This document shows, piece after piece, positions 1 through 64,000 of a DNA stretch of 64,000 bases. Position numbers and translations under genes: made by a program. The notes under the pieces were generated by a model. That model searched no databases. It was not told the origin of the DNA and saw only the letters and a program-made list of their open reading frames with translations. The first letter of the stretch is position 1, and each line of letters opens with the position of its first letter. The DNA is from Gallaecimonas kandeliae (GTDB lineage Bacteria > Pseudomonadota > Gammaproteobacteria > Enterobacterales > Gallaecimonadaceae), in contig NZ_CP118480.1 in assembly GCF_030450055.1 (NCBI RefSeq), positions 3,719,501-3,783,500 of the forward strand. The letters are read 5' to 3'.

Positions 1-184
1 GTCTCCCAGGGGCATGACGCTGGCCTGCATGCCGATGCGTAAATCCCTGGTCGATACCGCGCCACAGGGGTAAATCAGGAAAGGTGAAGCCCAAAAGCCA
101 GGCGCTGCCTGGCTGCGGCTGAACGCGAGCCTCTGGACGGGCGAGCCGGGCGCGCCGCCAGGGAGGGCTCCCAGCTCCCGGCTT
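1..184. other. Window edge, no confident gene
   Basis: This stretch lies downstream of dtd and is GC-rich. One minus-strand frame stays open across it, and a plus-strand frame ends in TAA near base 83, but neither translation resembles a family I recognise. It may hold the end of a neighbouring gene cut by the window edge. Confidence 0.3.
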
Positions 185-622
185 TTAGACGTTAAGCCAA
201 AAGGTCACAGGCCCGTCGTTGCAGAGGCTGACCTGCATGTCGGCGCCGAAGCGGCCCGTCTCGACCCCCAGCCCCAGCTCCCGGCAGCATTGGCAGAAGA
301 GTTCATAGAGGCGCTCGCCCTCGGCCGGCACTGCGGCGCTGGAGAAGCTGGGCCTGTTGCCGCTGTTGGTGTCGGCGGCCAGGGTGAACTGGCTGACCAC
401 CAAGAGGGCGCCGCCGGCCTGGCTGACGTTGAGGTTCATCTTGCCCTGGTCGTCCTCGAACACCCTGTACTTGCAGACCTTCTCGGCCAGGCGGCGGGCC
501 TTGGCGTCGTCGTCGCCCTTCTCCACCCCCAGCAGCACCAGCAAGCCCCTGTCGATGGCGCCCTGGGTGCGACCCTCTATATCCACCCTGGCCTGGCTGA
601 CCCTCTGGATCAGCCCTATCAC
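185..622 (-). CDS. dtd: D-aminoacyl-tRNA deacylase
   Basis: This 145-residue protein is the usual length for Dtd, which hydrolyses D-amino acids (and glycine) mischarged on tRNA in the cytoplasm. Both signature motifs are visible: SQFTL at residues 77-81 and the C-terminal NDGPVT at 135-140, whose Gly-Pro (137-138) is the cross-subunit Gly-cisPro that enforces chirality in the homodimer. Its start overlaps the stop of the upstream iminopeptidase gene by 4 bp, so translation is probably coupled. In Escherichia coli dtd is also next to yihY, which supports the neighbourhood assignment. Confidence 0.95.
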
Positions 623-1572
623 TTGAGCTTCTCCCAGACCCAGTCCAGGGCCTTGATCAAGCCGTCGGTGATGCCGGGCTCCATGGCGCTGTGACCGGCG
701 GCCGGCACTATCCAGAGCTGGGCGTCAGGCAGCTTGGCGGCCAGGCTGGTGGCGTTCTCCAGCTTGCAGACCATGTCGTAACGGCCGTGGACCAGGACTG
801 TGGGAATGCCGGCCAGCTTGTGGGCGTCCAGCAGCAGCTGGTCTTCGTCCAGGAAGCAGCGGTGCACGAAGTAGTGGCACTCCATGCGCCCCACGGCCAG
901 GGCCAGGCTGGGATCCGTGTAGATCTCGTCGACGCGGGCCGGCGGCACCAGGTTGACCATGCGCCCTTCCCAGAGGGTCCAGGCCTTGGCCGCCTGCATC
1001 CGCTCCAGCTCGTTGTCCGAGGTCAGCAGCGCATAGTAGCGGGCCAAGAGATCATGGGCTTCGCCTCCCAGAGGCTCGAGGAAGTCCCGGTAGTGGTCGG
1101 GGTAGACCTGGGCGCTGCCGCCGTCTGGTGCCGTCATCCAATGGATGTCCTCGTCCCTGGCCAGGAAGATGCCGCGCAGCACCAGGGCCTTGACCCGCTG
1201 GGGATGGGTCTCGGCATAGGCCAAGGCCAGGGTGGAGCCCCAGGAGCCGCCGAACACCAGCCAGCTGTCGATGCCGAGGTTGGCGCGGATCAGTTCGATA
1301 TCGGCCACCAGGTTCTGGGTGTTGTTGCCTTCCAGGCTGGCGTGGGGCCGGGAGCGGCCGGCGCCCCGCTGGTCGAAGAGGATCACCCGGTAGCGGGCCG
1401 GGTCGAAGAAGCGGCGCATGGTCTCGTTGCAACCCGCGCCGGGGCCGCCGTGCAGCACCACCACCGGCAGCCCCTGGGGGTTGCCCACTTCTTCCACGTA
1501 GAGTTCATGGCCGTCCCCCACCGGCAGCCACTGCTGCCAGTTGGGGGTTATCTCAGGCAACAGTGTCCGCAT
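619..1572 (-). CDS. pip: Prolyl aminopeptidase (proline iminopeptidase)
   Basis: This 317-residue alpha/beta hydrolase of peptidase family S33 releases N-terminal proline from peptides in the cytoplasm. The oxyanion motif HGGPG lies at residues 41-45, and the nucleophile elbow GGSWGS places the catalytic serine at residue 110. The acid and base are probably in HGRYDMVC and in GHSAMEP near the C-terminus. The length matches the monomeric bacterial form. It overlaps dtd by 4 bp and the end of the yihY-like gene by about 20 bp, so the three genes are probably one transcript. Confidence 0.93.
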
Positions 1573-2413
1573 CGTCGCTCTCCTCTTCCTGCAGGTTCTC
1601 GTCGCACTCGGTGAGGTAGGCGGTCAACTCCGCCCCCAGCAGCACGATCAGCCAGCAGAGGTAAATCCAGAAAAATAAAATGGGTATGGCCGCCAGGGTG
1701 CCGTAGATCAGCTGGTAGGACGGCACCTGGGCCACGTAGAAGGCGAAGGCCCGCTTGGAAAACTCGAACAGCACCGCCGCCAGCACGGCGCCGCCCACGG
1801 CGTGGCGCACCTTGACCCTCTTGTTGGGCACCAACAGGTAGAGCACCATGAAGGCGGCCCAGGAGGCCAGGAAAGGCGCCAGGCGGATAAGGGAGGTGCG
1901 CACCCCGGACAGGGCCCCTTGCTGGAACACCTCCATGCCCACCACATAGGAGGTGATGGCCAGGGAAGCCCCCATCAGCAGCGGCCCCAGGGTCAGTACC
2001 GACCAGTAGATGGCGAAGGCCACGGACCAGCGCCGGCCCTTGTGGATACGGAAGATCTGGTTGATGGTCCTGTCCACCGAGCTGATCAGCGCCAGGGCCG
2101 TGACCACCAGGAACACTATGCCCAGCGCCGTCATCTTGGAGGCGTTGGTGGCGAAACCCTGCACCTGCTGGGAGATGACGTCGGAGGCGGCGGGCACGAA
2201 GTTGTCGAAGACGAAGCTCTGCAACTGGCCCTTGATCTGCTCGAAGCCGGGGAAGGCGGAAAAAAGGCTGAACAGCACCGCCACCAAAGGCACCAGGGAC
2301 AGCAGGCTGATGTAGGCCATGGCCCCTGCATGCAAGGTCAGCTTGTCTTCCCTGACCCGGGTAACGAAGCCCTTGATATGGGCCCAGAAAACGTTCCAGT
2401 TCGGCAGATCCAT
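1553..2413 (-). CDS. yihY: YihY/BrkB-family inner-membrane protein
   Basis: This 286-residue protein has about six hydrophobic segments and the family features of YihY/BrkB (formerly misnamed ribonuclease BN), including an early AYISLLSLVPLVAVLFSLFS helix. Function in this family is unsettled: it is a predicted transporter or envelope protein, and the RNase BN name was withdrawn. The last 40 residues are acidic and cytosolic ([11 protein letters not shown]). It is the promoter-proximal gene of the set with pip and dtd and diverges from the lipoprotein gene at 2483. Confidence 0.88.
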   Translation of the reverse strand: MDLPNWNVFWAHIKGFVTRVREDKLTLHAGAMAYISLLSLVPLVAVLFSLFSAFPGFEQIKGQLQSFVFDNFVPAASDVISQQVQGFATNASKMTALGIVFLVVTALALISSVDRTINQIFRIHKGRRWSVAFAIYWSVLTLGPLLMGASLAITSYVVGMEVFQQGALSGVRTSLIRLAPFLASWAAFMVLYLLVPNKRVKVRHAVGGAVLAAVLFEFSKRAFAFYVAQVPSYQLIYGTLAAIPILFFWIYLCWLIVLLGAELTAYLTECDENLQEEESDDADTVA

Positions 2414-2482
2414 CGGCTTGGGTTGCTCATCGACTTACTGCCTTTTACTCTAACACCAAATACTTGCCGCAAAGGATCCGAG

Positions 2483-3130
2483 ATGCGCGCCCCCTTACTG
2501 GCCTTGTTGGCCCTCTTCAGCCTGAGCGGCTGCCAAAGCGCCTATTACGCGACCATGGAAAAGGTCGGCATCCACAAGCGCGACATCCTGGCCGACCGGG
2601 TGGAAGCGGCCGGCGAGGCCCAGCAGGATGCCCAGAAGCAGTTCAAGGACGCCTTGGAGCACTTCCGCGCCGTGGTCAAGGTGGAAGGCAGTGAAGATCT
2701 GGAGAAGCGCTACGACGAGCTGTCCAGCCAGTACGAGGACTCGGAGAAGGCGGCCAAGGAAGTGTCAGACCGCATCGACGCCGTCCAGGACGTGGCCGAA
2801 GCCCTGTTCGAGGAATGGCAGGGCGAGCTGGACCAGTACAGCTCCCCCAGCCTGAGGGCCGCCTCGGCCCACACCCTGGCCGACACCAAGCGCCGCTACC
2901 AGAGCCTGCTCAAGGCCATGCGCAAGGCCGAGGCCAAGATGCCGCCGGTGCTGGCCAAGTTCCATGACCAGGTGCTGTTCCTGAAACATAACCTTAACGC
3001 CCGTGCCATCGGCTCCCTCAAGGGCGAGCTGGGCTCCATAGAGAAACAAGTTGATAGCCTTATCAAGGAGATGCAGAGGGCCGTCAACGAATCCGAGCGC
3101 TTCATCCAGAACCTCAACCAGCAGGGCTGA
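2483..3130 (+). CDS. DUF2959 family lipoprotein
   Basis: The ATG at 2483 gives 215 residues starting with a lipoprotein signal peptide and lipobox LSGC, with Cys17 as the lipidated residue. Longer upstream readings run antisense through yihY and are not credible. The mature part is highly charged and predicted to be coiled coil, rich in Glu, Lys, Ala and Gln, with segments resembling DUF2959 proteins of marine gammaproteobacteria. The role is unknown; an outer-membrane or periplasmic structural role is only a guess. A strong hairpin terminator follows. Confidence 0.8.
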   Translation: MRAPLLALLALFSLSGCQSAYYATMEKVGIHKRDILADRVEAAGEAQQDAQKQFKDALEHFRAVVKVEGSEDLEKRYDELSSQYEDSEKAAKEVSDRIDAVQDVAEALFEEWQGELDQYSSPSLRAASAHTLADTKRRYQSLLKAMRKAEAKMPPVLAKFHDQVLFLKHNLNARAIGSLKGELGSIEKQVDSLIKEMQRAVNESERFIQNLNQQG

Positions 3131-3150
3131 GGCCACTTTTTGTTACATTT

Positions 3151-3188
3151 AAGCCCGGCGCCGGCCCTGTCCCGGCGCCGGGCTTTCT
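3151..3188 (+). terminator. Rho-independent terminator
   Basis: A long GC-rich stem (AGCCCGGCGCCGG paired with CCGGCGCCGGGCT) with a short loop is followed by TTTCTT, just after the DUF2959 lipoprotein gene. Confidence 0.8.
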
Positions 3189-3231
3189 TGTACCGTTTCA
3201 GGATTGCGCCAACCACTATGGAAGGAAAACA

Positions 3232-6009
3232 ATGCGCCTGAAACCGACCCTGACGGCGGCGGCCATCGCCACTGTCCTGCTGGCGGGCTGCCAGACCACG
3301 GCCCAAACCACCGCCACTTCCCAACCTCCTGCCCAGAACCTGCCCGACGTCAAGATCCCCTACCAGGTGTTCACCCTGGACAACGGCCTGACCCTGGTGG
3401 TGCATGAGGATCACAAGGCGCCCATAGTGGCCGTCAACGTCTGGTACGGCGTCGGCTCCAAGGACGAAAAGCCCGGCAAGACCGGCTTCGCCCACCTCTT
3501 CGAACACCTGATGTTCAACGGTTCAGAGCACTATAACGACGAGTACTTCGGGCCCTTCGAAAAGGCCGGTGCCACCGACATGAACGGCACCACCAGCAAC
3601 GACCGCACCAACTACTTCGAGAACGTTCCCACCCCGGCCCTGGACATGGCGCTGTGGATGGAATCCGACCGCATGGGTCACCTGGTGGGCGCCATCGACC
3701 AGGCCAAGCTGGACGAACAGCGCGGCGTGGTGCAGAACGAGAAGCGCCAGGGCGAAGCCCAGCCTTATGGCCGCGTCTTCGGCTACCTGGCCGACCAGAC
3801 CTTCCCGGTAGGCCACCCCTACCACTGGACCACCATCGGCTCCATGGCCGACCTCAACGCCGCCTCCCTGGATGACGTCAAGGCCTGGTTCAAAGGCTAC
3901 TACGGCGCCGCCAACGCCGTGCTGGTGCTGGCCGGCGACATCACCCCGGCCGAGGCCAAGGCCAAGGTCGAGAAATACTTCGGCGACATCCCCGCCGGCC
4001 AGCCGCTCAAGAAGATGAAGTCCTGGGTGGCCAAGATGCACGGCACCAAGCGCGCCACCATGCAGGACCATGTGCCCGCCGCCCGCCTCTACAAGGTGTG
4101 GAACGTGGCCGAACAGGGCACCAAGGACTCCGACGAGATCAGCCTGCTGTCCGACCTGCTCACCAAGGGCAAGAGCTCCCGCCTCTACAAGCGCCTGGTG
4201 GACCAGGACCAGATCGCCAGCAACGTCAGCTCCTTCAACTACGATCGCCAACTGGCCGGCCAGTTCATCATCATGGCCGACGCCAAGCCCGGCGTGTCCC
4301 TGGACCGCCTGGAAAAGGCCATAGATGAAGAGCTGGCCAAGCTGCAGAAGGACGGCCCCACCGCCGAGGAACTGCAACGCATCCAGTTCAGCCAGGCCGC
4401 CGACATGGTCCGCGGCGCCGAGCGCATCGGCGGCTTCGGCGGCAAGTCCGACATCCTGGCCTCCGGCATGGTCTACCACGGCGATCCGGGCTTCTATGAG
4501 ACCCAGCTCAAGCACATGGAAGGCGCCACCCCGGCCGCCATCCAGGGCGTCATCAACCGCTGGCTGACCGACGGCGCCTTCGTGCTGAACGTGGTGCCCC
4601 AGCCCGACTACAAGACCGCCAAGACCGGTGCCGACCGCTCCAAGCTGCCCGCCGTCGGCACCTTGCCGTCACTGACCCTGCCGGCCCTGCACAAGTTCAA
4701 GCTGTCCAACGGCCTGGAAGTGGCCCTGGCCGAACGCCATGACACCCCGACCGTGGAGATGAAGCTGAGCTTCGACGGTGGCTATGCCGCCGACTACGGC
4801 CACAAGGCCGGCACCGCCAGCTTCGCCATGGCCATGTTGGCCGAAGGCACCGACAAGATGAACGGCGAAGCCCTGTCCAGCGCCATGCAGAAGCTGGGCA
4901 GCAACTGGTCCGCCGGCGCCAGCCTGGACAGCGCCACCCTCAGCCTCGACAGCCTGACGGTGAACCTGGATCCGACCCTGGATATCATCAGTGAGGTGCT
5001 GGAACACCCCGCCTTCAGCCAGGAGGCCATCGACAAGCAGCGCTCCCGCTGGATAGAGGGCATCAACCAGGAGAAGGCCCAGCCCTTCAACATGGCGCTG
5101 CGGGTCCTGCCCGGCCTGCTCTACGGCAAGGACAACGCCTACAGCGCGCCCCTGACCGGTTCCGGCACCAAGGACTCCATCTCCGCCCTCAAACGTGAGG
5201 ATCTGGTGGCCTACCACGACACCTGGCTGCGCCCCGACAACGCCCGCCTGGTGGTGGTGGGTGACACCACCGAAGCCGAGCTCAAGCCGCTGCTGGAGAA
5301 ACACTTCGCCAGCTGGCAGGCACCGGCTGCGCCCAAGCCCAAGAAGCAACTGGGCCTGGCCGCCGACCAAGGCAAGACCCGCGTCTTCCTCATCGACCAG
5401 CCCGGCAGCCCCCAGGCCACCATCATCGCCGGCCAGCTGGCGCCGTCCGAGCACAGTGACCAGGCCACCGCCATCGACGTGATGAACGCCATCATCGGCG
5501 GCACCTTCACCTCCAGGCTCAACATGAACCTGCGCGAAGACAAGCACTGGTCCTACGGTGCCGGCTCCGCCTGGGTCAAGGCCGAGGGCCAGGGCCTCTA
5601 CTTCGCCTACGCCCCTGTGCAGGTGGACAAGGCCAGCGAGTCCATCCAGGAGATGCGCAAGGAGCTGACCAACTACGTGACCAAGGCCCCGGCCAAGGAA
5701 GACGAACTGGCCAAGATCCAGGCCAACAAGACCGCCAAACTGCCCGGCGCCTATGAGACCAAGGACGCCCTGCTGGGCGCCATCACCAAGACCCTGAGCC
5801 AGGGTAAGGACATGGCCTGGCTGGAAGGCTACGGCCCCAGGGTCAAGGCCCTGACCCTGGATCAGGTGCGTGCCAGCGCCAAGGACGTGCTCAAGCCCGA
5901 CGCCATGACCTGGGTCATAGTCGGCGACCTGAGCAAGATCGAGGACAAGGTACGCACCCTCAAGCTGGGCCCCGTCACCAAGCTCAACAGCGACGGTAAG
6001 CCCATCTGA
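3232..6009 (+). CDS. M16-family zinc metallopeptidase, lipoprotein
   Basis: This 925-residue two-domain insulinase/pitrilysin-type peptidase carries a lipoprotein signal ending LLAGC (Cys20), so it is expected in the periplasm, membrane-anchored. The inverted zinc motif HLFEH lies at residues 88-92 in the N-terminal half. The C-terminal half, starting near LPALHKFKLSNGLEVAL at about residue 480, is the homologous but catalytically empty second half typical of one-chain M16 enzymes. Substrates are unknown, probably peptides. A GGAAGGAAAAC ribosome-binding region precedes the ATG. It stands alone between two terminators. Confidence 0.93.
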   Translation: MRLKPTLTAAAIATVLLAGCQTTAQTTATSQPPAQNLPDVKIPYQVFTLDNGLTLVVHEDHKAPIVAVNVWYGVGSKDEKPGKTGFAHLFEHLMFNGSEHYNDEYFGPFEKAGATDMNGTTSNDRTNYFENVPTPALDMALWMESDRMGHLVGAIDQAKLDEQRGVVQNEKRQGEAQPYGRVFGYLADQTFPVGHPYHWTTIGSMADLNAASLDDVKAWFKGYYGAANAVLVLAGDITPAEAKAKVEKYFGDIPAGQPLKKMKSWVAKMHGTKRATMQDHVPAARLYKVWNVAEQGTKDSDEISLLSDLLTKGKSSRLYKRLVDQDQIASNVSSFNYDRQLAGQFIIMADAKPGVSLDRLEKAIDEELAKLQKDGPTAEELQRIQFSQAADMVRGAERIGGFGGKSDILASGMVYHGDPGFYETQLKHMEGATPAAIQGVINRWLTDGAFVLNVVPQPDYKTAKTGADRSKLPAVGTLPSLTLPALHKFKLSNGLEVALAERHDTPTVEMKLSFDGGYAADYGHKAGTASFAMAMLAEGTDKMNGEALSSAMQKLGSNWSAGASLDSATLSLDSLTVNLDPTLDIISEVLEHPAFSQEAIDKQRSRWIEGINQEKAQPFNMALRVLPGLLYGKDNAYSAPLTGSGTKDSISALKREDLVAYHDTWLRPDNARLVVVGDTTEAELKPLLEKHFASWQAPAAPKPKKQLGLAADQGKTRVFLIDQPGSPQATIIAGQLAPSEHSDQATAIDVMNAIIGGTFTSRLNMNLREDKHWSYGAGSAWVKAEGQGLYFAYAPVQVDKASESIQEMRKELTNYVTKAPAKEDELAKIQANKTAKLPGAYETKDALLGAITKTLSQGKDMAWLEGYGPRVKALTLDQVRASAKDVLKPDAMTWVIVGDLSKIEDKVRTLKLGPVTKLNSDGKPI

Positions 6010-6035
6010 TCGATGTTTTGCCCAACCAACCTTTT

Positions 6036-6058
6036 GGGGCGCTTTGCGCCCCTTTTTT
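6036..6058 (+). terminator. Rho-independent terminator
   Basis: GGGGCGC-TTT-GCGCCCC is followed by six T residues directly after the M16 peptidase gene. Confidence 0.9.
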
Positions 6059-6107
6059 ATGGCCGGAGTTCAGCCTGGCCCGGCTATGCTGGGGATGAGG
6101 AGGCGCC

Positions 6108-6626
6108 ATGCGTTTATTGATAGCGACACTGCCGCTGCTCCTGGCCGGCTGCGCCGTCAGCCCGGAGCAATGCGCCCGCACCGACTGGCGCCAGCAGGGG
6201 CTGGAGGACGGCTTCGACGGCCTGGTGGCCCGCAGCGGCTATTGGCAGAGCCAGTGCAAAGGGGTGACCGTCGACCCCGGCAATTACAGCCGCGGCTGGG
6301 CCGAAGGCAACCGTCAGTACTGCACTGCCGAGCAGGGCTACCGCCAGGGCCGACTGGGCAACGACTACCAGGGGGTCTGCCAGGGCAGCGCCAAGGACGC
6401 CTTCATGGGCGGCTACGAGAAGGGCCGCCGCCAGTATCAGCAGGACCAGTACCGCCAGTCCCTCTACGACCGCCAACGGGACATCCGCTGGCGGATAGGG
6501 GAAATAGACGACCGGCTGCGCGACGGCAAACTGGGCCATCGCGAGCGCGAACAGCTGCGCTGGGAGCGCCAGCAGCTCACCCAGGAACTGATGCAGATCG
6601 ATTCGATGCTGCTACACCTGCTGTGA
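6108..6626 (+). CDS. DUF2799 family lipoprotein (first copy)
   Basis: This 172-residue protein starts with a lipoprotein signal (LLLAGC) and carries the DUF2799 pattern: a W-x-QQG-x-x-DG core followed by ARSGYWQSQC and repeated G-Y/W-x-x-G units. The C-terminal third is charged and probably a coiled coil (RQRDIRWRIGEIDDRL). No biochemical function is established for the family. It is about 70 bp upstream of a clear paralogue in the same direction, so this is a tandem gene duplication. Confidence 0.85.
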   Translation: MRLLIATLPLLLAGCAVSPEQCARTDWRQQGLEDGFDGLVARSGYWQSQCKGVTVDPGNYSRGWAEGNRQYCTAEQGYRQGRLGNDYQGVCQGSAKDAFMGGYEKGRRQYQQDQYRQSLYDRQRDIRWRIGEIDDRLRDGKLGHREREQLRWERQQLTQELMQIDSMLLHLL

Positions 6627-6698
6627 AGGCAAGGCCTTGCACCCCCAAGCCAAAGGGGCACAATTGGGCAAAACCATAACAACGATGAAGGAGGGGGA

Positions 6699-7457
6699 AT
6701 GCGGGCAGGAATTGCCGCCCTGGGGCTGTTGCTGAGCGGCTGTGCCGCCGTGACGGCCGATCAGTGCGCCAACATGAACTGGCACCAACAGGGGCTCAAT
6801 GACGGTTTCGACGGCCTGGTGGCCCGCAGCGGCTACTGGCAGAGCCAGTGCCAGCAGTACGGCTACGGCGTCGACCAGCAGGGCTACAGCCAGGGCTGGG
6901 TGGAAGGCAACCGGCAATACTGCACCCCGGCCCAGGGCTACCGCCACGGCAGCCAGGGCCAGGACTATCAGGGGGTCTGCCAGGGGCCGGCCCAGCAGGC
7001 TTTCCTGGACAGCTACCAGCAGGGCCGCCAGCTCTTCGAGCGCAACCAGTACCGCCAGTCCCTCTATGACCGCCAAAGCGACCTGCGCCGCCAGGTCGCC
7101 GACATCGACAGGCAGCTGCGGGCCCGCCCCCATCCCTGCCCGCCGCCGGAGAAGCCCCATGAGGCGCCGGCCAAACCGGCCCACAAAGAGAAGGTGAAGG
7201 TGCCGCCACCCCAGGACAGGGACGCCAGGCCCACCCCCTGGGAAAAGGGCCAGCCGCCCCGGCGTCAACCGGAAAAGCCCGCCAAGCCGGCGAAGCCGGA
7301 GCACCCTTCGAAGCCGGGCAAGGCCAAACCGGAGCATCCCGAGCGACACTGCGAGCAGGGCCTGAGCCCCAGGGAGCGCCAAGACCTGCTCTGGCAGCGC
7401 CAGCAGCTCAGCGACGAGCTGATGCACATTGACGAGCTGCTGCTGCGGCTGCTGTGA
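6699..7457 (+). CDS. DUF2799 family lipoprotein (second copy, Pro/Lys insert)
   Basis: This 252-residue paralogue of the preceding gene shares the lipobox (LLLSGC), the FDGLVARSGYWQSQC block and the QYRQSLYDRQ coiled-coil region. It differs by an insertion of about 70 residues rich in Pro, Lys, Glu and His between the two coiled-coil halves (about residues 145-215), which could act as an extended spacer through the periplasm or peptidoglycan. GAGGGGG precedes the ATG. A bidirectional terminator follows. Confidence 0.85.
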   Translation: MRAGIAALGLLLSGCAAVTADQCANMNWHQQGLNDGFDGLVARSGYWQSQCQQYGYGVDQQGYSQGWVEGNRQYCTPAQGYRHGSQGQDYQGVCQGPAQQAFLDSYQQGRQLFERNQYRQSLYDRQSDLRRQVADIDRQLRARPHPCPPPEKPHEAPAKPAHKEKVKVPPPQDRDARPTPWEKGQPPRRQPEKPAKPAKPEHPSKPGKAKPEHPERHCEQGLSPRERQDLLWQRQQLSDELMHIDELLLRLL

Positions 7458-7460
7458 TCG

Positions 7461-7488
7461 AAAAAGGCGCCCTGGGGCGCCTTTTTTG
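7461..7488. terminator. Bidirectional terminator
   Basis: GGCGCC-CTGG-GGCGCC is flanked by A5 on the left and T6 on the right, so it can terminate both the DUF2799 gene and the convergent M17 peptidase gene. Confidence 0.9.
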
Positions 7489-7493
7489 TCTTC

Positions 7494-8879
7494 TTACTTC
7501 ATCAGGGCCGGCAGTGCCGCCAAGGTGAAGCGCACCCCGAAGCCGGTGACCTCGGTGTCCACCAGGCCCAGGCCGCCTTTGTGCTCGGCGGCGCTCAAGT
7601 CCACATGGACCCAGTTGACTCCCTCTTCCACGAAACGGGACAGGAAGCGGGCCGCGTCTATGTGGTCGCAGCTGGTGCCGGGATGGCACTGCTTGACGTC
7701 GGCGACATCGGACTCGATGTTGTCGTCGTAGTCTTCATCCAAAGGGAAGGGCCAGACCCGCTCGCCGCTGGCGCGGCCGGCCTGGATCAGCGCCTCGCGC
7801 CAGTCGTCCCTGTTGGAGAAGACGCCGCTCTGGGCCGTGCCGATGGCGCGGATGCAGGCGCCGGTGAGGGTGGCGTAATCCATCACCAGGTCGGGCTTCT
7901 CGCGGGAGGCCAGGGTCAGGGTGTCGGCCAGCACCATGCGCCCCTCGGCGTCGGTGTCCACCACCTCGATGCTGGTGCCGTTCATGGCAACCACCAGGTC
8001 ATTGGGCTTGTAGGCCTTGGGCCCTATGTGGTTCTCGGCCAGGGCCAGCCAGCAGTCCACTTCCAGGTCGCTGCCCAGTTCGGTCAGTGCCAGCAGGGTG
8101 CCGAGGGCCACGGCACTGCCGCCCATGTCGCCGTGCATGCCGAACATGTGGCTGGTCTTGAGGTTGTAGCCGCCGGTGTCGAAGCAGAGGCCCTTGCCCA
8201 CCAGGGCCAGCTTGCCGCTGGGCGCCTTGGGCCTGTGGCGCAGCCGCACTATGGCCGCCTCGTCGTTGTCGGAACCCTGGGCCACCGCCAGGAAGGCGCC
8301 GGCGCCGAGGCCGGCCAGGCGGGTCTGGTCGAAGATCTCCAGCTGCCAGCCGTGGTCGCGGGCCAGGGCTTCCAGCACGGTGCGGTACTTGGCCGGGGTC
8401 AATTCTGAGGCGGGCAGGGCGCTCAACCAGCGGGCCAGGGCGTTGCCCCTGGCCTCGGCCAGCAGGCGGCCGGCGTCCAGCTCGGGGCCCTCGACGCTGA
8501 TGCGGCGCAGCGCCTGGTGTTCCCCCTTGTCCTTCTTGAAGCTGGGCAGGCGCAGCTGGCGGGCCAGCAGGGTGGCGGCCAGGGCCTCCAGCCAGTCCTT
8601 GTCGTCGCCTTTGAGCTGCACAGACTCGAACTGGGCATCCCCCAGCACCGCCAACCACTTGCGTACCTGGTTGTGGCGCTCGAAGGGACTCTTGACCGCC
8701 TTGGGGGCCACCACCAGGGTCGGCTGGGCACCGGCCAGCAGCCAGGCACCGGCCTTGGGCGCCAAAGCCTTGAGGGAGGCCAGGGCGTCTGGGGCGCCGG
8801 CCTCGCCCACCAGGATCAGCAGGGCGCTGTCCTGGCGGCCGGAGGCAATCTGGACGTCGGGGAATTGGAAATCTTGCAT
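7494..8879 (-). CDS. M17 leucyl aminopeptidase family protein
   Basis: With the ATG at 8879 (preceded by AAGGGACC) the protein is 461 residues; longer readings add a non-homologous leader. The C-terminal catalytic domain shows the M17 metal and catalytic blocks: GKGLCFDTGG with the conserved Lys and Asp, HGDMGGSAV, and DTDAEGRMVL (usual form NTDAEGR). All metal ligands appear present, so an active cytoplasmic dinuclear aminopeptidase is expected. The N-terminal domain is divergent from PepA and closer to the smaller PepB-like proteins. It is convergent with the DUF2799 gene. Confidence 0.88.
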   Translation of the reverse strand: MQDFQFPDVQIASGRQDSALLILVGEAGAPDALASLKALAPKAGAWLLAGAQPTLVVAPKAVKSPFERHNQVRKWLAVLGDAQFESVQLKGDDKDWLEALAATLLARQLRLPSFKKDKGEHQALRRISVEGPELDAGRLLAEARGNALARWLSALPASELTPAKYRTVLEALARDHGWQLEIFDQTRLAGLGAGAFLAVAQGSDNDEAAIVRLRHRPKAPSGKLALVGKGLCFDTGGYNLKTSHMFGMHGDMGGSAVALGTLLALTELGSDLEVDCWLALAENHIGPKAYKPNDLVVAMNGTSIEVVDTDAEGRMVLADTLTLASREKPDLVMDYATLTGACIRAIGTAQSGVFSNRDDWREALIQAGRASGERVWPFPLDEDYDDNIESDVADVKQCHPGTSCDHIDAARFLSRFVEEGVNWVHVDLSAAEHKGGLGLVDTEVTGFGVRFTLAALPALMK

Positions 8880-8982
8880 CGGGGGGTCCCTTTCTGAATG
8901 AACCGCCATTATAGCCGCCGGGGGCTGTTCAAAAAATGGCGGCGGGCTACACTGGCTGCGAACCTCAGTCAAAGGAGTGACC

Positions 8983-9549
8983 ATGAAAGCCCTTATCCCC
9001 CTGGCGCTGCTGGCCAGCGCCGCCTTCACCTGCCAGGCCGGCGAAATAGACGACGCCATCAAGGCCGCCCAGGACGCCTACCAGAAAGGCGACCTCTCCA
9101 ACGCCGCCGGCCAGTTCGAATACGCCGCCACCTTGATCCGCCAGGAACAGGGCCAACAGCTGACCAAGCTGCTGCCCCAGCCCCTGGACGGCTGGCAGGC
9201 AGAGGAGGCCCAGAACGACAGCACCAGCGGCGCCATCATGGGCGGCGGCATCCAGGTGTCCCGGGTCTACCGCAAGGGCGACGACGTCAGCCTGGAGCTG
9301 ACCCTGTTCAAGGATTCCCCCATGATGCAGGCCATGATGGGCATCTTCAGCAACCCCGGCATGGCCGTCATGGCCGGCTACAAGGTCAAGAAGGTCAAGG
9401 GCGTCAACGCCATGTTGAAGCCGGACGACATGAGCCTCAGCCTGATGAAGGGAACCCTGATGGTGCAGCTGCAATGCGACGGCTGCCAGGAACCCGATCT
9501 CTTGGCCTACGCCAACCTGTTGGATCTCGACGCCATGGCCAAGATCTGA
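8983..9549 (+). CDS. Secreted protein of unknown function
   Basis: This 188-residue protein starts with a Sec signal peptide (cleavage near TCQA-GE). The ATG at 8983 was chosen because AGGAG lies 5 bp upstream; a GTG two codons earlier overlaps that site. The mature part has a short helical repeat-like N-terminus (IDDAIKAAQDAYQKGD) and then a beta-rich domain with Met-rich patches (MMQAMMGIF) and a CDGC motif near the C-terminus. I do not recognise the family with certainty; a periplasmic location is inferred. It is divergent from the M17 gene. Confidence 0.75.
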   Translation: MKALIPLALLASAAFTCQAGEIDDAIKAAQDAYQKGDLSNAAGQFEYAATLIRQEQGQQLTKLLPQPLDGWQAEEAQNDSTSGAIMGGGIQVSRVYRKGDDVSLELTLFKDSPMMQAMMGIFSNPGMAVMAGYKVKKVKGVNAMLKPDDMSLSLMKGTLMVQLQCDGCQEPDLLAYANLLDLDAMAKI

Positions 9550-9564
9550 GCCGGCTCCCCCACG

Positions 9565-9592
9565 AAAAAGCGCGGCCTGGCCGCGCTTTTTG
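9565..9592. terminator. Bidirectional terminator
   Basis: GCGCGG-CCTGG-CCGCGC is flanked by A5 and T5. It lies between the convergent secreted-protein gene and the EAL response-regulator gene. Confidence 0.85.
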
Positions 9593-9594
9593 TT

Positions 9595-11772
9595 TCAGCC
9601 CTGGGGCCAGGTGGCCAGCCAGTCGGCCAGGGCCTGGCTGCCCATGGGCCTGGCGAAGAGGTAGCCCTGGGCGCCGCTGCAACCGGCGGCCTCCAGCCAG
9701 GCCAGCTCGTCGCTGTTCTCCACCCCTTCGGCGATGGATTCCAGTTTGAGGCTCTTGGCCACCCCCAGGATCAGGCTCATCAGGGGCCCTTCCTGGCCAG
9801 GCGCCAGGCCGGTGACGAAGCGCCTGTCGATCTTGAGGCGGTCCAGGGGCAGGGTGTTGAGGTGGCCCAGGGAGCTGTAGCCGGTACCGAAGTCGTCCAG
9901 CGCCACCCTGATGCCGTGGCCCTTGAGTTCCCGCAAGGTACGCACCACCACGTGGGGGTCTTCCATGGCGATGCTCTCGGTGATCTCCAGCTCCAGGCGA
10001 TGGGGAGCCAGGCCGGCGTCCTCGAGGGCCGCCAGCACCTGGGAGATGAAATCTGCGGCCTGGAACTGGGCCAGGCTGACGTTGACCGAGACATGGGGCA
10101 TCTTGACCCCCTGCCCGTCCAGGGCCGCCAGCTCCCGGCAGGCGCGGCGCAGCACGAAGAGCCCCAGGGGGATGATGAGGCCGGCGTATTCGGCCAGGGG
10201 GATGAAGTCCCCAGGCCCGGGACCGCCCGGCCAGCGCACCAAGGCTTCCATGCCCATCAGCTTGCGGCTGTCCAGGCAGATCTGAGGCTGGTAGTGGACC
10301 GCCAGTTCTTCGTTGTCCAAGGCCTGGCGCAGGCGGCGCACCAGATCCAGGCGGGCGGCGGTGTCGCTCTCCATGGAGTCGTCGAACCAGATCCCCCGCT
10401 CCACCAGGTGCAGCTTGGCCTTGTTGAGGGCGATATTGGCCCGGCGCAGCACGTTGGCGCCGGAGCCGGCATCGGCGGTGACGGGGCAGAACCCCAGGTG
10501 ATGGTGCAGCACCAGTTGCTGGCCGTTCGCCGTAAAGGGGCGGTTGAGCAGGCTGCTGAGCTGCTGGGCCTGCAACAGGGCCGCCGGGCCCAGCACGGCG
10601 AAGACGTCGGCATGGAGACGGGCCAGCTGGCATTCTTGGCCGAAGGCCTCCTGCAGGCGGCGGGCCAGGGCCAGCAGCAGGCCGTTGCCCGTTTCGTGGC
10701 CCAGGGCGTCGTTGACGTCGGCGAACTGATCCAGGTCGATGAGGGCCAACACGGCGGCATGGCCCTGGGCGACGTCTTCATCCAGCTGCTGCTGCATGCC
10801 GGCCCTGTTGTAGAGGCCGGTCAAGGGATCCGTGTAGGCGACCTTGGACATGGCCTCCATCAGCCGCACGTTGGCGTGGCAGGTGGCGATATTGGCGGCG
10901 AACAGCTCCACCAGTTGGCGATCGGCGGCGCTCAGGGGCCGGCCCGTGGCCAGGTAGACGACGCCCTGGTGGCTGCCGCTGGCCAGGTAGAGCACCGTAT
11001 GGTCGCCGGCGAACTGGTGCCGGGCTTCCAGTACGGCCTTCTCCACCGAATGGCGCAGGCCGGGCTCTGGCACCTGGGCCAGGGGCTTGTGGATATGTTC
11101 GGCCAGGCGGCCGGCGGCGCCCACCACCCACCAGCCGGCCTCCGCCTCGTATTCGGCGCAGAGGATGCCGTCCGGCGGCAGGCCGAGGAAACCGGCGATC
11201 TGGGTCAGCACGCCCTTGGAGAAGTCGGCCAGGCCCTTGAACTTCATCAGCTGGTTGCAGGCCTTGACCACCAGCTCCAGGCCCTGGCGGCTGTGTTCTA
11301 TGGTGTCGATCTGCTGGTAGGCGCGCAGGGCCGTGGTCAGGGTGGCTACCAGCCGCGCCTGGGTCAGTTCGCCCTTGGTACGGTAGTCGTTGATGTCGAA
11401 GCGCTCTATCACTTCCAGCTCGGGGGCGTAGCCGGGCTGGCCGGTACGGAGCACCAACCTGACCTTGGTCAGGCCCAGCTCCTGGCGGATCAGCCGCACC
11501 AACTCCAGGCCGGCGGCGGTGCTTTCCATCACCACGTCCAGCAGCACCACGGCGATGTCTTGGTGCTGGCGCAGTATCTCGGCGGCCTCGGCGGCGCTGT
11601 GGGCATGGAGCAGGTTCAGGGGCCGGCCCAGGATACGCAGTTCGCCCAGGGCGAAGCGGGTGCTCTGGTGCACTTCCTGGTCGTCGTCCACCACCAGCAA
11701 CTGCCAACTGCCGGCCACCGGCTGCTGTTCGTCTTCCAGTGCGAATACCAGCTTGTCTTCTTCACCTGTCAT
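9595..11772 (-). CDS. Response regulator with DUF3369, degenerate GGDEF and EAL domains
   Basis: This 725-residue protein predicts a phosphorylation-controlled cyclic-di-GMP phosphodiesterase. Order: receiver domain (about 22-150, acceptor Asp79 in VVLLDVVM), DUF3369 sensory-like domain (about 155-310), GGDEF (about 315-470) and EAL (about 480-725). The GGDEF signature is lost (LHADVF), so no cyclase activity is expected. The EAL domain keeps MEALVRW, N in VNVSL, DDFGTGYSSL, LKIDRRFV and AEGVE, so it should be active. Its start overlaps the upstream kinase gene by 11 bp, making the kinase its likely partner. Confidence 0.92.
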   Translation of the reverse strand: MTGEEDKLVFALEDEQQPVAGSWQLLVVDDDQEVHQSTRFALGELRILGRPLNLLHAHSAAEAAEILRQHQDIAVVLLDVVMESTAAGLELVRLIRQELGLTKVRLVLRTGQPGYAPELEVIERFDINDYRTKGELTQARLVATLTTALRAYQQIDTIEHSRQGLELVVKACNQLMKFKGLADFSKGVLTQIAGFLGLPPDGILCAEYEAEAGWWVVGAAGRLAEHIHKPLAQVPEPGLRHSVEKAVLEARHQFAGDHTVLYLASGSHQGVVYLATGRPLSAADRQLVELFAANIATCHANVRLMEAMSKVAYTDPLTGLYNRAGMQQQLDEDVAQGHAAVLALIDLDQFADVNDALGHETGNGLLLALARRLQEAFGQECQLARLHADVFAVLGPAALLQAQQLSSLLNRPFTANGQQLVLHHHLGFCPVTADAGSGANVLRRANIALNKAKLHLVERGIWFDDSMESDTAARLDLVRRLRQALDNEELAVHYQPQICLDSRKLMGMEALVRWPGGPGPGDFIPLAEYAGLIIPLGLFVLRRACRELAALDGQGVKMPHVSVNVSLAQFQAADFISQVLAALEDAGLAPHRLELEITESIAMEDPHVVVRTLRELKGHGIRVALDDFGTGYSSLGHLNTLPLDRLKIDRRFVTGLAPGQEGPLMSLILGVAKSLKLESIAEGVENSDELAWLEAAGCSGAQGYLFARPMGSQALADWLATWPQG

Positions 11773-13489
11773 GCTGTTCCCTCAAAGGCGCCACCTTGGG
11801 CAAGGTCAGGGTAAAGCGGGTGCCCTGACTACTGCTGGTCAACTGGATCTGGCCACCCAAGACGCCGGTCACCAGGGTGTAGACGATATAGAGGCCGAGG
11901 CCGCTGCCCCCCTGGCCCAGCTGGCTGCTGACGAAGGGGTCGAAGACGTTGTCGAGGATCTCGGGGTCTATGCCCTTGCCGTCGTCCGCCACCTGCAATG
12001 TCACCTGTTTGCCCTTGTCCTCGACCGAAAGCCGGATCTGGCCGGGCTGGCCCGGTTTGAAAGCGTAGGTGACGGCGTTGAGCACCAGGTTGGTGACCAC
12101 CTGCTCCAGGGGGCCGGGATAACTTTCCATCTCCAGGGCCGGGCAGTCCAGGGCCAGGTCGATGGGCAACTTGCGGATGCCGGGTTTGAGGGTGGCCAGG
12201 GTTTCTTCCAGCACCAGGGCCAGGTCGAAGCCGCGCCTCATGGTGCTGGACTGGTCCACCGCCACCTGCTTGAAGCTGCTGACCAGTTCGGCGCTGCGGG
12301 TCAGGCTGCGGCTGATCAGGCGACAGCCTTCGTTGACCCTGTCCACGTAGCCGGCCAGGCCGCTGCGGGTCAGGGCGTTGCTGTCCAGGGCGGCCTGCAG
12401 CTCACGGCCAGAGCCTTCCAGGCTGGTGGCCACCGTCAGGGCGTTGCCCATGGGGGTGTTGAGTTCGTGGGCTATGCCCGCCACCAGGGCGCCGAGGGAG
12501 GCCAACTTCCGGGACTGCACCAGTTGTTCCATGGCCAGCTGCAGCTCCAGGTTGGCCTGGCTGAGGTCCTGGGTGCGCTTGGCCACTTCCTCTTCCAGTC
12601 GGGCGTTGCTCTGGGCCAGCACTTCCTCGGCCTGGCGCAGTTCTGTGACGTCGTTGCCGATGATCATATGGCCCAGGAATTCCCCGCCCTCGTCGAACAG
12701 GGGCTGGACGTCGGCCTTGAGCCAGAAGGCGCTGCCGTCCTTGCGAAAGCTCTTGGCTTCCAGCTGGAAGCCCTGGCGCCGGCTTATCATCTGCTCTACC
12801 CGCGGCCTTTCTGGACCCAGCAGCAAGTCGGCCGGCTGCTGGCCAAGGGCATCTTCGCGGCGGTAGCCGGTGATGCGGGTGAAGGCGTCGTTGACCCAGG
12901 TGATCTGGTCCTGGGCGTTGCGGATATAGACCAGGTTGTTGGTGCGGCTGGCCACCATGGCCATCAGGTCCCGCTGGTCGGGCTCCAGCAGGTCGGGCCG
13001 GCGGCGCTGGGCCTCGGCGTCCAGCAGGTCCAGTTCCGCCTCCACCCTGTCCGCCAGCAGCTCCAACAGCAACTGGTCGGCCTCCTCCAGCTCCAGGGGT
13101 TGGGTGTGCGCCAGGGCCAGCAGGCCCTGGACCCGCCCCTGGCGGGACAAGAGCGGCACCCCGAAGTAGGCCTCGGCCTTGAGGGCCTTGAACAGGGGAT
13201 CGTCCGGGTAGCGTTCAAGCACGCCGCTGGAGATATAGCTGGGTTCTTTCTGGCTGCAGGCCTGGAGGCCAGGGGAGCGGCTGAGATCGCAGCGGCTCAG
13301 TTGGGGCGGTGGGCCGTCGTTCCAGACGGCCAGGGTGAGGGCGCTTTGGTCTTCCAGGAGCCGGGTCAGTGAGACGTGGCGAACCTTGAGGGCTTGGCCC
13401 AGGTTCGCCACCAGCGCTTCAAAGAAGGCCTCACCGAAGAGGCGATCCGTGTTCCGTACCAGTTGCCTGAGAAGTTGTTCGGGAGACAT
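11762..13489 (-). CDS. GAF/PAS sensor histidine kinase
   Basis: This 575-residue kinase has no membrane segment. An N-terminal GAF-like domain (about 20-165) is followed by a PAS domain (about 180-300), a coiled coil, a HisKA domain with the phospho-acceptor in GIAHELNTPMG, and an HATPase domain with DDGKGIDPEILDNVFDPF and GGSGLGLYIV. It is expected to sense a cytoplasmic signal and phosphorylate the overlapping downstream REC-DUF3369-GGDEF-EAL protein. The signal is unknown. Confidence 0.9.
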   Translation of the reverse strand: MSPEQLLRQLVRNTDRLFGEAFFEALVANLGQALKVRHVSLTRLLEDQSALTLAVWNDGPPPQLSRCDLSRSPGLQACSQKEPSYISSGVLERYPDDPLFKALKAEAYFGVPLLSRQGRVQGLLALAHTQPLELEEADQLLLELLADRVEAELDLLDAEAQRRRPDLLEPDQRDLMAMVASRTNNLVYIRNAQDQITWVNDAFTRITGYRREDALGQQPADLLLGPERPRVEQMISRRQGFQLEAKSFRKDGSAFWLKADVQPLFDEGGEFLGHMIIGNDVTELRQAEEVLAQSNARLEEEVAKRTQDLSQANLELQLAMEQLVQSRKLASLGALVAGIAHELNTPMGNALTVATSLEGSGRELQAALDSNALTRSGLAGYVDRVNEGCRLISRSLTRSAELVSSFKQVAVDQSSTMRRGFDLALVLEETLATLKPGIRKLPIDLALDCPALEMESYPGPLEQVVTNLVLNAVTYAFKPGQPGQIRLSVEDKGKQVTLQVADDGKGIDPEILDNVFDPFVSSQLGQGGSGLGLYIVYTLVTGVLGGQIQLTSSSQGTRFTLTLPKVAPLREQHDR

Positions 13490-13558
13490 GTCCGCCGCAC
13501 ACTGTTAACGTCTCGTTAAGCTCCGACAATGGACGGCGGATGTCAAGTGACCGGCCTT

Positions 13559-14488
13559 TCAGCTGGTCTGTTCGGACAGGGCGGCAGGGGCCTCTTCGCT
13601 TTGGGTCAGGGCCGCCAGTTTGCGATCCTTGAGCTGCCAACGCTCGTTGAGCCAGCCCTGGAAGCCGCGCTTGAAGTCCACGTCGTTGAAGTAGTCCCCT
13701 ATCACCCTGTCGGTCACCGGCAGGGCCTCCACGTCCACCACTATGGTCCTGAGCTTGCCGCTCAGCACGTCGCGGCCTATGTGGCCTTCAGAACCGGGGT
13801 AGGCCAGGGTCACGTCCAGCACCTTGTCGAACTGCTGGCCCATGGCCGACAGCGCATAGGCGATGCCGGCGGCCTTGGGCGGCAGCAGGTACTGGTAGGG
13901 GCTCCTGCGCTTGCGGAGCTTCTCGGCGGTGGAGCGGGTGCCTTCCACGAAGTTGATCATGGTGGAGGGGTGGTGCTTGAGCTTGGCGCAGGCCTTGGCG
14001 GTGGCCTCGATGTCCTTGCCCTTCTTATGGGGATGCTTCTTCAGGTAGGCCGTTGAATAACGGCGCATAAAGGGCATGTCCATAGCCCAGCAGCCCAGGC
14101 CCAGGAAGGGCACGAAGATCAGTTCGCGCTTGAGGAAGAAGCGGGGCAGCGGCAGACGGCCGCCGGCGACGCCGTAGAGCACTATGATGTCCAGCCACGA
14201 CAAGTGGTTGGCCATCATCAGGTACCAGCCGTCCTTCTTCACCTGCTCCAGGCCAGTGATCTGCCACTGGGCCTTGTTGCCCAGGCGCAATATGGCCATG
14301 TTCATCAGGCTCCAGGCGCGGATGCAGAGTTCCATGACGGTGGTCATGAAGCGGCGCCAGGCGGGAATGGGCAGGATCAGCTTGGGAATGGAGAGCAGCA
14401 TGACCATGCCGCCGCCGAAGGCGACGTTGAGGCAGAGCAGCACCGCCATCAGCGGCATCAGGATGAATCTGGGCAAGAAACTGAGCAT
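13559..14488 (-). CDS. Lysophospholipid acyltransferase family protein (first paralogue)
   Basis: This 309-residue membrane-associated acyltransferase has the HX4D catalytic box in NHLSWLDIIVL, followed by the acceptor-binding motif FVEGTRST. N-terminal hydrophobic segments (FILMPLMAVLLCLNVAF) suggest anchoring in the inner membrane. It is of the PlsC/YihG type, so the reaction is probably acyl transfer to a lysophospholipid, but the substrate is not shown by sequence. It lies 10 bp downstream of a close paralogue in the same operon. Confidence 0.88.
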   Translation of the reverse strand: MLSFLPRFILMPLMAVLLCLNVAFGGGMVMLLSIPKLILPIPAWRRFMTTVMELCIRAWSLMNMAILRLGNKAQWQITGLEQVKKDGWYLMMANHLSWLDIIVLYGVAGGRLPLPRFFLKRELIFVPFLGLGCWAMDMPFMRRYSTAYLKKHPHKKGKDIEATAKACAKLKHHPSTMINFVEGTRSTAEKLRKRRSPYQYLLPPKAAGIAYALSAMGQQFDKVLDVTLAYPGSEGHIGRDVLSGKLRTIVVDVEALPVTDRVIGDYFNDVDFKRGFQGWLNERWQLKDRKLAALTQSEEAPAALSEQTS

Positions 14489-14498
14489 GGAAACCTAT

Positions 14499-15388
14499 CT
14501 ATCGCACTTTCATCTGGGCCAGGGTGGCGTCCTTGTCGGCCCACAACTGGTTGACCCATTCTTGAAAGCGGGCCTTGTATTGAGGGTCACCAACATAATC
14601 ACCGAGCAATTTGTCGTCAATCGGTAACACCCGCACCTTAACATGGACGGTTTTGACCTTGCCGCTGATGAAGTCCCAGAAGCTGGGGATCTCCTTGCCG
14701 TAGCAGATGGTCACGTCCAGCAACTTGTGCAGCTTGTCGCCCATGGCGGACAGCACGAAACCGATGCCGCCGGCCTTGGGCTTGAGCAGATGGCCGTAGG
14801 GGCTGGCCTGCTTGTGGTGCTTGCCGGCCGTGAAACGGGTGCCTTCGACGAAGTTCATCACCGTCACCGGCAGCTGGCTGAACTTCTCACAGGCGGCGCG
14901 GGTGGTGTCTATGTCCTGCTGGGCCAGGGCAGGATTCTCAGCAATCTGCTGCCGTGAATGACGGCGCATAAAGGGGAAGTCCAGGGCCCACCAGCAGAGC
15001 CCCAGGAAGGGCACGTACAGCAATTCCTTTTTCAGGAAGAATTTGATGAAGGGGATGCGGCCGTTGAACAGCCGCTGCAGCACCAGTATGTCCACCCAGG
15101 ACTGGTGGTTGGCCACCACCAGGTACCAATCCTTCCTCTTCAGCCCTTCCAGGCCTTCCACCACCCAACGGGTGCGGGAGAAAAGCCGCTGGTTGGCATT
15201 GTTGATGGCGATCCAGAGGGTCGCCGCCCTGTCCAGCAGCCAGTTGCAGCCGTTGCGGATCACCGTTATCGGCAGCAGCAGCTTGATCACCCCCAGCAGC
15301 ATCGCCAGGGGGAACCAGAATAGGGTGTTGAGCACATAGCCCAACACCGCCAGGGGGCCTTTCAGGAAGGCGGGCAGGAACGCCAGCA

Positions 15389-15389
<1 letters not shown>
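14499..15389 (-). CDS. Lysophospholipid acyltransferase family protein (second paralogue)
   Basis: This 296-residue paralogue of the neighbouring gene carries the HX4D box in NHQSWVDILVL and the FVEGTRFT motif, with hydrophobic N-terminal segments. The ATG at 15389 is preferred over a TTG one codon earlier: it forms a TGATG overlap with the speA stop and has GGAGG upstream. YihG-like acyltransferases fit best. Position directly after speA is probably transcriptional convenience rather than a pathway link. Confidence 0.88.
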
Positions 15390-17269
<1,880 letters not shown>

Positions 17270-17430
17270 GAGTAGCAGCTCCTATGGCCGCAAGGAATTT
17301 TAGGGGGCGTATTGTAATGATCCCCGAATACCTATGCAGCTAAAATGTGCGCAAAATCCATTGTGCCCGCCACCAAGGGGCGGCACAATGCGCGCTCTTT
17401 TTTTGACCCCCGTCGATGGAGACAAAAGAC

Positions 17431-18288
17431 ATGTCACAACTGGATGCCAAGCAGTGGTTCACCGAGGTCAGCGACCGTGACGGCAGCGCCTTCTCCCTGC
17501 GCATCACCGGCCACCTGGAAAGCCGCCAGTCCGACTGGCAGACCACAGAGATGTACGACACCACCGACTGGGGCAAGCTGATGGTCATCGACGGCTGCAC
17601 CATGGTGTCCAGCCGTGACAACTTCCTCTACCACGAGATGATGAGCCACCCGGCCCTCTACACCCACGCCGACCCCAAGGTGGTGGTGATCATCGGCGGC
17701 GGCGACTGCGGCACCTTGCGCGAAGTGCTCAAGCACCCCGGCGTCGAGCAGGCCGTGCAGATCGACATCGACGAGAACGTCACCCGCCTCTCCGAGATCT
17801 ACTTCCCGGAGCTGTGCGAGTCCAACAACGACCCCCGCGCCGAGCTGAAGTTCATCGACGGCATCCAGTGGATGAAGGACCAGGGCAGCGCCTCCGTCGA
17901 CATCATCATCGTCGATTCCACCGACCCGGTCGGCCCGGCCGAAGGTCTCTTCAACCGCGCCTTCTATGAAGAGTGCCTGCGCGCCCTGCGCCCCGGCGGC
18001 ATCCTGGTGCAACAGTCCGAAAGCCCGCTGCTGCACATCAAGCTGATCCAGGAAATGCGCAGCGAGATGGCCAAGGCCGGCTTCGACGCCTTCCAGACGT
18101 TGCCTTTCCCCCAGCCCCTCTACCCCTCCGGCTGGTGGAGCTGCACCCTGGCCCGCAAGGGCGAGGCCTTCGGCGACTTCCGCCGTGCCGACGCCGACGC
18201 CCAGGCCTTCGAGACCCATTACTACAACAGCGGCATCCACCAGGGCGCCATGGCCCTGCCCAACTTCATGAAGAAGGCCCTGGGTTAA
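17431..18288 (+). CDS. speE: Spermidine synthase (polyamine aminopropyltransferase)
   Basis: This enzyme transfers an aminopropyl group from decarboxylated S-adenosylmethionine to putrescine. The start at 17431 gives 285 residues beginning MSQLDAKQW; GGAG lies 9 bp upstream, whereas the in-frame ATG at 17416 would cover that site. Visible motifs are the nucleotide-binding GGGDCGTLREVLKH, the following acidic residue in DIDENV, and the catalytic DSTDPVGPAEGLF. It is divergent from speA; speD is not in this window. Confidence 0.94.
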   Translation: MSQLDAKQWFTEVSDRDGSAFSLRITGHLESRQSDWQTTEMYDTTDWGKLMVIDGCTMVSSRDNFLYHEMMSHPALYTHADPKVVVIIGGGDCGTLREVLKHPGVEQAVQIDIDENVTRLSEIYFPELCESNNDPRAELKFIDGIQWMKDQGSASVDIIIVDSTDPVGPAEGLFNRAFYEECLRALRPGGILVQQSESPLLHIKLIQEMRSEMAKAGFDAFQTLPFPQPLYPSGWWSCTLARKGEAFGDFRRADADAQAFETHYYNSGIHQGAMALPNFMKKALG

Positions 18289-18304
18289 GCCCGGCCTCCC
18301 TGTG

Positions 18305-18330
18305 AAAAGCGCGCTCCGGCGCGCTTTTTT
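18305..18330 (+). terminator. Rho-independent terminator
   Basis: GCGCGC-TCCG-GCGCGC is followed by T6, directly after speE. Confidence 0.88.
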
Positions 18331-18366
18331 GTATAGTGCAGGGAAACCCGTCACCAGGAGGCCGCC

Positions 18367-19005
18367 ATGATCGCCTCGTTCGACGTCGACGCCCAGCGCA
18401 CCTTCACCCCCCTCTGCCCAAACGAGCTGCCGGTTCCGGGCGGCCACCAGATAGCGGCCGAACTCAACGCCCAGGCCGCCCTCGCCGACTTCCGCCTCGC
18501 CTCCAAGGACGCCCACAGCCCCCGGGCCAAGTGGGTGGTGGCCAGCCACGGCGAGATGCTCCAGCCCCTGCCTTACCCGGACAGCGATCTGACCTGGGTA
18601 CGCCACGCCGAGCCCGGCACCGAAGGCTTCGAGCTGGTACCTGGCCTGCCGGCACCCCGGGACTACGACTTCCTGGTCTACAAGGGCGTGGAGGCCGACA
18701 TGCACCCCTACGGCGCCTGCTACCACGACCTCGGCAACCGCATCTCCACCGGCGTCATCGAATGGCTGAGCGCCAAGGGTGTGGACAAGGTGCTGGTGGG
18801 GGGCCTGGCCCTGGATTTCTGCGTCAAGACCACGGCCTTGCAGCTGGCCGAGGCCGGCTTCGCCGTCTACCTGAACCTGGCCGCCTGCCGCGCCATCAGC
18901 CCGGAGGGCGCAGAGGCGGCCAAGGCCGAGATGCAGGCTGCCGGCATCCATCTGGTGGCCGACGCCGCCGCCCTCCAGTCCCTGCTCAACAAGGAAAAGC
19001 CCTGA
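18367..19005 (+). CDS. pncA: Nicotinamidase
   Basis: This 212-residue isochorismatase-fold hydrolase deamidates nicotinamide to nicotinate. The catalytic triad is visible as Asp8 (DVDAQRTF), Lys106 (VYKGVEAD) and Cys152 (ALDFCVKTT). Metal ligands are probably Asp48 and His50 (KDAH) and His61 (ASHGE). A CAGGAGG site precedes the ATG. It is one base from pncB, and together they turn nicotinamide into nicotinate mononucleotide for NAD salvage. Confidence 0.93.
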   Translation: MIASFDVDAQRTFTPLCPNELPVPGGHQIAAELNAQAALADFRLASKDAHSPRAKWVVASHGEMLQPLPYPDSDLTWVRHAEPGTEGFELVPGLPAPRDYDFLVYKGVEADMHPYGACYHDLGNRISTGVIEWLSAKGVDKVLVGGLALDFCVKTTALQLAEAGFAVYLNLAACRAISPEGAEAAKAEMQAAGIHLVADAAALQSLLNKEKP

Positions 19006-19006
19006 G

Positions 19007-20233
19007 ATGTTTGGCCGCACCGCCGTCCAGAGCCTGCTGGACACCGACTTCTACAAGCTCACCATGCAGCAGGCCTACCTGCACCAACAGCCCGGCACCC
19101 AGGCCCGCTGGACCTTCCGCTGTAGAAGCGACGAGGACTTGAGCCCCTATGTGGCGCCGCTGCGGGAAGAGTTCGAGGCCCTGGCCCAGCTCTACGCCAC
19201 CGAGGATCAGCTGGCCCACCTTCGCCAGCACTACCCCTTCCTCAAGCCCGACTACCTGGAATTCCTGCGCCTTTTTCGCTTCAACCCCCACTTCCTCAAG
19301 GTCAGCACCCAGGACGGCCAACTGGTGATCGAGGCCAACGGGCCCCTGTTGCATGTCTCGCCCCTGGAGATACCGGTGCTGGCCGCCGTCTCCGAGGTCC
19401 GCAACCGCAGCCGCTACCCGGAGGTGGACAGCGAGACCATACACCGCAGCACCCAGGCCAAGATCCGCCAGCTGGAGGCCTATGGCGACAAGGTGGACCT
19501 CTCGGACTTTCTGTTCACCGACTTCGGCACCCGCCGCCGCTTCAGCTACCAGGCCCAGAAGCTGGTGCTGGAACAGCTCAAGGTCGCCCTGCCCGACAAC
19601 TTCGTCGGCACCTCCAACCCGCACCTGGCCAGGGAGTTGGGGCTGCGCTGCCAGGGCACCATGGCCCACGAATGGCTGCAGAGCCACCAGGCGCTGAACT
19701 ACCGGCTGGTGGACAGCCAGAAGATGGCCCTGGAGAACTGGGTCAAGGAGTACAGGGGCGATCTGGGGGTGGCACTGACCGATGTCATCGGCGTCGACGC
19801 CTTCTGCCGGGACCTCGACAGGTATCTGGCCAAGCTCTATGACGGCTTCCGCCACGACAGCGGCGATCCCATCGCCTGGGGTGAGAAGATCATATCGCGC
19901 CTGGAAGAGCTGGACGTGGATCCCGGCACCAAGCGGCTGGTGTTCTCCGACGGCCTCAACTTCGAGCGGGCCGTGCACATCTACCGCCACTTCCACGGCC
20001 GCATCAACACCGCCTTCGGCATAGGCACCTGGCTGATGGGGGACTTCGGCGCCAACGAGCCCATGAACATCGTCATGAAGCTGACCCGCCTCAACGGCCA
20101 GCCGGTGGCCAAGATCACCGACAGCCCCGGCAAGATCATGTGCGACGACGAGAACTTCCTGCGCTACCTGATGCAGGTGTTCCAGGTGGAAGCCGGTGTC
20201 CAGCAACAGGTACTGACCCAGCTTAACCTCTAG
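19007..20233 (+). CDS. pncB: Nicotinate phosphoribosyltransferase
   Basis: This 408-residue enzyme makes nicotinate mononucleotide from nicotinate and PRPP, using ATP through a phosphohistidine. The expected catalytic histidine lies in GTMAHEWLQSH, and substrate-binding motifs include FSYQAQKLVLEQL, FRHDSGDP and FSDGLNF. The length agrees with bacterial PncB (about 400). It follows pncA almost without a gap, so the two are one operon. A decayed copy of its 3' end lies just downstream. Confidence 0.95.
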   Translation: MFGRTAVQSLLDTDFYKLTMQQAYLHQQPGTQARWTFRCRSDEDLSPYVAPLREEFEALAQLYATEDQLAHLRQHYPFLKPDYLEFLRLFRFNPHFLKVSTQDGQLVIEANGPLLHVSPLEIPVLAAVSEVRNRSRYPEVDSETIHRSTQAKIRQLEAYGDKVDLSDFLFTDFGTRRRFSYQAQKLVLEQLKVALPDNFVGTSNPHLARELGLRCQGTMAHEWLQSHQALNYRLVDSQKMALENWVKEYRGDLGVALTDVIGVDAFCRDLDRYLAKLYDGFRHDSGDPIAWGEKIISRLEELDVDPGTKRLVFSDGLNFERAVHIYRHFHGRINTAFGIGTWLMGDFGANEPMNIVMKLTRLNGQPVAKITDSPGKIMCDDENFLRYLMQVFQVEAGVQQQVLTQLNL

Positions 20234-20311
20234 GCAGCTTACCTAAGCGCATTGCGCCTGAGCCAGGAGCAGGTGTTCCAGGTGGAAGCCAGCGGCCCAG
20301 CTCAATCTCTA
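20174..20311. repeat. Partial tandem duplication of the pncB 3' end
   Basis: A 21-bp sequence at 20174-20194, inside pncB, recurs exactly at 20270-20290. The last bases of pncB (20217-20232) recur with two changes at 20296-20311. The second copy is shortened and non-coding for pncB, and it contains the stop codon of the convergent comM gene. Confidence 0.85.
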
Positions 20312-21829
20312 AAGACCCGCCAGCAACCTGTCCATGGCCCTGTATTGCAGGGCCTCGGCCAGGTGCAGCTGGCCTATGGCCTCGGCGCGCTGCCAATCCG
20401 CCAGGGTCCTGGCCACCTTCAGCAGCTTGTGATGGACCCTAGCCGAGAGGCCCAGGGCCTGGAGGGTGGCGTCGTACCACTGGGCCAGTTCAGGGCCCAG
20501 GGCGCAGGCTTCCCGCATGGCTTCCCCTTCCAGATCGGCGTTGAGGCAACCCTGGCGCGCCCATTGGCGCTGCTGGCAAGCCGCCACCTTTTCCCGCAGC
20601 TCGATCATGGTCGGCCCGGCCTGGGCCGAACCGCTGAGGCTGCCCGGCGGCAGCATGGCGACCTCCACCTGCAGGTCGATGCGATCCAGAAAGGGCCCGG
20701 ACAGCCGGGCCAGGTAGCGGCGGATCTGGTCAGGGCTGCAACGGCAAGGCCGGCGCGGGTTGCCGAAATGGCCGCAGGGGCAGGGGTTGGCGGCGGCCAC
20801 CAGCCGGAACCGGGCCGGGAAACGGGCCTGCTGGGCGGCGCGGCTGATACTCACCTCTCCCGTTTCCAGGGGCTCGCGCAGGGCGTCCAGCACCTTGCGC
20901 TCGTACTCGGCCAGCTCGTCGAGGAAGAGTACGCCTTGGTGGGCCAGGGAGATCTCCCCCGGCCGCGGCACTGAGCCGCCCCCCACCAGGGCCACGGCAG
21001 AAGCGGTGTGGTGGGGGCTACGCCAGGGCGGCAGGCGCCAATGGCCCTGGTCGCGGGGCTTGCCGGCCAGGGAATGGATGGCCGCCACCTCCTGGGCCTG
21101 GCCTTCCCCAAGGGGTGGCAGCAGTCCCGGCAGGCGCCTGGCCAGCATCGACTTGCCGGTGCCGGGGGGCCCTATGAACAGCAGGTGGTGGCCGCCGGCC
21201 GCCGCCACCAGCAGCGCCCGCTTGGCCTGGGCCTGGCCCACCACGTCGTTGAGGGAGAGGGCACCTTCGTCGACAGCCGTGCCATCTGGCACCGGGGTGG
21301 ACGTCAGAGGCAAAGCTCTTTGCCCGGCGACATGGGCGCAGACCGCCAGCAGGTCCGGGGCGCCATGGGCCTGGAGATCCTTCAGCAGCTGGGCCTCGGC
21401 CTCGTTGGCCTGGGGATAGAGGGCGCAGCGCCCCGCCTGCTTGCAGGCCAACAGGGCGGGCAACAGGCCTTGGCAGGAGCGCAGCTCGCCGGACAGGGCC
21501 AGCTCGCCAAAACACTCGATGCCGTCCAACACCTTGGCAGGCAGCTGGTTGGACGCCTGCAAGATGCCGAGGGCTATGGCCAGGTCGAAACGGCCTCCCT
21601 CCTTGGGCAGCTCCGCCGGCGCCAGGTTGACTGTGATGCGCCGCGCAGGAAATTCGAAGCCGGCATTGAGGATGGCGGCCCTGACCCTTTCCCTGGCCTC
21701 CCGCACCGAGGCCTCGGGCAAGCCCACCAAGGCGAAGGCGGGCAGGCCGTTGCCGATATCCACCTCCACCGTCACCAGGGGGGCTTCCATCCCCAACTGG
21801 GCCCGGCAATAAAGCGTGGCTAAGGCCAT
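20309..21829 (-). CDS. comM: YifB/ComM-type Mg-chelatase-like AAA+ helicase
   Basis: With the ATG at 21829 the protein is 506 residues, matching ComM, a hexameric branch-migration helicase used in integrating transformed DNA. It has the N-terminal ChlI-like domain (about 20-140), the AAA+ core with Walker A GPPGTGKSMLA and a Walker B-like LFLDELAEY, the zinc-like cysteine cluster ANPCPCGHFGNPRRPCRCS, and the C-terminal ChlI domain. Openness of the frame far beyond 21829 is antisense to the next gene and not part of it. It is convergent with pncB. Confidence 0.93.
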   Translation of the reverse strand: MALATLYCRAQLGMEAPLVTVEVDIGNGLPAFALVGLPEASVREARERVRAAILNAGFEFPARRITVNLAPAELPKEGGRFDLAIALGILQASNQLPAKVLDGIECFGELALSGELRSCQGLLPALLACKQAGRCALYPQANEAEAQLLKDLQAHGAPDLLAVCAHVAGQRALPLTSTPVPDGTAVDEGALSLNDVVGQAQAKRALLVAAAGGHHLLFIGPPGTGKSMLARRLPGLLPPLGEGQAQEVAAIHSLAGKPRDQGHWRLPPWRSPHHTASAVALVGGGSVPRPGEISLAHQGVLFLDELAEYERKVLDALREPLETGEVSISRAAQQARFPARFRLVAAANPCPCGHFGNPRRPCRCSPDQIRRYLARLSGPFLDRIDLQVEVAMLPPGSLSGSAQAGPTMIELREKVAACQQRQWARQGCLNADLEGEAMREACALGPELAQWYDATLQALGLSARVHHKLLKVARTLADWQRAEAIGQLHLAEALQYRAMDRLLAGL

Positions 21830-21922
21830 GGCTGCCGCCCCGGCACTGCCGAATAAAATTTGATCACCAGCAAGATGGCTACTCCTTGCCTTCATCCCTG
21901 TTACAACTTGATAATAGTTTTT

Positions 21923-24900
21923 ATGAACTCCCCTGGCCGGTTGACCGCACTGCACATACGCCTGCTTCTCCTCCTGCTGCTGTCCCTGCCCTTGAGGGCG
22001 GCCCCCTTGACGGCGGCGCCCTACCTGCCGCCACAGGTGCTGGATGTCACCCAAGGCCTCAGCCAGAATTCGGTCAGCGCCATCTACCGGGACGCCAAGG
22101 GCTTCCTCTGGTTCGCCACCCAGGACGGCCTCAACCGCTACGACGGCCGCCAGCTCCAGGTCTTCCACGCCGACTCCAGCGATCCCTTCAGCCTCAACTC
22201 CGAACACCTGACCGCCCTCGGCGGGGACGACAAGGGCGGCCTCTGGATAGGGGCCGCCGACGGCAGCCTGCAGCGCTACGACGGCCAGTTCTTCCAGAGC
22301 CTGCCCCAGCCCTGGAAAGAGGCTCCCGTCACCCAGCTGGCCAGCCTGGGGGACCAAATATTCGTCGGCACCAGGGCCGGGCTCTGGCGCCTGTCCATGG
22401 CCAACCAGCAGTGGCGGCTGATGATGCCGGGCGCCATCCTCGCCCTGGCGGCAGGCCATGGCGAACTCTGGACCCTGGACAGCCAAGGGGGGCTCTGGCA
22501 GCTGCAGGACCAGACCCTGGTCAAGAAGGCCGACGACGTCCGCCTGCAGGCCCTGGCCCTGGATCAGCAAGGCGAGGCCTGGCTGGCCGGCCCCGGCCGG
22601 CTCTGGCAGTGGCATGGCGGCAGCCTGAAGCCTCGACTGAGCTGGGCCGGCAGTGCCCGGGCCATAGCCCTGGTCAGCGACCATAAGGGCCACTTCTACC
22701 TCATCCAGAGCCACCAGGGTCTGCGTTGGTTGGACCCGGACCTTGGCCTGACCGAGTCCCTGATGCAGGGGCCGAAGGGCGAGCTGATCCAATGGTCCCT
22801 CAGCGCCTTTGCCGATTCCGAGGGGCAACTGTGGATCGGCACCGCCACCAGCGGCGTGGTGCACCTGCCCGACCACAACAGGGCCATCCGTTATTTCCTG
22901 GACGGCACCAGCCAGGCCGCCAACAACATCAGGGCCATCCTCGGCGACGACCAGGGCCTCTGGCTGGGCACCCTGGGGGAGGGCCTCAAACGCCTGGATC
23001 CCCAGGGCCACTACCACTCCTATCGGCAGCCCTTGGCCGCCCTGTTGGGCGAGGATCCGGCCAGCCTCTTCCTGATCGTCTCGGCCCTGGCCAAGGATCA
23101 GGCGGGGAACCTCTGGCTGGGCACCGACCAGGGTCTGCTGCGCCTCGATCCCCAGGGCCAGTGGCAACGTTTCGGTGAGGCACAAGGCCTGCCCAAGGCC
23201 CGGATCTGGACCCTGTACGCCAAGGGCAATGAACTCTGGTTGGGCACCAGCAAAGGGCTGCTGCTGCTGAAGGACGGTCACTTCCAGGCCGTGGAGGACG
23301 CAGTCCCCGTCTACGCCATAGCCAGCCAGGGCGAGACGCTGATGGTAGGCCGGGAAGACGGCCTTTGCCGCGTCAGACCCCAGCCCAAGTGCTGGCAAAG
23401 GCCCCTGGTGGCGCACCGGGTTCGCAGCCTGCTGGCAGACGGCGACGGCTGGTGGGTGGGGACCCAGAGCGGCCTGCTGCACCTGGATGCCCAAGGCAGG
23501 CTCAGTCGCTGGGAACAGCAGCCTGGCCTGCTCGACGACACCATCTATGCCATAGCCCCAGGCAAAACCGGCCAGCTGTGGCTGTCCACCAACCGCGGCC
23601 TGGCGCTGTTCGACGTGGCCCGCCAGCATTTCTATTCGCCCCAGCGCGACCAGTACAGCCTGGAATACAACGGCAACAGCCTCTGGGTGGCACCGGGCGG
23701 CCTGCTCTATTTCGGCGCCGTCAACGGCCTGACCGAGGTGCAACCGGCCAAACACGCCATCCAGGCAGAGCACTATCCCCTGCAGTGGACCTCGGTGTCG
23801 GTGGACGGGGTGCCCACCGCCCTGCTCCCTGGCCAGCCCCTGGTGCTGACGCCGCCCATAAGGCGCCTCAGCCTCGGTTTTGCCGACCTGGATCTGGGCC
23901 GGGACGTGCGCAACTACCAGTACCGACTGGATGGCCAGCTGCAATCCATAGGCCAGGAAAGGGAACTGGTGTTCACCCACCTGCCTTCCGGCAGCCACCT
24001 GTTGCAGCTGAGCCGGGAAAGCAGCCACCAACCGCCCCTGGAGCTGCAGATCCGGGTACGCCAGCCCTGGTATTGGCAGCCGGTCCACCTGCTCTGGGAA
24101 AGCCTGCTGGTGCTGCTCTTGCTCTGGTGCTGCTGGTATCTGTGGCGCCGCCGCCGGGAGAGCCGCCTGTCGCTGCGCCGGCAACTGGTCGACAACGAAC
24201 AACGCTTGCGCCTGGCCATGGTGGCCTCTGGGCACGGGGTCTGGGACTGGGACTGGCGCAGCCATACAGTGGTGCGCACCGGCCTGGAATTCCTGGGTTA
24301 CGCCGAAGGGGACATAGCCCCGACCCCCCAGGGCCTGTCCGGCCTGGTGCATCCCGACGACAAGGCCGATATCGTCAAGGCGGTACGCCGCCACCTGCGC
24401 GGCCAGGATGCCCATTACCAGTGCGTCTACCGGCTGCGCCACGCCGACGGCCACTGGGTCTGGGTGCAGGACAGGGGCCAGGTGGTGGAAAGGAGCCCCG
24501 ACGGCGAGGTGGTGCGGATGGTGGGCACCCACAGCGACATCAGCGCCGACAAGGCCAGGGAGCGGCAGCTGCAACTGTCCGACCTGGTGACCCAGTCCAT
24601 GTCTGAAGGGGTGATGGTGACCAACGACAAACTGGTCATCATCGGCATCAACCCGGCGGCGGAGCGGCTGCTGGCCAGAAAAAGGGACGCTCTCTTGGGC
24701 TACCGCCCCTGGCAGTTCCTGCCAAGGGCCGGACGCCGGGCCAGGCTCAACCAGATCCGCGCCGCCCTGCTCCAGCACGGCAACTGGGCAGGGGAACTGA
24801 GCATCCTTAACCACGAAGGCCAACTGCTGCTGGTGGAAGCCGAGATCCACTGGGCCCAGGACCAGGCCCAGGGAGCCAACCTGGTGGTGCTCTTCAACGA

Positions 24901-26221
24901 CATCACGGAGCGCAAGTCGGCAGAGGAGGAGCTGCGCTACCTGGCCAACTACGACACCCTGACCGGCCTGCCCAACCGCACCCTTTTCCATGACCGCCTC
25001 GGCCACGCCATGGCCAGGGCCAGGCGCTCGGGCCAGCTGGTGGCGTTGCTGTTCCTGGATCTCGACCGCTTCAAGCACGTCAACGACTCCCTGGGCCACC
25101 AGTTTGGCGACAAGCTACTCAAGGAAGTGGCCAGGCGCCTCTGCGGCGCCGTGCGCAGCTACGACACTGTGGCGCGCCTGGGAGGCGACGAATTCACCAT
25201 CATCCTCGAGGACGTCAAGGAACTGCTGACCGCCACCCTGGTGGCGGAAAAGGTGGTCCAGGTGCTGGAGCCGGCCATGGATCTCGCAGGCCACAGGGTC
25301 AACATCAGCCCCAGCATCGGCATCGCCCTCTATCCCCAGGACAGCACGGACCCCGACACCCTGGTGCGCTACGCCGACACCGCCATGTATCACGCCAAGT
25401 CCAGGGGCCGCGGCAACTTCCAGTACTACACCAACGCCATGAACGCCGCCGCCCAGCGCCGCCTGGCCCTGGAGCACGGCCTGCGCCAGGCCTTGCAGGA
25501 AGAGGGCCTGAGCCTGGCCTACCAGCCACGGGTCGATCTCGCCAGCAACCAGGTGGTGGGGGTGGAAGCCCTGGCCCGCTGGCAGCACCCGCAGCTGGGC
25601 AACATCCCGCCCTGTGACTTCATTCCCCTGGCCGAGGAAACCGGTCTGATCAGCACCCTGGGAGCCTGGGTGCTGCGGGAAGCCCTGTCCCAGCAGCAGG
25701 CCTGGCAGGCCAAGGGCATAGACCTGCAGATGGCGGTCAACCTCTCGGTGCGCCAGTTCCAGAGCCAGGACCTACCTGGCCAGGTGGCGGCCCTGCTGGC
25801 CGAGCTGGGGCTGGACAGCAACCGCCTGGAGCTGGAACTGACCGAGTCCACCCTGCTGTCGGGCAAGGAAGGGGCGGCTCGCCAGGTAGCCAGGCTGCAA
25901 AAGAGCGGCATCCGCCTGGCCCTGGACGACTTCGGCACCGGCTATTCGGCCCTGTCCTACCTGACCGAGCTGCACTTCGACATCCTCAAGCTGGACCGCA
26001 GCTTCGTGGCCAAGCTGCCCGGCGACGGCGATTCGGTGGCGGTGATCCGCGCCGTACTGGAGCTGGCCCAGGGCCTGGGCATGCGGGTGGTGGCAGAAGG
26101 CATCGAAACCCAGGAGCAGCTGCAATGCCTGGTGGCGCTGGGCTGTGACGAGGGCCAGGGCTACCATTTCGCCCGGCCATTGCCGGCGCCCGAACTGGAG
26201 GCCTGGCTGGCGGGCCGCTGA
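21923..26221 (+). CDS. Beta-propeller/Y_Y_Y sensor with PAS, GGDEF and EAL domains
   Basis: With the ATG at 21923 the protein is 1432 residues. A signal peptide (LRLLLLLLLSLPLRA-like) leads into a periplasmic two-component-regulator propeller (about 30-620, repeats of the form GLWLGT, GELWLGT, GQLWLST), a Y_Y_Y domain (about 635-715) and one membrane helix (about 722-745). The cytoplasmic part has two PAS domains, GGDEF (about 1010-1170) and EAL (about 1185-1430). GGDEF is intact with an RSYD inhibitory site; EAL is intact (VEALARW, DDFGTGYSAL, LKLDRSF, AEGIE). It is a bifunctional cyclic-di-GMP enzyme that reads an unknown periplasmic signal. Some earlier in-frame starts exist but lack a signal-peptide fit. 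Confidence 0.9.
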   Translation: MNSPGRLTALHIRLLLLLLLSLPLRAAPLTAAPYLPPQVLDVTQGLSQNSVSAIYRDAKGFLWFATQDGLNRYDGRQLQVFHADSSDPFSLNSEHLTALGGDDKGGLWIGAADGSLQRYDGQFFQSLPQPWKEAPVTQLASLGDQIFVGTRAGLWRLSMANQQWRLMMPGAILALAAGHGELWTLDSQGGLWQLQDQTLVKKADDVRLQALALDQQGEAWLAGPGRLWQWHGGSLKPRLSWAGSARAIALVSDHKGHFYLIQSHQGLRWLDPDLGLTESLMQGPKGELIQWSLSAFADSEGQLWIGTATSGVVHLPDHNRAIRYFLDGTSQAANNIRAILGDDQGLWLGTLGEGLKRLDPQGHYHSYRQPLAALLGEDPASLFLIVSALAKDQAGNLWLGTDQGLLRLDPQGQWQRFGEAQGLPKARIWTLYAKGNELWLGTSKGLLLLKDGHFQAVEDAVPVYAIASQGETLMVGREDGLCRVRPQPKCWQRPLVAHRVRSLLADGDGWWVGTQSGLLHLDAQGRLSRWEQQPGLLDDTIYAIAPGKTGQLWLSTNRGLALFDVARQHFYSPQRDQYSLEYNGNSLWVAPGGLLYFGAVNGLTEVQPAKHAIQAEHYPLQWTSVSVDGVPTALLPGQPLVLTPPIRRLSLGFADLDLGRDVRNYQYRLDGQLQSIGQERELVFTHLPSGSHLLQLSRESSHQPPLELQIRVRQPWYWQPVHLLWESLLVLLLLWCCWYLWRRRRESRLSLRRQLVDNEQRLRLAMVASGHGVWDWDWRSHTVVRTGLEFLGYAEGDIAPTPQGLSGLVHPDDKADIVKAVRRHLRGQDAHYQCVYRLRHADGHWVWVQDRGQVVERSPDGEVVRMVGTHSDISADKARERQLQLSDLVTQSMSEGVMVTNDKLVIIGINPAAERLLARKRDALLGYRPWQFLPRAGRRARLNQIRAALLQHGNWAGELSILNHEGQLLLVEAEIHWAQDQAQGANLVVLFNDITERKSAEEELRYLANYDTLTGLPNRTLFHDRLGHAMARARRSGQLVALLFLDLDRFKHVNDSLGHQFGDKLLKEVARRLCGAVRSYDTVARLGGDEFTIILEDVKELLTATLVAEKVVQVLEPAMDLAGHRVNISPSIGIALYPQDSTDPDTLVRYADTAMYHAKSRGRGNFQYYTNAMNAAAQRRLALEHGLRQALQEEGLSLAYQPRVDLASNQVVGVEALARWQHPQLGNIPPCDFIPLAEETGLISTLGAWVLREALSQQQAWQAKGIDLQMAVNLSVRQFQSQDLPGQVAALLAELGLDSNRLELELTESTLLSGKEGAARQVARLQKSGIRLALDDFGTGYSALSYLTELHFDILKLDRSFVAKLPGDGDSVAVIRAVLELAQGLGMRVVAEGIETQEQLQCLVALGCDEGQGYHFARPLPAPELEAWLAGR

Positions 26222-26266
26222 GGCCAGCGGCTACACTGCCGTTGCGGCCTGCAACGGAAGGACTCC

Positions 26267-27496
26267 ATGACGATCATACTGCTGGTGCTGGTGGCGCTGG
26301 GCTTCCTGTCCATCGTCATCGAGGACCTCACCCATGTCGACAAGGCCAAGACCACCCTCTTCTTCGGCACCCTGGTGTGGGTGCTCTACTTCGCGGTGCC
26401 GCCGCCGGGACTAGGCCAAGCTGGCCTGATGAAGGCCCTCAACGGCAACCTGCTGGACATCGCCAGCCTCTGGCTGTTCCTGATGGCGGCCATGACCTTC
26501 GTCTCCTACCTCTCCAGCAAGGGCATCATCGACGCCTTGGTGCAAAGGGCGCTGCCGGCACGGCTCAGCGAACGGAAACTGATGCTGCTGACCGGCACCG
26601 GCGCCTTCCTGTTTTCCTCTATGGCCGACAACATCACCTCCACCCTGGTCTGCATCTCGGTGCTGGCCAGCCTCAAGCTGCCCACCGACAAGCTGCTGCG
26701 CTACGTGGTGCTGGTGGTGTTCGCCGTCAACGCCGGCGGTGCCGCCCTCATCACCGGGGACGTCACCACCCTGATGATCTTCCTGGCAGGCAAGGTGGGC
26801 ATAGTGGACCTGGTGCTGCTGAGCCTGCCGGCCCTGGGCTCTGTGCTGTTGCTGGCGCTGTTGCTGGCCAGGCCCCTGGCCGGCGAGCTGGTGACCCAGA
26901 AGCGCGAGGTGCCGGTACAACAGGCGGATCTGGCCATAGCGGTGCTGTTCGGCCTCACCATCCTCGGCACCTTGGGGGCCAATGTCGCCTTCGGCATACC
27001 GCCGGTGCTGAGCTTCCTGTTCGGGCTGTCGCTGATGTTCCTGGTGGTGCAGTTCCTCAACCGCGACGAGCCCATCCTCGACTATGTGCGCCGCATCGAG
27101 TTCGACACCCTGCTGTTCTTCCTGGGGGTCTTGCTGCTGGTAGGCATGCTCAAGGAGCTGGGGACCTTGGCCCATCTGCCAAGGCTCTACCAGGCCCTGC
27201 CGACCCTGGGCGCCAACTACCTGGTGGGGCTGATCTCGGCGCTGCTGGATAACGTGCCGCTGACGGCGGCGCTGCTCAAATCCGGTATCGACATGGGCCT
27301 GCCGCTCTGGCTGACCCTGACCTACTCGGTGGGGGTCGGCGGCGCTCTGCTGGCCATAGGTTCTGCGGCCGGGGTGGTGGCCATGAGCAAGGTCGAAGGC
27401 CTGACCTTCGCCAGCTACCTGAAGTTCACCCCGCCCTTGCTGCTGGCCTACAGCGCCGGCTTCCTGGGGGTCTACGCCATAGGCCTGGTGTTATGA
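26267..27496 (+). CDS. nhaD: Sodium:proton antiporter NhaD
   Basis: This 409-residue inner-membrane protein is nearly all hydrophobic helices, with the NhaD-type start FLSIVIEDLTHVDKAKTTLF and conserved segments SMADNITSTLVC, NAGGAALITGDVTTLMIF and LLDNVPLTAALL. NhaD exchanges Na+ (or Li+) for protons and is common in marine and halophilic bacteria. GGAAGGACTCC precedes the ATG. A bidirectional terminator overlaps its stop codon. Confidence 0.92.
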   Translation: MTIILLVLVALGFLSIVIEDLTHVDKAKTTLFFGTLVWVLYFAVPPPGLGQAGLMKALNGNLLDIASLWLFLMAAMTFVSYLSSKGIIDALVQRALPARLSERKLMLLTGTGAFLFSSMADNITSTLVCISVLASLKLPTDKLLRYVVLVVFAVNAGGAALITGDVTTLMIFLAGKVGIVDLVLLSLPALGSVLLLALLLARPLAGELVTQKREVPVQQADLAIAVLFGLTILGTLGANVAFGIPPVLSFLFGLSLMFLVVQFLNRDEPILDYVRRIEFDTLLFFLGVLLLVGMLKELGTLAHLPRLYQALPTLGANYLVGLISALLDNVPLTAALLKSGIDMGLPLWLTLTYSVGVGGALLAIGSAAGVVAMSKVEGLTFASYLKFTPPLLLAYSAGFLGVYAIGLVL

Positions 27497-27524
27497 AAAA
27501 CGCGGCCCAGGGGCCGCGTTTTTT
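27496..27524. terminator. Bidirectional terminator
   Basis: ACGCGGCC-CAGG-GGCCGCG is flanked by A5 and T6 between the convergent nhaD and ubiK genes. Confidence 0.9.
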
Positions 27525-27527
27525 GCT

Positions 27528-27782
27528 TCAGGATTCGGCTTCGCCGCCCTTCTCCAGGGCCTCGACCCTGGCCTCCAGGGCGTCCAGCTTCTCGCGGGTC
27601 TTGAGCAGCACCCGGCTCTGCACCTCGAACTCGTCGCGGCTCACCAGATCCAGCTTCATCAGCTGCGCCTGCAGCACCTGCTTGACCCGGCTTTCCACCT
27701 CGTTGCCGAAGGCCTTGACCCCGGGGGGCAGGGCCTCGGTGATTTGCTTGGCCAGCTCTTCGAGTTTGTTGGCATTGATCAT
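27528..27782 (-). CDS. ubiK: Ubiquinone biosynthesis accessory factor UbiK
   Basis: This 84-residue protein resembles UbiK (YqiC, BMFP domain): an amphipathic N-terminal half, the LQAQLMKLDLVSRDEFEVQ block, then a C-terminal trimeric coiled coil (TREKLDALEARVEALE). UbiK assists the soluble Ubi complex in aerobic ubiquinone synthesis. The second of two ATGs (27782) is chosen because GGAGG sits 6 bp before it but touches the first, and because homologues start MI. It begins 2 bp after the RND permease stop, an unusual coupling. Confidence 0.92.
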   Translation of the reverse strand: MINANKLEELAKQITEALPPGVKAFGNEVESRVKQVLQAQLMKLDLVSRDEFEVQSRVLLKTREKLDALEARVEALEKGGEAES

Positions 27783-27784
27783 CT

Positions 27785-30700
27785 TCATCCTCCGACAGGG
27801 GCCTGTTGCCCTTCGACCTCGCCAGCTTCTTCGAAGACAGGCAGGGGTTTATGTTCCGACGCCAGGAAAGTGTAAATCACCGGCAGCACAAAAAGGGTAA
27901 AGAGGGTGCCTATGGTCAGGCCAGAGACGATGACGATGCCGATGGAGAAGCGGCTGATGGCGCCGGCGCCTTGGGCGAACAGCAGCGGGATCAGGCCGGC
28001 CACCATGGCCGCTGTGGTCATCAGGATGGGCCGCAGGCGGGTGCCGGCGGCGGCGATCACCGCCTCACGGCGGCTCCGGCCATGGTGCAGCTGCTGCTCC
28101 TTGGCCACCTCGCAGATCAGGATGCCGTGCTTGGTGATCAGGCCTATCAGGGTGATGAGCCCCACCTCGGCATAGATGTTCATGGTCGAGAGCCCCCAGG
28201 CCAGGGCCACCAGGGCACCGCAGATGGCCAGTGGCACCGACACCAGTATCACCAGGGGATCGCGCAGGCTCTCGAACTGGGAGGCCAGCACCAGGAAGAT
28301 CACCGCCAGCGCCAGGGCGAAGGTGGCGAACAGGGCCGAGCCTTCCTTGACGTACTGGCGCGACTCACCCAGGAAGTCGTACTGGTAGCCCTTGGGCAGG
28401 GCCTCGCCCTGTTGCTTCAGGAAGGCCACTGCGTCCCCCATGGCGGTGCCGGGAGCCGGCACCATGCCGATGGTGGCGGAGTTGAGCTGGTTGTAGTGGT
28501 TCAGTGACCTCGGCTTGCCGCTCACCTCCATGGTGATCAGGCTCGACAGGGGGATCTGCTTGCCATCGGCGGCCCGCACATAGTACTGGCCCAGGGAGGC
28601 GGGGTTGAGGCGGTCGACCCTTTTCACCTGGGGTATCACCTCGTAGGAACGGCCGTTGAGGTCGATGCGGCTGACATAGCCGTCGCTGACCATGGTCGAG
28701 AGGGTGCGGCCTATGGCCTGCATGGTGATGCCGTAGGCGCCGGCCTTGTCCCTGTTGACCTTGATCTGCAGGTTGGCCGAGTCGAAGGCCAAGTCCATCT
28801 CCGAATAGACGAACAGCGGATTCTTGCGCACCTTGTCGAAGACTTCCCCCGCCACCTGGAACAGGCTCTCGAAGCCCTGCGGCGTGCTGATCACCAGCTG
28901 CACCGGCAGGCCGCCGGAGGAGCCGGGCAGCTCAGGGAATTCGAAGGCCGACACAGACACATAGGGCAGGTCCCGCATCCGCTGGTTGATCTCCTGGACC
29001 AGCTGCTTCTGGGACTTGCTGCGCTCGCTCCAGGGTTTGAGGATGGCGATGCCCAGGCCCTGGTTGGCTGCCGGCACCCCAGGCAGGGCCAGGGTACCGT
29101 CGATCTCCGGCAGCTGTTTGGCCCTTTCCGAGACCTTGTCCAAGCTGTCCTCGATGTAGTCGAGGTTGGCGTTGGTTGGGGCCTTGGCCAGCATCATGAA
29201 GCCGCCCTTGTCCTCGTTGGGCGCCAGCTCTTGTGGCACCACCTTGAACAGGAAGGGCAGGGAGATGAAGACGATGGCGGCAAAGGTGATCACCAGGGGC
29301 CTGTGCTCCAGCATCCAGGCCAGCATCACCTCGTAGCGGCGGTTGACGGCCGCCAGGGTGCTTTCCACGCCCCGTTCGAAGCGGTTGGGGTTCTGGTGGG
29401 GCTTGAGCAGCTTGGCGCACATCATGGGCGACAGCGTCAGGGCCACCACGCCGGACACGAAGACGGCGCCGGCCAGGGTCAGGGCGAACTCCTTGAACAG
29501 GGCGCCGGTGATGCCGCCCATCAGGGCTATGGGGGCATAGACGGCGGCCAGGGTCAGGGTCATGGTGATGACCGGCAGCGCTATCTCGCGGGTACCTATG
29601 ATGGCGGCCCGGAACGGCGGTTCCCCCAGCTTGATATGCCGGTCCACGTTCTCCACCACCACTATGGCGTCGTCCACCACCAGGCCTATGGCCAGCACCA
29701 TGGACAGCAGCGTCATCAGGTTCAACGAGAAGCCGAACAGGCTCATCAGCATGGCCACGCCGATCAGCGACAGGGGAATGGTGATGACGGGGATCAGCAC
29801 GGCCCGCAAGTTGCCCAGGAAGAGGGTGATCACCACCAGCACGATCAGCGCCGCTTCACCTATGGTATGCACCACTTCGTTGATGGATTCATCGATGGCG
29901 CGGGTGGCATCGTAGAGGATGCGCATCTTGATGGTGTCGGGCATCGCCTTATCGATGTCCGGCAACATCTTGCGCACCCCTTTGATCACGTCCAACGGGT
30001 TGGCGGTGGGAGTGGCTTCGATGCCCACCACCACGGCCTGCTTGCCGTTGGCCAGGGCCCGCACCGAGTCGTGGCTCTTCTCCAAGGTCACTTCGGCGAT
30101 GTCGCGCACCCGCACCACGACGCCGTCCGGCCTTGAGGCCACCACCAGCTTCTTGAGGTCGTCGGCGGTGCTGACCTGGGTGTCGGCGTTGCCGTTCATC
30201 AGGGTGTAGCGGCCCACCACCTGGCCGGGGGCGGCCTGGTAGTTGTTGGCGGCCAGCACCTGCAGCACGTCCTCGGCGGTCAGGCCGTAGGCGGCCATGC
30301 GCTGGGGATCCAACCAGATGCGCAGCGCGAACTTGATGCCGCCGTAGAGGTTGACCTTGGCCACACCGTCAACGGTGAACAGCTGCGCCTGCACCACCCG
30401 CTCCAGGTAGTCGTTGATCTGGCTGGAGTTGAGGGTGTCGGAGGAAAAGCTGATGTAGATCAGCGAGGTACCACCGGCCGCCGCCACCGCCACCGTCGGA
30501 TCCTCGGCCTCGGAAGGCAGCTGGGCCCGCACCGAGTTGACCTTGGCCATGATGTTGGCCAGGGCGTCGTTGGGATCGGTGTTGAGCTTCATGTAGGCGG
30601 TGATGGTGCTCCTGCCCAGCATGGACTGGGAGGTCATGAAGTCGATGTTGTCCGCCTGGGCTATGGCCTGCTCCAACGGCTGGGTGATGAAACCCTGGAT

Positions 30701-30874
30701 CAGGTCGGAAGAGGCCCCGTAATAGCTGGTGGTGACCGACACTGTGGTGTTGGTCATGTCCGGGTATTCCCGCACCTGCATGCCCTTGAGGGCATAGAGG
30801 CCCATCAGCGCTATCAGGAAGCTGATGGACGCCGCCAGCACGGGGCGGCGGATGAAGATATCGGTAAAGCGCAT
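27785..30874 (-). CDS. RND efflux permease (AcrB/MexF type)
   Basis: This 1029-residue inner-membrane permease has the hydrophobe/amphiphile RND layout: a first helix near the N-terminus, two large periplasmic loops and 12 helices in total. The proton-relay Asp pair is in GLVVDDAIVVVENVDRH. It should export drugs or other amphiphiles with the adjacent adaptor and an outer-membrane channel; no TolC-like gene is in the window, so a shared one is probable. It is 11 bp downstream of the adaptor gene and under the TetR-type gene's likely control. The substrate cannot be read from the sequence. Confidence 0.93.
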   Translation of the reverse strand: MRFTDIFIRRPVLAASISFLIALMGLYALKGMQVREYPDMTNTTVSVTTSYYGASSDLIQGFITQPLEQAIAQADNIDFMTSQSMLGRSTITAYMKLNTDPNDALANIMAKVNSVRAQLPSEAEDPTVAVAAAGGTSLIYISFSSDTLNSSQINDYLERVVQAQLFTVDGVAKVNLYGGIKFALRIWLDPQRMAAYGLTAEDVLQVLAANNYQAAPGQVVGRYTLMNGNADTQVSTADDLKKLVVASRPDGVVVRVRDIAEVTLEKSHDSVRALANGKQAVVVGIEATPTANPLDVIKGVRKMLPDIDKAMPDTIKMRILYDATRAIDESINEVVHTIGEAALIVLVVITLFLGNLRAVLIPVITIPLSLIGVAMLMSLFGFSLNLMTLLSMVLAIGLVVDDAIVVVENVDRHIKLGEPPFRAAIIGTREIALPVITMTLTLAAVYAPIALMGGITGALFKEFALTLAGAVFVSGVVALTLSPMMCAKLLKPHQNPNRFERGVESTLAAVNRRYEVMLAWMLEHRPLVITFAAIVFISLPFLFKVVPQELAPNEDKGGFMMLAKAPTNANLDYIEDSLDKVSERAKQLPEIDGTLALPGVPAANQGLGIAILKPWSERSKSQKQLVQEINQRMRDLPYVSVSAFEFPELPGSSGGLPVQLVISTPQGFESLFQVAGEVFDKVRKNPLFVYSEMDLAFDSANLQIKVNRDKAGAYGITMQAIGRTLSTMVSDGYVSRIDLNGRSYEVIPQVKRVDRLNPASLGQYYVRAADGKQIPLSSLITMEVSGKPRSLNHYNQLNSATIGMVPAPGTAMGDAVAFLKQQGEALPKGYQYDFLGESRQYVKEGSALFATFALALAVIFLVLASQFESLRDPLVILVSVPLAICGALVALAWGLSTMNIYAEVGLITLIGLITKHGILICEVAKEQQLHHGRSRREAVIAAAGTRLRPILMTTAAMVAGLIPLLFAQGAGAISRFSIGIVIVSGLTIGTLFTLFVLPVIYTFLASEHKPLPVFEEAGEVEGQQAPVGG

Positions 30875-30885
30875 GGCCTTCTTCC

Positions 30886-32001
30886 TTAAAGTCGCGGCAG
30901 CGGCTTGTCTGTACCCAGGCTGTCCTGCTTCACGTCCACATGGGCGCCGTTATAGAGGCGGACCTGGCCGGCCGTGACCAGCTCCATGCCCGGCTCCAGG
31001 CCGCCGGTCAGGCGGGCCACGTCACCGCGGCGCTCGGCCACCTGCACCGTCAACTGGCGCACCGCCTTGTAGGCCTTGCCGCTGTCGTCCTTGGCGTCCT
31101 GCATCACGTAGACGGTCTGGCCGTAGAGGGCGAACTCGATGGCGGTCTGGGGGATCACCACCTGGTCCTTGAGGGTGGGCAGGGTCACCTCCACCTTGGC
31201 AAACATGCCGGAGCGCAGCTGGCCGTCGTTGTTGGGGATGTCAGCCTGGACGTTGACCACGCCGCTCTCGGCGTTGACCACGGGCTCTATGGCGGTGATC
31301 TGGCCGCTGAAGGGGGTGTCGGGGTAGGCATCCACCTTGATGGAGACAGTTTGGCCCTTCTCGATCCGCGACAGGTCATTCTGGGACACGGTGAAGCGGA
31401 TCCGCATCAGGTGCTGGTCTTCCAGGCGCACCACGTCGGAACCATTCTGCAGGTACTGGCCCAGGTAGATATTGCGCAGCCCCACCACGCCGGCGAAGGG
31501 GGCCTTGATGGTACGGCGCCCTATGGTGGCGTTGAGGCTCTCTATCTCCGCCACCAGGCTCTGGTAGTTGGCTTCTGCCTCGTCCAGTTGGCCCTTGGAG
31601 GCGGACTTGTCACGGTAGAGGGTCTTGAGCCGCTCGTACTGGGCCTTGGCGGCCGGCATCTTGGCCTGGGCCGCCTTGAGGTTGGCCTGCTCGACGCTGT
31701 TGTCCAGGGCCGCCAGCAGCTGGCCCTTCTCCACCTTGTCGCCGGACTCGAAGCCCAGCTCGCGGATCACCCCGGCCGCCTCAGAGCGCACCATGACCCC
31801 TTGGTTGGGTTCGATAAAGCCGATGGCCTCTATGGTGGGGGTCCAGTCCTGGGTGGTCACCTTCATGGTGGTGACGGGAAAGACGGGGGGGGGCATATGG
31901 GCGAAATACTGCTTCATACCGTAGCTCTTGAGGGCGTTAAAGCCCAACACAGTGCCCAGCAGCAGTACCACCACCGCTATCATGATGCTCCAACGTTTCA
32001 T
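30886..32001 (-). CDS. RND periplasmic adaptor subunit
   Basis: This 371-residue membrane-fusion protein has one N-terminal helix (SIMIAVVVLLLGTVLGF), a split lipoyl domain (GVIRELGFESGDKVEKGQLL and APFAGVVGLRNIYLGQYL), a coiled-coil hairpin between them (about 105-155) and a beta-barrel and proximal domain. It bridges the RND permease to an outer-membrane channel. It lies between the TetR-type regulator (6 bp) and the permease (11 bp), a single operon. Confidence 0.93.
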   Translation of the reverse strand: MKRWSIMIAVVVLLLGTVLGFNALKSYGMKQYFAHMPPPVFPVTTMKVTTQDWTPTIEAIGFIEPNQGVMVRSEAAGVIRELGFESGDKVEKGQLLAALDNSVEQANLKAAQAKMPAAKAQYERLKTLYRDKSASKGQLDEAEANYQSLVAEIESLNATIGRRTIKAPFAGVVGLRNIYLGQYLQNGSDVVRLEDQHLMRIRFTVSQNDLSRIEKGQTVSIKVDAYPDTPFSGQITAIEPVVNAESGVVNVQADIPNNDGQLRSGMFAKVEVTLPTLKDQVVIPQTAIEFALYGQTVYVMQDAKDDSGKAYKAVRQLTVQVAERRGDVARLTGGLEPGMELVTAGQVRLYNGAHVDVKQDSLGTDKPLPRL

Positions 32002-32007
32002 GCCTAA

Positions 32008-32610
32008 TCAGCTCCTTGTCTTATGGGCCAGCGCATGCCAGCTGGCCTCCATGGCCGCATCCAACTGGGACGGCGTTAAATTCACCAGGCCGGTGACCTC
32101 TTTGTAGGCCAGGCCAAAACAGACTTCAATACTCAGGCTGGATAAGAGCTCGTCCGGCAGATCCTTGAACACCCCCTGTTGGCGCCCCTCTTCGAGGAAG
32201 GCCTGCCAGGGGGCGAAATGGCGTTCTTCCAGTTCCCGCATCCGCTGCAGATCCTGCTCAGTGGGCAGGCGGTCAAATTGGTGCTTGCACAGCAACACCT
32301 CGGGAGAGCCCAGGAAGATCTCCCAGGTCCGGTTCCAGAGATAGCGGTAACGGTCCTCGAGGCTGGCACCGGCATCGTAGTCCCGGAAAAGCTGCTGCGC
32401 CGCCTCTGTGACTATCTTGGCATGCAGCGCCACGATCAGCGCCGTCTTGGAGTCGAAGTAGCGGTAGATGGTGCCCGCCGCCACCCCGGCCTCCTTGGCC
32501 ACCAACTGCATGGACAGGCCATGGAAACCGTGGCTGGCCAAGAGCCGGCCCGTGGCTTCCAGGATGCGCTGCTCTTTGTCGATGCCGGGTTGTTCCGCCA
32601 TGCTTGCCAT
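32008..32610 (-). CDS. TetR/AcrR-family repressor
   Basis: This 200-residue regulator has an N-terminal helix-turn-helix (about 15-60: [20 protein letters not shown] then [15 protein letters not shown]), followed by an all-helical ligand domain. It is first in the efflux operon, and a palindrome sits directly upstream of its start, so it probably represses itself and the pump until a ligand binds. An alternative start three codons later (32601) is possible. Confidence 0.93.
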
Positions 32611-32615
32611 GAAAT

Positions 32616-32631
32616 GAATGAACGTTCATCC
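32616..32631. promoter_or_regulatory. Palindromic operator for the TetR-type repressor
   Basis: ATGAACGTTCAT at 32618-32629 is a perfect 12-bp palindrome, of the TGAACGTTCA type common for AcrR-like repressors. It sits 7 bp before the repressor ATG and about 75 bp from the start of rep. Confidence 0.75.
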
Positions 32632-32703
32632 ATTCTAACCCGGTGGACTGCACAAGGCCAGCACCTGGGGTACAATGTGCGGCCCTGTTCAGGAAGCTGC
32701 GCC

Positions 32704-34722
32704 ATGAAGCTCAATCCCGCCCAGAACGACGCCGTCAAATACATCTCCGGCCCCTTGCTGGTGCTGGCTGGCGCCGGCTCGGGCAAGACCCGGGTGATCA
32801 CCAACAAGATCGCCTACCTGGTGCAGCAATGTGGCTGGCAGGCCAAGCACATCGCCGCCGTCACCTTCACCAACAAGGCCGCCAGGGAGATGAAGGAGCG
32901 GGTGGCCCAGACCCTGGGCAAGAAAGAGGCCAGGGGCCTGACGGTGTCGACCTTCCACACCCTGGGGCTCAACATCCTGAAGAGGGACGGCCACCACCTG
33001 GGGCTGCGCGCCGGCTTCACCCTCTTTGACGAGGCGGACATGAGCCAGGCCCTCAAGGAGATCGGTGCCAAGCTGCTGCAGGACGACAAAGATCTGCTCA
33101 ATCTGGTGATCGGCCGTATCGGCCAATGGAAGAACGACCTGATACTGCCGGACCAGGCCAAGGCCCTGGCCCAGGACGGGCGCGATGCTGCCTTCGCCGA
33201 GCTTTACGACCGCTACAGCCAGTATCTGCGGGCCGTCAACGCCCTGGACTTCGACGACCTGATACTGCTGCCTACCTTGCTGCTGCGGGACAACCTCGAG
33301 GTGCGCGAGCGCTGGCAGGACAGGCTGCGCTACCTGCTGGTGGACGAGTACCAGGACACCAACACCAGCCAATACGAGATGGTGAAACTGCTGGTGGGTG
33401 AGCGGGCCCGTTTCACCGTGGTGGGGGACGACGACCAGTCCATCTATTCCTGGCGCGGCGCCCGCCCCGAAAACCTGGTTCGGCTCAAGGAAGACTTTCC
33501 CCACCTCAAGCTGGTGAAGCTGGAACAGAACTACAGATCCACGGCCACCATACTGCGCAGCGCCAACATCCTCATCGCCAACAACCCCCACGTCTACGAG
33601 AAGGAACTGTTCTCTGAACTGGGCCAGGGGGAACGGCTCAAGGTGATGATGGCCAACAACGAAGACCACGAGGCGGAAAGGGTGGTGGCGGAGATCCTCT
33701 CCCACAAGTTCCTGGGCAAGACCCATTACAAGGACTACGCCGTGCTCTACAGGGGCAACCACCAGTCGCGGCTCCTTGAAAAGGCGCTGATGCAGAACCG
33801 CATCCCCTACCGTATCTCCGGCGGCACCAGCTTCTTCTCCCGCGCCGAGGTCAAGGACATCATGGCCTACCTGCGCCTCCTGGTGAACCCGGACGACGAC
33901 ACGGCGCTGCTGCGCATCATCAACGTGCCGCGCCGGGAGATAGGTCCCGTGACCCTGGAAAAACTGGGCCACTACGCGGGCCTGCGCAAGACCAGCCTCT
34001 TCGCCGCCAGCTTCGATCTCGGCCTGGAGCAGCACCTGACCGGCCGCGGCCTGGAAGCGGTGCGGGAATTCACCCGCTGGCTGACCGATCTCCAGGAAGA
34101 AGCCAAGCGCGGCGAGCCGGAGGAGGCGGTGCGGGAACTGATCCGCGGCAGCCACTACGAGAACTGGCTCTACGAGAGTTCCCCCTCGGCCAAGGCCGCC
34201 GAGATGCGCATGAAGAACGTCTCCACCCTCTTCGGCTGGGTCAGCGGCATGCTGCGCGGCGACGACCTCGACGAGCCCATGAGCCTGCAGGAGGTTGTCA
34301 CTCGCCTGACGCTGCGCGACATGATGGAACGCCAGAGCGAGGAAGGAGAGGCCGACCAGGTGCAGCTGATGACACTGCACGCCTCCAAGGGCCTGGAGTT
34401 TCCCTACGTCTACCTGATCGGCATGGAAGAAGGGCTGCTGCCCCACCAAAGCAGCATCGACGAAGACAACATCGAGGAAGAGCGGCGCCTGGCCTATGTG
34501 GGCATCACCCGCGCCCAGCGGGAGCTGACTTTCATGCTCTGTAGGGAGCGGCGCCAGTTCGGCGAGAGCGTCAGGCCCCAGCCCTCACGCTTCCTCGACG
34601 AGCTGCCCCAGGACGACCTGGTCTGGGAACACCGCCAGCCTCCGCCCAGCCCACAGGAACGCCAGGCCAAGGGCAAGGCCAATATCGCCAACCTGAGGGC
34701 GGCGCTGTTCAACAAGGATTGA
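32704..34722 (+). CDS. rep: ATP-dependent DNA helicase Rep
   Basis: The ATG at 32704 gives 672 residues, almost the length of Escherichia coli Rep (673). This SF1A 3'-5' helicase clears proteins from DNA ahead of the replication fork. Motifs: Walker [14 protein letters not shown], motif [12 protein letters not shown], motif [16 protein letters not shown], motif IV-like LEQNYRST, and motif [12 protein letters not shown]. UvrD is a close alternative, but the start sequence [11 protein letters not shown] and the length favour Rep. Upstream extensions of the frame run antisense through the TetR-type gene. Confidence 0.95.
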
Positions 34723-34728
34723 TTGGAG

Positions 34729-34748
34729 CCCAGGCAGTCATGCCTGGG
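34729..34748. terminator. Hairpin between convergent genes, possible terminator
   Basis: CCCAGGCA-GTCA-TGCCTGGG forms an 8-bp perfect stem between rep and the GAF/GGDEF gene. It lacks a T tract on either side, so intrinsic termination is uncertain. Confidence 0.45.
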
Positions 34749-34756
34749 TAAATGCC

Positions 34757-37288
34757 TTAGGCGCAGAGCATCAGCTCGGCCTGGGACAGGGCCAACGGCT
34801 GGCAGAGGTATTCCCCCTGGCCGAAGGCGAAGCCCAGGCCACGCACCGCCTCGAACTTGGCCTCGTCTTCGATGCCGTGGGCGATGATGGGGATCTGCAG
34901 GTGCCTGGACACGGCCACCACCGACTGCAGCAGATTCTGACCACGGCTGTGTTCCGTGACCTGCTTGAGGAAGTGGGGGCTCATCTTCAGAGCCTGGAAG
35001 TTGTACTGCATCAGCACCGACAAGGTGGCCGAGCCGGCCCCGAAGTGATCCAGCACCAGGCCCACTCCCAGCTCCGACAGGTACTCCATCACCTCCAGCA
35101 CCTGGCTGGAAGGATGCAGCAGGGCGCTTTCCCGCAATTCCAACATGAGCTGGCCAGGGCTCAGCTCATGGTCGCGGATCTCCTGGGTCAGGTGCCTGAC
35201 GAAGGCCGGGTTTTGCAGGCTGCGCAGGGACAGGTTCACCGACACGAACAGCGGCTGCTCGGTCAGCTGGTGGCTCCAGACCCCCAGTTGGCGGCAGGCA
35301 TGGCTCACCATCTGGGCATCGATGTCCACTATGATGCCGGTTTCCTCGGCCGCCTCCAGGAACAGCTCAGGGGTCAGTTCGCCGCCACCAGGGCGGGGCC
35401 AACGGGCCAGCACTTCGAAGCCGAAGAGGCGCTTACCGGGCAAGCTGAAGATGGGCTGGAAGGCGGGGAAGATCAGCTTGGACTCCACAGCGTGGCGCAG
35501 GGCGTTCTGCAGGCTGAAGCGGCTCAGCAGGCTCTCGCGCATGGTGTCGTCGAAGCTCACCACTTGGCCGCGGCCCTGGGCCTTGGCCTGGTACATGGCG
35601 GTATCGGCGTCCCGCAGCACTTCGGATGCATCCTTGTAACGGCGATGGAGATGGGCCACCCCCACAGAGCAGCCGGAAAAAACCTGCCTGTCCAGGAGCT
35701 CGAAGGGCTGGTGCATCACCTTGACGATACGTTGGGTCACCAGCTCCACATCCTCGCTCTGCTGCATGCAGTCGAAGAGGATCACGAACTCGTCGCCCCC
35801 CAGGCGCGCCACCATGTCAGTCTCGCGAATGCAGGATTCCAGCCGCTGGGCCACTTCCTTGAGCAGTTGGTCACCGGCCAGGTGGCCCATGGAGTCGTTG
35901 ATGATCTTGAAGCGGTCCAGATCGATGAAGGCCACCACGTAGCGGCGGTTGGGGTAGCGCCCCAGGGATTTGAGCACCCTGTTAAGCTGCGAGGTGAAGT
36001 AGGCGCGGTTGGCCAGGCCGGTCAGGGCGTCATGCAGGGCATCGAAGCGATGCTGCTCGGCCAGGCTTTCTTTCTCCTGCATCTGCCGGCGCAAGGCGCC
36101 GTTGGCTTCTTCCAAGGCCTGGGTGCGCTCCGCCACCTTCAATTCCAGGTCACGCTTGGCCACCTCCAGCATCTCGCGATGGCGACGCCGGCCAAGGGCA
36201 TTGGCCACGGAGCGGGACACGAACTGGATCAGCTCCACGTCTTCGCGGCGGTAACGCTGGGTAGCGTCATAGCTCTGTACCACCAGGGCGCCCACCACTT
36301 GCTTGTCGACGATGAGGGGCCCGCCCAGCCAGTGGAAGGCCTGGGTGCCTTCGGGATCCAGCAGGCCTTCGCGTACCAGGGCATCCCGCACCTTCCTGGT
36401 CACCAACACCGGCTTGCCGCCGCGCATCAGGTATTCGGTCAGGCCCCGCCCCGGCTTGCGGGTGGCGGCCTTGGGCTGCACCTGGTCCACGAAGTAGGGG
36501 AAGGTCAGCATCTGCCGGTCGTCCAGCAGGGCAATGTAGAAATTCTCGGCGGCAATCAGCCTGGATACCTGCTCATGGACCTGGCGGAAGAAGTCCTGGG
36601 GCTCGCCGTCGCTGTTGGCCAGTTCCGAGAGGTGTAGCATCACCGATTGGAAGGTCTCGGCTCTCTTGCGCTCCTGGACTTCCCGGCGCAGCAGCAGGTT
36701 GCTGGCCTGCAGGGCCTGGGTGCGCTCTTGGATCTGTTGTTCCAGCAGTTCCTGGTGGCGGATCCGCTCCAGGGTATTGACCACCTGGCGGGCCACGAAG
36801 GCCAGCAGGGCCTTGTCGTCTTCGCTGTAGCGGGTGCCGGCGTCATAGCTCTGCACCACCATGGCGCCTATGACCTTGTCGTTGTGCTTGAGGGGAATGC
36901 CCAGCCAATCCACGGCGTCCGGGCCCAGCTCTTCTATTTGGCCTTGCTCCGCCAGGACCTTGAAGCCGTCGGAGGACAGCAGCAGGGCGTCACCGCTGCG
37001 CAGCAGGTAACCGGTCAGGCCGCGGTGCAAATCCTGGGAAGACACCTGGGCAGGGTCCAGCATGGGGTCGGCGTGATCCACCAGGTACACCAGCTCTATG
37101 GTGTCATCCAGCTCTTGGTAGAGGGCGACGTAGAAGTTTTCGGCCGGCAGCAGGTTGCCGATGATGCGGTGCACGGCGGGGAAAAAGGACGCCAAATCCC
37201 GAGCTTCGCTGGAAAGCTCGGATATCTCGAATAAGGCATCCAATAAAACATCGTTCTTGGCGCCCATGATCGGCTGTAAATCGTCCAT
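34757..37288 (-). CDS. Double-GAF diguanylate cyclase with degenerate EAL domain
   Basis: This 843-residue cytoplasmic protein has two GAF domains (about 15-165 and 215-370) with coiled coils between, then GGDEF (about 405-570) and EAL-like (about 575-840). GGDEF is intact (ARLGGDEFVIL) with an RETD inhibitory site. In the EAL-like domain the motif is EVLARW, DDFG has become DHFG, KID is KMS, and AEGVE is AHGIE, so metal binding and catalysis are probably lost. The likely net activity is cyclic-di-GMP synthesis controlled by small-molecule or redox binding to the GAF domains. It is convergent with rep. Confidence 0.9.
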   Translation of the reverse strand: MDDLQPIMGAKNDVLLDALFEISELSSEARDLASFFPAVHRIIGNLLPAENFYVALYQELDDTIELVYLVDHADPMLDPAQVSSQDLHRGLTGYLLRSGDALLLSSDGFKVLAEQGQIEELGPDAVDWLGIPLKHNDKVIGAMVVQSYDAGTRYSEDDKALLAFVARQVVNTLERIRHQELLEQQIQERTQALQASNLLLRREVQERKRAETFQSVMLHLSELANSDGEPQDFFRQVHEQVSRLIAAENFYIALLDDRQMLTFPYFVDQVQPKAATRKPGRGLTEYLMRGGKPVLVTRKVRDALVREGLLDPEGTQAFHWLGGPLIVDKQVVGALVVQSYDATQRYRREDVELIQFVSRSVANALGRRRHREMLEVAKRDLELKVAERTQALEEANGALRRQMQEKESLAEQHRFDALHDALTGLANRAYFTSQLNRVLKSLGRYPNRRYVVAFIDLDRFKIINDSMGHLAGDQLLKEVAQRLESCIRETDMVARLGGDEFVILFDCMQQSEDVELVTQRIVKVMHQPFELLDRQVFSGCSVGVAHLHRRYKDASEVLRDADTAMYQAKAQGRGQVVSFDDTMRESLLSRFSLQNALRHAVESKLIFPAFQPIFSLPGKRLFGFEVLARWPRPGGGELTPELFLEAAEETGIIVDIDAQMVSHACRQLGVWSHQLTEQPLFVSVNLSLRSLQNPAFVRHLTQEIRDHELSPGQLMLELRESALLHPSSQVLEVMEYLSELGVGLVLDHFGAGSATLSVLMQYNFQALKMSPHFLKQVTEHSRGQNLLQSVVAVSRHLQIPIIAHGIEDEAKFEAVRGLGFAFGQGEYLCQPLALSQAELMLCA

Positions 37289-37399
37289 GAGGGCTCAGAT
37301 CTTTGTAGGGCCGGATCGGCAAGCGTCCTGTTTTAGCACACTTTTTAGGCAGACATCAACAAAACGTTACAGAAATGCCAAGTTATTGTGTCTTGCTAA

Positions 37400-37816
37400 T
37401 TAAGATTTACTGCTCATGAACTCGATGGCCGCCTTGATCTCGGCTTCGGAGCAGTCCCCACAGGTGCCTTTAGGGGGCATGGCGTTGAAGCCGTTGAGGG
37501 CGTGGCCCAGCAGCACGTCCATGCCCTTGGCCACGCGGGGATCCCAGTCGGCGGTATGGACCTTGGGCGCCCCCAGGGCTCCGGTGCCGTGGCAGGCGAA
37601 ACAGGCTCCCTGGTAAACCTGCTGGCCGGTACGGGGGCCTGAGGGTTTGGCAGCCTGGGCCGCGGCGCCTTCCCCTTCCAGGTAGACAGACCCCACCGGC
37701 TTGATGCGCTCGGCGATGGCCTGCCTTTCCTTGTCCTTTTCGGTGTCGGTGCTCGCCAGGACACTGGCCGCTACCAGGGCCAGGCTGAAAGCCAGGACTT
37801 TGCTGGATCTGCTCAC
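37400..37816 (-). CDS. Cytochrome c5-type protein
   Basis: This 138-residue protein begins with GTG (preceded by GGGAGAAC), has a signal peptide (VLAFSLALVAASVLAS) and a single haem site CFACHGTG. The axial methionine is probably in NAMPPKGTCGD, and the C-terminal CGDC pair is typical of the c5 family. It should be a periplasmic or membrane-attached electron carrier, probably feeding terminal oxidases. It stands alone upstream of the tRNA cluster on the other strand. Confidence 0.9.
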   Translation of the reverse strand: MSRSSKVLAFSLALVAASVLASTDTEKDKERQAIAERIKPVGSVYLEGEGAAAQAAKPSGPRTGQQVYQGACFACHGTGALGAPKVHTADWDPRVAKGMDVLLGHALNGFNAMPPKGTCGDCSEAEIKAAIEFMSSKS

Positions 37817-37990
37817 TAGGGTTCTCCCTGTTTCTTATGGGGTTTTCATTTAATTTAGCGCTGAAGGGCAGCAATGCGCAAAAAAGACGCACCACCTCTG
37901 GAAAGATAGCCGCTGGCCACCGCAAGCATGGCCCTTTGGCGATAAAGTAGACGAACAGAAGGCCGGCACCACTTTTTTCGCATTTCACCA

Positions 37991-38019
37991 TAGACGACCC
38001 CTGGGTGGCTCAGTATTAT
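37991..38019 (+). promoter_or_regulatory. Promoter of the tRNA operon
   Basis: A -35-like TAGACG (37991-37996) and a -10-like TATTAT (38014-38019) are 17 bp apart. A GC-rich discriminator follows before the first tRNA at 38037, as expected for stringently controlled stable-RNA promoters. Confidence 0.55.
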
Positions 38020-38036
38020 ATGCCCTCGCCGGTCGG

Positions 38037-38113
<77 letters not shown>

Positions 38114-38141
38114 TCCCGATACAATGGCAAAAGAATTTATG

Positions 38142-38217
38142 GTGGGCGTAGCTCAGTTGGTAGAGCCCCGGATTGTGATTCCGGTTGTCGTGGGTTCAAG
38201 TCCCATCGTCCACCCCA
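38142..38217 (+). tRNA. hisR: tRNA-His (GTG)
   Basis: The 76-nt cloverleaf has an anticodon stem CCGGA/TCCGG, loop TTGTGAT with anticodon GTG, and encoded CCA. A G at 38141 faces the C discriminator and provides the extra G-1 characteristic of tRNA-His. Confidence 0.96.
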
Positions 38218-38224
38218 TTATTCC

Positions 38225-38301
<77 letters not shown>

Positions 38302-38308
38302 AGAACAG

Positions 38309-38336
38309 AGACCCGCTCAAAGAGCGGGTTTTTTTG
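38309..38336 (+). terminator. Rho-independent terminator of the tRNA operon
   Basis: ACCCGCTC-AAA-GAGCGGGT is followed by six T residues immediately after the proM gene. Confidence 0.92.
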
Positions 38337-38412
38337 TATCTGGGCCAAGGACTTGGCATCGCTCTATCCTTGGTGTATTGCTTAAGGGTTCAAGCCCCAT
38401 AGAGATAACAAG

Positions 38413-38925
38413 ATGAAAAGGATTTTTGGACTGGCCGCCCTGGCCCTGTTGGGCGGCTGCACCGCTACCAGCCTCACCACCAATGCTGGCAGCGCCCTGG
38501 CCGCGGCCGCCAAGCAAAACCAGATAACGACCTACCAGCCTTATGAACTCCAGGGCGTCGATCGCACCGACTTGGGTACCCTGACCCGCAGCGAATGCGT
38601 GCCAGAAGCCAGCGGCCGGTACAGCCCGGAGAGAACCCTGGACAAAGGCGCCGTCATCAGCGCCATCAAGGAAGCGGCCTACGATAGAGGGGCCAACGCC
38701 ATCTCCACCCCCGCCTGCAAGCAGGACCTGCACAGCGGCGACTGCGCCGCCCGCCTTTATTGCGAGGCCCAGGCCTACAAGCTGGCCCGTGCCGAGCCGG
38801 TCAGCCCCTTGAAGAAGGTGCCTGACCAGAGCCTGTCGCTGACGCCAAGGGCCCAGGACCAGTTCCACTTCCCCAAGAGCATCTTCACGGGGCCTGGCGC
38901 TTCGGCCGCTCCCAGCCACCTGTGA
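38413..38925 (+). CDS. RcsF-like lipoprotein
   Basis: This 170-residue protein has a lipobox LLGGC. The following domain keeps the RcsF pattern: LGTLTRSEC, then an Ala-rich helix, GANAI, and the cysteine series PAC, GDC and LYC, matching the four cysteines that form two disulfides in RcsF. RcsF is the outer-membrane sensor of the Rcs envelope-stress phosphorelay. Its C-terminal tail of about 45 residues is extra. No other Rcs gene is nearby, so the partner is unknown. DsbA, which oxidises RcsF in enterobacteria, is encoded next door. Confidence 0.65.
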   Translation: MKRIFGLAALALLGGCTATSLTTNAGSALAAAAKQNQITTYQPYELQGVDRTDLGTLTRSECVPEASGRYSPERTLDKGAVISAIKEAAYDRGANAISTPACKQDLHSGDCAARLYCEAQAYKLARAEPVSPLKKVPDQSLSLTPRAQDQFHFPKSIFTGPGASAAPSHL

Positions 38926-38950
38926 AAAAGGGCCCCGAGGGCCCCTTTTT
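38925..38950. terminator. Bidirectional terminator
   Basis: An imperfect GC-rich hairpin (AAAAAGGGCCCC then GAGGGCCCCTTTTT) lies between the convergent RcsF-like and dsbA genes. Confidence 0.75.
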
Positions 38951-38952
38951 CT

Positions 38953-39561
38953 TCAGTCTTTCAACTGCGTCAGGTAATCCACCAGTTGGAAGAGTTCTTC
39001 CTTGGAGGAGACCGAACCTGTCTTGACCTTGTACTTGCCGTTGACGATCAGGGTGGGCACACCCTTGATGTCGGAGCTCTGGGTGTTGCGCTCCATCTGG
39101 GCCAGGCGGCCGCTGACGGAGAAGGAGTTGACGGCGGAGTCGAACTCTTCACCCGGCACGCCGGCGGCCACGAACACCTTACGGATGTCGTCCATGCCGG
39201 TCAGCTTGAGGTGCTGTTCATGGATGAAGGAGAACATCTTGGGGCCCACCTTGTCTTCCACGCCCAGCAGTTCCATCACGGCGTAGGAGCGGGACAGATC
39301 CACACCCAGGTCGCGGCCCAGGAAGTCCACGTGGTTGCGGTCGAACTTGACGTTCTTGGGCAGCTGCGCCTTGAGTTCCTGGACGAAGGGTTCGAAGGCA
39401 TAGCAGTGGGGGCACAGGAAGGAGAAGTATTCGGTGACTTCGGGCTGAGCTGTGGGGCCCGCCATCTTGATCACTTCGTAGTTCTCGCCTTCCTTGAAAT
39501 CCTTGGCAAAGGCAAGGGGTACCAGGCAGAGGGCGACAAGGCCCAACAGCAGCTTCTTCAT
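38953..39561 (-). CDS. dsbA: Thiol:disulfide interchange protein DsbA (first paralogue)
   Basis: This 202-residue periplasmic oxidase starts with a signal peptide ending LAFA. The active site CPHC lies at Cys50 and Cys53 of the precursor and is followed by YAFEP; the cis-proline is in KGVPTLIVNG. It introduces disulfides into exported proteins and is reoxidised by DsbB. It lies about 85 bp downstream of a second DsbA gene, with srkA and ccoG upstream, similar to the yihE-dsbA arrangement of enterobacteria. Confidence 0.94.
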   Translation of the reverse strand: MKKLLLGLVALCLVPLAFAKDFKEGENYEVIKMAGPTAQPEVTEYFSFLCPHCYAFEPFVQELKAQLPKNVKFDRNHVDFLGRDLGVDLSRSYAVMELLGVEDKVGPKMFSFIHEQHLKLTGMDDIRKVFVAAGVPGEEFDSAVNSFSVSGRLAQMERNTQSSDIKGVPTLIVNGKYKVKTGSVSSKEELFQLVDYLTQLKD

Positions 39562-39645
39562 GGGTTTCCTCTGGACTCTCGTTTTTTCGGTAGCCTAACA
39601 CAAAGGCCTTGCAGCTATGGAACCAGCTTGTAGCTGAAAAGTTCC

Positions 39646-40248
39646 TTACTTTTTGTTCAGCAGATACTCAACAAGGGCTTCCAGTTGCTTGGCATCCGGC
39701 ACCGAAGCCCTGTCTATCCGGTACTTGCCGTTCACCACCAGGTCGGGAATGCTCCTGGGTTGCAGCTCCTCCACCTTGGCCCGCATCTGGGCCAGCCGGC
39801 TCTCCACCGGGAAGGAACGGGAGGCGGCGTCGAACTCCTCACCCTTGACCCCGGCGGCCACGAAGGCAGCGCGAATATCCCGCAGGTCACGGTACTGTAT
39901 CTTGTAGCGGTGGCGGCCTTCGAAGATCTTCGGTGCCACCTGTTTCTCCACACCCATCACCGACATGATGGCCCAGGCCCTGGCCATCAGCTTGCCCTGC
40001 TCGCCGCCGAAGGGCTCTATGTGCACCTTGTCGAAATGCACGCCCTGGGGCAGCTCGGCCTCCACCTGGTTGATGATGCCCTCGAAGGCATAACAGTGGG
40101 GGCAAAGGAAGGAGAAGAACTCCACCAATTCCGGCTCAGGGCCGGGGTGGGGATCTTTCAACACTTCGTAGTTCTTGCCTTCCTGGAAGTCCGCCGCCAT
40201 CAGGCCGGAGGCGAAGCAGAACAGCAAGGCTAAAAGTCCGTTTTTCAT
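39646..40248 (-). CDS. DsbA-family protein (second paralogue)
   Basis: This 200-residue protein has a signal peptide ending GLMA and the CPHC active site at Cys49 and Cys52 with YAFEG following; the cis-proline is in SIPDLVVNG. It is a diverged paralogue of the next gene, both with an F-x-EGKNYEVL-like start to the mature chain. Which paralogue handles which clients cannot be read from sequence. Confidence 0.92.
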   Translation of the reverse strand: MKNGLLALLFCFASGLMAADFQEGKNYEVLKDPHPGPEPELVEFFSFLCPHCYAFEGIINQVEAELPQGVHFDKVHIEPFGGEQGKLMARAWAIMSVMGVEKQVAPKIFEGRHRYKIQYRDLRDIRAAFVAAGVKGEEFDAASRSFPVESRLAQMRAKVEELQPRSIPDLVVNGKYRIDRASVPDAKQLEALVEYLLNKK

Positions 40249-40287
40249 GGGCTTACCCTCTTGTTGGCTTCCCAGGCTGGCACAGCC

Positions 40288-41274
40288 TCAGTAACCGGTC
40301 AACAACCTAAGCGGCGGCTCTGCCAGGGCGGCCAGGCTTTCCTTGAAGTTGAGGATCTGGTTTTCCCAATGCCTGGGCTCCGCCAGCCAGGGGAAGGCAC
40401 GGGGGAAGGCAGGATCGCCCCAGCGCTCGGCCAGCCAACCCAGGTGCTGGACCTGGCGCAGGGCCTGCAAAGGCGCCACCAGGCGCAGCTGGGCCGGGTC
40501 GAAGTCCATGAACTGCTCGTAGGCCTCCACCAGCACCGCCAATTGGGCCTCCCGTTCGTGGCGGTCGCCGCTGAGCAGCATCCAGAGATCCTGCATGGCC
40601 GGGCCCTGGCGGGCGTCGTCGAGATCCAGCACGAAGAGGCCGTTGGGGCCCTCCAGGAAGTTGCCGGCGTGGCAGTCGCCGTGCAGGCGGATGGACTGGG
40701 CCTTGATGCGAGCAAAGGCCTCCAGGGTGGTGTCCACCAGGGGCGCCAGTATGGCCTTGAGGGGCTGTTGCAGGTAATCGGGCACCAGTTCGCAGGCCGC
40801 TATGGCGGCCCCGGCCCGGCCCAGCAGCAGTTCGGGGTCCAGCTTTTCCCGGTATTGGAAATCGCGGCCGGCCCCCAACCGGTGCAGCCGGCCCAGGTAC
40901 TGGCCCAGGGTGTCGAGGGTATCGAGGTCGGCTATCTCCACCGGCCGCCCCCCCACTGAGGAATAAAGGGCCAGGCGGTAACCCTGGCCATGGTGCAAGG
41001 TGCGTCCCTGGAGCCGCTCTGGGGCCACCACCGGCAGCTCGGCCGCCGCCAGTTCCAGGGCGAAGTCGTGCTCTTCCTGGATCTGCGCATCAGTCCAGCG
41101 CTCGGGGCGGTAGAACTTGACCACCCAGCGCCGGCGGTCGTCGTCGAGGAACTGGTAGACCCTGTTCTCAAAGGAGTTGAGGGGCAGCAGCCCAGAGCTG
41201 ACCCTGATGTCCAGTTCCTCCAGGGCGTCGAGGATGAGATCGGGGGTCAGGTCGGCAAAGTTGAATCTGGGCAT
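40288..41274 (-). CDS. srkA: Stress response kinase SrkA
   Basis: With the ATG at 41274 the protein is 328 residues, the same as Escherichia coli SrkA (YihE/RdoA), a Ser/Thr kinase of the APH/choline-kinase fold linked to Cpx/envelope stress. The catalytic loop is HGDCHAGNFL, and the metal-binding loop is DLDDARQGP. The start overlaps the ccoG stop as TGATG. Its place before dsbA matches the enterobacterial neighbourhood. Frames open beyond 41274 are antisense noise within ccoG. Confidence 0.93.
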   Translation of the reverse strand: MPRFNFADLTPDLILDALEELDIRVSSGLLPLNSFENRVYQFLDDDRRRWVVKFYRPERWTDAQIQEEHDFALELAAAELPVVAPERLQGRTLHHGQGYRLALYSSVGGRPVEIADLDTLDTLGQYLGRLHRLGAGRDFQYREKLDPELLLGRAGAAIAACELVPDYLQQPLKAILAPLVDTTLEAFARIKAQSIRLHGDCHAGNFLEGPNGLFVLDLDDARQGPAMQDLWMLLSGDRHEREAQLAVLVEAYEQFMDFDPAQLRLVAPLQALRQVQHLGWLAERWGDPAFPRAFPWLAEPRHWENQILNFKESLAALAEPPLRLLTGY

Positions 41275-42698
41275 CAATGGGGTCCGAAGAAGCGGGAGTC
41301 CTGGTCGGCCTGGATGCCGGGGTCGTCGGCGGCCTGGGCCTGGAAATGGATGTCGGTGATGGGCTTTTTGAGATCGGCCGGATCCAGCACCAGGCTGATG
41401 GGCAAGGTGGCCAATTCCCCCGGCGCCACCTGGATGTGCTGGTCGCCGTTCCACTGGGCGTCGGCGGGCAGGCCTTTTACCTTGAGCACGAAGTCGTGGA
41501 CCTTGGCATCCTTGTTGAGCACCTTGAGGGTGTAGCTGTTCTCGATCAGCCCTTCGTTGGTTTCCCGGTAGAGGGCGTTGCGGTCCCGCACCACGTCCAG
41601 CTGGGCCAGGCTGCGGGTGGCCAGGGTGAGCACGAAGAGCCCCAGCATCACGGCCATGACGGCGCCGTAGCCGATGAGCTTGGGCCTGGCCACATGGGTC
41701 TTGCCGCCGGACAGCTGGTGCTCGGTGGTGTAGGAGATCAGCTTGCGGGGATAACCCATCTTGTCCATGACGCCGTCGCAGGCGTCGATGCAGGCCCCAC
41801 AGTTGATGCATTCGTACTGCAGGCCGTTACGGATGTCGATGCCGGTGGGGCAGACCTGGACGCAGAGCTGGCAGTCGATGCAGTCCCCCAGACCCAGGGC
41901 CTTGTGGTCCTGCTTGCGGGAACGAGGGCCTCTAGGCTCGCCGCGCCTGGGGTCGTAACCGACGATGAAGGTGTCCTTGTCGAACATCACCGACTGGAAG
42001 CGGGCATAGGGGCAGATGTGGGTGCACATGATCTCCCGCATCCAGCCGGCGTTGCCGTAGGTGCAGAAGGCGAAGAAGATCACCGCGAAGCTGGTCCAGC
42101 CGCCGGCCTGCAAGGTGAAGAAGCCGGGGAACAGTTCCCTGGCCGGTACGAAATAGGCCACGAAGGTGAGGGAGGTGAGCAGGGCCACCGCCAGCCAGCC
42201 CAGGTGTTTGGCGGCCTTGCGCCAGGCCTTGTCGAAGTTCCAGGGGCTCTGGTCCAGCTTCTTGCGCTGGTTGGCGGTGCCTTCGAACTTCTCTTCGAAC
42301 CAGATGAAGAGGAAGGTCCAGACCGTCTGGGGGCACATGTAGCCGCACCAGACCCGGCCCAGGAAGGTGGTGACGAAGAAGAGGCTGAAGGCCGCCAGCA
42401 TGAAGAGGTAGGCCACCAGGGTGAAATCCTGGGGCATCAGGGTCAGGCCGAAGAGCTGGAATTTCTGGTCGGCGATATCCAGCAGTATGCCCTGGCGGCC
42501 GCCGTAGGGGACCCAGGGCAGCAGCAGGAAGAGCCCCAGCATCACGAACCCCATGCGCTGGCGCAGCCGCTGGTAGAGCCCCTGTACGGCCCTGACATAG
42601 ATGCGGTTGCGGGGGTTGAAGCTGTTGGACTTGCGGGGATCCGGCTGCTGGATCTGCACGTCCGGTGTCACGTCCTTGACCGGGATCTGCTCGCTCAT
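41274..42698 (-). CDS. ccoG: Cytochrome c oxidase accessory protein CcoG
   Basis: With the ATG at 42698 (AGAGGT upstream) the protein is 474 residues. It has about five membrane helices, two ferredoxin-type 4Fe-4S clusters (CIDCQLCVQVCPTG and CINCGACIDACD), extra cysteines in WCGYMCPQ and MCTHICPYARFQ, and a C-terminal Ig-like periplasmic domain. CcoG reduces copper for assembly of cbb3 oxidase. The cco structural genes are not in the window. Probably co-transcribed with srkA. Confidence 0.94.
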   Translation of the reverse strand: MSEQIPVKDVTPDVQIQQPDPRKSNSFNPRNRIYVRAVQGLYQRLRQRMGFVMLGLFLLLPWVPYGGRQGILLDIADQKFQLFGLTLMPQDFTLVAYLFMLAAFSLFFVTTFLGRVWCGYMCPQTVWTFLFIWFEEKFEGTANQRKKLDQSPWNFDKAWRKAAKHLGWLAVALLTSLTFVAYFVPARELFPGFFTLQAGGWTSFAVIFFAFCTYGNAGWMREIMCTHICPYARFQSVMFDKDTFIVGYDPRRGEPRGPRSRKQDHKALGLGDCIDCQLCVQVCPTGIDIRNGLQYECINCGACIDACDGVMDKMGYPRKLISYTTEHQLSGGKTHVARPKLIGYGAVMAVMLGLFVLTLATRSLAQLDVVRDRNALYRETNEGLIENSYTLKVLNKDAKVHDFVLKVKGLPADAQWNGDQHIQVAPGELATLPISLVLDPADLKKPITDIHFQAQAADDPGIQADQDSRFFGPH

Positions 42699-42873
42699 GG
42701 CGACCTCTCTTGGCACCACCGCTGGGGTACCCGTTGCGCGAAAAGGCGACCCCAGTATAAGCCCAGAGTGCCGGCCGTCACAAAATCCTAGCAGGGGCCC
42801 TGCCGGGTCGGTTTGCCCCACATCAAAAGCAGGGGCCATAGTTAACGGCAAGTCACTGACAGGAAAGCCACCT

Positions 42874-44052
42874 TTGGATAAATTCGCCCCCCGCCGTTCC
42901 CTGCCTGCCGCCATCTGGGCGCTGGGCGGGGTCAGCCTCTTGATGGATACCTCTTCCGAACTGATCCACAGCCTGCTGCCGCTGTTCCTGGTGGGCAGCC
43001 TGGGCGCCAGCGCCCTGTTGGTGGGGCTGATCGAGGGCCTGGCAGAAGCCACGGCCCTGGTGGTCAAGCTCTTCTCCGGCCTGCTCAGCGACCACCTCGG
43101 CAGGCGCAAGGGCCTGGCCCTGGCCGGCTATGGGCTGAGCGCCCTCACCAAGCCCCTGTTCGCCCTGGCCGGCTCAGTGGGCTTGGTGCTGGCCGCCCGG
43201 CTGCTGGACAGGGTGGGCAAGGGGATCCGCGGGGCCCCCCGGGACGCCCTGGTGGCAGACCTCACCCCGCCCGGGCTGCGCGGCGCCGCCTTTGGCCTGC
43301 GCCAAGCCCTGGACACCGTAGGCGCCTGCCTGGGTCCACTGCTGGCGGTGGGCTTGATGCTGCTCTGGCAACTCGACTTCCAAACCCTGTTTTGGGTCGC
43401 TGCCATACCGGCCACCCTGGCGGTGCTGCTGCTGGCCCTGGGGGTCAAGGAACCCGCCTCGGACTGGCGTCCGGCAGCGCAGCCGGGGTTCAGGGGGCTG
43501 GGGCAGCTGGGGTCAGACTATTGGCAACTGGTGGCGGTAGGGGCCCTGTTTGCCCTGGCCCGCTTCAGCGAGGCCTTCCTGCTGCTGAGGGCCCAGCAAG
43601 GGGGCTGGGATAAGGCCCTGGTTCCCCTGGTGCTGGTGGCCATGAACCTGGTCTACGCCCTGACCGCCTACCCTTTTGGCCGCTTGTCGGACCGCTTCGA
43701 ACGCCACCGGCTGCTGGCCCTGGGGTTGCTGGTACTGATCGCCGCCGACCTGATACTGGCCTGGGACGGCCATTGGGCCGCGGTACTGGCAGGGGTACTG
43801 CTTTGGGGGCTGCATATGGGCATGACCCAGGGCCTGCTGGCGGCCATGGTCGCGGACAGGGCGCCTGTGGCCCTGCGTGGCACCGCCTTCGGCTTTTTCA
43901 ACCTGGTCAGTGGCCTGGCCATGCTCATCGCCAGCCTGCTGGCGGGCCTGGTCTGGGACCAGCTGGGGCCTGGGGCCTGCTTCCTGGTGGGAGCCGGCTT
44001 CAGCGGCTTGTCGCTCCTGGCACTGCAGGCCAGGAGCCTCATCAACACCTGA
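42874..44052 (+). CDS. MFS transporter
   Basis: This 392-residue protein has about 12 hydrophobic helices and the major facilitator loop motif between helices 2 and 3 (GLLSDHLGRRKGLAL). A TTG start at 42874 is chosen because AGGAAA lies 7 bp upstream and the reading before it is antisense to ccoG without membrane character. The segment DRVGKGIRGAPRDAL resembles transporters related to fosmidomycin or tetracycline exporters. The substrate is unknown. It is divergent from ccoG. Confidence 0.85.
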   Translation: MDKFAPRRSLPAAIWALGGVSLLMDTSSELIHSLLPLFLVGSLGASALLVGLIEGLAEATALVVKLFSGLLSDHLGRRKGLALAGYGLSALTKPLFALAGSVGLVLAARLLDRVGKGIRGAPRDALVADLTPPGLRGAAFGLRQALDTVGACLGPLLAVGLMLLWQLDFQTLFWVAAIPATLAVLLLALGVKEPASDWRPAAQPGFRGLGQLGSDYWQLVAVGALFALARFSEAFLLLRAQQGGWDKALVPLVLVAMNLVYALTAYPFGRLSDRFERHRLLALGLLVLIAADLILAWDGHWAAVLAGVLLWGLHMGMTQGLLAAMVADRAPVALRGTAFGFFNLVSGLAMLIASLLAGLVWDQLGPGACFLVGAGFSGLSLLALQARSLINT

Positions 44053-44115
44053 CCGGCAGTAACGGCCGCCAGCACCTAAGCTATTCATTACCTTAAGGGC
44101 ATTGAGGCCATTGCC

Positions 44116-45474
44116 ATGAAAATCACCTTCCTCGGCGGCGCCGAAACCGTCACCGGCTCCAAGTACCTGGTAACCACCGCCAGCACCCGCATCCTGGTGG
44201 ACTGCGGCCTCTTCCAGGGCTACAAGTGGCTGCGCCGCCGCAACTGGCAGACACCGCCCCTGGACATCAAGGGCCTGGACGCCGTGGTGCTGACCCATGC
44301 CCACCTGGATCATTCCGGCTACCTGCCGGTGCTCTGTGATAAAGGCTTCAAGGGCCCCATCCACACCCACGCCGCCACCGCCGATCTGTGCAGCATCCTG
44401 CTGCCGGACAGCGGCCGCATCCAGGAAGAAGACGCCAAGTTCTACGCCCGCCACCAGCTCAGCCGCCACGACAACCCCGAACCCCTCTACGACGAGGCCG
44501 CCGCCAAGCGTTGCCTGGCCCAGTTCCAACCCCTGGATTTCCACCAGCCTTTGGAGATAGGGGACATCCGCCTGCACCTGCAACCGGCCGGCCACATACT
44601 GGGGGCCGCCAGCATCATCCTGGAGGCTGAGGGCAAGCGGGTTGGCTTCTCCGGCGACGTGGGCCGGGACAACGACATGCTGATGCCGCCCCCTGAACCC
44701 TTGCCGGAACTGGATCTGCTGCTGCTCGAATCCACCTACGGCGACCGGCTCCACCCCCTAATCGATCCCTTCGAGCAGCTGGCGGAGGTGGTCAACGACA
44801 GCGTCAAGCGAGGCGGTGTCTTGCTGATCCCCAGCTTCGCCGTGGGCCGGGCCCAGGCCCTGCAACACATGCTGGCCACCCTGATGGCGGATGGGCGCAT
44901 CCCCCGCCTGCCCATCTTCCTGGACAGCCCCATGGCCATAGACGTCACCGACCTCTACCTCGACTACCAGCGGTTGCACCGCCTCGACAGCAACCAGTGC
45001 CGGCAGATGGGCGCCACTATCACCTTTGTCAGCAGTGTCGAAGAGTCCAAGGCCCTGGCCGACCAGCAATACCCCCATATCATCATCGCCGGCAGCGGCA
45101 TGGCCACAGGGGGGCGGATACTGCACCACATGGCAAGGCTGCTGCCCGAGCACAGCACCACAGTACTCTTCACCGGCTACCAGGCCGGCGGCACCCGTGG
45201 TGCCAAGATGCTGGAAGGGGCACAGAGCGTCAGGATCCACGGCCAGTGGATCCCCAACAAGGCCAAGGTAACAGTGATCCAGGGGCTGTCCGGCCATGCC
45301 GACTACCTGGGGATCAGCCAGTGGCTGGCGAAGTCAAAATTAGCGAAGGGCACCCGCATCCAACTGGTGCATGGCGAACCGGACGCCCTGGAGGCCCAGC
45401 GCGACTACCTGCGCCAGACCACGGATTTCGAGGTGGAAGTAGCGGGCTACCAGCAGATCCTGACGTTGGACTGA
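44116..45474 (+). CDS. MBL-fold/beta-CASP RNA-processing protein
   Basis: This 452-residue metallo-beta-lactamase protein has the metal motif HAHLDHSG in the first 60 residues, a downstream LQPAGHILGAAS with the third histidine, FSGDVGRD, and a beta-CASP insert region. The C-terminal HGQWIPNKAKV and LSGHADYLGI motifs are those of the RNA-specific beta-CASP exonucleases (YsaA/TTHA0252 type). It is expected to be a zinc-dependent ribonuclease in the cytoplasm. The exact substrate is not known. It starts about 60 bp after the MFS gene. Confidence 0.9.
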   Translation: MKITFLGGAETVTGSKYLVTTASTRILVDCGLFQGYKWLRRRNWQTPPLDIKGLDAVVLTHAHLDHSGYLPVLCDKGFKGPIHTHAATADLCSILLPDSGRIQEEDAKFYARHQLSRHDNPEPLYDEAAAKRCLAQFQPLDFHQPLEIGDIRLHLQPAGHILGAASIILEAEGKRVGFSGDVGRDNDMLMPPPEPLPELDLLLLESTYGDRLHPLIDPFEQLAEVVNDSVKRGGVLLIPSFAVGRAQALQHMLATLMADGRIPRLPIFLDSPMAIDVTDLYLDYQRLHRLDSNQCRQMGATITFVSSVEESKALADQQYPHIIIAGSGMATGGRILHHMARLLPEHSTTVLFTGYQAGGTRGAKMLEGAQSVRIHGQWIPNKAKVTVIQGLSGHADYLGISQWLAKSKLAKGTRIQLVHGEPDALEAQRDYLRQTTDFEVEVAGYQQILTLD

Positions 45475-45553
45475 GCAACGCTACAATTGTCCAGGTGCGC
45501 CGGCGTGCCCGTTGGGCTAGTGTCTGGGGAATAGTTACCCAAGGGAGTAAGCC

Positions 45554-46483
45554 TTGTTTTCCAAAGAGCAGCTGGTCGCTTTCCTCAAGGCACTGCCCGA
45601 CCCCGCCTTCATCATCACCCGCGGCGGCCTTTACGCCGGCGTCTTCGGCGGTACCGACCAGCGCTACTACCACGACGGCAGCTCCCTGGTGGGCAAGCGC
45701 CTGGACGAAGTCCTGCATGCCGAGAAAGCGGCCTGGTTCCTCGAGCAAATCGCCCAGGCCCTGGACCAGCAGCGGCTCTACATCGTGGAATACGGCCTGG
45801 CCGGCAAGGATGTCAAAGGCCTTGAGGAGGGCCCAGCCGGGGTGATCTGGTTCGAAGGCCGGGTCCAACCCTTGCCTTTCCAGGTGGACGGCGAAGACGC
45901 CGTGTTCTGGGTGGCCAGCAACATCACGGAGCGCCATGAGTTGGAGCTCAAGTTGCGCCACCAGTCCGATACCGACGAGCTGACCGGCCTGCACAACAGG
46001 CGAAGGCTGATGCAAACGCTCCGGCGCCACTTCGACGACTTCCGCCGCCATGGCACCAACACCGCCCTGTTGCTGTTCGACATCGACGACTTCAAGGGCA
46101 TCAATGACGGCCAAGGACACCACCAGGGCGACGAGGCGTTGCGGCTGGCGGCCCGGATCTGCCGCACCGATTTGCGGCCGGGGGATTTTGCCGCCCGCCT
46201 GGGGGGTGACGAATTCGTGGTGCTGATGCACAACACCAGCCTGGACCAGGCCCTGGTGATCGCCGAGCGGTTGCGCCGCGACATCACGGCCGCCCTGACC
46301 CAATTGCTGGGCCAGGACGGCACCCTGTCGGGCGGCTTGAGCCAGTTCCTGCCGGCGGACGACGACAGCCAGGCGGTACTGAAGCGCGCCGACGTCGCCC
46401 TCTACCAGGCCAAGGGTCTGGGCCGCGATCAACTGGTGACGCTGGCCCAGGAACCCCTCAAGCCAGCGCCGACTGGGACCTGA
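45554..46483 (+). CDS. PAS-diguanylate cyclase
   Basis: This 309-residue cyclase starts with TTG (GGGAG 7 bp upstream). An N-terminal PAS-like domain (about 15-130) leads to a GGDEF domain with ARLGGDEFVVL and an RPGD inhibitory site placed five residues before it. It should make cyclic-di-GMP with product inhibition in response to an unknown small-molecule signal. Its last 26 bp overlap the convergent TIGR02647 gene. Confidence 0.9.
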   Translation: MFSKEQLVAFLKALPDPAFIITRGGLYAGVFGGTDQRYYHDGSSLVGKRLDEVLHAEKAAWFLEQIAQALDQQRLYIVEYGLAGKDVKGLEEGPAGVIWFEGRVQPLPFQVDGEDAVFWVASNITERHELELKLRHQSDTDELTGLHNRRRLMQTLRRHFDDFRRHGTNTALLLFDIDDFKGINDGQGHHQGDEALRLAARICRTDLRPGDFAARLGGDEFVVLMHNTSLDQALVIAERLRRDITAALTQLLGQDGTLSGGLSQFLPADDDSQAVLKRADVALYQAKGLGRDQLVTLAQEPLKPAPTGT

Positions 46484-46706
46484 GGATGGTCAGCGCCAGC
46501 TTCAGGTGTTCGGCCGTTTCCCGGCCCAGCTCCGTCAGGTAACCGCCGTCCGGCAAGGTGACCAATCCCTTTTCGAAGAGCCTGTTGGTGGCGGCGACCA
46601 GCTCGGGGGCGGCGTCGTGGTGGACCTTGAGGCCGGTCTGGACGGAATCGAGGGAAAAGCGACTCAGCATGTCGAGCTCGGTGAGCAGTTCCTGGGGCAG
46701 GGCCAT
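46458..46706 (-). CDS. TIGR02647 family small protein
   Basis: This 82-residue protein (ATG at 46706, GGAGAGACCC upstream) matches the TIGR02647 type: ELLTELDMLSRFSLDS, then GLKVHHDAAPE and a DGGYLTELGRE tail. It looks like a small helix-turn-helix-like domain; a DNA-binding role has been proposed from sequence only. The 3' end overlaps the diguanylate cyclase gene on the opposite strand by 26 bp. Confidence 0.85.
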   Translation of the reverse strand: MALPQELLTELDMLSRFSLDSVQTGLKVHHDAAPELVAATNRLFEKGLVTLPDGGYLTELGRETAEHLKLALTILRSQSALA

Positions 46707-46839
46707 GGGTCTCTCCTTTGATGATGTAGTTCCACTATGCGCCCCCCTGCCGCCGCTGAAAAGCCGGTCCCGACAAAGATTTACAAAACAAGGGGCTGGA
46801 TGCACTATTCCCGGACATGGACAAGAAAAGGACTATTCG

Positions 46840-47295
46840 ATGAAAGGGACAGTACTGGCGTACTCGGTGCAGGAAGGCACAGGCACCATTTCCGGCCAAG
46901 ACGGCAAGCATTACGAATTCAGCCACACCAGCTGGCAGGACAGCGCCGGCCCCAGCAAGGGCCAGACAGTCGATTTCGACGTCAACGACGGCACAGTCGG
47001 CAAGGTGTTCCTGGTCAATGACGCCCCCGTCGCCGCCGGCGGCATCAGCAACGAGCGCCTGGTGGCCGCCCTCCTGGCCTTCTTCCTCGGCGCCTTCGGC
47101 GCCCACAAGTTCTACCTGGGCAAGACCACGGCCGGCATCATCATGCTGGTGGTGTTCCTGTTCGGCTTCATCCTGCTGGGGATACCTTCTTTCATCATCG
47201 GCGTCATCGCCTTCGTGGAATTCATCATCTACCTGATCAAGCCCAACGAGGATTTCCACCGCGAATACGTCGAAGGCGACAAGGCCTGGTTTTGA
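46840..47295 (+). CDS. TM2-domain membrane protein with N-terminal cold-shock-like domain
   Basis: The ATG at 46840 (AAAGGA upstream) gives 151 residues. The first half (about 1-65) reads like an OB-fold/cold-shock relative (GTVLAYSVQEGTGTISGQDG, HTSWQDS), and the second half is a TM2 domain: FFLGAFGAHKFYLGKT followed by two helices and IAFVEFIIYLI. TM2 proteins have no agreed function. The combination suggests a nucleotide- or nucleic-acid-binding head on a membrane anchor, which is inference. Confidence 0.8.
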   Translation: MKGTVLAYSVQEGTGTISGQDGKHYEFSHTSWQDSAGPSKGQTVDFDVNDGTVGKVFLVNDAPVAAGGISNERLVAALLAFFLGAFGAHKFYLGKTTAGIIMLVVFLFGFILLGIPSFIIGVIAFVEFIIYLIKPNEDFHREYVEGDKAWF

Positions 47296-47302
47296 GACAG
47301 AC

Positions 47303-47324
47303 AGCCGCCTAAGGGCGGCTTTTT
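47303..47324 (+). terminator. Rho-independent terminator
   Basis: AGCCGCC-TAAG-GGCGGCT is followed by TTTT after the TM2 gene. Confidence 0.85.
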
Positions 47325-47429
47325 AATGCTTCATCGCCTGTCACAGGCCCCCGTTACTTGATAGGGTTGGAAGCAACCAAAACAAGCCAGCCCAACTGGC
47401 ATCCTACAGCCCGCTTCCGGAGGGATCCC

Positions 47430-49232
47430 ATGTCCGTTCGTCTCGCTTCAGTGGCCGCCGCCGTGGCCCTGGCCCTGACCGCCTGCAGCCAACCTGAGAC
47501 CGGCACCGCCGCCGAACCCCAGAACACCGCCAAGACCGCCATCGACGTCAACGCCCTGGCTGACCAGTATTTCGAGGACAACCTCAAGCTCAACCCCTGC
47601 ATGGGGGTCTATATCGGCGATTACCGCTTCAACGACCAGTACTGTGTCCAGAGCCCGGCCCACTTCCAGGCCCAGCGGGACCTGACGGCCCGTTACCTGG
47701 CCAAGCTGGCCAAGATCGACGCCAAGGCCCTGAGCCAGGACCAGCACACCACCTATGAACTGCTGAGCTTCGACCTCAACCTGGCCAAGGACGGCGAGCG
47801 CTTCCCCAACGAAGAGCTGCCCCTCAATCAGTTCTACAACGACTTCGCCAGCTTCGCCCAGCTCGGCTCCGGCACCAGCGCCCAGCCCTTCGCGACGGTG
47901 GCGGACTACGACGCCTTCCTGAAGAAGGTGGCCGGTTTCAGCGAGAACGCCGGCTTCGAGATGGCCGCCATGAAGGCCGGCATGGCCAAGGGCGTGGTGC
48001 TGCCCAAGATCCTGGCCAAGCGGCTGGTGGAGCAGCTGAGCGCCGTGCTGGCCGACAACCCCGAAGACAGCCTCTTCTGGGGCCCGGTCAAGCAGATGCC
48101 GGCCGGCTTCAGCGACGCCGACAAGGCCCGCCTGACCGCCGCCTACAAGGCCGCCATCGCCACCCAGATCCTGCCCGCCTACCAGCAGATGCGCGACTTC
48201 ATCCGCGACCAGTACCTGCCCGCCTGTAGAGACAGCGACGGCTGGAGCGGCCTGCCCGACGGCAAGGCCTGGTACGACTGGGAGATCCGTTCCCAGACCA
48301 CCCAGACCGAGATGAGCAGCGACCAGATCCACCAACTCGGCCTCCAGCTGGTGGACCAGATCCACGGCGAGATGGCCAAGGTGCAGAAGGAGCTGGGCAT
48401 CAAGGGCGACCTGCACGACCTCTTCCACTTCATGCAGACCGACCCAAGCGAGTACTTCAAGACCCCGGAAGAGGCCCTGCAGGCCTTCCGCGACGTCAAA
48501 GCCAAGGTCTACGCCAAGCTGCCGACCCTCTTCGACACCATGCCCAAGAGCGACTACGAGATCCGCGCCACCGAGAAGTTCCGTGCCGCCAACTCCGCCG
48601 CAGGCGAATACCAACCCGGCACCCCGGACGGCTCCCGCAAGGGCGTCTTCTACGCCAACATCTACAACCTGTCGGTGCAGCCCAAGTACGGCGTCACCAC
48701 CCTGTCCCTGCACGAGGCGGCCCCGGGCCACCACTTCCAGATCTCATTGCAGATGGAGCAGAGCGGCCAGTCCAAGTACCGCCAGTTCACCGGCTACAAC
48801 GCCTACGTCGAAGGCTGGGCCCTCTACTCCGAGACCCTGGGTAAGAACATGGGCCTCTACCAGGACCCCAACCAGTACTACGGCCACCTGTCCGACGCCC
48901 TGCTGCGCGCCATGCGCCTGGTGGTGGACACGGGCCTGCACGCCAAGGGCTGGAGCCATGACCAGGCCATCGCCTACATGCGCGCCAACAGCTCCATGAG
49001 CATTGATGACATCCGCAGCGAGGTGGAGCGCTACATGGCCCTGCCCGGCCAGGCCCTCGGCTACATGCTGGGCCGCCGCGAAATCGAGAAGCTGCGCGAC
49101 GAGGCCAAAGCCGAGCTGGGCGACAAGTTCGACATCCGCGCCTTCCACCACCAGGTGCTGGGCATCGGCGCCGTACCCCTGGAGGTACTGGCCGAGCATA
49201 TCCACAGCTGGATCAAGAGCCAGAAGGCCTGA
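47430..49232 (+). CDS. DUF885 family lipoprotein, putative metallopeptidase
   Basis: The ATG at 47430 (GGAGGG upstream) gives 600 residues with a lipobox LTAC. The chain is helical and carries HEAAPGHHFQ at about residues 428-437, the gluzincin-like motif of DUF885, together with GYNAYVEGWALYSE further on, which supplies the third metal ligand. It is probably a periplasmic zinc peptidase of unknown substrate. It stands alone between two terminators. Confidence 0.9.
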   Translation: MSVRLASVAAAVALALTACSQPETGTAAEPQNTAKTAIDVNALADQYFEDNLKLNPCMGVYIGDYRFNDQYCVQSPAHFQAQRDLTARYLAKLAKIDAKALSQDQHTTYELLSFDLNLAKDGERFPNEELPLNQFYNDFASFAQLGSGTSAQPFATVADYDAFLKKVAGFSENAGFEMAAMKAGMAKGVVLPKILAKRLVEQLSAVLADNPEDSLFWGPVKQMPAGFSDADKARLTAAYKAAIATQILPAYQQMRDFIRDQYLPACRDSDGWSGLPDGKAWYDWEIRSQTTQTEMSSDQIHQLGLQLVDQIHGEMAKVQKELGIKGDLHDLFHFMQTDPSEYFKTPEEALQAFRDVKAKVYAKLPTLFDTMPKSDYEIRATEKFRAANSAAGEYQPGTPDGSRKGVFYANIYNLSVQPKYGVTTLSLHEAAPGHHFQISLQMEQSGQSKYRQFTGYNAYVEGWALYSETLGKNMGLYQDPNQYYGHLSDALLRAMRLVVDTGLHAKGWSHDQAIAYMRANSSMSIDDIRSEVERYMALPGQALGYMLGRREIEKLRDEAKAELGDKFDIRAFHHQVLGIGAVPLEVLAEHIHSWIKSQKA

Positions 49233-49246
49233 ATGGCCAGTCGATG

Positions 49247-49275
49247 AAAAAGCCCGCCATCCGGCGGGCTTTTTA
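49247..49275. terminator. Bidirectional terminator
   Basis: AGCCCGCC-ATCC-GGCGGGCT is flanked by A5 and T5 between the convergent DUF885 and SDR genes. Confidence 0.9.
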
Positions 49276-49291
49276 TTGGGCGGACTTGGCG

Positions 49292-50026
49292 TCAGACGAG
49301 ACGGCCGCCGCCATCGATATGGAGCACCTCGCCGTTCATGTAGCCGTTGCCGAGCAAAAAGGCGATGCCCTCTCCCACTTCCTCCGGCCGCCCGGTGCGG
49401 CCCACCGGCAGTTTCTGAGCCGTCTCCCTGAAGACTGAAGCCCGCCCCTCGGGGCCAAAGACGTCGAAAAGGGGGGTGTCGATAAGGCCGGGCGCTATGA
49501 CGTTGACCCTGATGGGCCTGAGTTCCAGGGCCAGGGACCGGGCCAAGGCCTCGACCCCGCGCACCGCCGCCGCTATGACGGACTCCCCGTTGCCGGGCGG
49601 GCGGTCCGAGAACTGCCCGCCGGTCAGCACTATGGATCCGGTCGGTGGCATCAGCGGCAAGGCGGCCTTGATGGCGTAGAGGGGCCCGGCGATGCGCTGC
49701 TGGACCTCCTCCAGCAGCCAATCCGGGTCGGACTCGGCCAGCCTGCCCAGCTGCAGGCCGCCGGCGGTGATCACCAGGTGGTCCACCCTGGCCAGGTTAC
49801 CGAAGACGGCCTCGACGCTGTTGCGATCGGCGATGTCGGCGACCGCCGTCCGCGCCCCGCCGATACGGGTGGCGGCGACATCCAGCTTGGCCGGCGTTCG
49901 GCCGACCAGGGTAACCTCGGCGCCCCTCGCCTTGGCCGCCGCAGCAGCAGCCAGGCCGAGGCCGGAACTTCCCCCTACTATCACCACCTGCGCCCCCTCG
50001 AGGGTGCCTTGCATAACGGTATCCAT
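49292..50026 (-). CDS. SDR-fold protein lacking the classical catalytic residues
   Basis: With the ATG at 50026 (GGGAGATC upstream) the protein is 244 residues. The Rossmann motif GGSSGLGLAAA and the late DGGGRLV are clear, so NAD(P) binding is expected. At the place of the Ser-Tyr-Lys site the chain reads SIVLTGGQFS and later VIAAAVRGVEALARSLALEL, with Ile and Val where Tyr and Lys should stand. It may be a non-classical reductase or a redox-sensing binding protein. It is divergent from a LysR gene that probably controls it. Confidence 0.85.
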   Translation of the reverse strand: MDTVMQGTLEGAQVVIVGGSSGLGLAAAAAAKARGAEVTLVGRTPAKLDVAATRIGGARTAVADIADRNSVEAVFGNLARVDHLVITAGGLQLGRLAESDPDWLLEEVQQRIAGPLYAIKAALPLMPPTGSIVLTGGQFSDRPPGNGESVIAAAVRGVEALARSLALELRPIRVNVIAPGLIDTPLFDVFGPEGRASVFRETAQKLPVGRTGRPEEVGEGIAFLLGNGYMNGEVLHIDGGGRLV

Positions 50027-50043
50027 GTGATCTCCCTGTTGAA

Positions 50044-50116
50044 CCAGTGGCACTCACTGGACGGTAAGTTATTCTTGGGTGGCCTGGAACGCAGCGAAAT
50101 TGCATATGACTTATGC
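50044..50116. promoter_or_regulatory. Two inverted repeats between the SDR and LysR genes
   Basis: CCAGTG-N5-CACTGG (50044-50060) and GCATA-N5-TATGC (50102-50116) are perfect inverted repeats in the 104-bp divergent region. They are candidate LysR-type sites; the second lies 14 bp before the LysR start, suiting autoregulation. Confidence 0.5.
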
Positions 50117-50130
50117 CATGAGGGAATGAA

Positions 50131-51042
50131 ATGGACACGCTTCACGCCATGCGGCTCTTCGCCCGCGCCGTCGAGCTGGGCAGCTTCTCGGCGGTCGCCC
50201 GTGAGGAAAAAGTCGGCCAACCGACGGTGAGCAAGGTCATCGCCGCCCTGGAGCAGGAGCTCGGCGTGCGCCTGCTGGAAAGGAGCACCACCAGCCTGGC
50301 CCTGACGGAAGCCGGCAGGCGCTTTTACGCCCGCAGCGGCCAACTGCTAGAGGAGTATGCCGATGCCGTGGCGGACGCCCGGGGCCAAAGGCAGCAATTG
50401 GCCGGCACCCTGCGCCTCGCCGCCCCAGTGGGCCTGGGTGAACTGCGCCTCAACGCCCTGGTCCTGGCCTTCCTGGCTGCCTATCCCGAGATCGAAATCG
50501 AATTGATCCTCAACGACAGGGTGGTGGACTTGGTGGAGGAGGGCGTCGACCTGGCCATACGCCTGGGCGGTGAACTGCCCCCTGACGTCATAGCCCGCCA
50601 TATCGCCGACTCGCCGCGGCTGCTGGTGGCGACGTCCAATTATGTCGAGGGTTCCCCCAGGATAGCCAGGCCCGAAGACCTGGCAGGCCATGAGTATTAC
50701 CGCTTCGCCTGGCTGGCCACCGGCAGCAGCCTGGCCTTTTCCAGGGGCGGCGAGAAGGTCGTCGTCGAGACCCAAGGCCGCTACCGGGTCAACAGCTCCC
50801 TGGCCCTTCGCCAGTGCTTTCTGGAAGGTAAAGGGCTGGGCTCCGCCCCCGCCTGGCTGGTGCAGGATCTCGTCGACAGCGGCGAGCTGGTACAGCTGCT
50901 TCCCGACTGGACGCTGCCGCCCCAGCCGCTCCACCTGGTCTACCCCTCACGCAAATACCAACCCCACAGGACCCAGGCCCTGCTGCGGTTCCTGGCCGAA
51001 CGTATCCCGGCCTTGCCGGGGTTCCTTGTACAGGGCACTTGA
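50131..51042 (+). CDS. LysR-family transcriptional regulator
   Basis: This 303-residue protein has the LysR winged helix-turn-helix at about residues 1-60 (MRLFARAVELGSFSAVAREE, then QPTVSKVIAALEQELGVRLL) and a two-lobe substrate-binding domain. It resembles the subgroup that controls neighbouring short-chain dehydrogenases. It probably regulates the divergent SDR gene. A hairpin terminator follows, and immediately after it base composition changes. Confidence 0.93.
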   Translation: MDTLHAMRLFARAVELGSFSAVAREEKVGQPTVSKVIAALEQELGVRLLERSTTSLALTEAGRRFYARSGQLLEEYADAVADARGQRQQLAGTLRLAAPVGLGELRLNALVLAFLAAYPEIEIELILNDRVVDLVEEGVDLAIRLGGELPPDVIARHIADSPRLLVATSNYVEGSPRIARPEDLAGHEYYRFAWLATGSSLAFSRGGEKVVVETQGRYRVNSSLALRQCFLEGKGLGSAPAWLVQDLVDSGELVQLLPDWTLPPQPLHLVYPSRKYQPHRTQALLRFLAERIPALPGFLVQGT

Positions 51043-51066
51043 GGCATCGGACTTGTTAAGCCCAGT

Positions 51067-51094
51067 AAAAAGCCGGCTTGAGCCGGCTTTTAAA
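51067..51094. terminator. Bidirectional terminator
   Basis: AAAGCCGGC-TTGA-GCCGGCTTT is flanked by A/T runs. It separates the LysR gene from the convergent peptide operon and marks the left border of the AT-richer region. Confidence 0.85.
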
Positions 51095-51107
51095 ACAAGG
51101 AAATGGA

Positions 51108-53528
51108 TCATTCATTGCGCAGTGCCTTGATGGGGTCGTTACGCAACAAGGCCCTTGCCGGTAGATAGCATGCCAGGATGACACTGGAAAGCAGCGTGAC
51201 GATGATCAAAGACAGCAAAACAGGATCGACACTCAGCCACTGGTGCCAGTCCTGATCCAGCATCTCTGGCACCATCAGACTGATACCGAGTGCTATGGCA
51301 AGCCCAAGCAGTGAGGGATAAAGCCCATAACGCATCATAAGCCAACGTAATCCAGCCTGTTTGGCGCCCAGCGACATACGGATACCCATCTCGTATCTCT
51401 GGCTCTGATTTGCCATGCTCAATACCCCATAGATCCCCATATTGGCCAGCAATAGGGTGGCCGCCGCCAATATGATTGATATCGTCAATGTCAGTCGGCT
51501 GGCTCTATTGCTGCCTCGCACCAGTTCCTTCACCGATGAGGCATCATTGACAAAAAATGGCTTTGCCACCGATTGCAATACCTTTTCCAACCTGTCCTGA
51601 CGACCAGCTAAGGGCAATGCACTCTCTACAACTGCGATCAACTGCTGAGACACCTGGGGCTGTGAGCTGAAAACGGTTGGATAATAATCATCACTACCGC
51701 CAGGCCCATGATGATTTGCCACTATTCCAACAACTTCTACCAGGCTATTGCCAGGGATGCCGAGGTACATGAACAGCTTGGCCCCCAAAGCCTGCTCACC
51801 GCTAACCCTTTCGATCTGCCTTGCCAAATGCTGGTCAACAACAACCTTTCTCACATCGGCCAGACTGTCATCAGACGACAGATAACGCCCGGCAATAAGC
51901 CGGCTGTGGATTTGAGACAAATAGTTAGGCGATGCCCAAATGGCCTCCACCGTTGCCACCGGATGGTGATCCGCCGTGGTTATGGATTGCACTGAGACAC
52001 CACTTCTTATGGGACCATTGGAAGTGACCGAGGCAGCTTTGATGCCTGGGAACTTGAGCAGGGCCTTCTCCAGTCGAGGCGTGATTATTTTCAATTCATC
52101 TGCCGTCAGAGGCTGAGACCTGTCCCATCCCAGATCGACTTGGTATAAACCTGTCTGCTTGAAACCCAGATCGCGATTGATGACTGACCAAGCATTCTTC
52201 AGGGGCAAATGGGCGCACAGCACCAAGGTTGATGTCAGCACAACCTGGATCAAGATGAGACGCTGATTAGTAACCTTGGACAACTGTCTGGGTGTTCCTT
52301 TGCCACTGCTGTGGAGATAGAGATTGATATTGCGATCATCCAACATCCGACTCGGCAGCCAGGCAAATATAGCTGCGATGAAGAGGCTCAGAACTAGGGC
52401 AATCAAGATGCTGTATGGATCCAGGCTGAGGTGATTCAAGACGGGTAAAAACTCCGAGAGGCTATCGCGCAATGCCGGCTGGCTCCAGGCTGACAACAGC
52501 AATGCCAGAAAGAAGGCCATAAGCGTTATGGCCAAAGCTTCTCCCAAACGCTCCAACATCAATTGATGTGGCTTTGCTCCCAGGGACAACTTTATCGACC
52601 ACTCAGAGGTTCTTTGTTGGGCTCGGCTGAGATAAAGGTTGAGGAGATTGATTACTGTGATCAGCAACAAGGCCAGGGCCGAGATGAAGACGGCAGCGAT
52701 CACCAGGCCATACCCTTTGCTACTGGCCTTCTGTAGAGTCATCACTTTCAGGGTCAAACCCGCTCCCTCACCAAAGAAACGGGCATAATCGACTTCCTGA
52801 GATTTCTGGTTCAACTCTTGAGCCAAAGCTGCATCTGACTCATTCGGCATGGCACGCATGTAAACCGCAATATCGTAGATATTGATGTTATCTGCTTGAT
52901 AAGCGGGCAATTGCTCCCTGTCCGTGATCCGATAGTAGTCAAAATCCACTCTATCAGCCGGCTGCAAGCCAGGGGGATCACGATACCTCTCTGGCAACAC
53001 GCCGATGATTTGATAGTCTTGGCCGCTTAATTCAAGTACTTGGCCGACGATATCTGCCCGCCCACCAAAACGGGTTTTCCACACCCTATGACTTATCACG
53101 ACTGAATGGCCCGCTTCAGCGTCATCTTCCCTGAACAAGCGCCCTTTCATAGCCGTGACGCCAAGTAATTGGAAAAAGTGACTGTCTACCAGAACGCCAT
53201 GCCAGTTGCGAGCCGTACGCGCCTTCTGCTTGTCGTCTTGACTGGCATAGGTCATACGCTCGCTCAAAGAGGGGTCACTCAACCAGCGCTTCAGGGTTAC
53301 CGGGTTGTGTGCCGGCATCGAAAAGCTGCTGCTTTTGAACTGCCCCTCAACGACCCTGAGGTTGTCGGCTTGGCTATAGGGAAGTGCCTGCCACCAAGTA
53401 AGACTGGCAACGGCACTTACGGAGAGTAGTATCGCCAGGCTCAATGCCAGCACCGCGACCATGCTGACAGTGGCTGTTAGGCCTTGTATTTTTAATTGTC
53501 GCAGCCCCTGCTTGAGTTCATAGATCAT
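51108..53528 (-). CDS. Double-length MacB/FtsX-type ABC permease
   Basis: This 806-residue protein has an N-terminal helix (MVAVLALSLAILLSVSAV), a periplasmic MacB-like domain, three helices in the middle (for example GLVIAAVFISALALLLITVI), a second periplasmic domain and three more helices at the end. It is thus two MacB-type halves in one chain, about twice the usual 400 residues or so. It should act with the ATPase upstream by mechanotransmission, passing a periplasmic substrate through the adaptor to an outer-membrane channel. It is the last gene of the peptide operon; darobactin clusters have a permease of the same general kind. Confidence 0.88.
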   Translation of the reverse strand: MIYELKQGLRQLKIQGLTATVSMVAVLALSLAILLSVSAVASLTWWQALPYSQADNLRVVEGQFKSSSFSMPAHNPVTLKRWLSDPSLSERMTYASQDDKQKARTARNWHGVLVDSHFFQLLGVTAMKGRLFREDDAEAGHSVVISHRVWKTRFGGRADIVGQVLELSGQDYQIIGVLPERYRDPPGLQPADRVDFDYYRITDREQLPAYQADNINIYDIAVYMRAMPNESDAALAQELNQKSQEVDYARFFGEGAGLTLKVMTLQKASSKGYGLVIAAVFISALALLLITVINLLNLYLSRAQQRTSEWSIKLSLGAKPHQLMLERLGEALAITLMAFFLALLLSAWSQPALRDSLSEFLPVLNHLSLDPYSILIALVLSLFIAAIFAWLPSRMLDDRNINLYLHSSGKGTPRQLSKVTNQRLILIQVVLTSTLVLCAHLPLKNAWSVINRDLGFKQTGLYQVDLGWDRSQPLTADELKIITPRLEKALLKFPGIKAASVTSNGPIRSGVSVQSITTADHHPVATVEAIWASPNYLSQIHSRLIAGRYLSSDDSLADVRKVVVDQHLARQIERVSGEQALGAKLFMYLGIPGNSLVEVVGIVANHHGPGGSDDYYPTVFSSQPQVSQQLIAVVESALPLAGRQDRLEKVLQSVAKPFFVNDASSVKELVRGSNRASRLTLTISIILAAATLLLANMGIYGVLSMANQSQRYEMGIRMSLGAKQAGLRWLMMRYGLYPSLLGLAIALGISLMVPEMLDQDWHQWLSVDPVLLSLIIVTLLSSVILACYLPARALLRNDPIKALRNE

Positions 53529-53543
53529 GTAATCTCTCCCGGA

Positions 53544-54230
53544 TCAGATGGCCTTCCGTAAAGAATCATCTGTTACTAGGCCGCCATCCAGGAGCTGGAG
53601 ACGTGTCTTTGCCTCGGCAGCGAACTGAGGCTCATGTGTCACCATGCAGATGGTGGTACCCTTTTCGTTGAGGCTCTGTAATAGTGCCATTACTGCGAGG
53701 CTGTTTTTGGTATCCAGGTTACCCGTAGCCTCGTCCACCAACAGCAAACTCGGCTCGCCAACAATAGCCCTGGCAATAGCCACACGCTGTTGCTGACCTC
53801 CCGATAATTGATTGGGCCTGTGGCTCAATCTATGGCCCAACTCAACTTGGTTTAAGGCATTGCTGACCTTATCCTTTATCTCGTCACGGGGAATACCGCG
53901 ATAGTGCAGCGGCAACGCCACATTTTCAGCAACGGACAAACCGTCAATCAGGTTGAATGACTGGAATACCAGTCCTATATTCCTGTTGCGTACCTCGGAC
54001 CGCTGATCACTATCCAACAAGGTGACATCTTGGCCATTTATGGTATATCGCCCGGCACTGGGAGTATCCAGGAGCCCAAGAATGGACAGCAAAGTAGACT
54101 TGCCACAACCCGAGGGCCCTGAAATGGACAGGTAGTCTCCCTTAGATATGGTCAGATCAACTCCTCTCAGTGCATGGGTTTCCATTTCATCGGTCTGGTA
54201 GACCTTACTGATTCCTTCAAGCTGGATCAT
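53544..54230 (-). CDS. MacB/LolD-type ABC transporter ATP-binding protein
   Basis: This 228-residue ATPase has Walker A GPSGCGKSTLLSILG, signature LSGGQQQRVAIARAI, Walker B LLVDEATGNLD and the switch histidine in MVTHEPQ. It lies 15 bp upstream of the double-length permease and 34 bp downstream of the adaptor, so the three are one tripartite system. It energises export or immunity functions for the peptide; which of the two is not shown. Confidence 0.93.
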   Translation of the reverse strand: MIQLEGISKVYQTDEMETHALRGVDLTISKGDYLSISGPSGCGKSTLLSILGLLDTPSAGRYTINGQDVTLLDSDQRSEVRNRNIGLVFQSFNLIDGLSVAENVALPLHYRGIPRDEIKDKVSNALNQVELGHRLSHRPNQLSGGQQQRVAIARAIVGEPSLLLVDEATGNLDTKNSLAVMALLQSLNEKGTTICMVTHEPQFAAEAKTRLQLLDGGLVTDDSLRKAI

Positions 54231-54264
54231 GTTTCCTTACCTCATTTTTTATACAAAGATCGTT

Positions 54265-55521
54265 TCAACGGATGTAGAGTCTCTGAACATCACTGTCTTT
54301 CCAGCGTTGGGTATCAGAAATGATAACAACGTCTCCTTCATCCAGGCCCTTGTTAACTTCTATGAAGCGATCCGTCTCAACCCCATAACGAACACTGACC
54401 AGCTCAGCACTATCATCTTCTTTATCTAATCGATAAAGGCCATCCAGCCCAGAATCTTGGGCTTGATAAGGCCTCTTTACATAAAGGACATTTTTTAAAA
54501 CACCACTGCTGATGGTACCCTCAACGACAAGAGATGGTCTGGCATTACGAGGAAGTTTTCCAGATAAGGTAACCTCAACAGTAATACTTCCCTGATCCAC
54601 CACAGGGACTATTCTCGAGACCTTTCCTTGGACTACACCACGCCGGGTATCGATAACGGCGGCATCACCAAGACTGATTTGATCAGCGCGTCGTTGTGGC
54701 ACTTTCAAGCTCGCCAATAATTCACGGTCTGAGCCAACCAATGCTAACTCAGTGCCTACGGCTACACTCTGACCCAGTTCCACATTAAGATGTTGGATCA
54801 CACCTGATATACCGGCCTTGACATTCATTGAATCAAAGCGCCGTTTAAGCAGCGTTACTTTGGTATTTCCTTGCTTTAATAGGTCCTGCTGTACCAAACG
54901 TGCCTGTCCCTGAAGATCACGTAATTTTTCAAGCCTTGCCTTCTCGAAACTAATTTGCTGCTCTAATTTCTTTACTTGCATCTTGCTTTTGGCTAACTCA
55001 AGGCGGGAGACGATCTTCTTCTTGGCCAGTTCTTCATTTGCTTCAAATTCCAAGCGGCTGATTTCCAAATCCCCTTTCAGTGACTCAAGTCGGCTCATTT
55101 GCTGTAACAGTTCGTTAGCCTGACTCGCCTCCAACTGCTTAGCTTTAGCTCTGGACTGGCTCTGCGCCAGTTCTGCATTTGTCACTTCCTGCTCTAAATC
55201 AGGGTTGGCAAGCTTAAGAATGATGTCACCCGGCTCAACCCTTTGCCCTGGCTTCAGCAAGATTTCTTCTACTACGGCTGCTGCAGGAGCTGTCAAAAGG
55301 CGCTGTTTGGCTGGAATAAGTTCACCGTACCCCTTTATCTCCAGAGGAACGTCACCTCTTTCAACCTTAGCTGTAACGACTGCATCGGCAGCAACGACAT
55401 GGCTCGCCATTGGCCTGGAAAACTGCCAAGCGGTAAAAAGAGCAACGGCAACTACTGCAACTGCGACCAGTACCTTGCTACCAGCCTTCTTCTTACTCTT
55501 GGAAACCTTGGGTATATCCAT
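54265..55521 (-). CDS. MacA/HlyD-type periplasmic adaptor
   Basis: This 418-residue protein has one N-terminal helix (VLVAVAVVAVALFTAWQF), a lipoyl half-motif (EEILLKPGQRVEPGDIIL), a long coiled-coil hairpin (about 110-225), the second lipoyl half (GVIQHLNVELGQSVAVG), a beta barrel and a proximal domain. It should couple the ATPase-permease pair to an outer-membrane channel encoded elsewhere. GC content is low compared with the chromosomal RND adaptor at 30886-32001, which belongs to a different pump. Confidence 0.92.
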   Translation of the reverse strand: MDIPKVSKSKKKAGSKVLVAVAVVAVALFTAWQFSRPMASHVVAADAVVTAKVERGDVPLEIKGYGELIPAKQRLLTAPAAAVVEEILLKPGQRVEPGDIILKLANPDLEQEVTNAELAQSQSRAKAKQLEASQANELLQQMSRLESLKGDLEISRLEFEANEELAKKKIVSRLELAKSKMQVKKLEQQISFEKARLEKLRDLQGQARLVQQDLLKQGNTKVTLLKRRFDSMNVKAGISGVIQHLNVELGQSVAVGTELALVGSDRELLASLKVPQRRADQISLGDAAVIDTRRGVVQGKVSRIVPVVDQGSITVEVTLSGKLPRNARPSLVVEGTISSGVLKNVLYVKRPYQAQDSGLDGLYRLDKEDDSAELVSVRYGVETDRFIEVNKGLDEGDVVIISDTQRWKDSDVQRLYIR

Positions 55522-55613
55522 TAATTTATTTCCCGAAGGTTGATCTTGACCTATTAATTCCTAAAAGAGGCAAGAATAGGTACACTTATTTTCCGGTTTT
55601 ATTGTCATGGCTT

Positions 55614-57785
55614 TCAAACAGCCTCCACATCCAACTTGAGTTGGGGTTCTCCAATACTGTTGTCATGCATGGCCAGTGCTTCCATCTTGCTCACCTCACT
55701 GATCCTTCCATCCCTCAGCAGCAGAACACGATCAGCTCTCAACAGAGTTTCCGGCCTATGAGCTATACATAGACGCGTCAGGGGTAAACGACTTAATTCG
55801 TCAAGAACCGTTTTCTCATTCTCGCTGTCCAGATTAGCGGTTCCTTCGTCCGCAAGCAGGATTCTGGGATTATGATATAAGGCCCTTGCCAGCAGGATGC
55901 GTTGCTTCTGTCCCCCAGATAAGGTCGAGCCCAGATCGCCTACGGGTGTGTTGTACTTCATCGGCATTCTCATGATTTCTTCATGGATGTTTGCTTGCTT
56001 TGCCGCCTGCTGCACTTGCTCAAAATCGGCCCAGGGATCTTCAAAGGCGATGTTGTCAACAACCGAAGCACTTAATAGCCTGTCATCCTGCATAACAACA
56101 CCAAATTGGCGGCGATACCATCCACTCTCCAATTCATCAATGGGTACTCCATCCAACTCGATCCTCCCCGAGGCCGGCTTGTAGAGGCCCAGCATCACCT
56201 TAAGAAGAGTTGTCTTACCGGAACCAGACGGGCCGATGAGTGCGACAAACTCGCCCGGATGGATAGTAAGGTCGACATCAGCCAGAATCGGCAGATCCGC
56301 CACCGCATAGGCAAAATTGACGCTCGAAAGAGTCAGCCGCCCTTCAACACCATCACTCACCAGCCTGCCTGAGGAGACCTCTGGTTCCGGGTTGGCAAGC
56401 ACTATGTCTGCCAACCTGTCCAGATAAACACCAACGTACTTGATATCAAGAAGGCTGGTGATCAACGCATTTCCCTTAATGGAAAATTGGCTCTTGTACA
56501 TGAAAAAAGCAAATAGCGTACCTATTCCCATAGTTCCGTTCAGAACAAGCTCGCTACCAAAATAGACACATAGAGCGGTATCTATACCTAGCACAACAAT
56601 ACGAACACTATTCTGAGTTTGAATAAAGGAAGCCAACTTGACCTCCGACTGCATCAAAGCGCTATACTTGTTCTGCCATACATTTAAACGATCTTCTTCC
56701 TTCGCAAATATCTTTATTGGCGACATACTCCGTAACGTCTCAATGACAATGCCCGTCTCTCTTTCTTTTGCCTTTATCTTGTCTCTCAACTTCAGCTCAG
56801 TTAGATTTGAGCAGTACCAGCGAAATCCCAGGTAGAAGAGGAATGAACCAATAGTAATCAACCCAAGAACAGGTGATATGTAGAATATTGCTGTACCGAC
56901 ACCCAAGGCAATGGCACCGTCCAGAACAACACTGACCAAGTTAGACGTTAACAGTGTCCGTAATTGCTCTGTCGAATGATATTTTTCAATGAGATCGCCG
57001 GTATTACGTTTTTCGAAGTAGGACAAGGGAAGAGAAAGTAGGTGTGAAAAAATACTGCGCACAAAGAATTGATTAAACTGAGTTCCCATGTAGATACCTA
57101 CATAGTCTCTCATCAAGCTCAAGAGGCTTTGCACTAGAGCTACTAATATGAAACTGAGGGCCAGCCACTTGACAAGACTAAGATCGTTAAGATCAATACC
57201 GTAGTCTACAGAATATTTTACGAATAGAGGACTAGCCAAGGAGACCAGCTCCAATAGCAGCGTTAACCATATAGTCTGAACCAGGATCTTTCGTGTTCCC
57301 TTAGTGTTACTGAAAAGCCATTTCAGCCCAAGGCGCCCTCCCTGTGGCCTAAGTGAAAAATCACTACCTGGCTGTATCTCAACAACAACACCGGTAAAGT
57401 GCCTTGCGAACTCATCTTGCTTCAAACACCTAACACCAAGGGCAGGATCATGAATATAGTAACGTCCGTTTTTTATCTTCTTGAGTACGACAAAGTGATT
57501 GAAGTCCCAATGCAGTATCGCGGGTAGCCTTATTCTCTCCAGGCCTTCTACGTCACACTTTACTGGTCTACTCACGAGCTGGTACTGATTAGCAATACTG
57601 ACGACCTGCTTAAGGGTGATCCCCTTAAGCGAGACAGGATAGCTCTCCTGTATTGCCGTTATGGTGACAGGCTTACCATGATGTTGCATAACCATGGCTA
57701 GACAAGCGAGACCACAAGTGGAGGCCTCTGTCTGGTAAATCATGGGCAAACGGCGCCAAGAAAGAACCTTTTCAAAAAACTTCAT
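55614..57785 (-). CDS. C39 peptidase-containing ABC exporter
   Basis: The ATG at 57785 gives 723 residues. The N-terminal C39 domain (about 10-140) is intact: Gln19 and Cys25 in YQTEASTCGLAC, His98 in DFNHFVVLKK and Asp114 in YIHDPALG. Six membrane helices follow (about 165-440) and then a nucleotide-binding domain with GPSGSGKTTLLKVM, LSGGQKQR and ILLADEGTANLD. Such proteins cut leaders after GG, GA or GS and export the core. The precursor encoded upstream ends its leader in GA, which fits. Its start overlaps the mini-adaptor gene by 14 bp. Confidence 0.95.
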   Translation of the reverse strand: MKFFEKVLSWRRLPMIYQTEASTCGLACLAMVMQHHGKPVTITAIQESYPVSLKGITLKQVVSIANQYQLVSRPVKCDVEGLERIRLPAILHWDFNHFVVLKKIKNGRYYIHDPALGVRCLKQDEFARHFTGVVVEIQPGSDFSLRPQGGRLGLKWLFSNTKGTRKILVQTIWLTLLLELVSLASPLFVKYSVDYGIDLNDLSLVKWLALSFILVALVQSLLSLMRDYVGIYMGTQFNQFFVRSIFSHLLSLPLSYFEKRNTGDLIEKYHSTEQLRTLLTSNLVSVVLDGAIALGVGTAIFYISPVLGLITIGSFLFYLGFRWYCSNLTELKLRDKIKAKERETGIVIETLRSMSPIKIFAKEEDRLNVWQNKYSALMQSEVKLASFIQTQNSVRIVVLGIDTALCVYFGSELVLNGTMGIGTLFAFFMYKSQFSIKGNALITSLLDIKYVGVYLDRLADIVLANPEPEVSSGRLVSDGVEGRLTLSSVNFAYAVADLPILADVDLTIHPGEFVALIGPSGSGKTTLLKVMLGLYKPASGRIELDGVPIDELESGWYRRQFGVVMQDDRLLSASVVDNIAFEDPWADFEQVQQAAKQANIHEEIMRMPMKYNTPVGDLGSTLSGGQKQRILLARALYHNPRILLADEGTANLDSENEKTVLDELSRLPLTRLCIAHRPETLLRADRVLLLRDGRISEVSKMEALAMHDNSIGEPQLKLDVEAV

Positions 57786-58188
57786 CAAAGAATCTCACTC
57801 TTGATATCAGGAGAAGCTCCTGTGGTACCGTCGACAGTGGGGAATCCAAGGTCAAAATCTTGCACTTTCCCCCGTTCTCACCTTTGCAGTTTTCCCAAGA
57901 TAAAACGTTCGGCCCCGACTTGACTCTTAAATTATGAGAAGAGGGGGGAAGGGAATGCTTAAGGGTTACTCTGTAGGTTGGTCTACCAGGCAGCTTTTCA
58001 GTTGCAACTGCGGATATCTGATGGGTTACTGGGACGTTAGCCACACCAAAGCCCAAGGCTATTAATAATAGTAAGGGTAAAAAAATTACAACCCAGCCAT
58101 TGATGGGACGAGCAGCATTAGGTTCTCCAAGCAACCGATACCGATAATGCTTCCTAGCTTCCTCGAGAAAGAGTTCCGAATGTTCCAT
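57772..58188 (-). CDS. Mini-adaptor: HlyD-like N-terminus without the hairpin and barrel
   Basis: This 138-residue protein begins like CvaA/HlyD-type adaptors: a short charged cytosolic part (LFLEEARKHYRYRLLGEP), one membrane helix (about 32-52) and the strand VTHQISAVATEKLPG. Where a lipoyl domain and coiled coil would follow, only about 70 residues remain, with two cysteines in NCKGENGGKCK. Neither the lipoyl motif nor the barrel is seen. It overlaps the exporter gene, so it probably works with it, as a small periplasmic or membrane subunit. A truncated relic is the alternative. Confidence 0.7.
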   Translation of the reverse strand: MEHSELFLEEARKHYRYRLLGEPNAARPINGWVVIFLPLLLLIALGFGVANVPVTHQISAVATEKLPGRPTYRVTLKHSLPPSSHNLRVKSGPNVLSWENCKGENGGKCKILTLDSPLSTVPQELLLISRVRFFDEVF

Positions 58189-58197
58189 ACTGGAGAC

Positions 58198-59379
58198 CTA
58201 TGCCATGTCCATCAATTCAGATTCCGGAATCTTCAGCAATGCCTCTCGCAAAGGCTGATACAGGCTCATTCCCAACTCCGTTAAGTACTGCCGGTTCTGC
58301 TCCAGACCAACTGATAGTTCACGCATGTAATAAATTGCCTTTTTGTCCCTGTCTCCAAGCGCCTTCTCTAGGCCAGCCGCCCTCAATGAAGAATAGGCCA
58401 ACATGACATTGCCAAAAGCATGGTAGCCAGTCAGAAGCAGGAAGAGCGGTCTTTCCTTGTCCTTCAATGGCGAATAAACGGTAGGAGCATCCTCGGTTAC
58501 CAGAGATTCCAGACAAAATGCCAAGTTGAAGTATTGATGGGAGCACTCATGAATCAACATTTCAAGCGTTTCAAAGGGAGAAGCGGGGCAGGCAATCTCT
58601 ATGGCACCGAAACGATAACGAATAGAGGCACTTGCCAAAGTATCTGCAGCCGGCCTTTGGATTGGAACAACCTCGTGCAGGACATTCCTTATCCAGTGTC
58701 CATATTGAGGTACATAGCGGTCAGCCAACGCCAAGGCCTCTTGGACCTGGGCAACCATGCCTTCGCCTTCGCCTTCGCAAGGACAATTAACCGCGTCCAC
58801 CCAATATGACCAAAAGTCCTGATTCAAGCTCCCCAAAGTCCCGTAACCCACTCGCGATGGTTCTATCACGACTTCATCTTGGCTGGTGGTACCGATCAAA
58901 CGCCCCCCTACATACTGGCGCTTTACAGCCATAACCGTAGAGCCATCCGTATCCAACACCTCTAGGCTATTCTGACAAGCGAGGGCCCGATAGTGCCCGG
59001 GAGGTAAAATCTTGCCTTGCAGGAGTAGGCCGCTCCTGCATTCAAAGTCCATGGATAAGTCGTCGATAAGGCCGGTCAAATAGGCAGTCAGTAAAAACTG
59101 GGTCCTGAGTTCAAGTACGGTTTCCCAATCAACTGAATCCAGCCCAAATGCCTTCAACAGGCACCCCACTTCCGGCCGCCAGAAAGGTTTGCCAGGGTCG
59201 ACCCGCTCCAACTGCAATAAGGCATCGGCGATAACTACATCCTCACCACCTTGGAACTGCCGCAGTAACTTTTGGATCTTGGCTCCCGCCTTCTGCAATT
59301 GGTGTGCAGAAAGCAACCCTACGAGCTCAATGTTGTCTTCATCGGACACAGGTAACGAAAACTGGGGTATTTCAGCCAC
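58198..59379 (-). CDS. HExxH-motif protein, putative peptide beta-hydroxylase
   Basis: This 393-residue protein starts with GTG (AAGGA upstream) 15 bp after the radical SAM gene. The N-terminal half is helical and of unclear role. The C-terminal part carries HECSH (277-281), then YSPLKDKERP and GYHAF with His320, matching the TIGR04267-type HExxH maturases, which I recall being named alpha-ketoglutarate HExxH peptide beta-hydroxylases. Classical zinc peptidases also use HExxH, but the ERP and GYHAF pieces favour the peptide-modifying family. Predicted role: hydroxylating beta carbons of the core peptide, probably at or near His. A (CTTCGC)3 tract codes for its GEGEGEG run. Confidence 0.72.
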   Translation of the reverse strand: MAEIPQFSLPVSDEDNIELVGLLSAHQLQKAGAKIQKLLRQFQGGEDVVIADALLQLERVDPGKPFWRPEVGCLLKAFGLDSVDWETVLELRTQFLLTAYLTGLIDDLSMDFECRSGLLLQGKILPPGHYRALACQNSLEVLDTDGSTVMAVKRQYVGGRLIGTTSQDEVVIEPSRVGYGTLGSLNQDFWSYWVDAVNCPCEGEGEGMVAQVQEALALADRYVPQYGHWIRNVLHEVVPIQRPAADTLASASIRYRFGAIEIACPASPFETLEMLIHECSHQYFNLAFCLESLVTEDAPTVYSPLKDKERPLFLLLTGYHAFGNVMLAYSSLRAAGLEKALGDRDKKAIYYMRELSVGLEQNRQYLTELGMSLYQPLREALLKIPESELMDMA

Positions 59380-59394
59380 GGCTATGTTTCCTTA

Positions 59395-60651
59395 CTATAC
59401 ATGGACACGCAGAATTTCATTGCCCTTATCTACAACTTGGACAATGTTTGTATTTAGGCCATCTCGGGCAGAGTAAGTGGGCTCCTTGGAAAGGACGTCA
59501 CTCATTTCTTCCAATGTAAGTCCTTTATCGGACAAGTATTGAGCAATAGAGGTATGAATAAAGTCCATTGTCTTACAGAAGACCGTCTTATCCTTGAACC
59601 CCTCAGCCTTCTTATAGCGATTGAACAAGGCTCCTCCCCGGCAGGATCGGTACCACTCACACCCTTCACAAGCATCCGGCTTTTCGTCAACGGCCTTTAT
59701 TAATGATTGCCAAAGTTCCGAGTGGAGGAATTGGTTAAGGGAGGTATTAAAGATATTAACTTCCTTGTTCAGCAGGGTACCATCCAGTGACAGAATATTG
59801 TCATCGACTCCCAACTGTCCTTCGCTGCTGACATTGATTATATTGTGCTGCATGGCCTTATGCTCATCGACACGCCCTGCATATTGTTCCGACATCAGCA
59901 TCCCAAATATTCGATTAAGAGTGTTTATGTAGAGCTTTCCACCCTTCTGTTGGGTGGACCAGTAATCTATTACGCCCTTGAAATAATCTATCCACTTATC
60001 CTGCTGGGACAAAATATTGCTGTCATGACCTTCTCTTGGAAAAAGAAGGTCAAAATTATGAAGGCCAAGCTCCTGGTGCATATGTTTAACCAGCTCGGCA
60101 CCGTTGTAATCGACGTTAGCGACACAAAGAGCCCCCGTAGATGGGATCCTTCCCTGCTTGGCTGCATCCGAGAGGATACGTATCCCTCTCACCGTCTCCT
60201 CATAACTGCCCTTGCCATTGTGATCGATTCTATTCTTATCATGTATATCTTTAGGTCCATCGACACTGACACCAACATGAACCTGATATTTTTCAAATAT
60301 ATTTACCCACTCATCATCTATTAAAGTGCCGTTTGTCTGGCACATTAATTTTAAAGAGCAATAAGGAGAGAGTCCATCAGATAGAATCTTGCATATTTTC
60401 TCAAAATGGCTTTTTTTCATCAGTAATGGCTCGCCTCCATGCAACCCTATATTTACCGATTCAAGTCCAACATCATCGATGGCATTCTTTACAAAAACAA
60501 CCAGCTGCTCCACAGTCGAAGTTTTAATAACTGCAGTGTTCTCCTTGTAGGTATCCATTTCCTGAAAGAAGAAATAGCAGTATCGACAGGCTAGGTTACA
60601 TCTCTCTGATATTTTCAGAACGATATCTATTCCCTTCCGTGGCGCCGGCAT
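59395..60651 (-). CDS. Radical SAM/SPASM peptide maturase, cyclophane-forming type
   Basis: This 418-residue enzyme has the radical SAM cluster CNLACRYC (Cys18, Cys22, Cys25) and GGEP (72-75). A SPASM-type segment at 328-359 reads CEGCEWYRSCRGG and ends in VFC, giving Cys328, Cys331, Cys337 and Cys359. It resembles maturases that build cyclophane cross-links in triceptides (XyeB-like). With the precursor upstream, the predicted reaction is carbon-carbon bond formation between the His ring and the beta carbon of a nearby residue in each HxS unit. This is inference; thioether formation is the other possibility. GGAG precedes its ATG. Confidence 0.85.
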   Translation of the reverse strand: MPAPRKGIDIVLKISERCNLACRYCYFFFQEMDTYKENTAVIKTSTVEQLVVFVKNAIDDVGLESVNIGLHGGEPLLMKKSHFEKICKILSDGLSPYCSLKLMCQTNGTLIDDEWVNIFEKYQVHVGVSVDGPKDIHDKNRIDHNGKGSYEETVRGIRILSDAAKQGRIPSTGALCVANVDYNGAELVKHMHQELGLHNFDLLFPREGHDSNILSQQDKWIDYFKGVIDYWSTQQKGGKLYINTLNRIFGMLMSEQYAGRVDEHKAMQHNIINVSSEGQLGVDDNILSLDGTLLNKEVNIFNTSLNQFLHSELWQSLIKAVDEKPDACEGCEWYRSCRGGALFNRYKKAEGFKDKTVFCKTMDFIHTSIAQYLSDKGLTLEEMSDVLSKEPTYSARDGLNTNIVQVVDKGNEILRVHV

Positions 60652-60776
60652 AAAAAACTCCTATTCTTTGAATTTATTAATTCTTACTGTCATGTCGCGA
60701 ACAGACCCTGACGTGTCCTGCCGATAGATGAATAGATCATGGCAAGCAACACCCCATTCCTTAGGTATCACGCTCA

Positions 60777-60798
60777 CCCCATGTTTTCTGACATGGGG
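60777..60798 (-). other. Second hairpin in the precursor-maturase gap
   Basis: On the minus strand CCCCATGT-CAGAAA-ACATGGGG forms an 8-bp perfect stem. No T run follows. It could stabilise the processed 5' end of the maturase mRNA. Confidence 0.5.
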
Positions 60799-60804
60799 GC
60801 AGCC

Positions 60805-60840
60805 ATAAAAAGGTATGGACAAGCGCCATACCTTTAAAAA
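60805..60840 (-). terminator. Attenuator-like terminator after the precursor gene
   Basis: On the minus strand AAAGGTATGG-CGCTTGT-CCATACCTTT is a perfect 10-bp stem that runs into TTTTT and is preceded by an A/T-rich stretch. It sits 20-50 bp after the precursor stop, so it would make precursor RNA much more abundant than maturase RNA. Confidence 0.65.
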
Positions 60841-60861
60841 TAAAGACACTCTACAAATGTC

Positions 60862-61044
60862 TTAGAGTTGTGACTTTTCGGCACCAGTTGACAGGTGGCC
60901 AGATGCATGGCCAGAGCCATGGGCAGAACCGTGGATCATGGCGCCGCTGATCATTTCCAGATGCTCTTCCCTCAATTCAACGATTTCATTTTGCTTCTCA
61001 GAAGAGACGTTCAGGCGCTGAGCCAGTTTTTCTTGCAGTTTCAT
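60862..61044 (-). CDS. RiPP precursor peptide with four His-Xaa-Ser units
   Basis: This 60-residue peptide (AAGGGA 6 bp upstream of the ATG) has a helical charged leader, ending in a double-glycine-type motif: Leu24, Leu29, Ile32, Gly34 and Ala35 take the -12, -7, -4, -2 and -1 positions. Cleavage by C39 after Ala35 leaves a 25-residue core. The core holds HGS, HGS, HAS and HLS at 38-40, 42-44, 46-48 and 50-52, exactly 4 residues apart, and ends GAEKSQL without Cys. It is the natural substrate for the maturase, HExxH protein and exporter that follow. Confidence 0.85.
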   Translation of the reverse strand: MKLQEKLAQRLNVSSEKQNEIVELREEHLEMISGAMIHGSAHGSGHASGHLSTGAEKSQL

Positions 61045-61393
61045 AACATTCCCTTTTTTGATGAGTTTAAAGATACCGACACTCCATAAGACGGCAACAA
61101 AACGCTAACAACCAAGAGAGTCAGGTGTCAACATTGGATCACAAAATAACCTATTGTTTCGCAACTCGTCGTACCTCACGATACCGATAAGGGGATCATC
61201 CCACGCCAAATAGCCATACAGACGTCCACACAGCAACATGATGTCAGGATCCTTCTACGATGCTCAGTCCAGCCAGGCCCCACTCCCTTGTACGCTTAGC
61301 ATGGACAAGCGGGCCGGTACCGACGACTCTTGCCCTGGGCTGCTCCCCCCTCGTGATGGGGAACCAGCAAAAAATAGCGTTGTCCGAGCCACC
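61045..61393. other. Divergent intergenic region
   Basis: This 349-bp stretch separates the precursor and acpH starts. Its left part, to about 61240, is AT-rich like the peptide operon; the rest is GC-rich like the chromosome, so the island border probably falls inside it. No convincing gene or inverted repeat is seen apart from the tentative minus-strand promoter. Confidence 0.5.
61102..61131 (-). promoter_or_regulatory. Possible promoter of the peptide operon
   Basis: On the minus strand a perfect -35 TTGACA (61126-61131) is followed after 18 bp by TAGCGT (61102-61107), a weak -10. It lies about 60 bp before the precursor start. Confidence 0.3.
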
Positions 61394-61889
61394 ATGAACT
61401 TCCTGGCCCACCTGCATATTGCCGACCATTGCGACAGCAGCCTGCTGGGCAACCTGCTGGGCGACTTCGTGAAGGGGGAGCCCCAGGCGCAGCTGGCGCC
61501 GAAACTGGCGGCCGGGGTGATGCTGCACCGCTTCGTGGACTCCTACAGCGACAGCCATCGGCTCACCCGGGCCGCCAAGGAGCTGTTCCCGGGCCGGGCC
61601 AGGCGCTTCTCGCCCATAGCCCTGGACATGTTCTGGGACCACTGCCTGGCAAGGCGCTGGGCCGATTTCCACCCAGAGTCCCTGCGCGCCTTCTGCCAAA
61701 ATGCGGAGCTGCTGATCCAAGGTGAGCACAGTGGCGACTTACCGCCCCGCTACCTGCAGGTCTCGGCCAGCATGTGGCGAAACCGCTGGCTCGAATCCTA
61801 CCGGGACTTTGCCACCGTCGAGCTGGCTCTGGAGCGCATGTCGGGGCGCAGCCCCAGGATGGCCGAGCTGGTAACTTGCTTCCCTTACC

Positions 61890-61898
61890 TGGAACAAG
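61890..61898 (+). repeat. Target-site duplication, left copy
   Basis: TGGAACAAG precedes the left end of the first IS and is repeated at 62947-62955. The 9-bp length is as expected for IS903-group elements. Confidence 0.95.
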
Positions 61899-61916
61899 GG
61901 CGTTGTTTCCCAAATC
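61899..61916 (+). repeat. Left terminal inverted repeat of IS copy 1
   Basis: GGCGTTGTTTCCCAAATC pairs with the complement of 62929-62946. Confidence 0.93.
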
Positions 61917-61975
61917 CGGTGAACCAATCCGCCTGACTGTGATCCGATCCCCGACGTATCGATGGGGAACAGCAG

Positions 61976-62890
61976 ATGGGTCAGGCTAAACGCACTATCA
62001 CCAATTGGGCAGACTACAACCGCGCCTTGGTTAACCGAGGCTCATTAACCTTCTGGATGGATGAAGCGGCTACCCGCCATTGGCATTGCCAACAGCATCA
62101 CGGCGGTCGGGGTCGTGGTTTCGAATACAGCGACACCGCCATCGAGACAGCGCTGATGCTCAAGGGCCTGTTCGACCTGCCGCTGCGTGCCTTGGAAGGC
62201 TTTATCAACTCGCTATTCCAGTTGATGGAACTGCCGTTGACCTCGCCCAGTTACAGCTGCATCAGCAAGCGCGCCAAGACGGTCAACATCCGCTACCGCC
62301 TGCCCAGCAAGGGCCCAGTTGCCCACCTGGTTATCGACGCCACCGGGCTCAAGGTCTAAGGCGAAGGGGAGTGGAAGCAACGCAAGTACGGCAAGGAGAA
62401 GCGCCGTGTCTGGCGCAAGCTACACCTGGCCGTCGATGCGCAGACCCATGAGGCTATCGCCGCCGAAGTCAGCCTGGAAAACGTCGGTGATAGCGAGGTA
62501 CTGCCCGGCCTGCTCAATCCTCTGCGCCGCCGTATCGACCAAGTCAGCGCCGACGGGGCTTACGACAGCAGAGCCTGCCACCGGCTACTGCAAAGAAAAG
62601 GCGCCAAAGCCAGCATCCCGCCTCGCAAGACAGCGGGGTACTGGGAGCAAGGTCACCCAAGGAACGAGGCAGTGGCGGCGCTGAAAGCCGGGCAACTGGC
62701 CGAGTGGAAAAGGGAAAGCGGCTATCACCAACGCTCAAAAGCGGAAACGGCTATGTCGCGATACAAGCAGCTCATCAGCCCGAAGCTGAGTCTGCGCGAC
62801 TACAACGGCCAAGTGGCAGAGGCTTTGGCTGGGGTGAAGGTGATGAACAAAATGCTGGGCCTCGGCATGCCTGTTCGCCAGGTCAGTTAA
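61976..62890 (+). pseudogene. IS5-family transposase, nonsense codon
   Basis: The frame would encode 304 residues with the IS903-like start MGQAKRTITNWADYN and DDE residues in HLVIDATG, ADGAYDS and KAETAMSRYK. Codon 128 (62357-62359) is TAA where the second copy has TAT, so translation stops early. Further small differences from copy 2 include a G for C near 62370 and an Arg for Ser codon in ADGAYDSRA. Loss of function is probable unless supplied in trans by copy 2. Confidence 0.92.
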
Positions 62891-62928
62891 GGGCAGCAAG
62901 CCCTTTAGGAGCAGGCTTTCCAGGCTCT

Positions 62929-62946
62929 GATTTGATCAACAACGCC
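62929..62946 (-). repeat. Right terminal inverted repeat of IS copy 1
   Basis: Its complement reads GGCGTTGTTGATCAAATC, 15 of 18 identical to the left end. Confidence 0.93.
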
Positions 62947-62955
62947 TGGAACAAG
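62947..62955 (+). repeat. Target-site duplication, right copy
   Basis: TGGAACAAG is the exact repeat of 61890-61898; acpH continues from here. Confidence 0.95.
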
Positions 62956-63130
62956 GCTATGACCGGCTTTGGCAGCTCTTTGGCGAGCTCTACCCAGAGG
63001 TGTTGGCCGCCGCCAGGGAAAGGGCCCTGGGTGGGCTCGGCAGCACAACGAATGAACAAAATAGATAACTCCCTGTCTCTATACGCATAGCTTCACCCTA
63101 GTTCCCAATACCTAACAGGTGATTTTGTTT

Positions 63131-63197
63131 ATGGACAAACTAAGAAAAGCCTTATTGATTGGCATGGCAATGCTCCTCACCTCGTGCAGCAGCAGTA
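63131..63197 (+). pseudogene. Small lipoprotein gene cut by the second IS
   Basis: The ATG at 63131 encodes a lipoprotein signal (ALLIGMAMLLTSC, then SSS) before the second IS begins at 63198. The right part is outside the window, so only about 22 residues of the original protein are visible and its function is unknown. Confidence 0.7.
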
Positions 63198-64000
63198 GGC
63201 GTTGTTTCCCAAATCCGGTGAACCAATCCGCCTGACTGTGATCCGATCCCCGACGTATCGATGGGGAACAGCAGATGGGTCAGGCTAAACGCACTATCAC
63301 CAATTGGGCAGACTACAACCGCGCCTTGGTTAACCGAGGCTCATTAACCTTCTGGATGGATGAAGCGGCTACCCGCCATTGGCATTGCCAACAGCATCAC
63401 GGCGGTCGGGGTCGTGGTTTCGAATACAGCGACACCGCCATCGAGACAGCGCTGATGCTCAAGGGCCTGTTCGACCTGCCGCTGCGTGCCTTGGAAGGCT
63501 TTATCAACTCGCTATTCCAGTTGATGGAACTGCCGTTGACCTCGCCCAGTTACAGCTGCATCAGCAAGCGCGCCAAGACGGTCAACATCCGCTACCGCCT
63601 GCCCAGCAAGGGCCCAGTTGCCCACCTGGTTATCGACGCCACCGGGCTCAAGGTCTATGGCGAAGGCGAGTGGAAGCAACGCAAGTACGGCAAGGAGAAG
63701 CGCCGTGTCTGGCGCAAGCTACACCTGGCCGTCGATGCGCAGACCCATGAGGCTATCGCCGCCGAAGTCAGCCTGGAAAACGTCGGTGATAGCGAGGTAC
63801 TGCCCGGCCTGCTCAATCCTCTGCGCCGCCGTATCGACCAAGTCAGCGCCGACGGGGCTTACGACAGCAGCGCCTGCCACCGGCTACTGCAAAGAAAAGG
63901 CGCCAAAGCCAGCATCCCGCCTCGCAAGACAGCGGGGTACTGGGAGCAAGGTCACCCAAGGAACGAGGCAGTGGCGGCGCTGAAAGCCGGGCAACTGGCC
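63198..64000 (+). mobile_element. IS903-group insertion sequence, copy 2, cut by the window edge
   Basis: It begins with the same left end as copy 1, in the same orientation, exactly 1299 bp further on. If full length it would end near 64245. The right end and target duplication are outside the window. Confidence 0.95.
63275..64000 (+). CDS. IS5-family transposase, partial at window edge
   Basis: The frame from ATG 63275 is open to the end of the window (242 codons). The first two acidic DDE residues are seen in HLVIDATGLKVYGEGEW and ADGAYDSSA; the third lies outside. It has TAT where copy 1 has a stop, so this is the copy most likely to supply active transposase. Confidence 0.93.
   Translation, partial: MGQAKRTITNWADYNRALVNRGSLTFWMDEAATRHWHCQQHHGGRGRGFEYSDTAIETALMLKGLFDLPLRALEGFINSLFQLMELPLTSPSYSCISKRAKTVNIRYRLPSKGPVAHLVIDATGLKVYGEGEWKQRKYGKEKRRVWRKLHLAVDAQTHEAIAAEVSLENVGDSEVLPGLLNPLRRRIDQVSADGAYDSSACHRLLQRKGAKASIPPRKTAGYWEQGHPRNEAVAALKAGQLA

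Follow-up and report, generated by a model that had tools for sequence, protein, structure and literature searches.

The XyeB, YhhB and FxsB families of radical SAM (rSAM) maturases all form cyclophanes. Xye operons, such as that on the Xenorhabdus bovienii plasmid NZ_FO818638, run in the order xyeA, xyeB, an aspartyl-protease-like gene, HlyD and a C39 exporter. Enzymes related to the maturase studied here are described as linking an aromatic side chain to the Cbeta two residues on, with known cross-links that include C2(His)-Cbeta(Ala), C2(His)-Cbeta(Arg), C4(Phe)-Cbeta(Ser) and C6(Trp)-Cbeta(Arg/Asn), and with a W-x-R motif known from XncB (PMC11002830). Such stapled peptides can be modified further: ChlH, an alphaKG-HExxH enzyme, is described as hydroxylating His and Asp of a cyclophane peptide in a staple-dependent manner (PMC12636437). 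Cyclophane rSAM enzymes, HExxH hydroxylases, C39 exporters and MacB/Dar-type pumps are all already known singly. The pairing of cyclophane and oxygenase is known from ChlBH and annotated in YhhABC, and Rhodococcus carries rSAM and HExxH as separate genes. The operon described below carries all of these parts, and their combination looks new. The first-pass annotation knew of no described cluster that combines them, and we likewise found no description of an XyeB-type maturase with a stand-alone HExxH protein, a core of H-x-S repeats and a pair of export systems in the literature covered by our search, which took in few subscription journals.

An eight-gene RiPP operon in an AT-richer island

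Eight co-directional genes occupy positions 51108-61044 on the minus strand of the 64,000-nucleotide stretch of Gallaecimonas kandeliae DNA analysed here (the window), and in its list of open reading frames (ORFs) the gaps and overlaps between neighbours are short. The first-pass annotation had proposed a complete RiPP operon of eight co-directional genes in an AT-richer island, and this description held when we assigned families independently of it by Pfam and NCBIfam scans. All eight are ORFs of the kinds it had named, at the coordinates given below, and precursor, maturase, HExxH protein and export genes are all present. The operon has a GC content of 48.2%, whereas window bases 1-50000 reach 64.8%; the five-gene core, from precursor to C39 exporter, stands at 47% and the following trio of pump genes at 50%. 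We recognised neither a separate immunity gene nor a target. The spacer that separates precursor from maturase holds a ninth ORF of 62 aa (60661-60849, minus strand), which most likely does not represent a gene: it has no Pfam or NCBIfam match and is absent from the congener G002, where the hairpin described below is alone retained.

Precursor, maturase and HExxH enzyme

The precursor (60862..61044, minus strand; 60 aa) has a leader that ends in LEMISGA, which we read as a double-glycine-type leader for the C39 exporter, with cleavage predicted after SGA. The predicted mature peptide, MIHGSAHGSGHASGHLSTGAEKSQL, contains four H-x-S units, a number that was reached within the 25-aa predicted core by 68 of 200,000 same-letter shuffles. 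The precursor of the congener is 83% identical; the core block HGSAHGSGHASGHLS is invariant between the two, while the flanking residues on both sides and the C-terminal tails differ.

Two further conserved elements accompany the precursor gene. Between it and the maturase gene lies a hairpin with a U tail (60809..60835, minus strand), whose folding z scores are -3.1 in the window genome and -2.7 in the congener. It was recovered by folding and not by the automatic terminator scan, probably because the stem absorbs the U run, and it is likely to be a leaky terminator or attenuator that shifts expression in favour of the precursor relative to the enzyme. In the upstream region or 5' UTR of the precursor, alignment of window and congener revealed a 28-base block, GTTTTGTTGCCGTCTTNNGGAGTGTCGG (61076..61103, minus strand), which is present in the five congeneric genomes solely at these two loci. 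It is a possible control site, and a search of the same five genomes for a regulon sharing it found none.

The maturase (59395..60651, minus strand; 418 aa) retains its CNLACRYC motif and SPASM cysteines intact. Among NCBIfam models XyeB scored best (311 bits), followed by YhhB (212) and FxsB (172); a tree placed the enzyme with XyeB-type maturases and apart from YhhB and FxsB, and the top structure match was ChlB. Neither protein belongs to its curated Xye family, since the maturase lies below the cut-off of 450 bits for XyeB (TIGR04496) and the precursor gives a weak, leader-only match of 13 bits to XyeA (TIGR04495), below the cut-off of 33. Maturase patterns searched against 84,980 species genomes returned no close relative, the only hit being archaeal at 31%. 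Two features that mark triceptides are nevertheless found together here: a cyclophane-forming rSAM/SPASM maturase, though one that scores below every single family's cut-off, and an aromatic-X-Y core motif in the form of four conserved H-x-S units. As a sequence motif, H-x-S would fit the aromatic-to-Cbeta(i+2) cross-link rule. A His-Ser cyclophane was not found described in the same literature, with its few subscription journals.

The HExxH protein (58198..59379, minus strand; 393 aa), a predicted alphaKG-HExxH peptide hydroxylase, carries its motif as HECSH at residues 277-281 and scores 73 bits on TIGR04267, above the cut-off of 40, which places it in that curated family. A profile of HExxH proteins matches the ChlH structure 8s5f and 22nu. 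The invariant His320 (YHAFGNV) aligns with a Phe in ChlH, whose own His lies four residues further on, and this offset, in the putative third metal-ligand region, may mark a different sub-branch. The protein modelled alone with AlphaFold2 reached a pLDDT of 38.7, too low for fold comparison. Given an XyeB-like maturase and an HExxH family that contains the cyclophane hydroxylase ChlH, the expected product is a tailored triceptide. The operon thus fits the triceptides with an added alphaKG-HExxH tailoring enzyme, and the suggestion of a new RiPP class in the first-pass annotation is not upheld.

Distribution and genomic site

Relatives of the HExxH protein are sparsely distributed. They were found in 3 of 99 order-level genomes (one marginal) and 3 of 369 genomes of the class (two marginal), were convincing only in the window genome and G002 in a 316-genome sample, and were not found in viral contigs and phages. 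Over a phylum sample, the family model exceeded its curated cut-off in 15 of 398 genomes; in the neighbourhoods fetched for these (all but G724 and G693), an rSAM gene adjoins the HExxH gene only in the window genome, G002 and G728. Among the five genomes of the genus, G002 is the one besides the window's that has the core, and it carries these five genes without the trio, which is thus optional. Its proteins are identical to those of the window at 76% (maturase), 56% (HExxH), 29% (mini-adaptor) and 72% (C39 exporter) of positions.

The locus in G728 (L110), from another genus and class, has all eight kinds of gene on one strand. Its precursor of 37 aa has a leader with AVAGG and ends in VAGG-AGHSSWNRTGRG; the core AGHSSWNRTGRG holds H-S-S and W-N-R, that is, an H-x-S unit together with the known W-x-R motif. 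The maturase is XyeB-like (33-35% identical, 270 bits), and the tree does not settle whether the pair from the window and G002 and the G728 enzyme are sisters. The HExxH protein scores 60 bits, the HlyD-like anchor is 51 aa long, and a C39 exporter, a permease, an adaptor and a DarD-like ATPase complete the set. A second full-length HExxH relative was absent from samples of 289 genomes of this class and 30 of its family. The recurrence that the first-pass annotation had proposed to look for therefore exists, precursor and maturase occurring together in both G002 and G728 and the whole set of eight in the latter.

This rare and patchy spread is as expected for horizontally moved cargo, and we read the operon as horizontally acquired. 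In the window genome (G000) it is flanked by glmS on one side and a DUF885-type gene on the other. The core of G002 occupies the same interval in the same orientation, and in G004 the interval holds a type II CBASS operon and no RiPP operon, so that the region downstream of glmS is a variable-cargo site in the genus. Tn7 transposition genes were not recognised in the stretches read around it.

Export, proposed pathway and comparison with described systems

The mini-adaptor (57772..58188, minus strand), a membrane protein of 138 aa, matches no Pfam or NCBIfam family and resembles the N-terminal anchor of HlyD without its coiled-coil and lipoyl parts, a likeness that is weak in profile comparison (E 0.0054, probability 6.7%); its gene takes the slot that full-length HlyD holds in Xye operons. 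The C39 peptidase-containing ABC exporter (PCAT; 55614..57788, minus strand; 724 aa) combines Peptidase_C39, ABC_membrane and ABC_tran domains with a GG/GA leader in its substrate, as read from sequence. The trio starts about 90 bp after the exporter gene and is co-directional with it. It comprises a periplasmic membrane-fusion protein (54265..55521; TIGR01730, 99.7 bits against a cut-off of 94.9), a DarD/LolD-like ABC ATPase (53544..54230) and a duplicated, ADOP-like MacB_PCD/FtsX permease (51108..53528; ADOP score below cut-off), all on the minus strand. Against the darobactin pump models the trio scores 52 of the required 700 bits for DarB, 59 of 450 for DarC and 251 of 375 for DarD (NF038007); all fall below the cut-offs, and the likeness extends only to the kind of module.

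Xye-type operons of Xenorhabdus and Paracoccus pair the C39 exporter with full HlyD proteins (406 and 432 aa) and lack the trio, whereas the HlyD slot of the window and G728 holds an anchor only (138 and 51 aa, respectively) and both operons have an added trio of adaptor, ATPase and permease. MacB-family pumps pick up their cargo in the periplasm, not across the inner membrane (PMC8277102). From this pattern, which rests on four operons with G002 as the one exception, and from MacB-type periplasmic pickup we infer a relay, in which the C39 exporter would deliver the peptide to the periplasm and the trio would carry it outside. Two observations speak against it: the likeness of the mini-adaptor to HlyD is weak, and G002 keeps the mini-adaptor without an adjacent trio, so that the relay would either not be obligatory or use a chromosomal pump. 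The trios of window and G728 share 52% identity in the ATPase, 24% in the adaptor and 21% in the permease; the window adaptor has a paralogue of about 40% identity in another part of the same genome, and on the DarC model the G728 adaptor scores 236 bits against 59 for that of the window. That they are not close orthologues suggests separate recruitment.

Taken as a whole, we consider it rather probable that this is a triceptide-type operon for stapling, hydroxylation, C39 cleavage and export, and relay by the trio. The XyeB-type enzyme would take a hydrogen from the Cbeta of each Ser and bond this carbon to the imidazole of the His that precedes it by two residues, so that the peptide could carry as many as four tandem His-x-Ser cyclophanes. 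The alphaKG-HExxH enzyme would then hydroxylate the stapled peptide, most likely at the Cbeta of His or a neighbour. The C39 exporter would cut after SGA and carry the peptide over the inner membrane. With no more than an anchor left of its HlyD partner, it would bring the peptide only as far as the periplasm, and the MacB/DarBCD-type trio, working with an outer-membrane channel whose gene lies elsewhere, would expel it and protect the producer. Antagonism towards other bacteria is the probable function. We would tentatively go further and propose a sub-class with tandem His-x-Ser cyclophanes, a stand-alone alphaKG-HExxH enzyme, a two-stage relay with vestigial HlyD, a pump recruited at least twice independently and possibly an N-terminal X-X-His metal site, although this fuller description may well not hold.

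It is quite possible, if not what we expect, that the operon makes an ordinary Xye-like triceptide which the C39 exporter exports alone, while the trio serves self-immunity and nothing else, or is cargo with no relation to the peptide. The trio-free core of G002 is consistent with this, as are trio-like MFP-ATPase pairs with a permease that occur without an RiPP core elsewhere in G000 and in G003, and the finding that darobactin formation does not need DarBCD (PMC9055067). Cargo would not readily account for the finding that G728, of another class, also has its mini-adaptor/C39 core linked to a trio of the same kind but different source, nor for the close, co-directional placement of the window trio behind the exporter gene.

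A second alternative assigns the HExxH protein to cleavage or trimming of the peptide, as a metalloprotease or by oxidative backbone cleavage, with no hydroxylase in the operon. The motif is common to proteases, and PflC, of the same family as ChlH, is described as hydroxylating Gln and cleaving the backbone oxidatively, and as proteolytic without the leader (PMC12636437), so that the exact reaction is not certain. Leader removal is already supplied by the C39 domain, however, and the protein exceeds the cut-off of the hydroxylase family and aligns with ChlH, which makes this reading unlikely.

A possible role in metal binding is suggested by the four His residues and ATCUN-like N-terminus of the mature peptide, which could bind Cu, Ni or Zn. 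Each of the three precursors has His as the third residue after its predicted cut site (GA/MIH, GA/AAH and GG/AGH, the slash marking the cut), and other His-cross-linked RiPPs are described as copper-binding (PMC10206099). Yet the three precursors represent two independent lineages only, stapling of His3 at C2 may alter coordination, and no metal-regulated promoter or metal-transport gene was recognised; a metal binder as such seems improbable. Membership of the His-Xaa-Ser (Hxs) systems, which the first-pass annotation had listed among those that share part of the gene set, is ruled out at the level of family models and can hardly be entertained, for although the precursor has the H-x-S motif, the single rSAM enzyme scores 80 bits against 370 for HxsB and none of the nine operon ORFs matches HxsC or HxsD.

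If the triceptide-type reading with tailoring and relay is true, the range of triceptides would widen to include a His-Ser staple and tailoring by a stand-alone HExxH enzyme, and the operon would offer a compact enzyme set for peptide stapling. A handover from C39 exporter to MacB-type pump would explain the two ABC exporters of some RiPP operons. The distant second copy in G728 allows direct comparison and co-expression work.

Among the closest described systems, the Xye operons match the window in gene order (precursor, XyeB-type maturase, a third gene, the slot for HlyD, then the C39 exporter) and in the double-glycine leader. The window differs from them in a maturase of 35% identity, in an HExxH protein in place of the 287-aa third-gene protein, in an HlyD anchor only, in the added trio and in an H-x-S rather than W-x-N/R core. 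The ChlA/ChlB/ChlH system, in which rSAM and alphaKG-HExxH are fused, likewise unites a cyclophane rSAM with an HExxH hydroxylase that acts on His and Asp of the stapled peptide; in the window the genes are separate, the maturase is XyeB-type, and the putative third metal ligand and the precursor are different. YhhABC of a Vibrio echinoideorum plasmid (L101) also places an oxygenase after a cyclophane rSAM and has motifs with His and Tyr, but YhhC is annotated as a non-HExxH 2OG-Fe(II) oxygenase, the operon lacks an exporter, and its maturase is 23-25% identical. On a Rhodococcus sp. DMU1 plasmid (L100), rSAM and HExxH genes are separate and adjacent as in the window; that actinobacterial system is of FxsB type, has neither C39 exporter nor trio in its operon, and its HExxH protein is about 27% identical. 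Darobactin (DarA-E), also named at first pass, resembles the window as an rSAM RiPP with a pump of adaptor, ATPase and duplicated permease, and in pump type alone the comparison stands; it fails for the maturase, whose 75 bits on DarE against a cut-off of 650 rule out a daropeptide, DarE chemistry and precursor being unrelated and DarA-E having neither a C39 exporter nor an HExxH protein.

The glmS-DUF885 interval and its insertion sequences

In two congeners the glmS-DUF885 interval carries the RiPP operon. In the congeneric genome G004 it is occupied by a type II CBASS locus (L130, 4475-8731) whose genes encode a cyclase, a phospholipase effector, and E1-E2 and JAB components. The region downstream of glmS is therefore a cargo hotspot. 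In the window, the gap between the RiPP operon and glmS contains two IS5-like copies in the same, tandem orientation that share 99.7% identity: the transposase of the first (61899-62946) is interrupted by an internal stop, and the second (63198-64000, continuing to window-coordinate 64245) has an open 304-aa frame. The final codons of an AcpH-like gene (61322-61936) overlap the left end of the first copy and, because they enter it, the C-terminus of the predicted product is probably altered. Congener G003 likewise has an AcpH gene close to glmS.

Trio-like genes and the second eight-gene set

Adaptor-ATPase pairs with a permease, without the RiPP core, were found (L037 and L038) in the genome containing the window, where the pair adjoins a LysR gene, and in G003. 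Compared with the window trio, the ATPase is 59% identical and the adaptor about 40%. Near the second eight-gene set, in G728, a genome of another class, a putative TraG/VirD4-like coupling-protein reading frame recognized by eye (L110, 10847-12139) suggests a mobile context for that set.

Other XyeB-like and cyclophane-type loci

Plasmid pNC201 of Pseudoalteromonas sp. NC201 encodes an unannotated XyeB-like maturase (L097, 8671-10158), preceded by a precursor with many Y-x-Q units (YAQ, YGQ, YDQ, YTQ, YSQ) and followed by a 524-aa protein bearing its own HEVFH motif. A precursor-like ORF with YNQ/THTQ/YTQ repeats (L076, 2819-3058; genome G271) lies upstream of an interrupted XyeB-like gene, and two small, His/Asp-rich precursor-like ORFs (L075, 11438-11839; genome G447) lie upstream of a cyclophane-type radical SAM gene.
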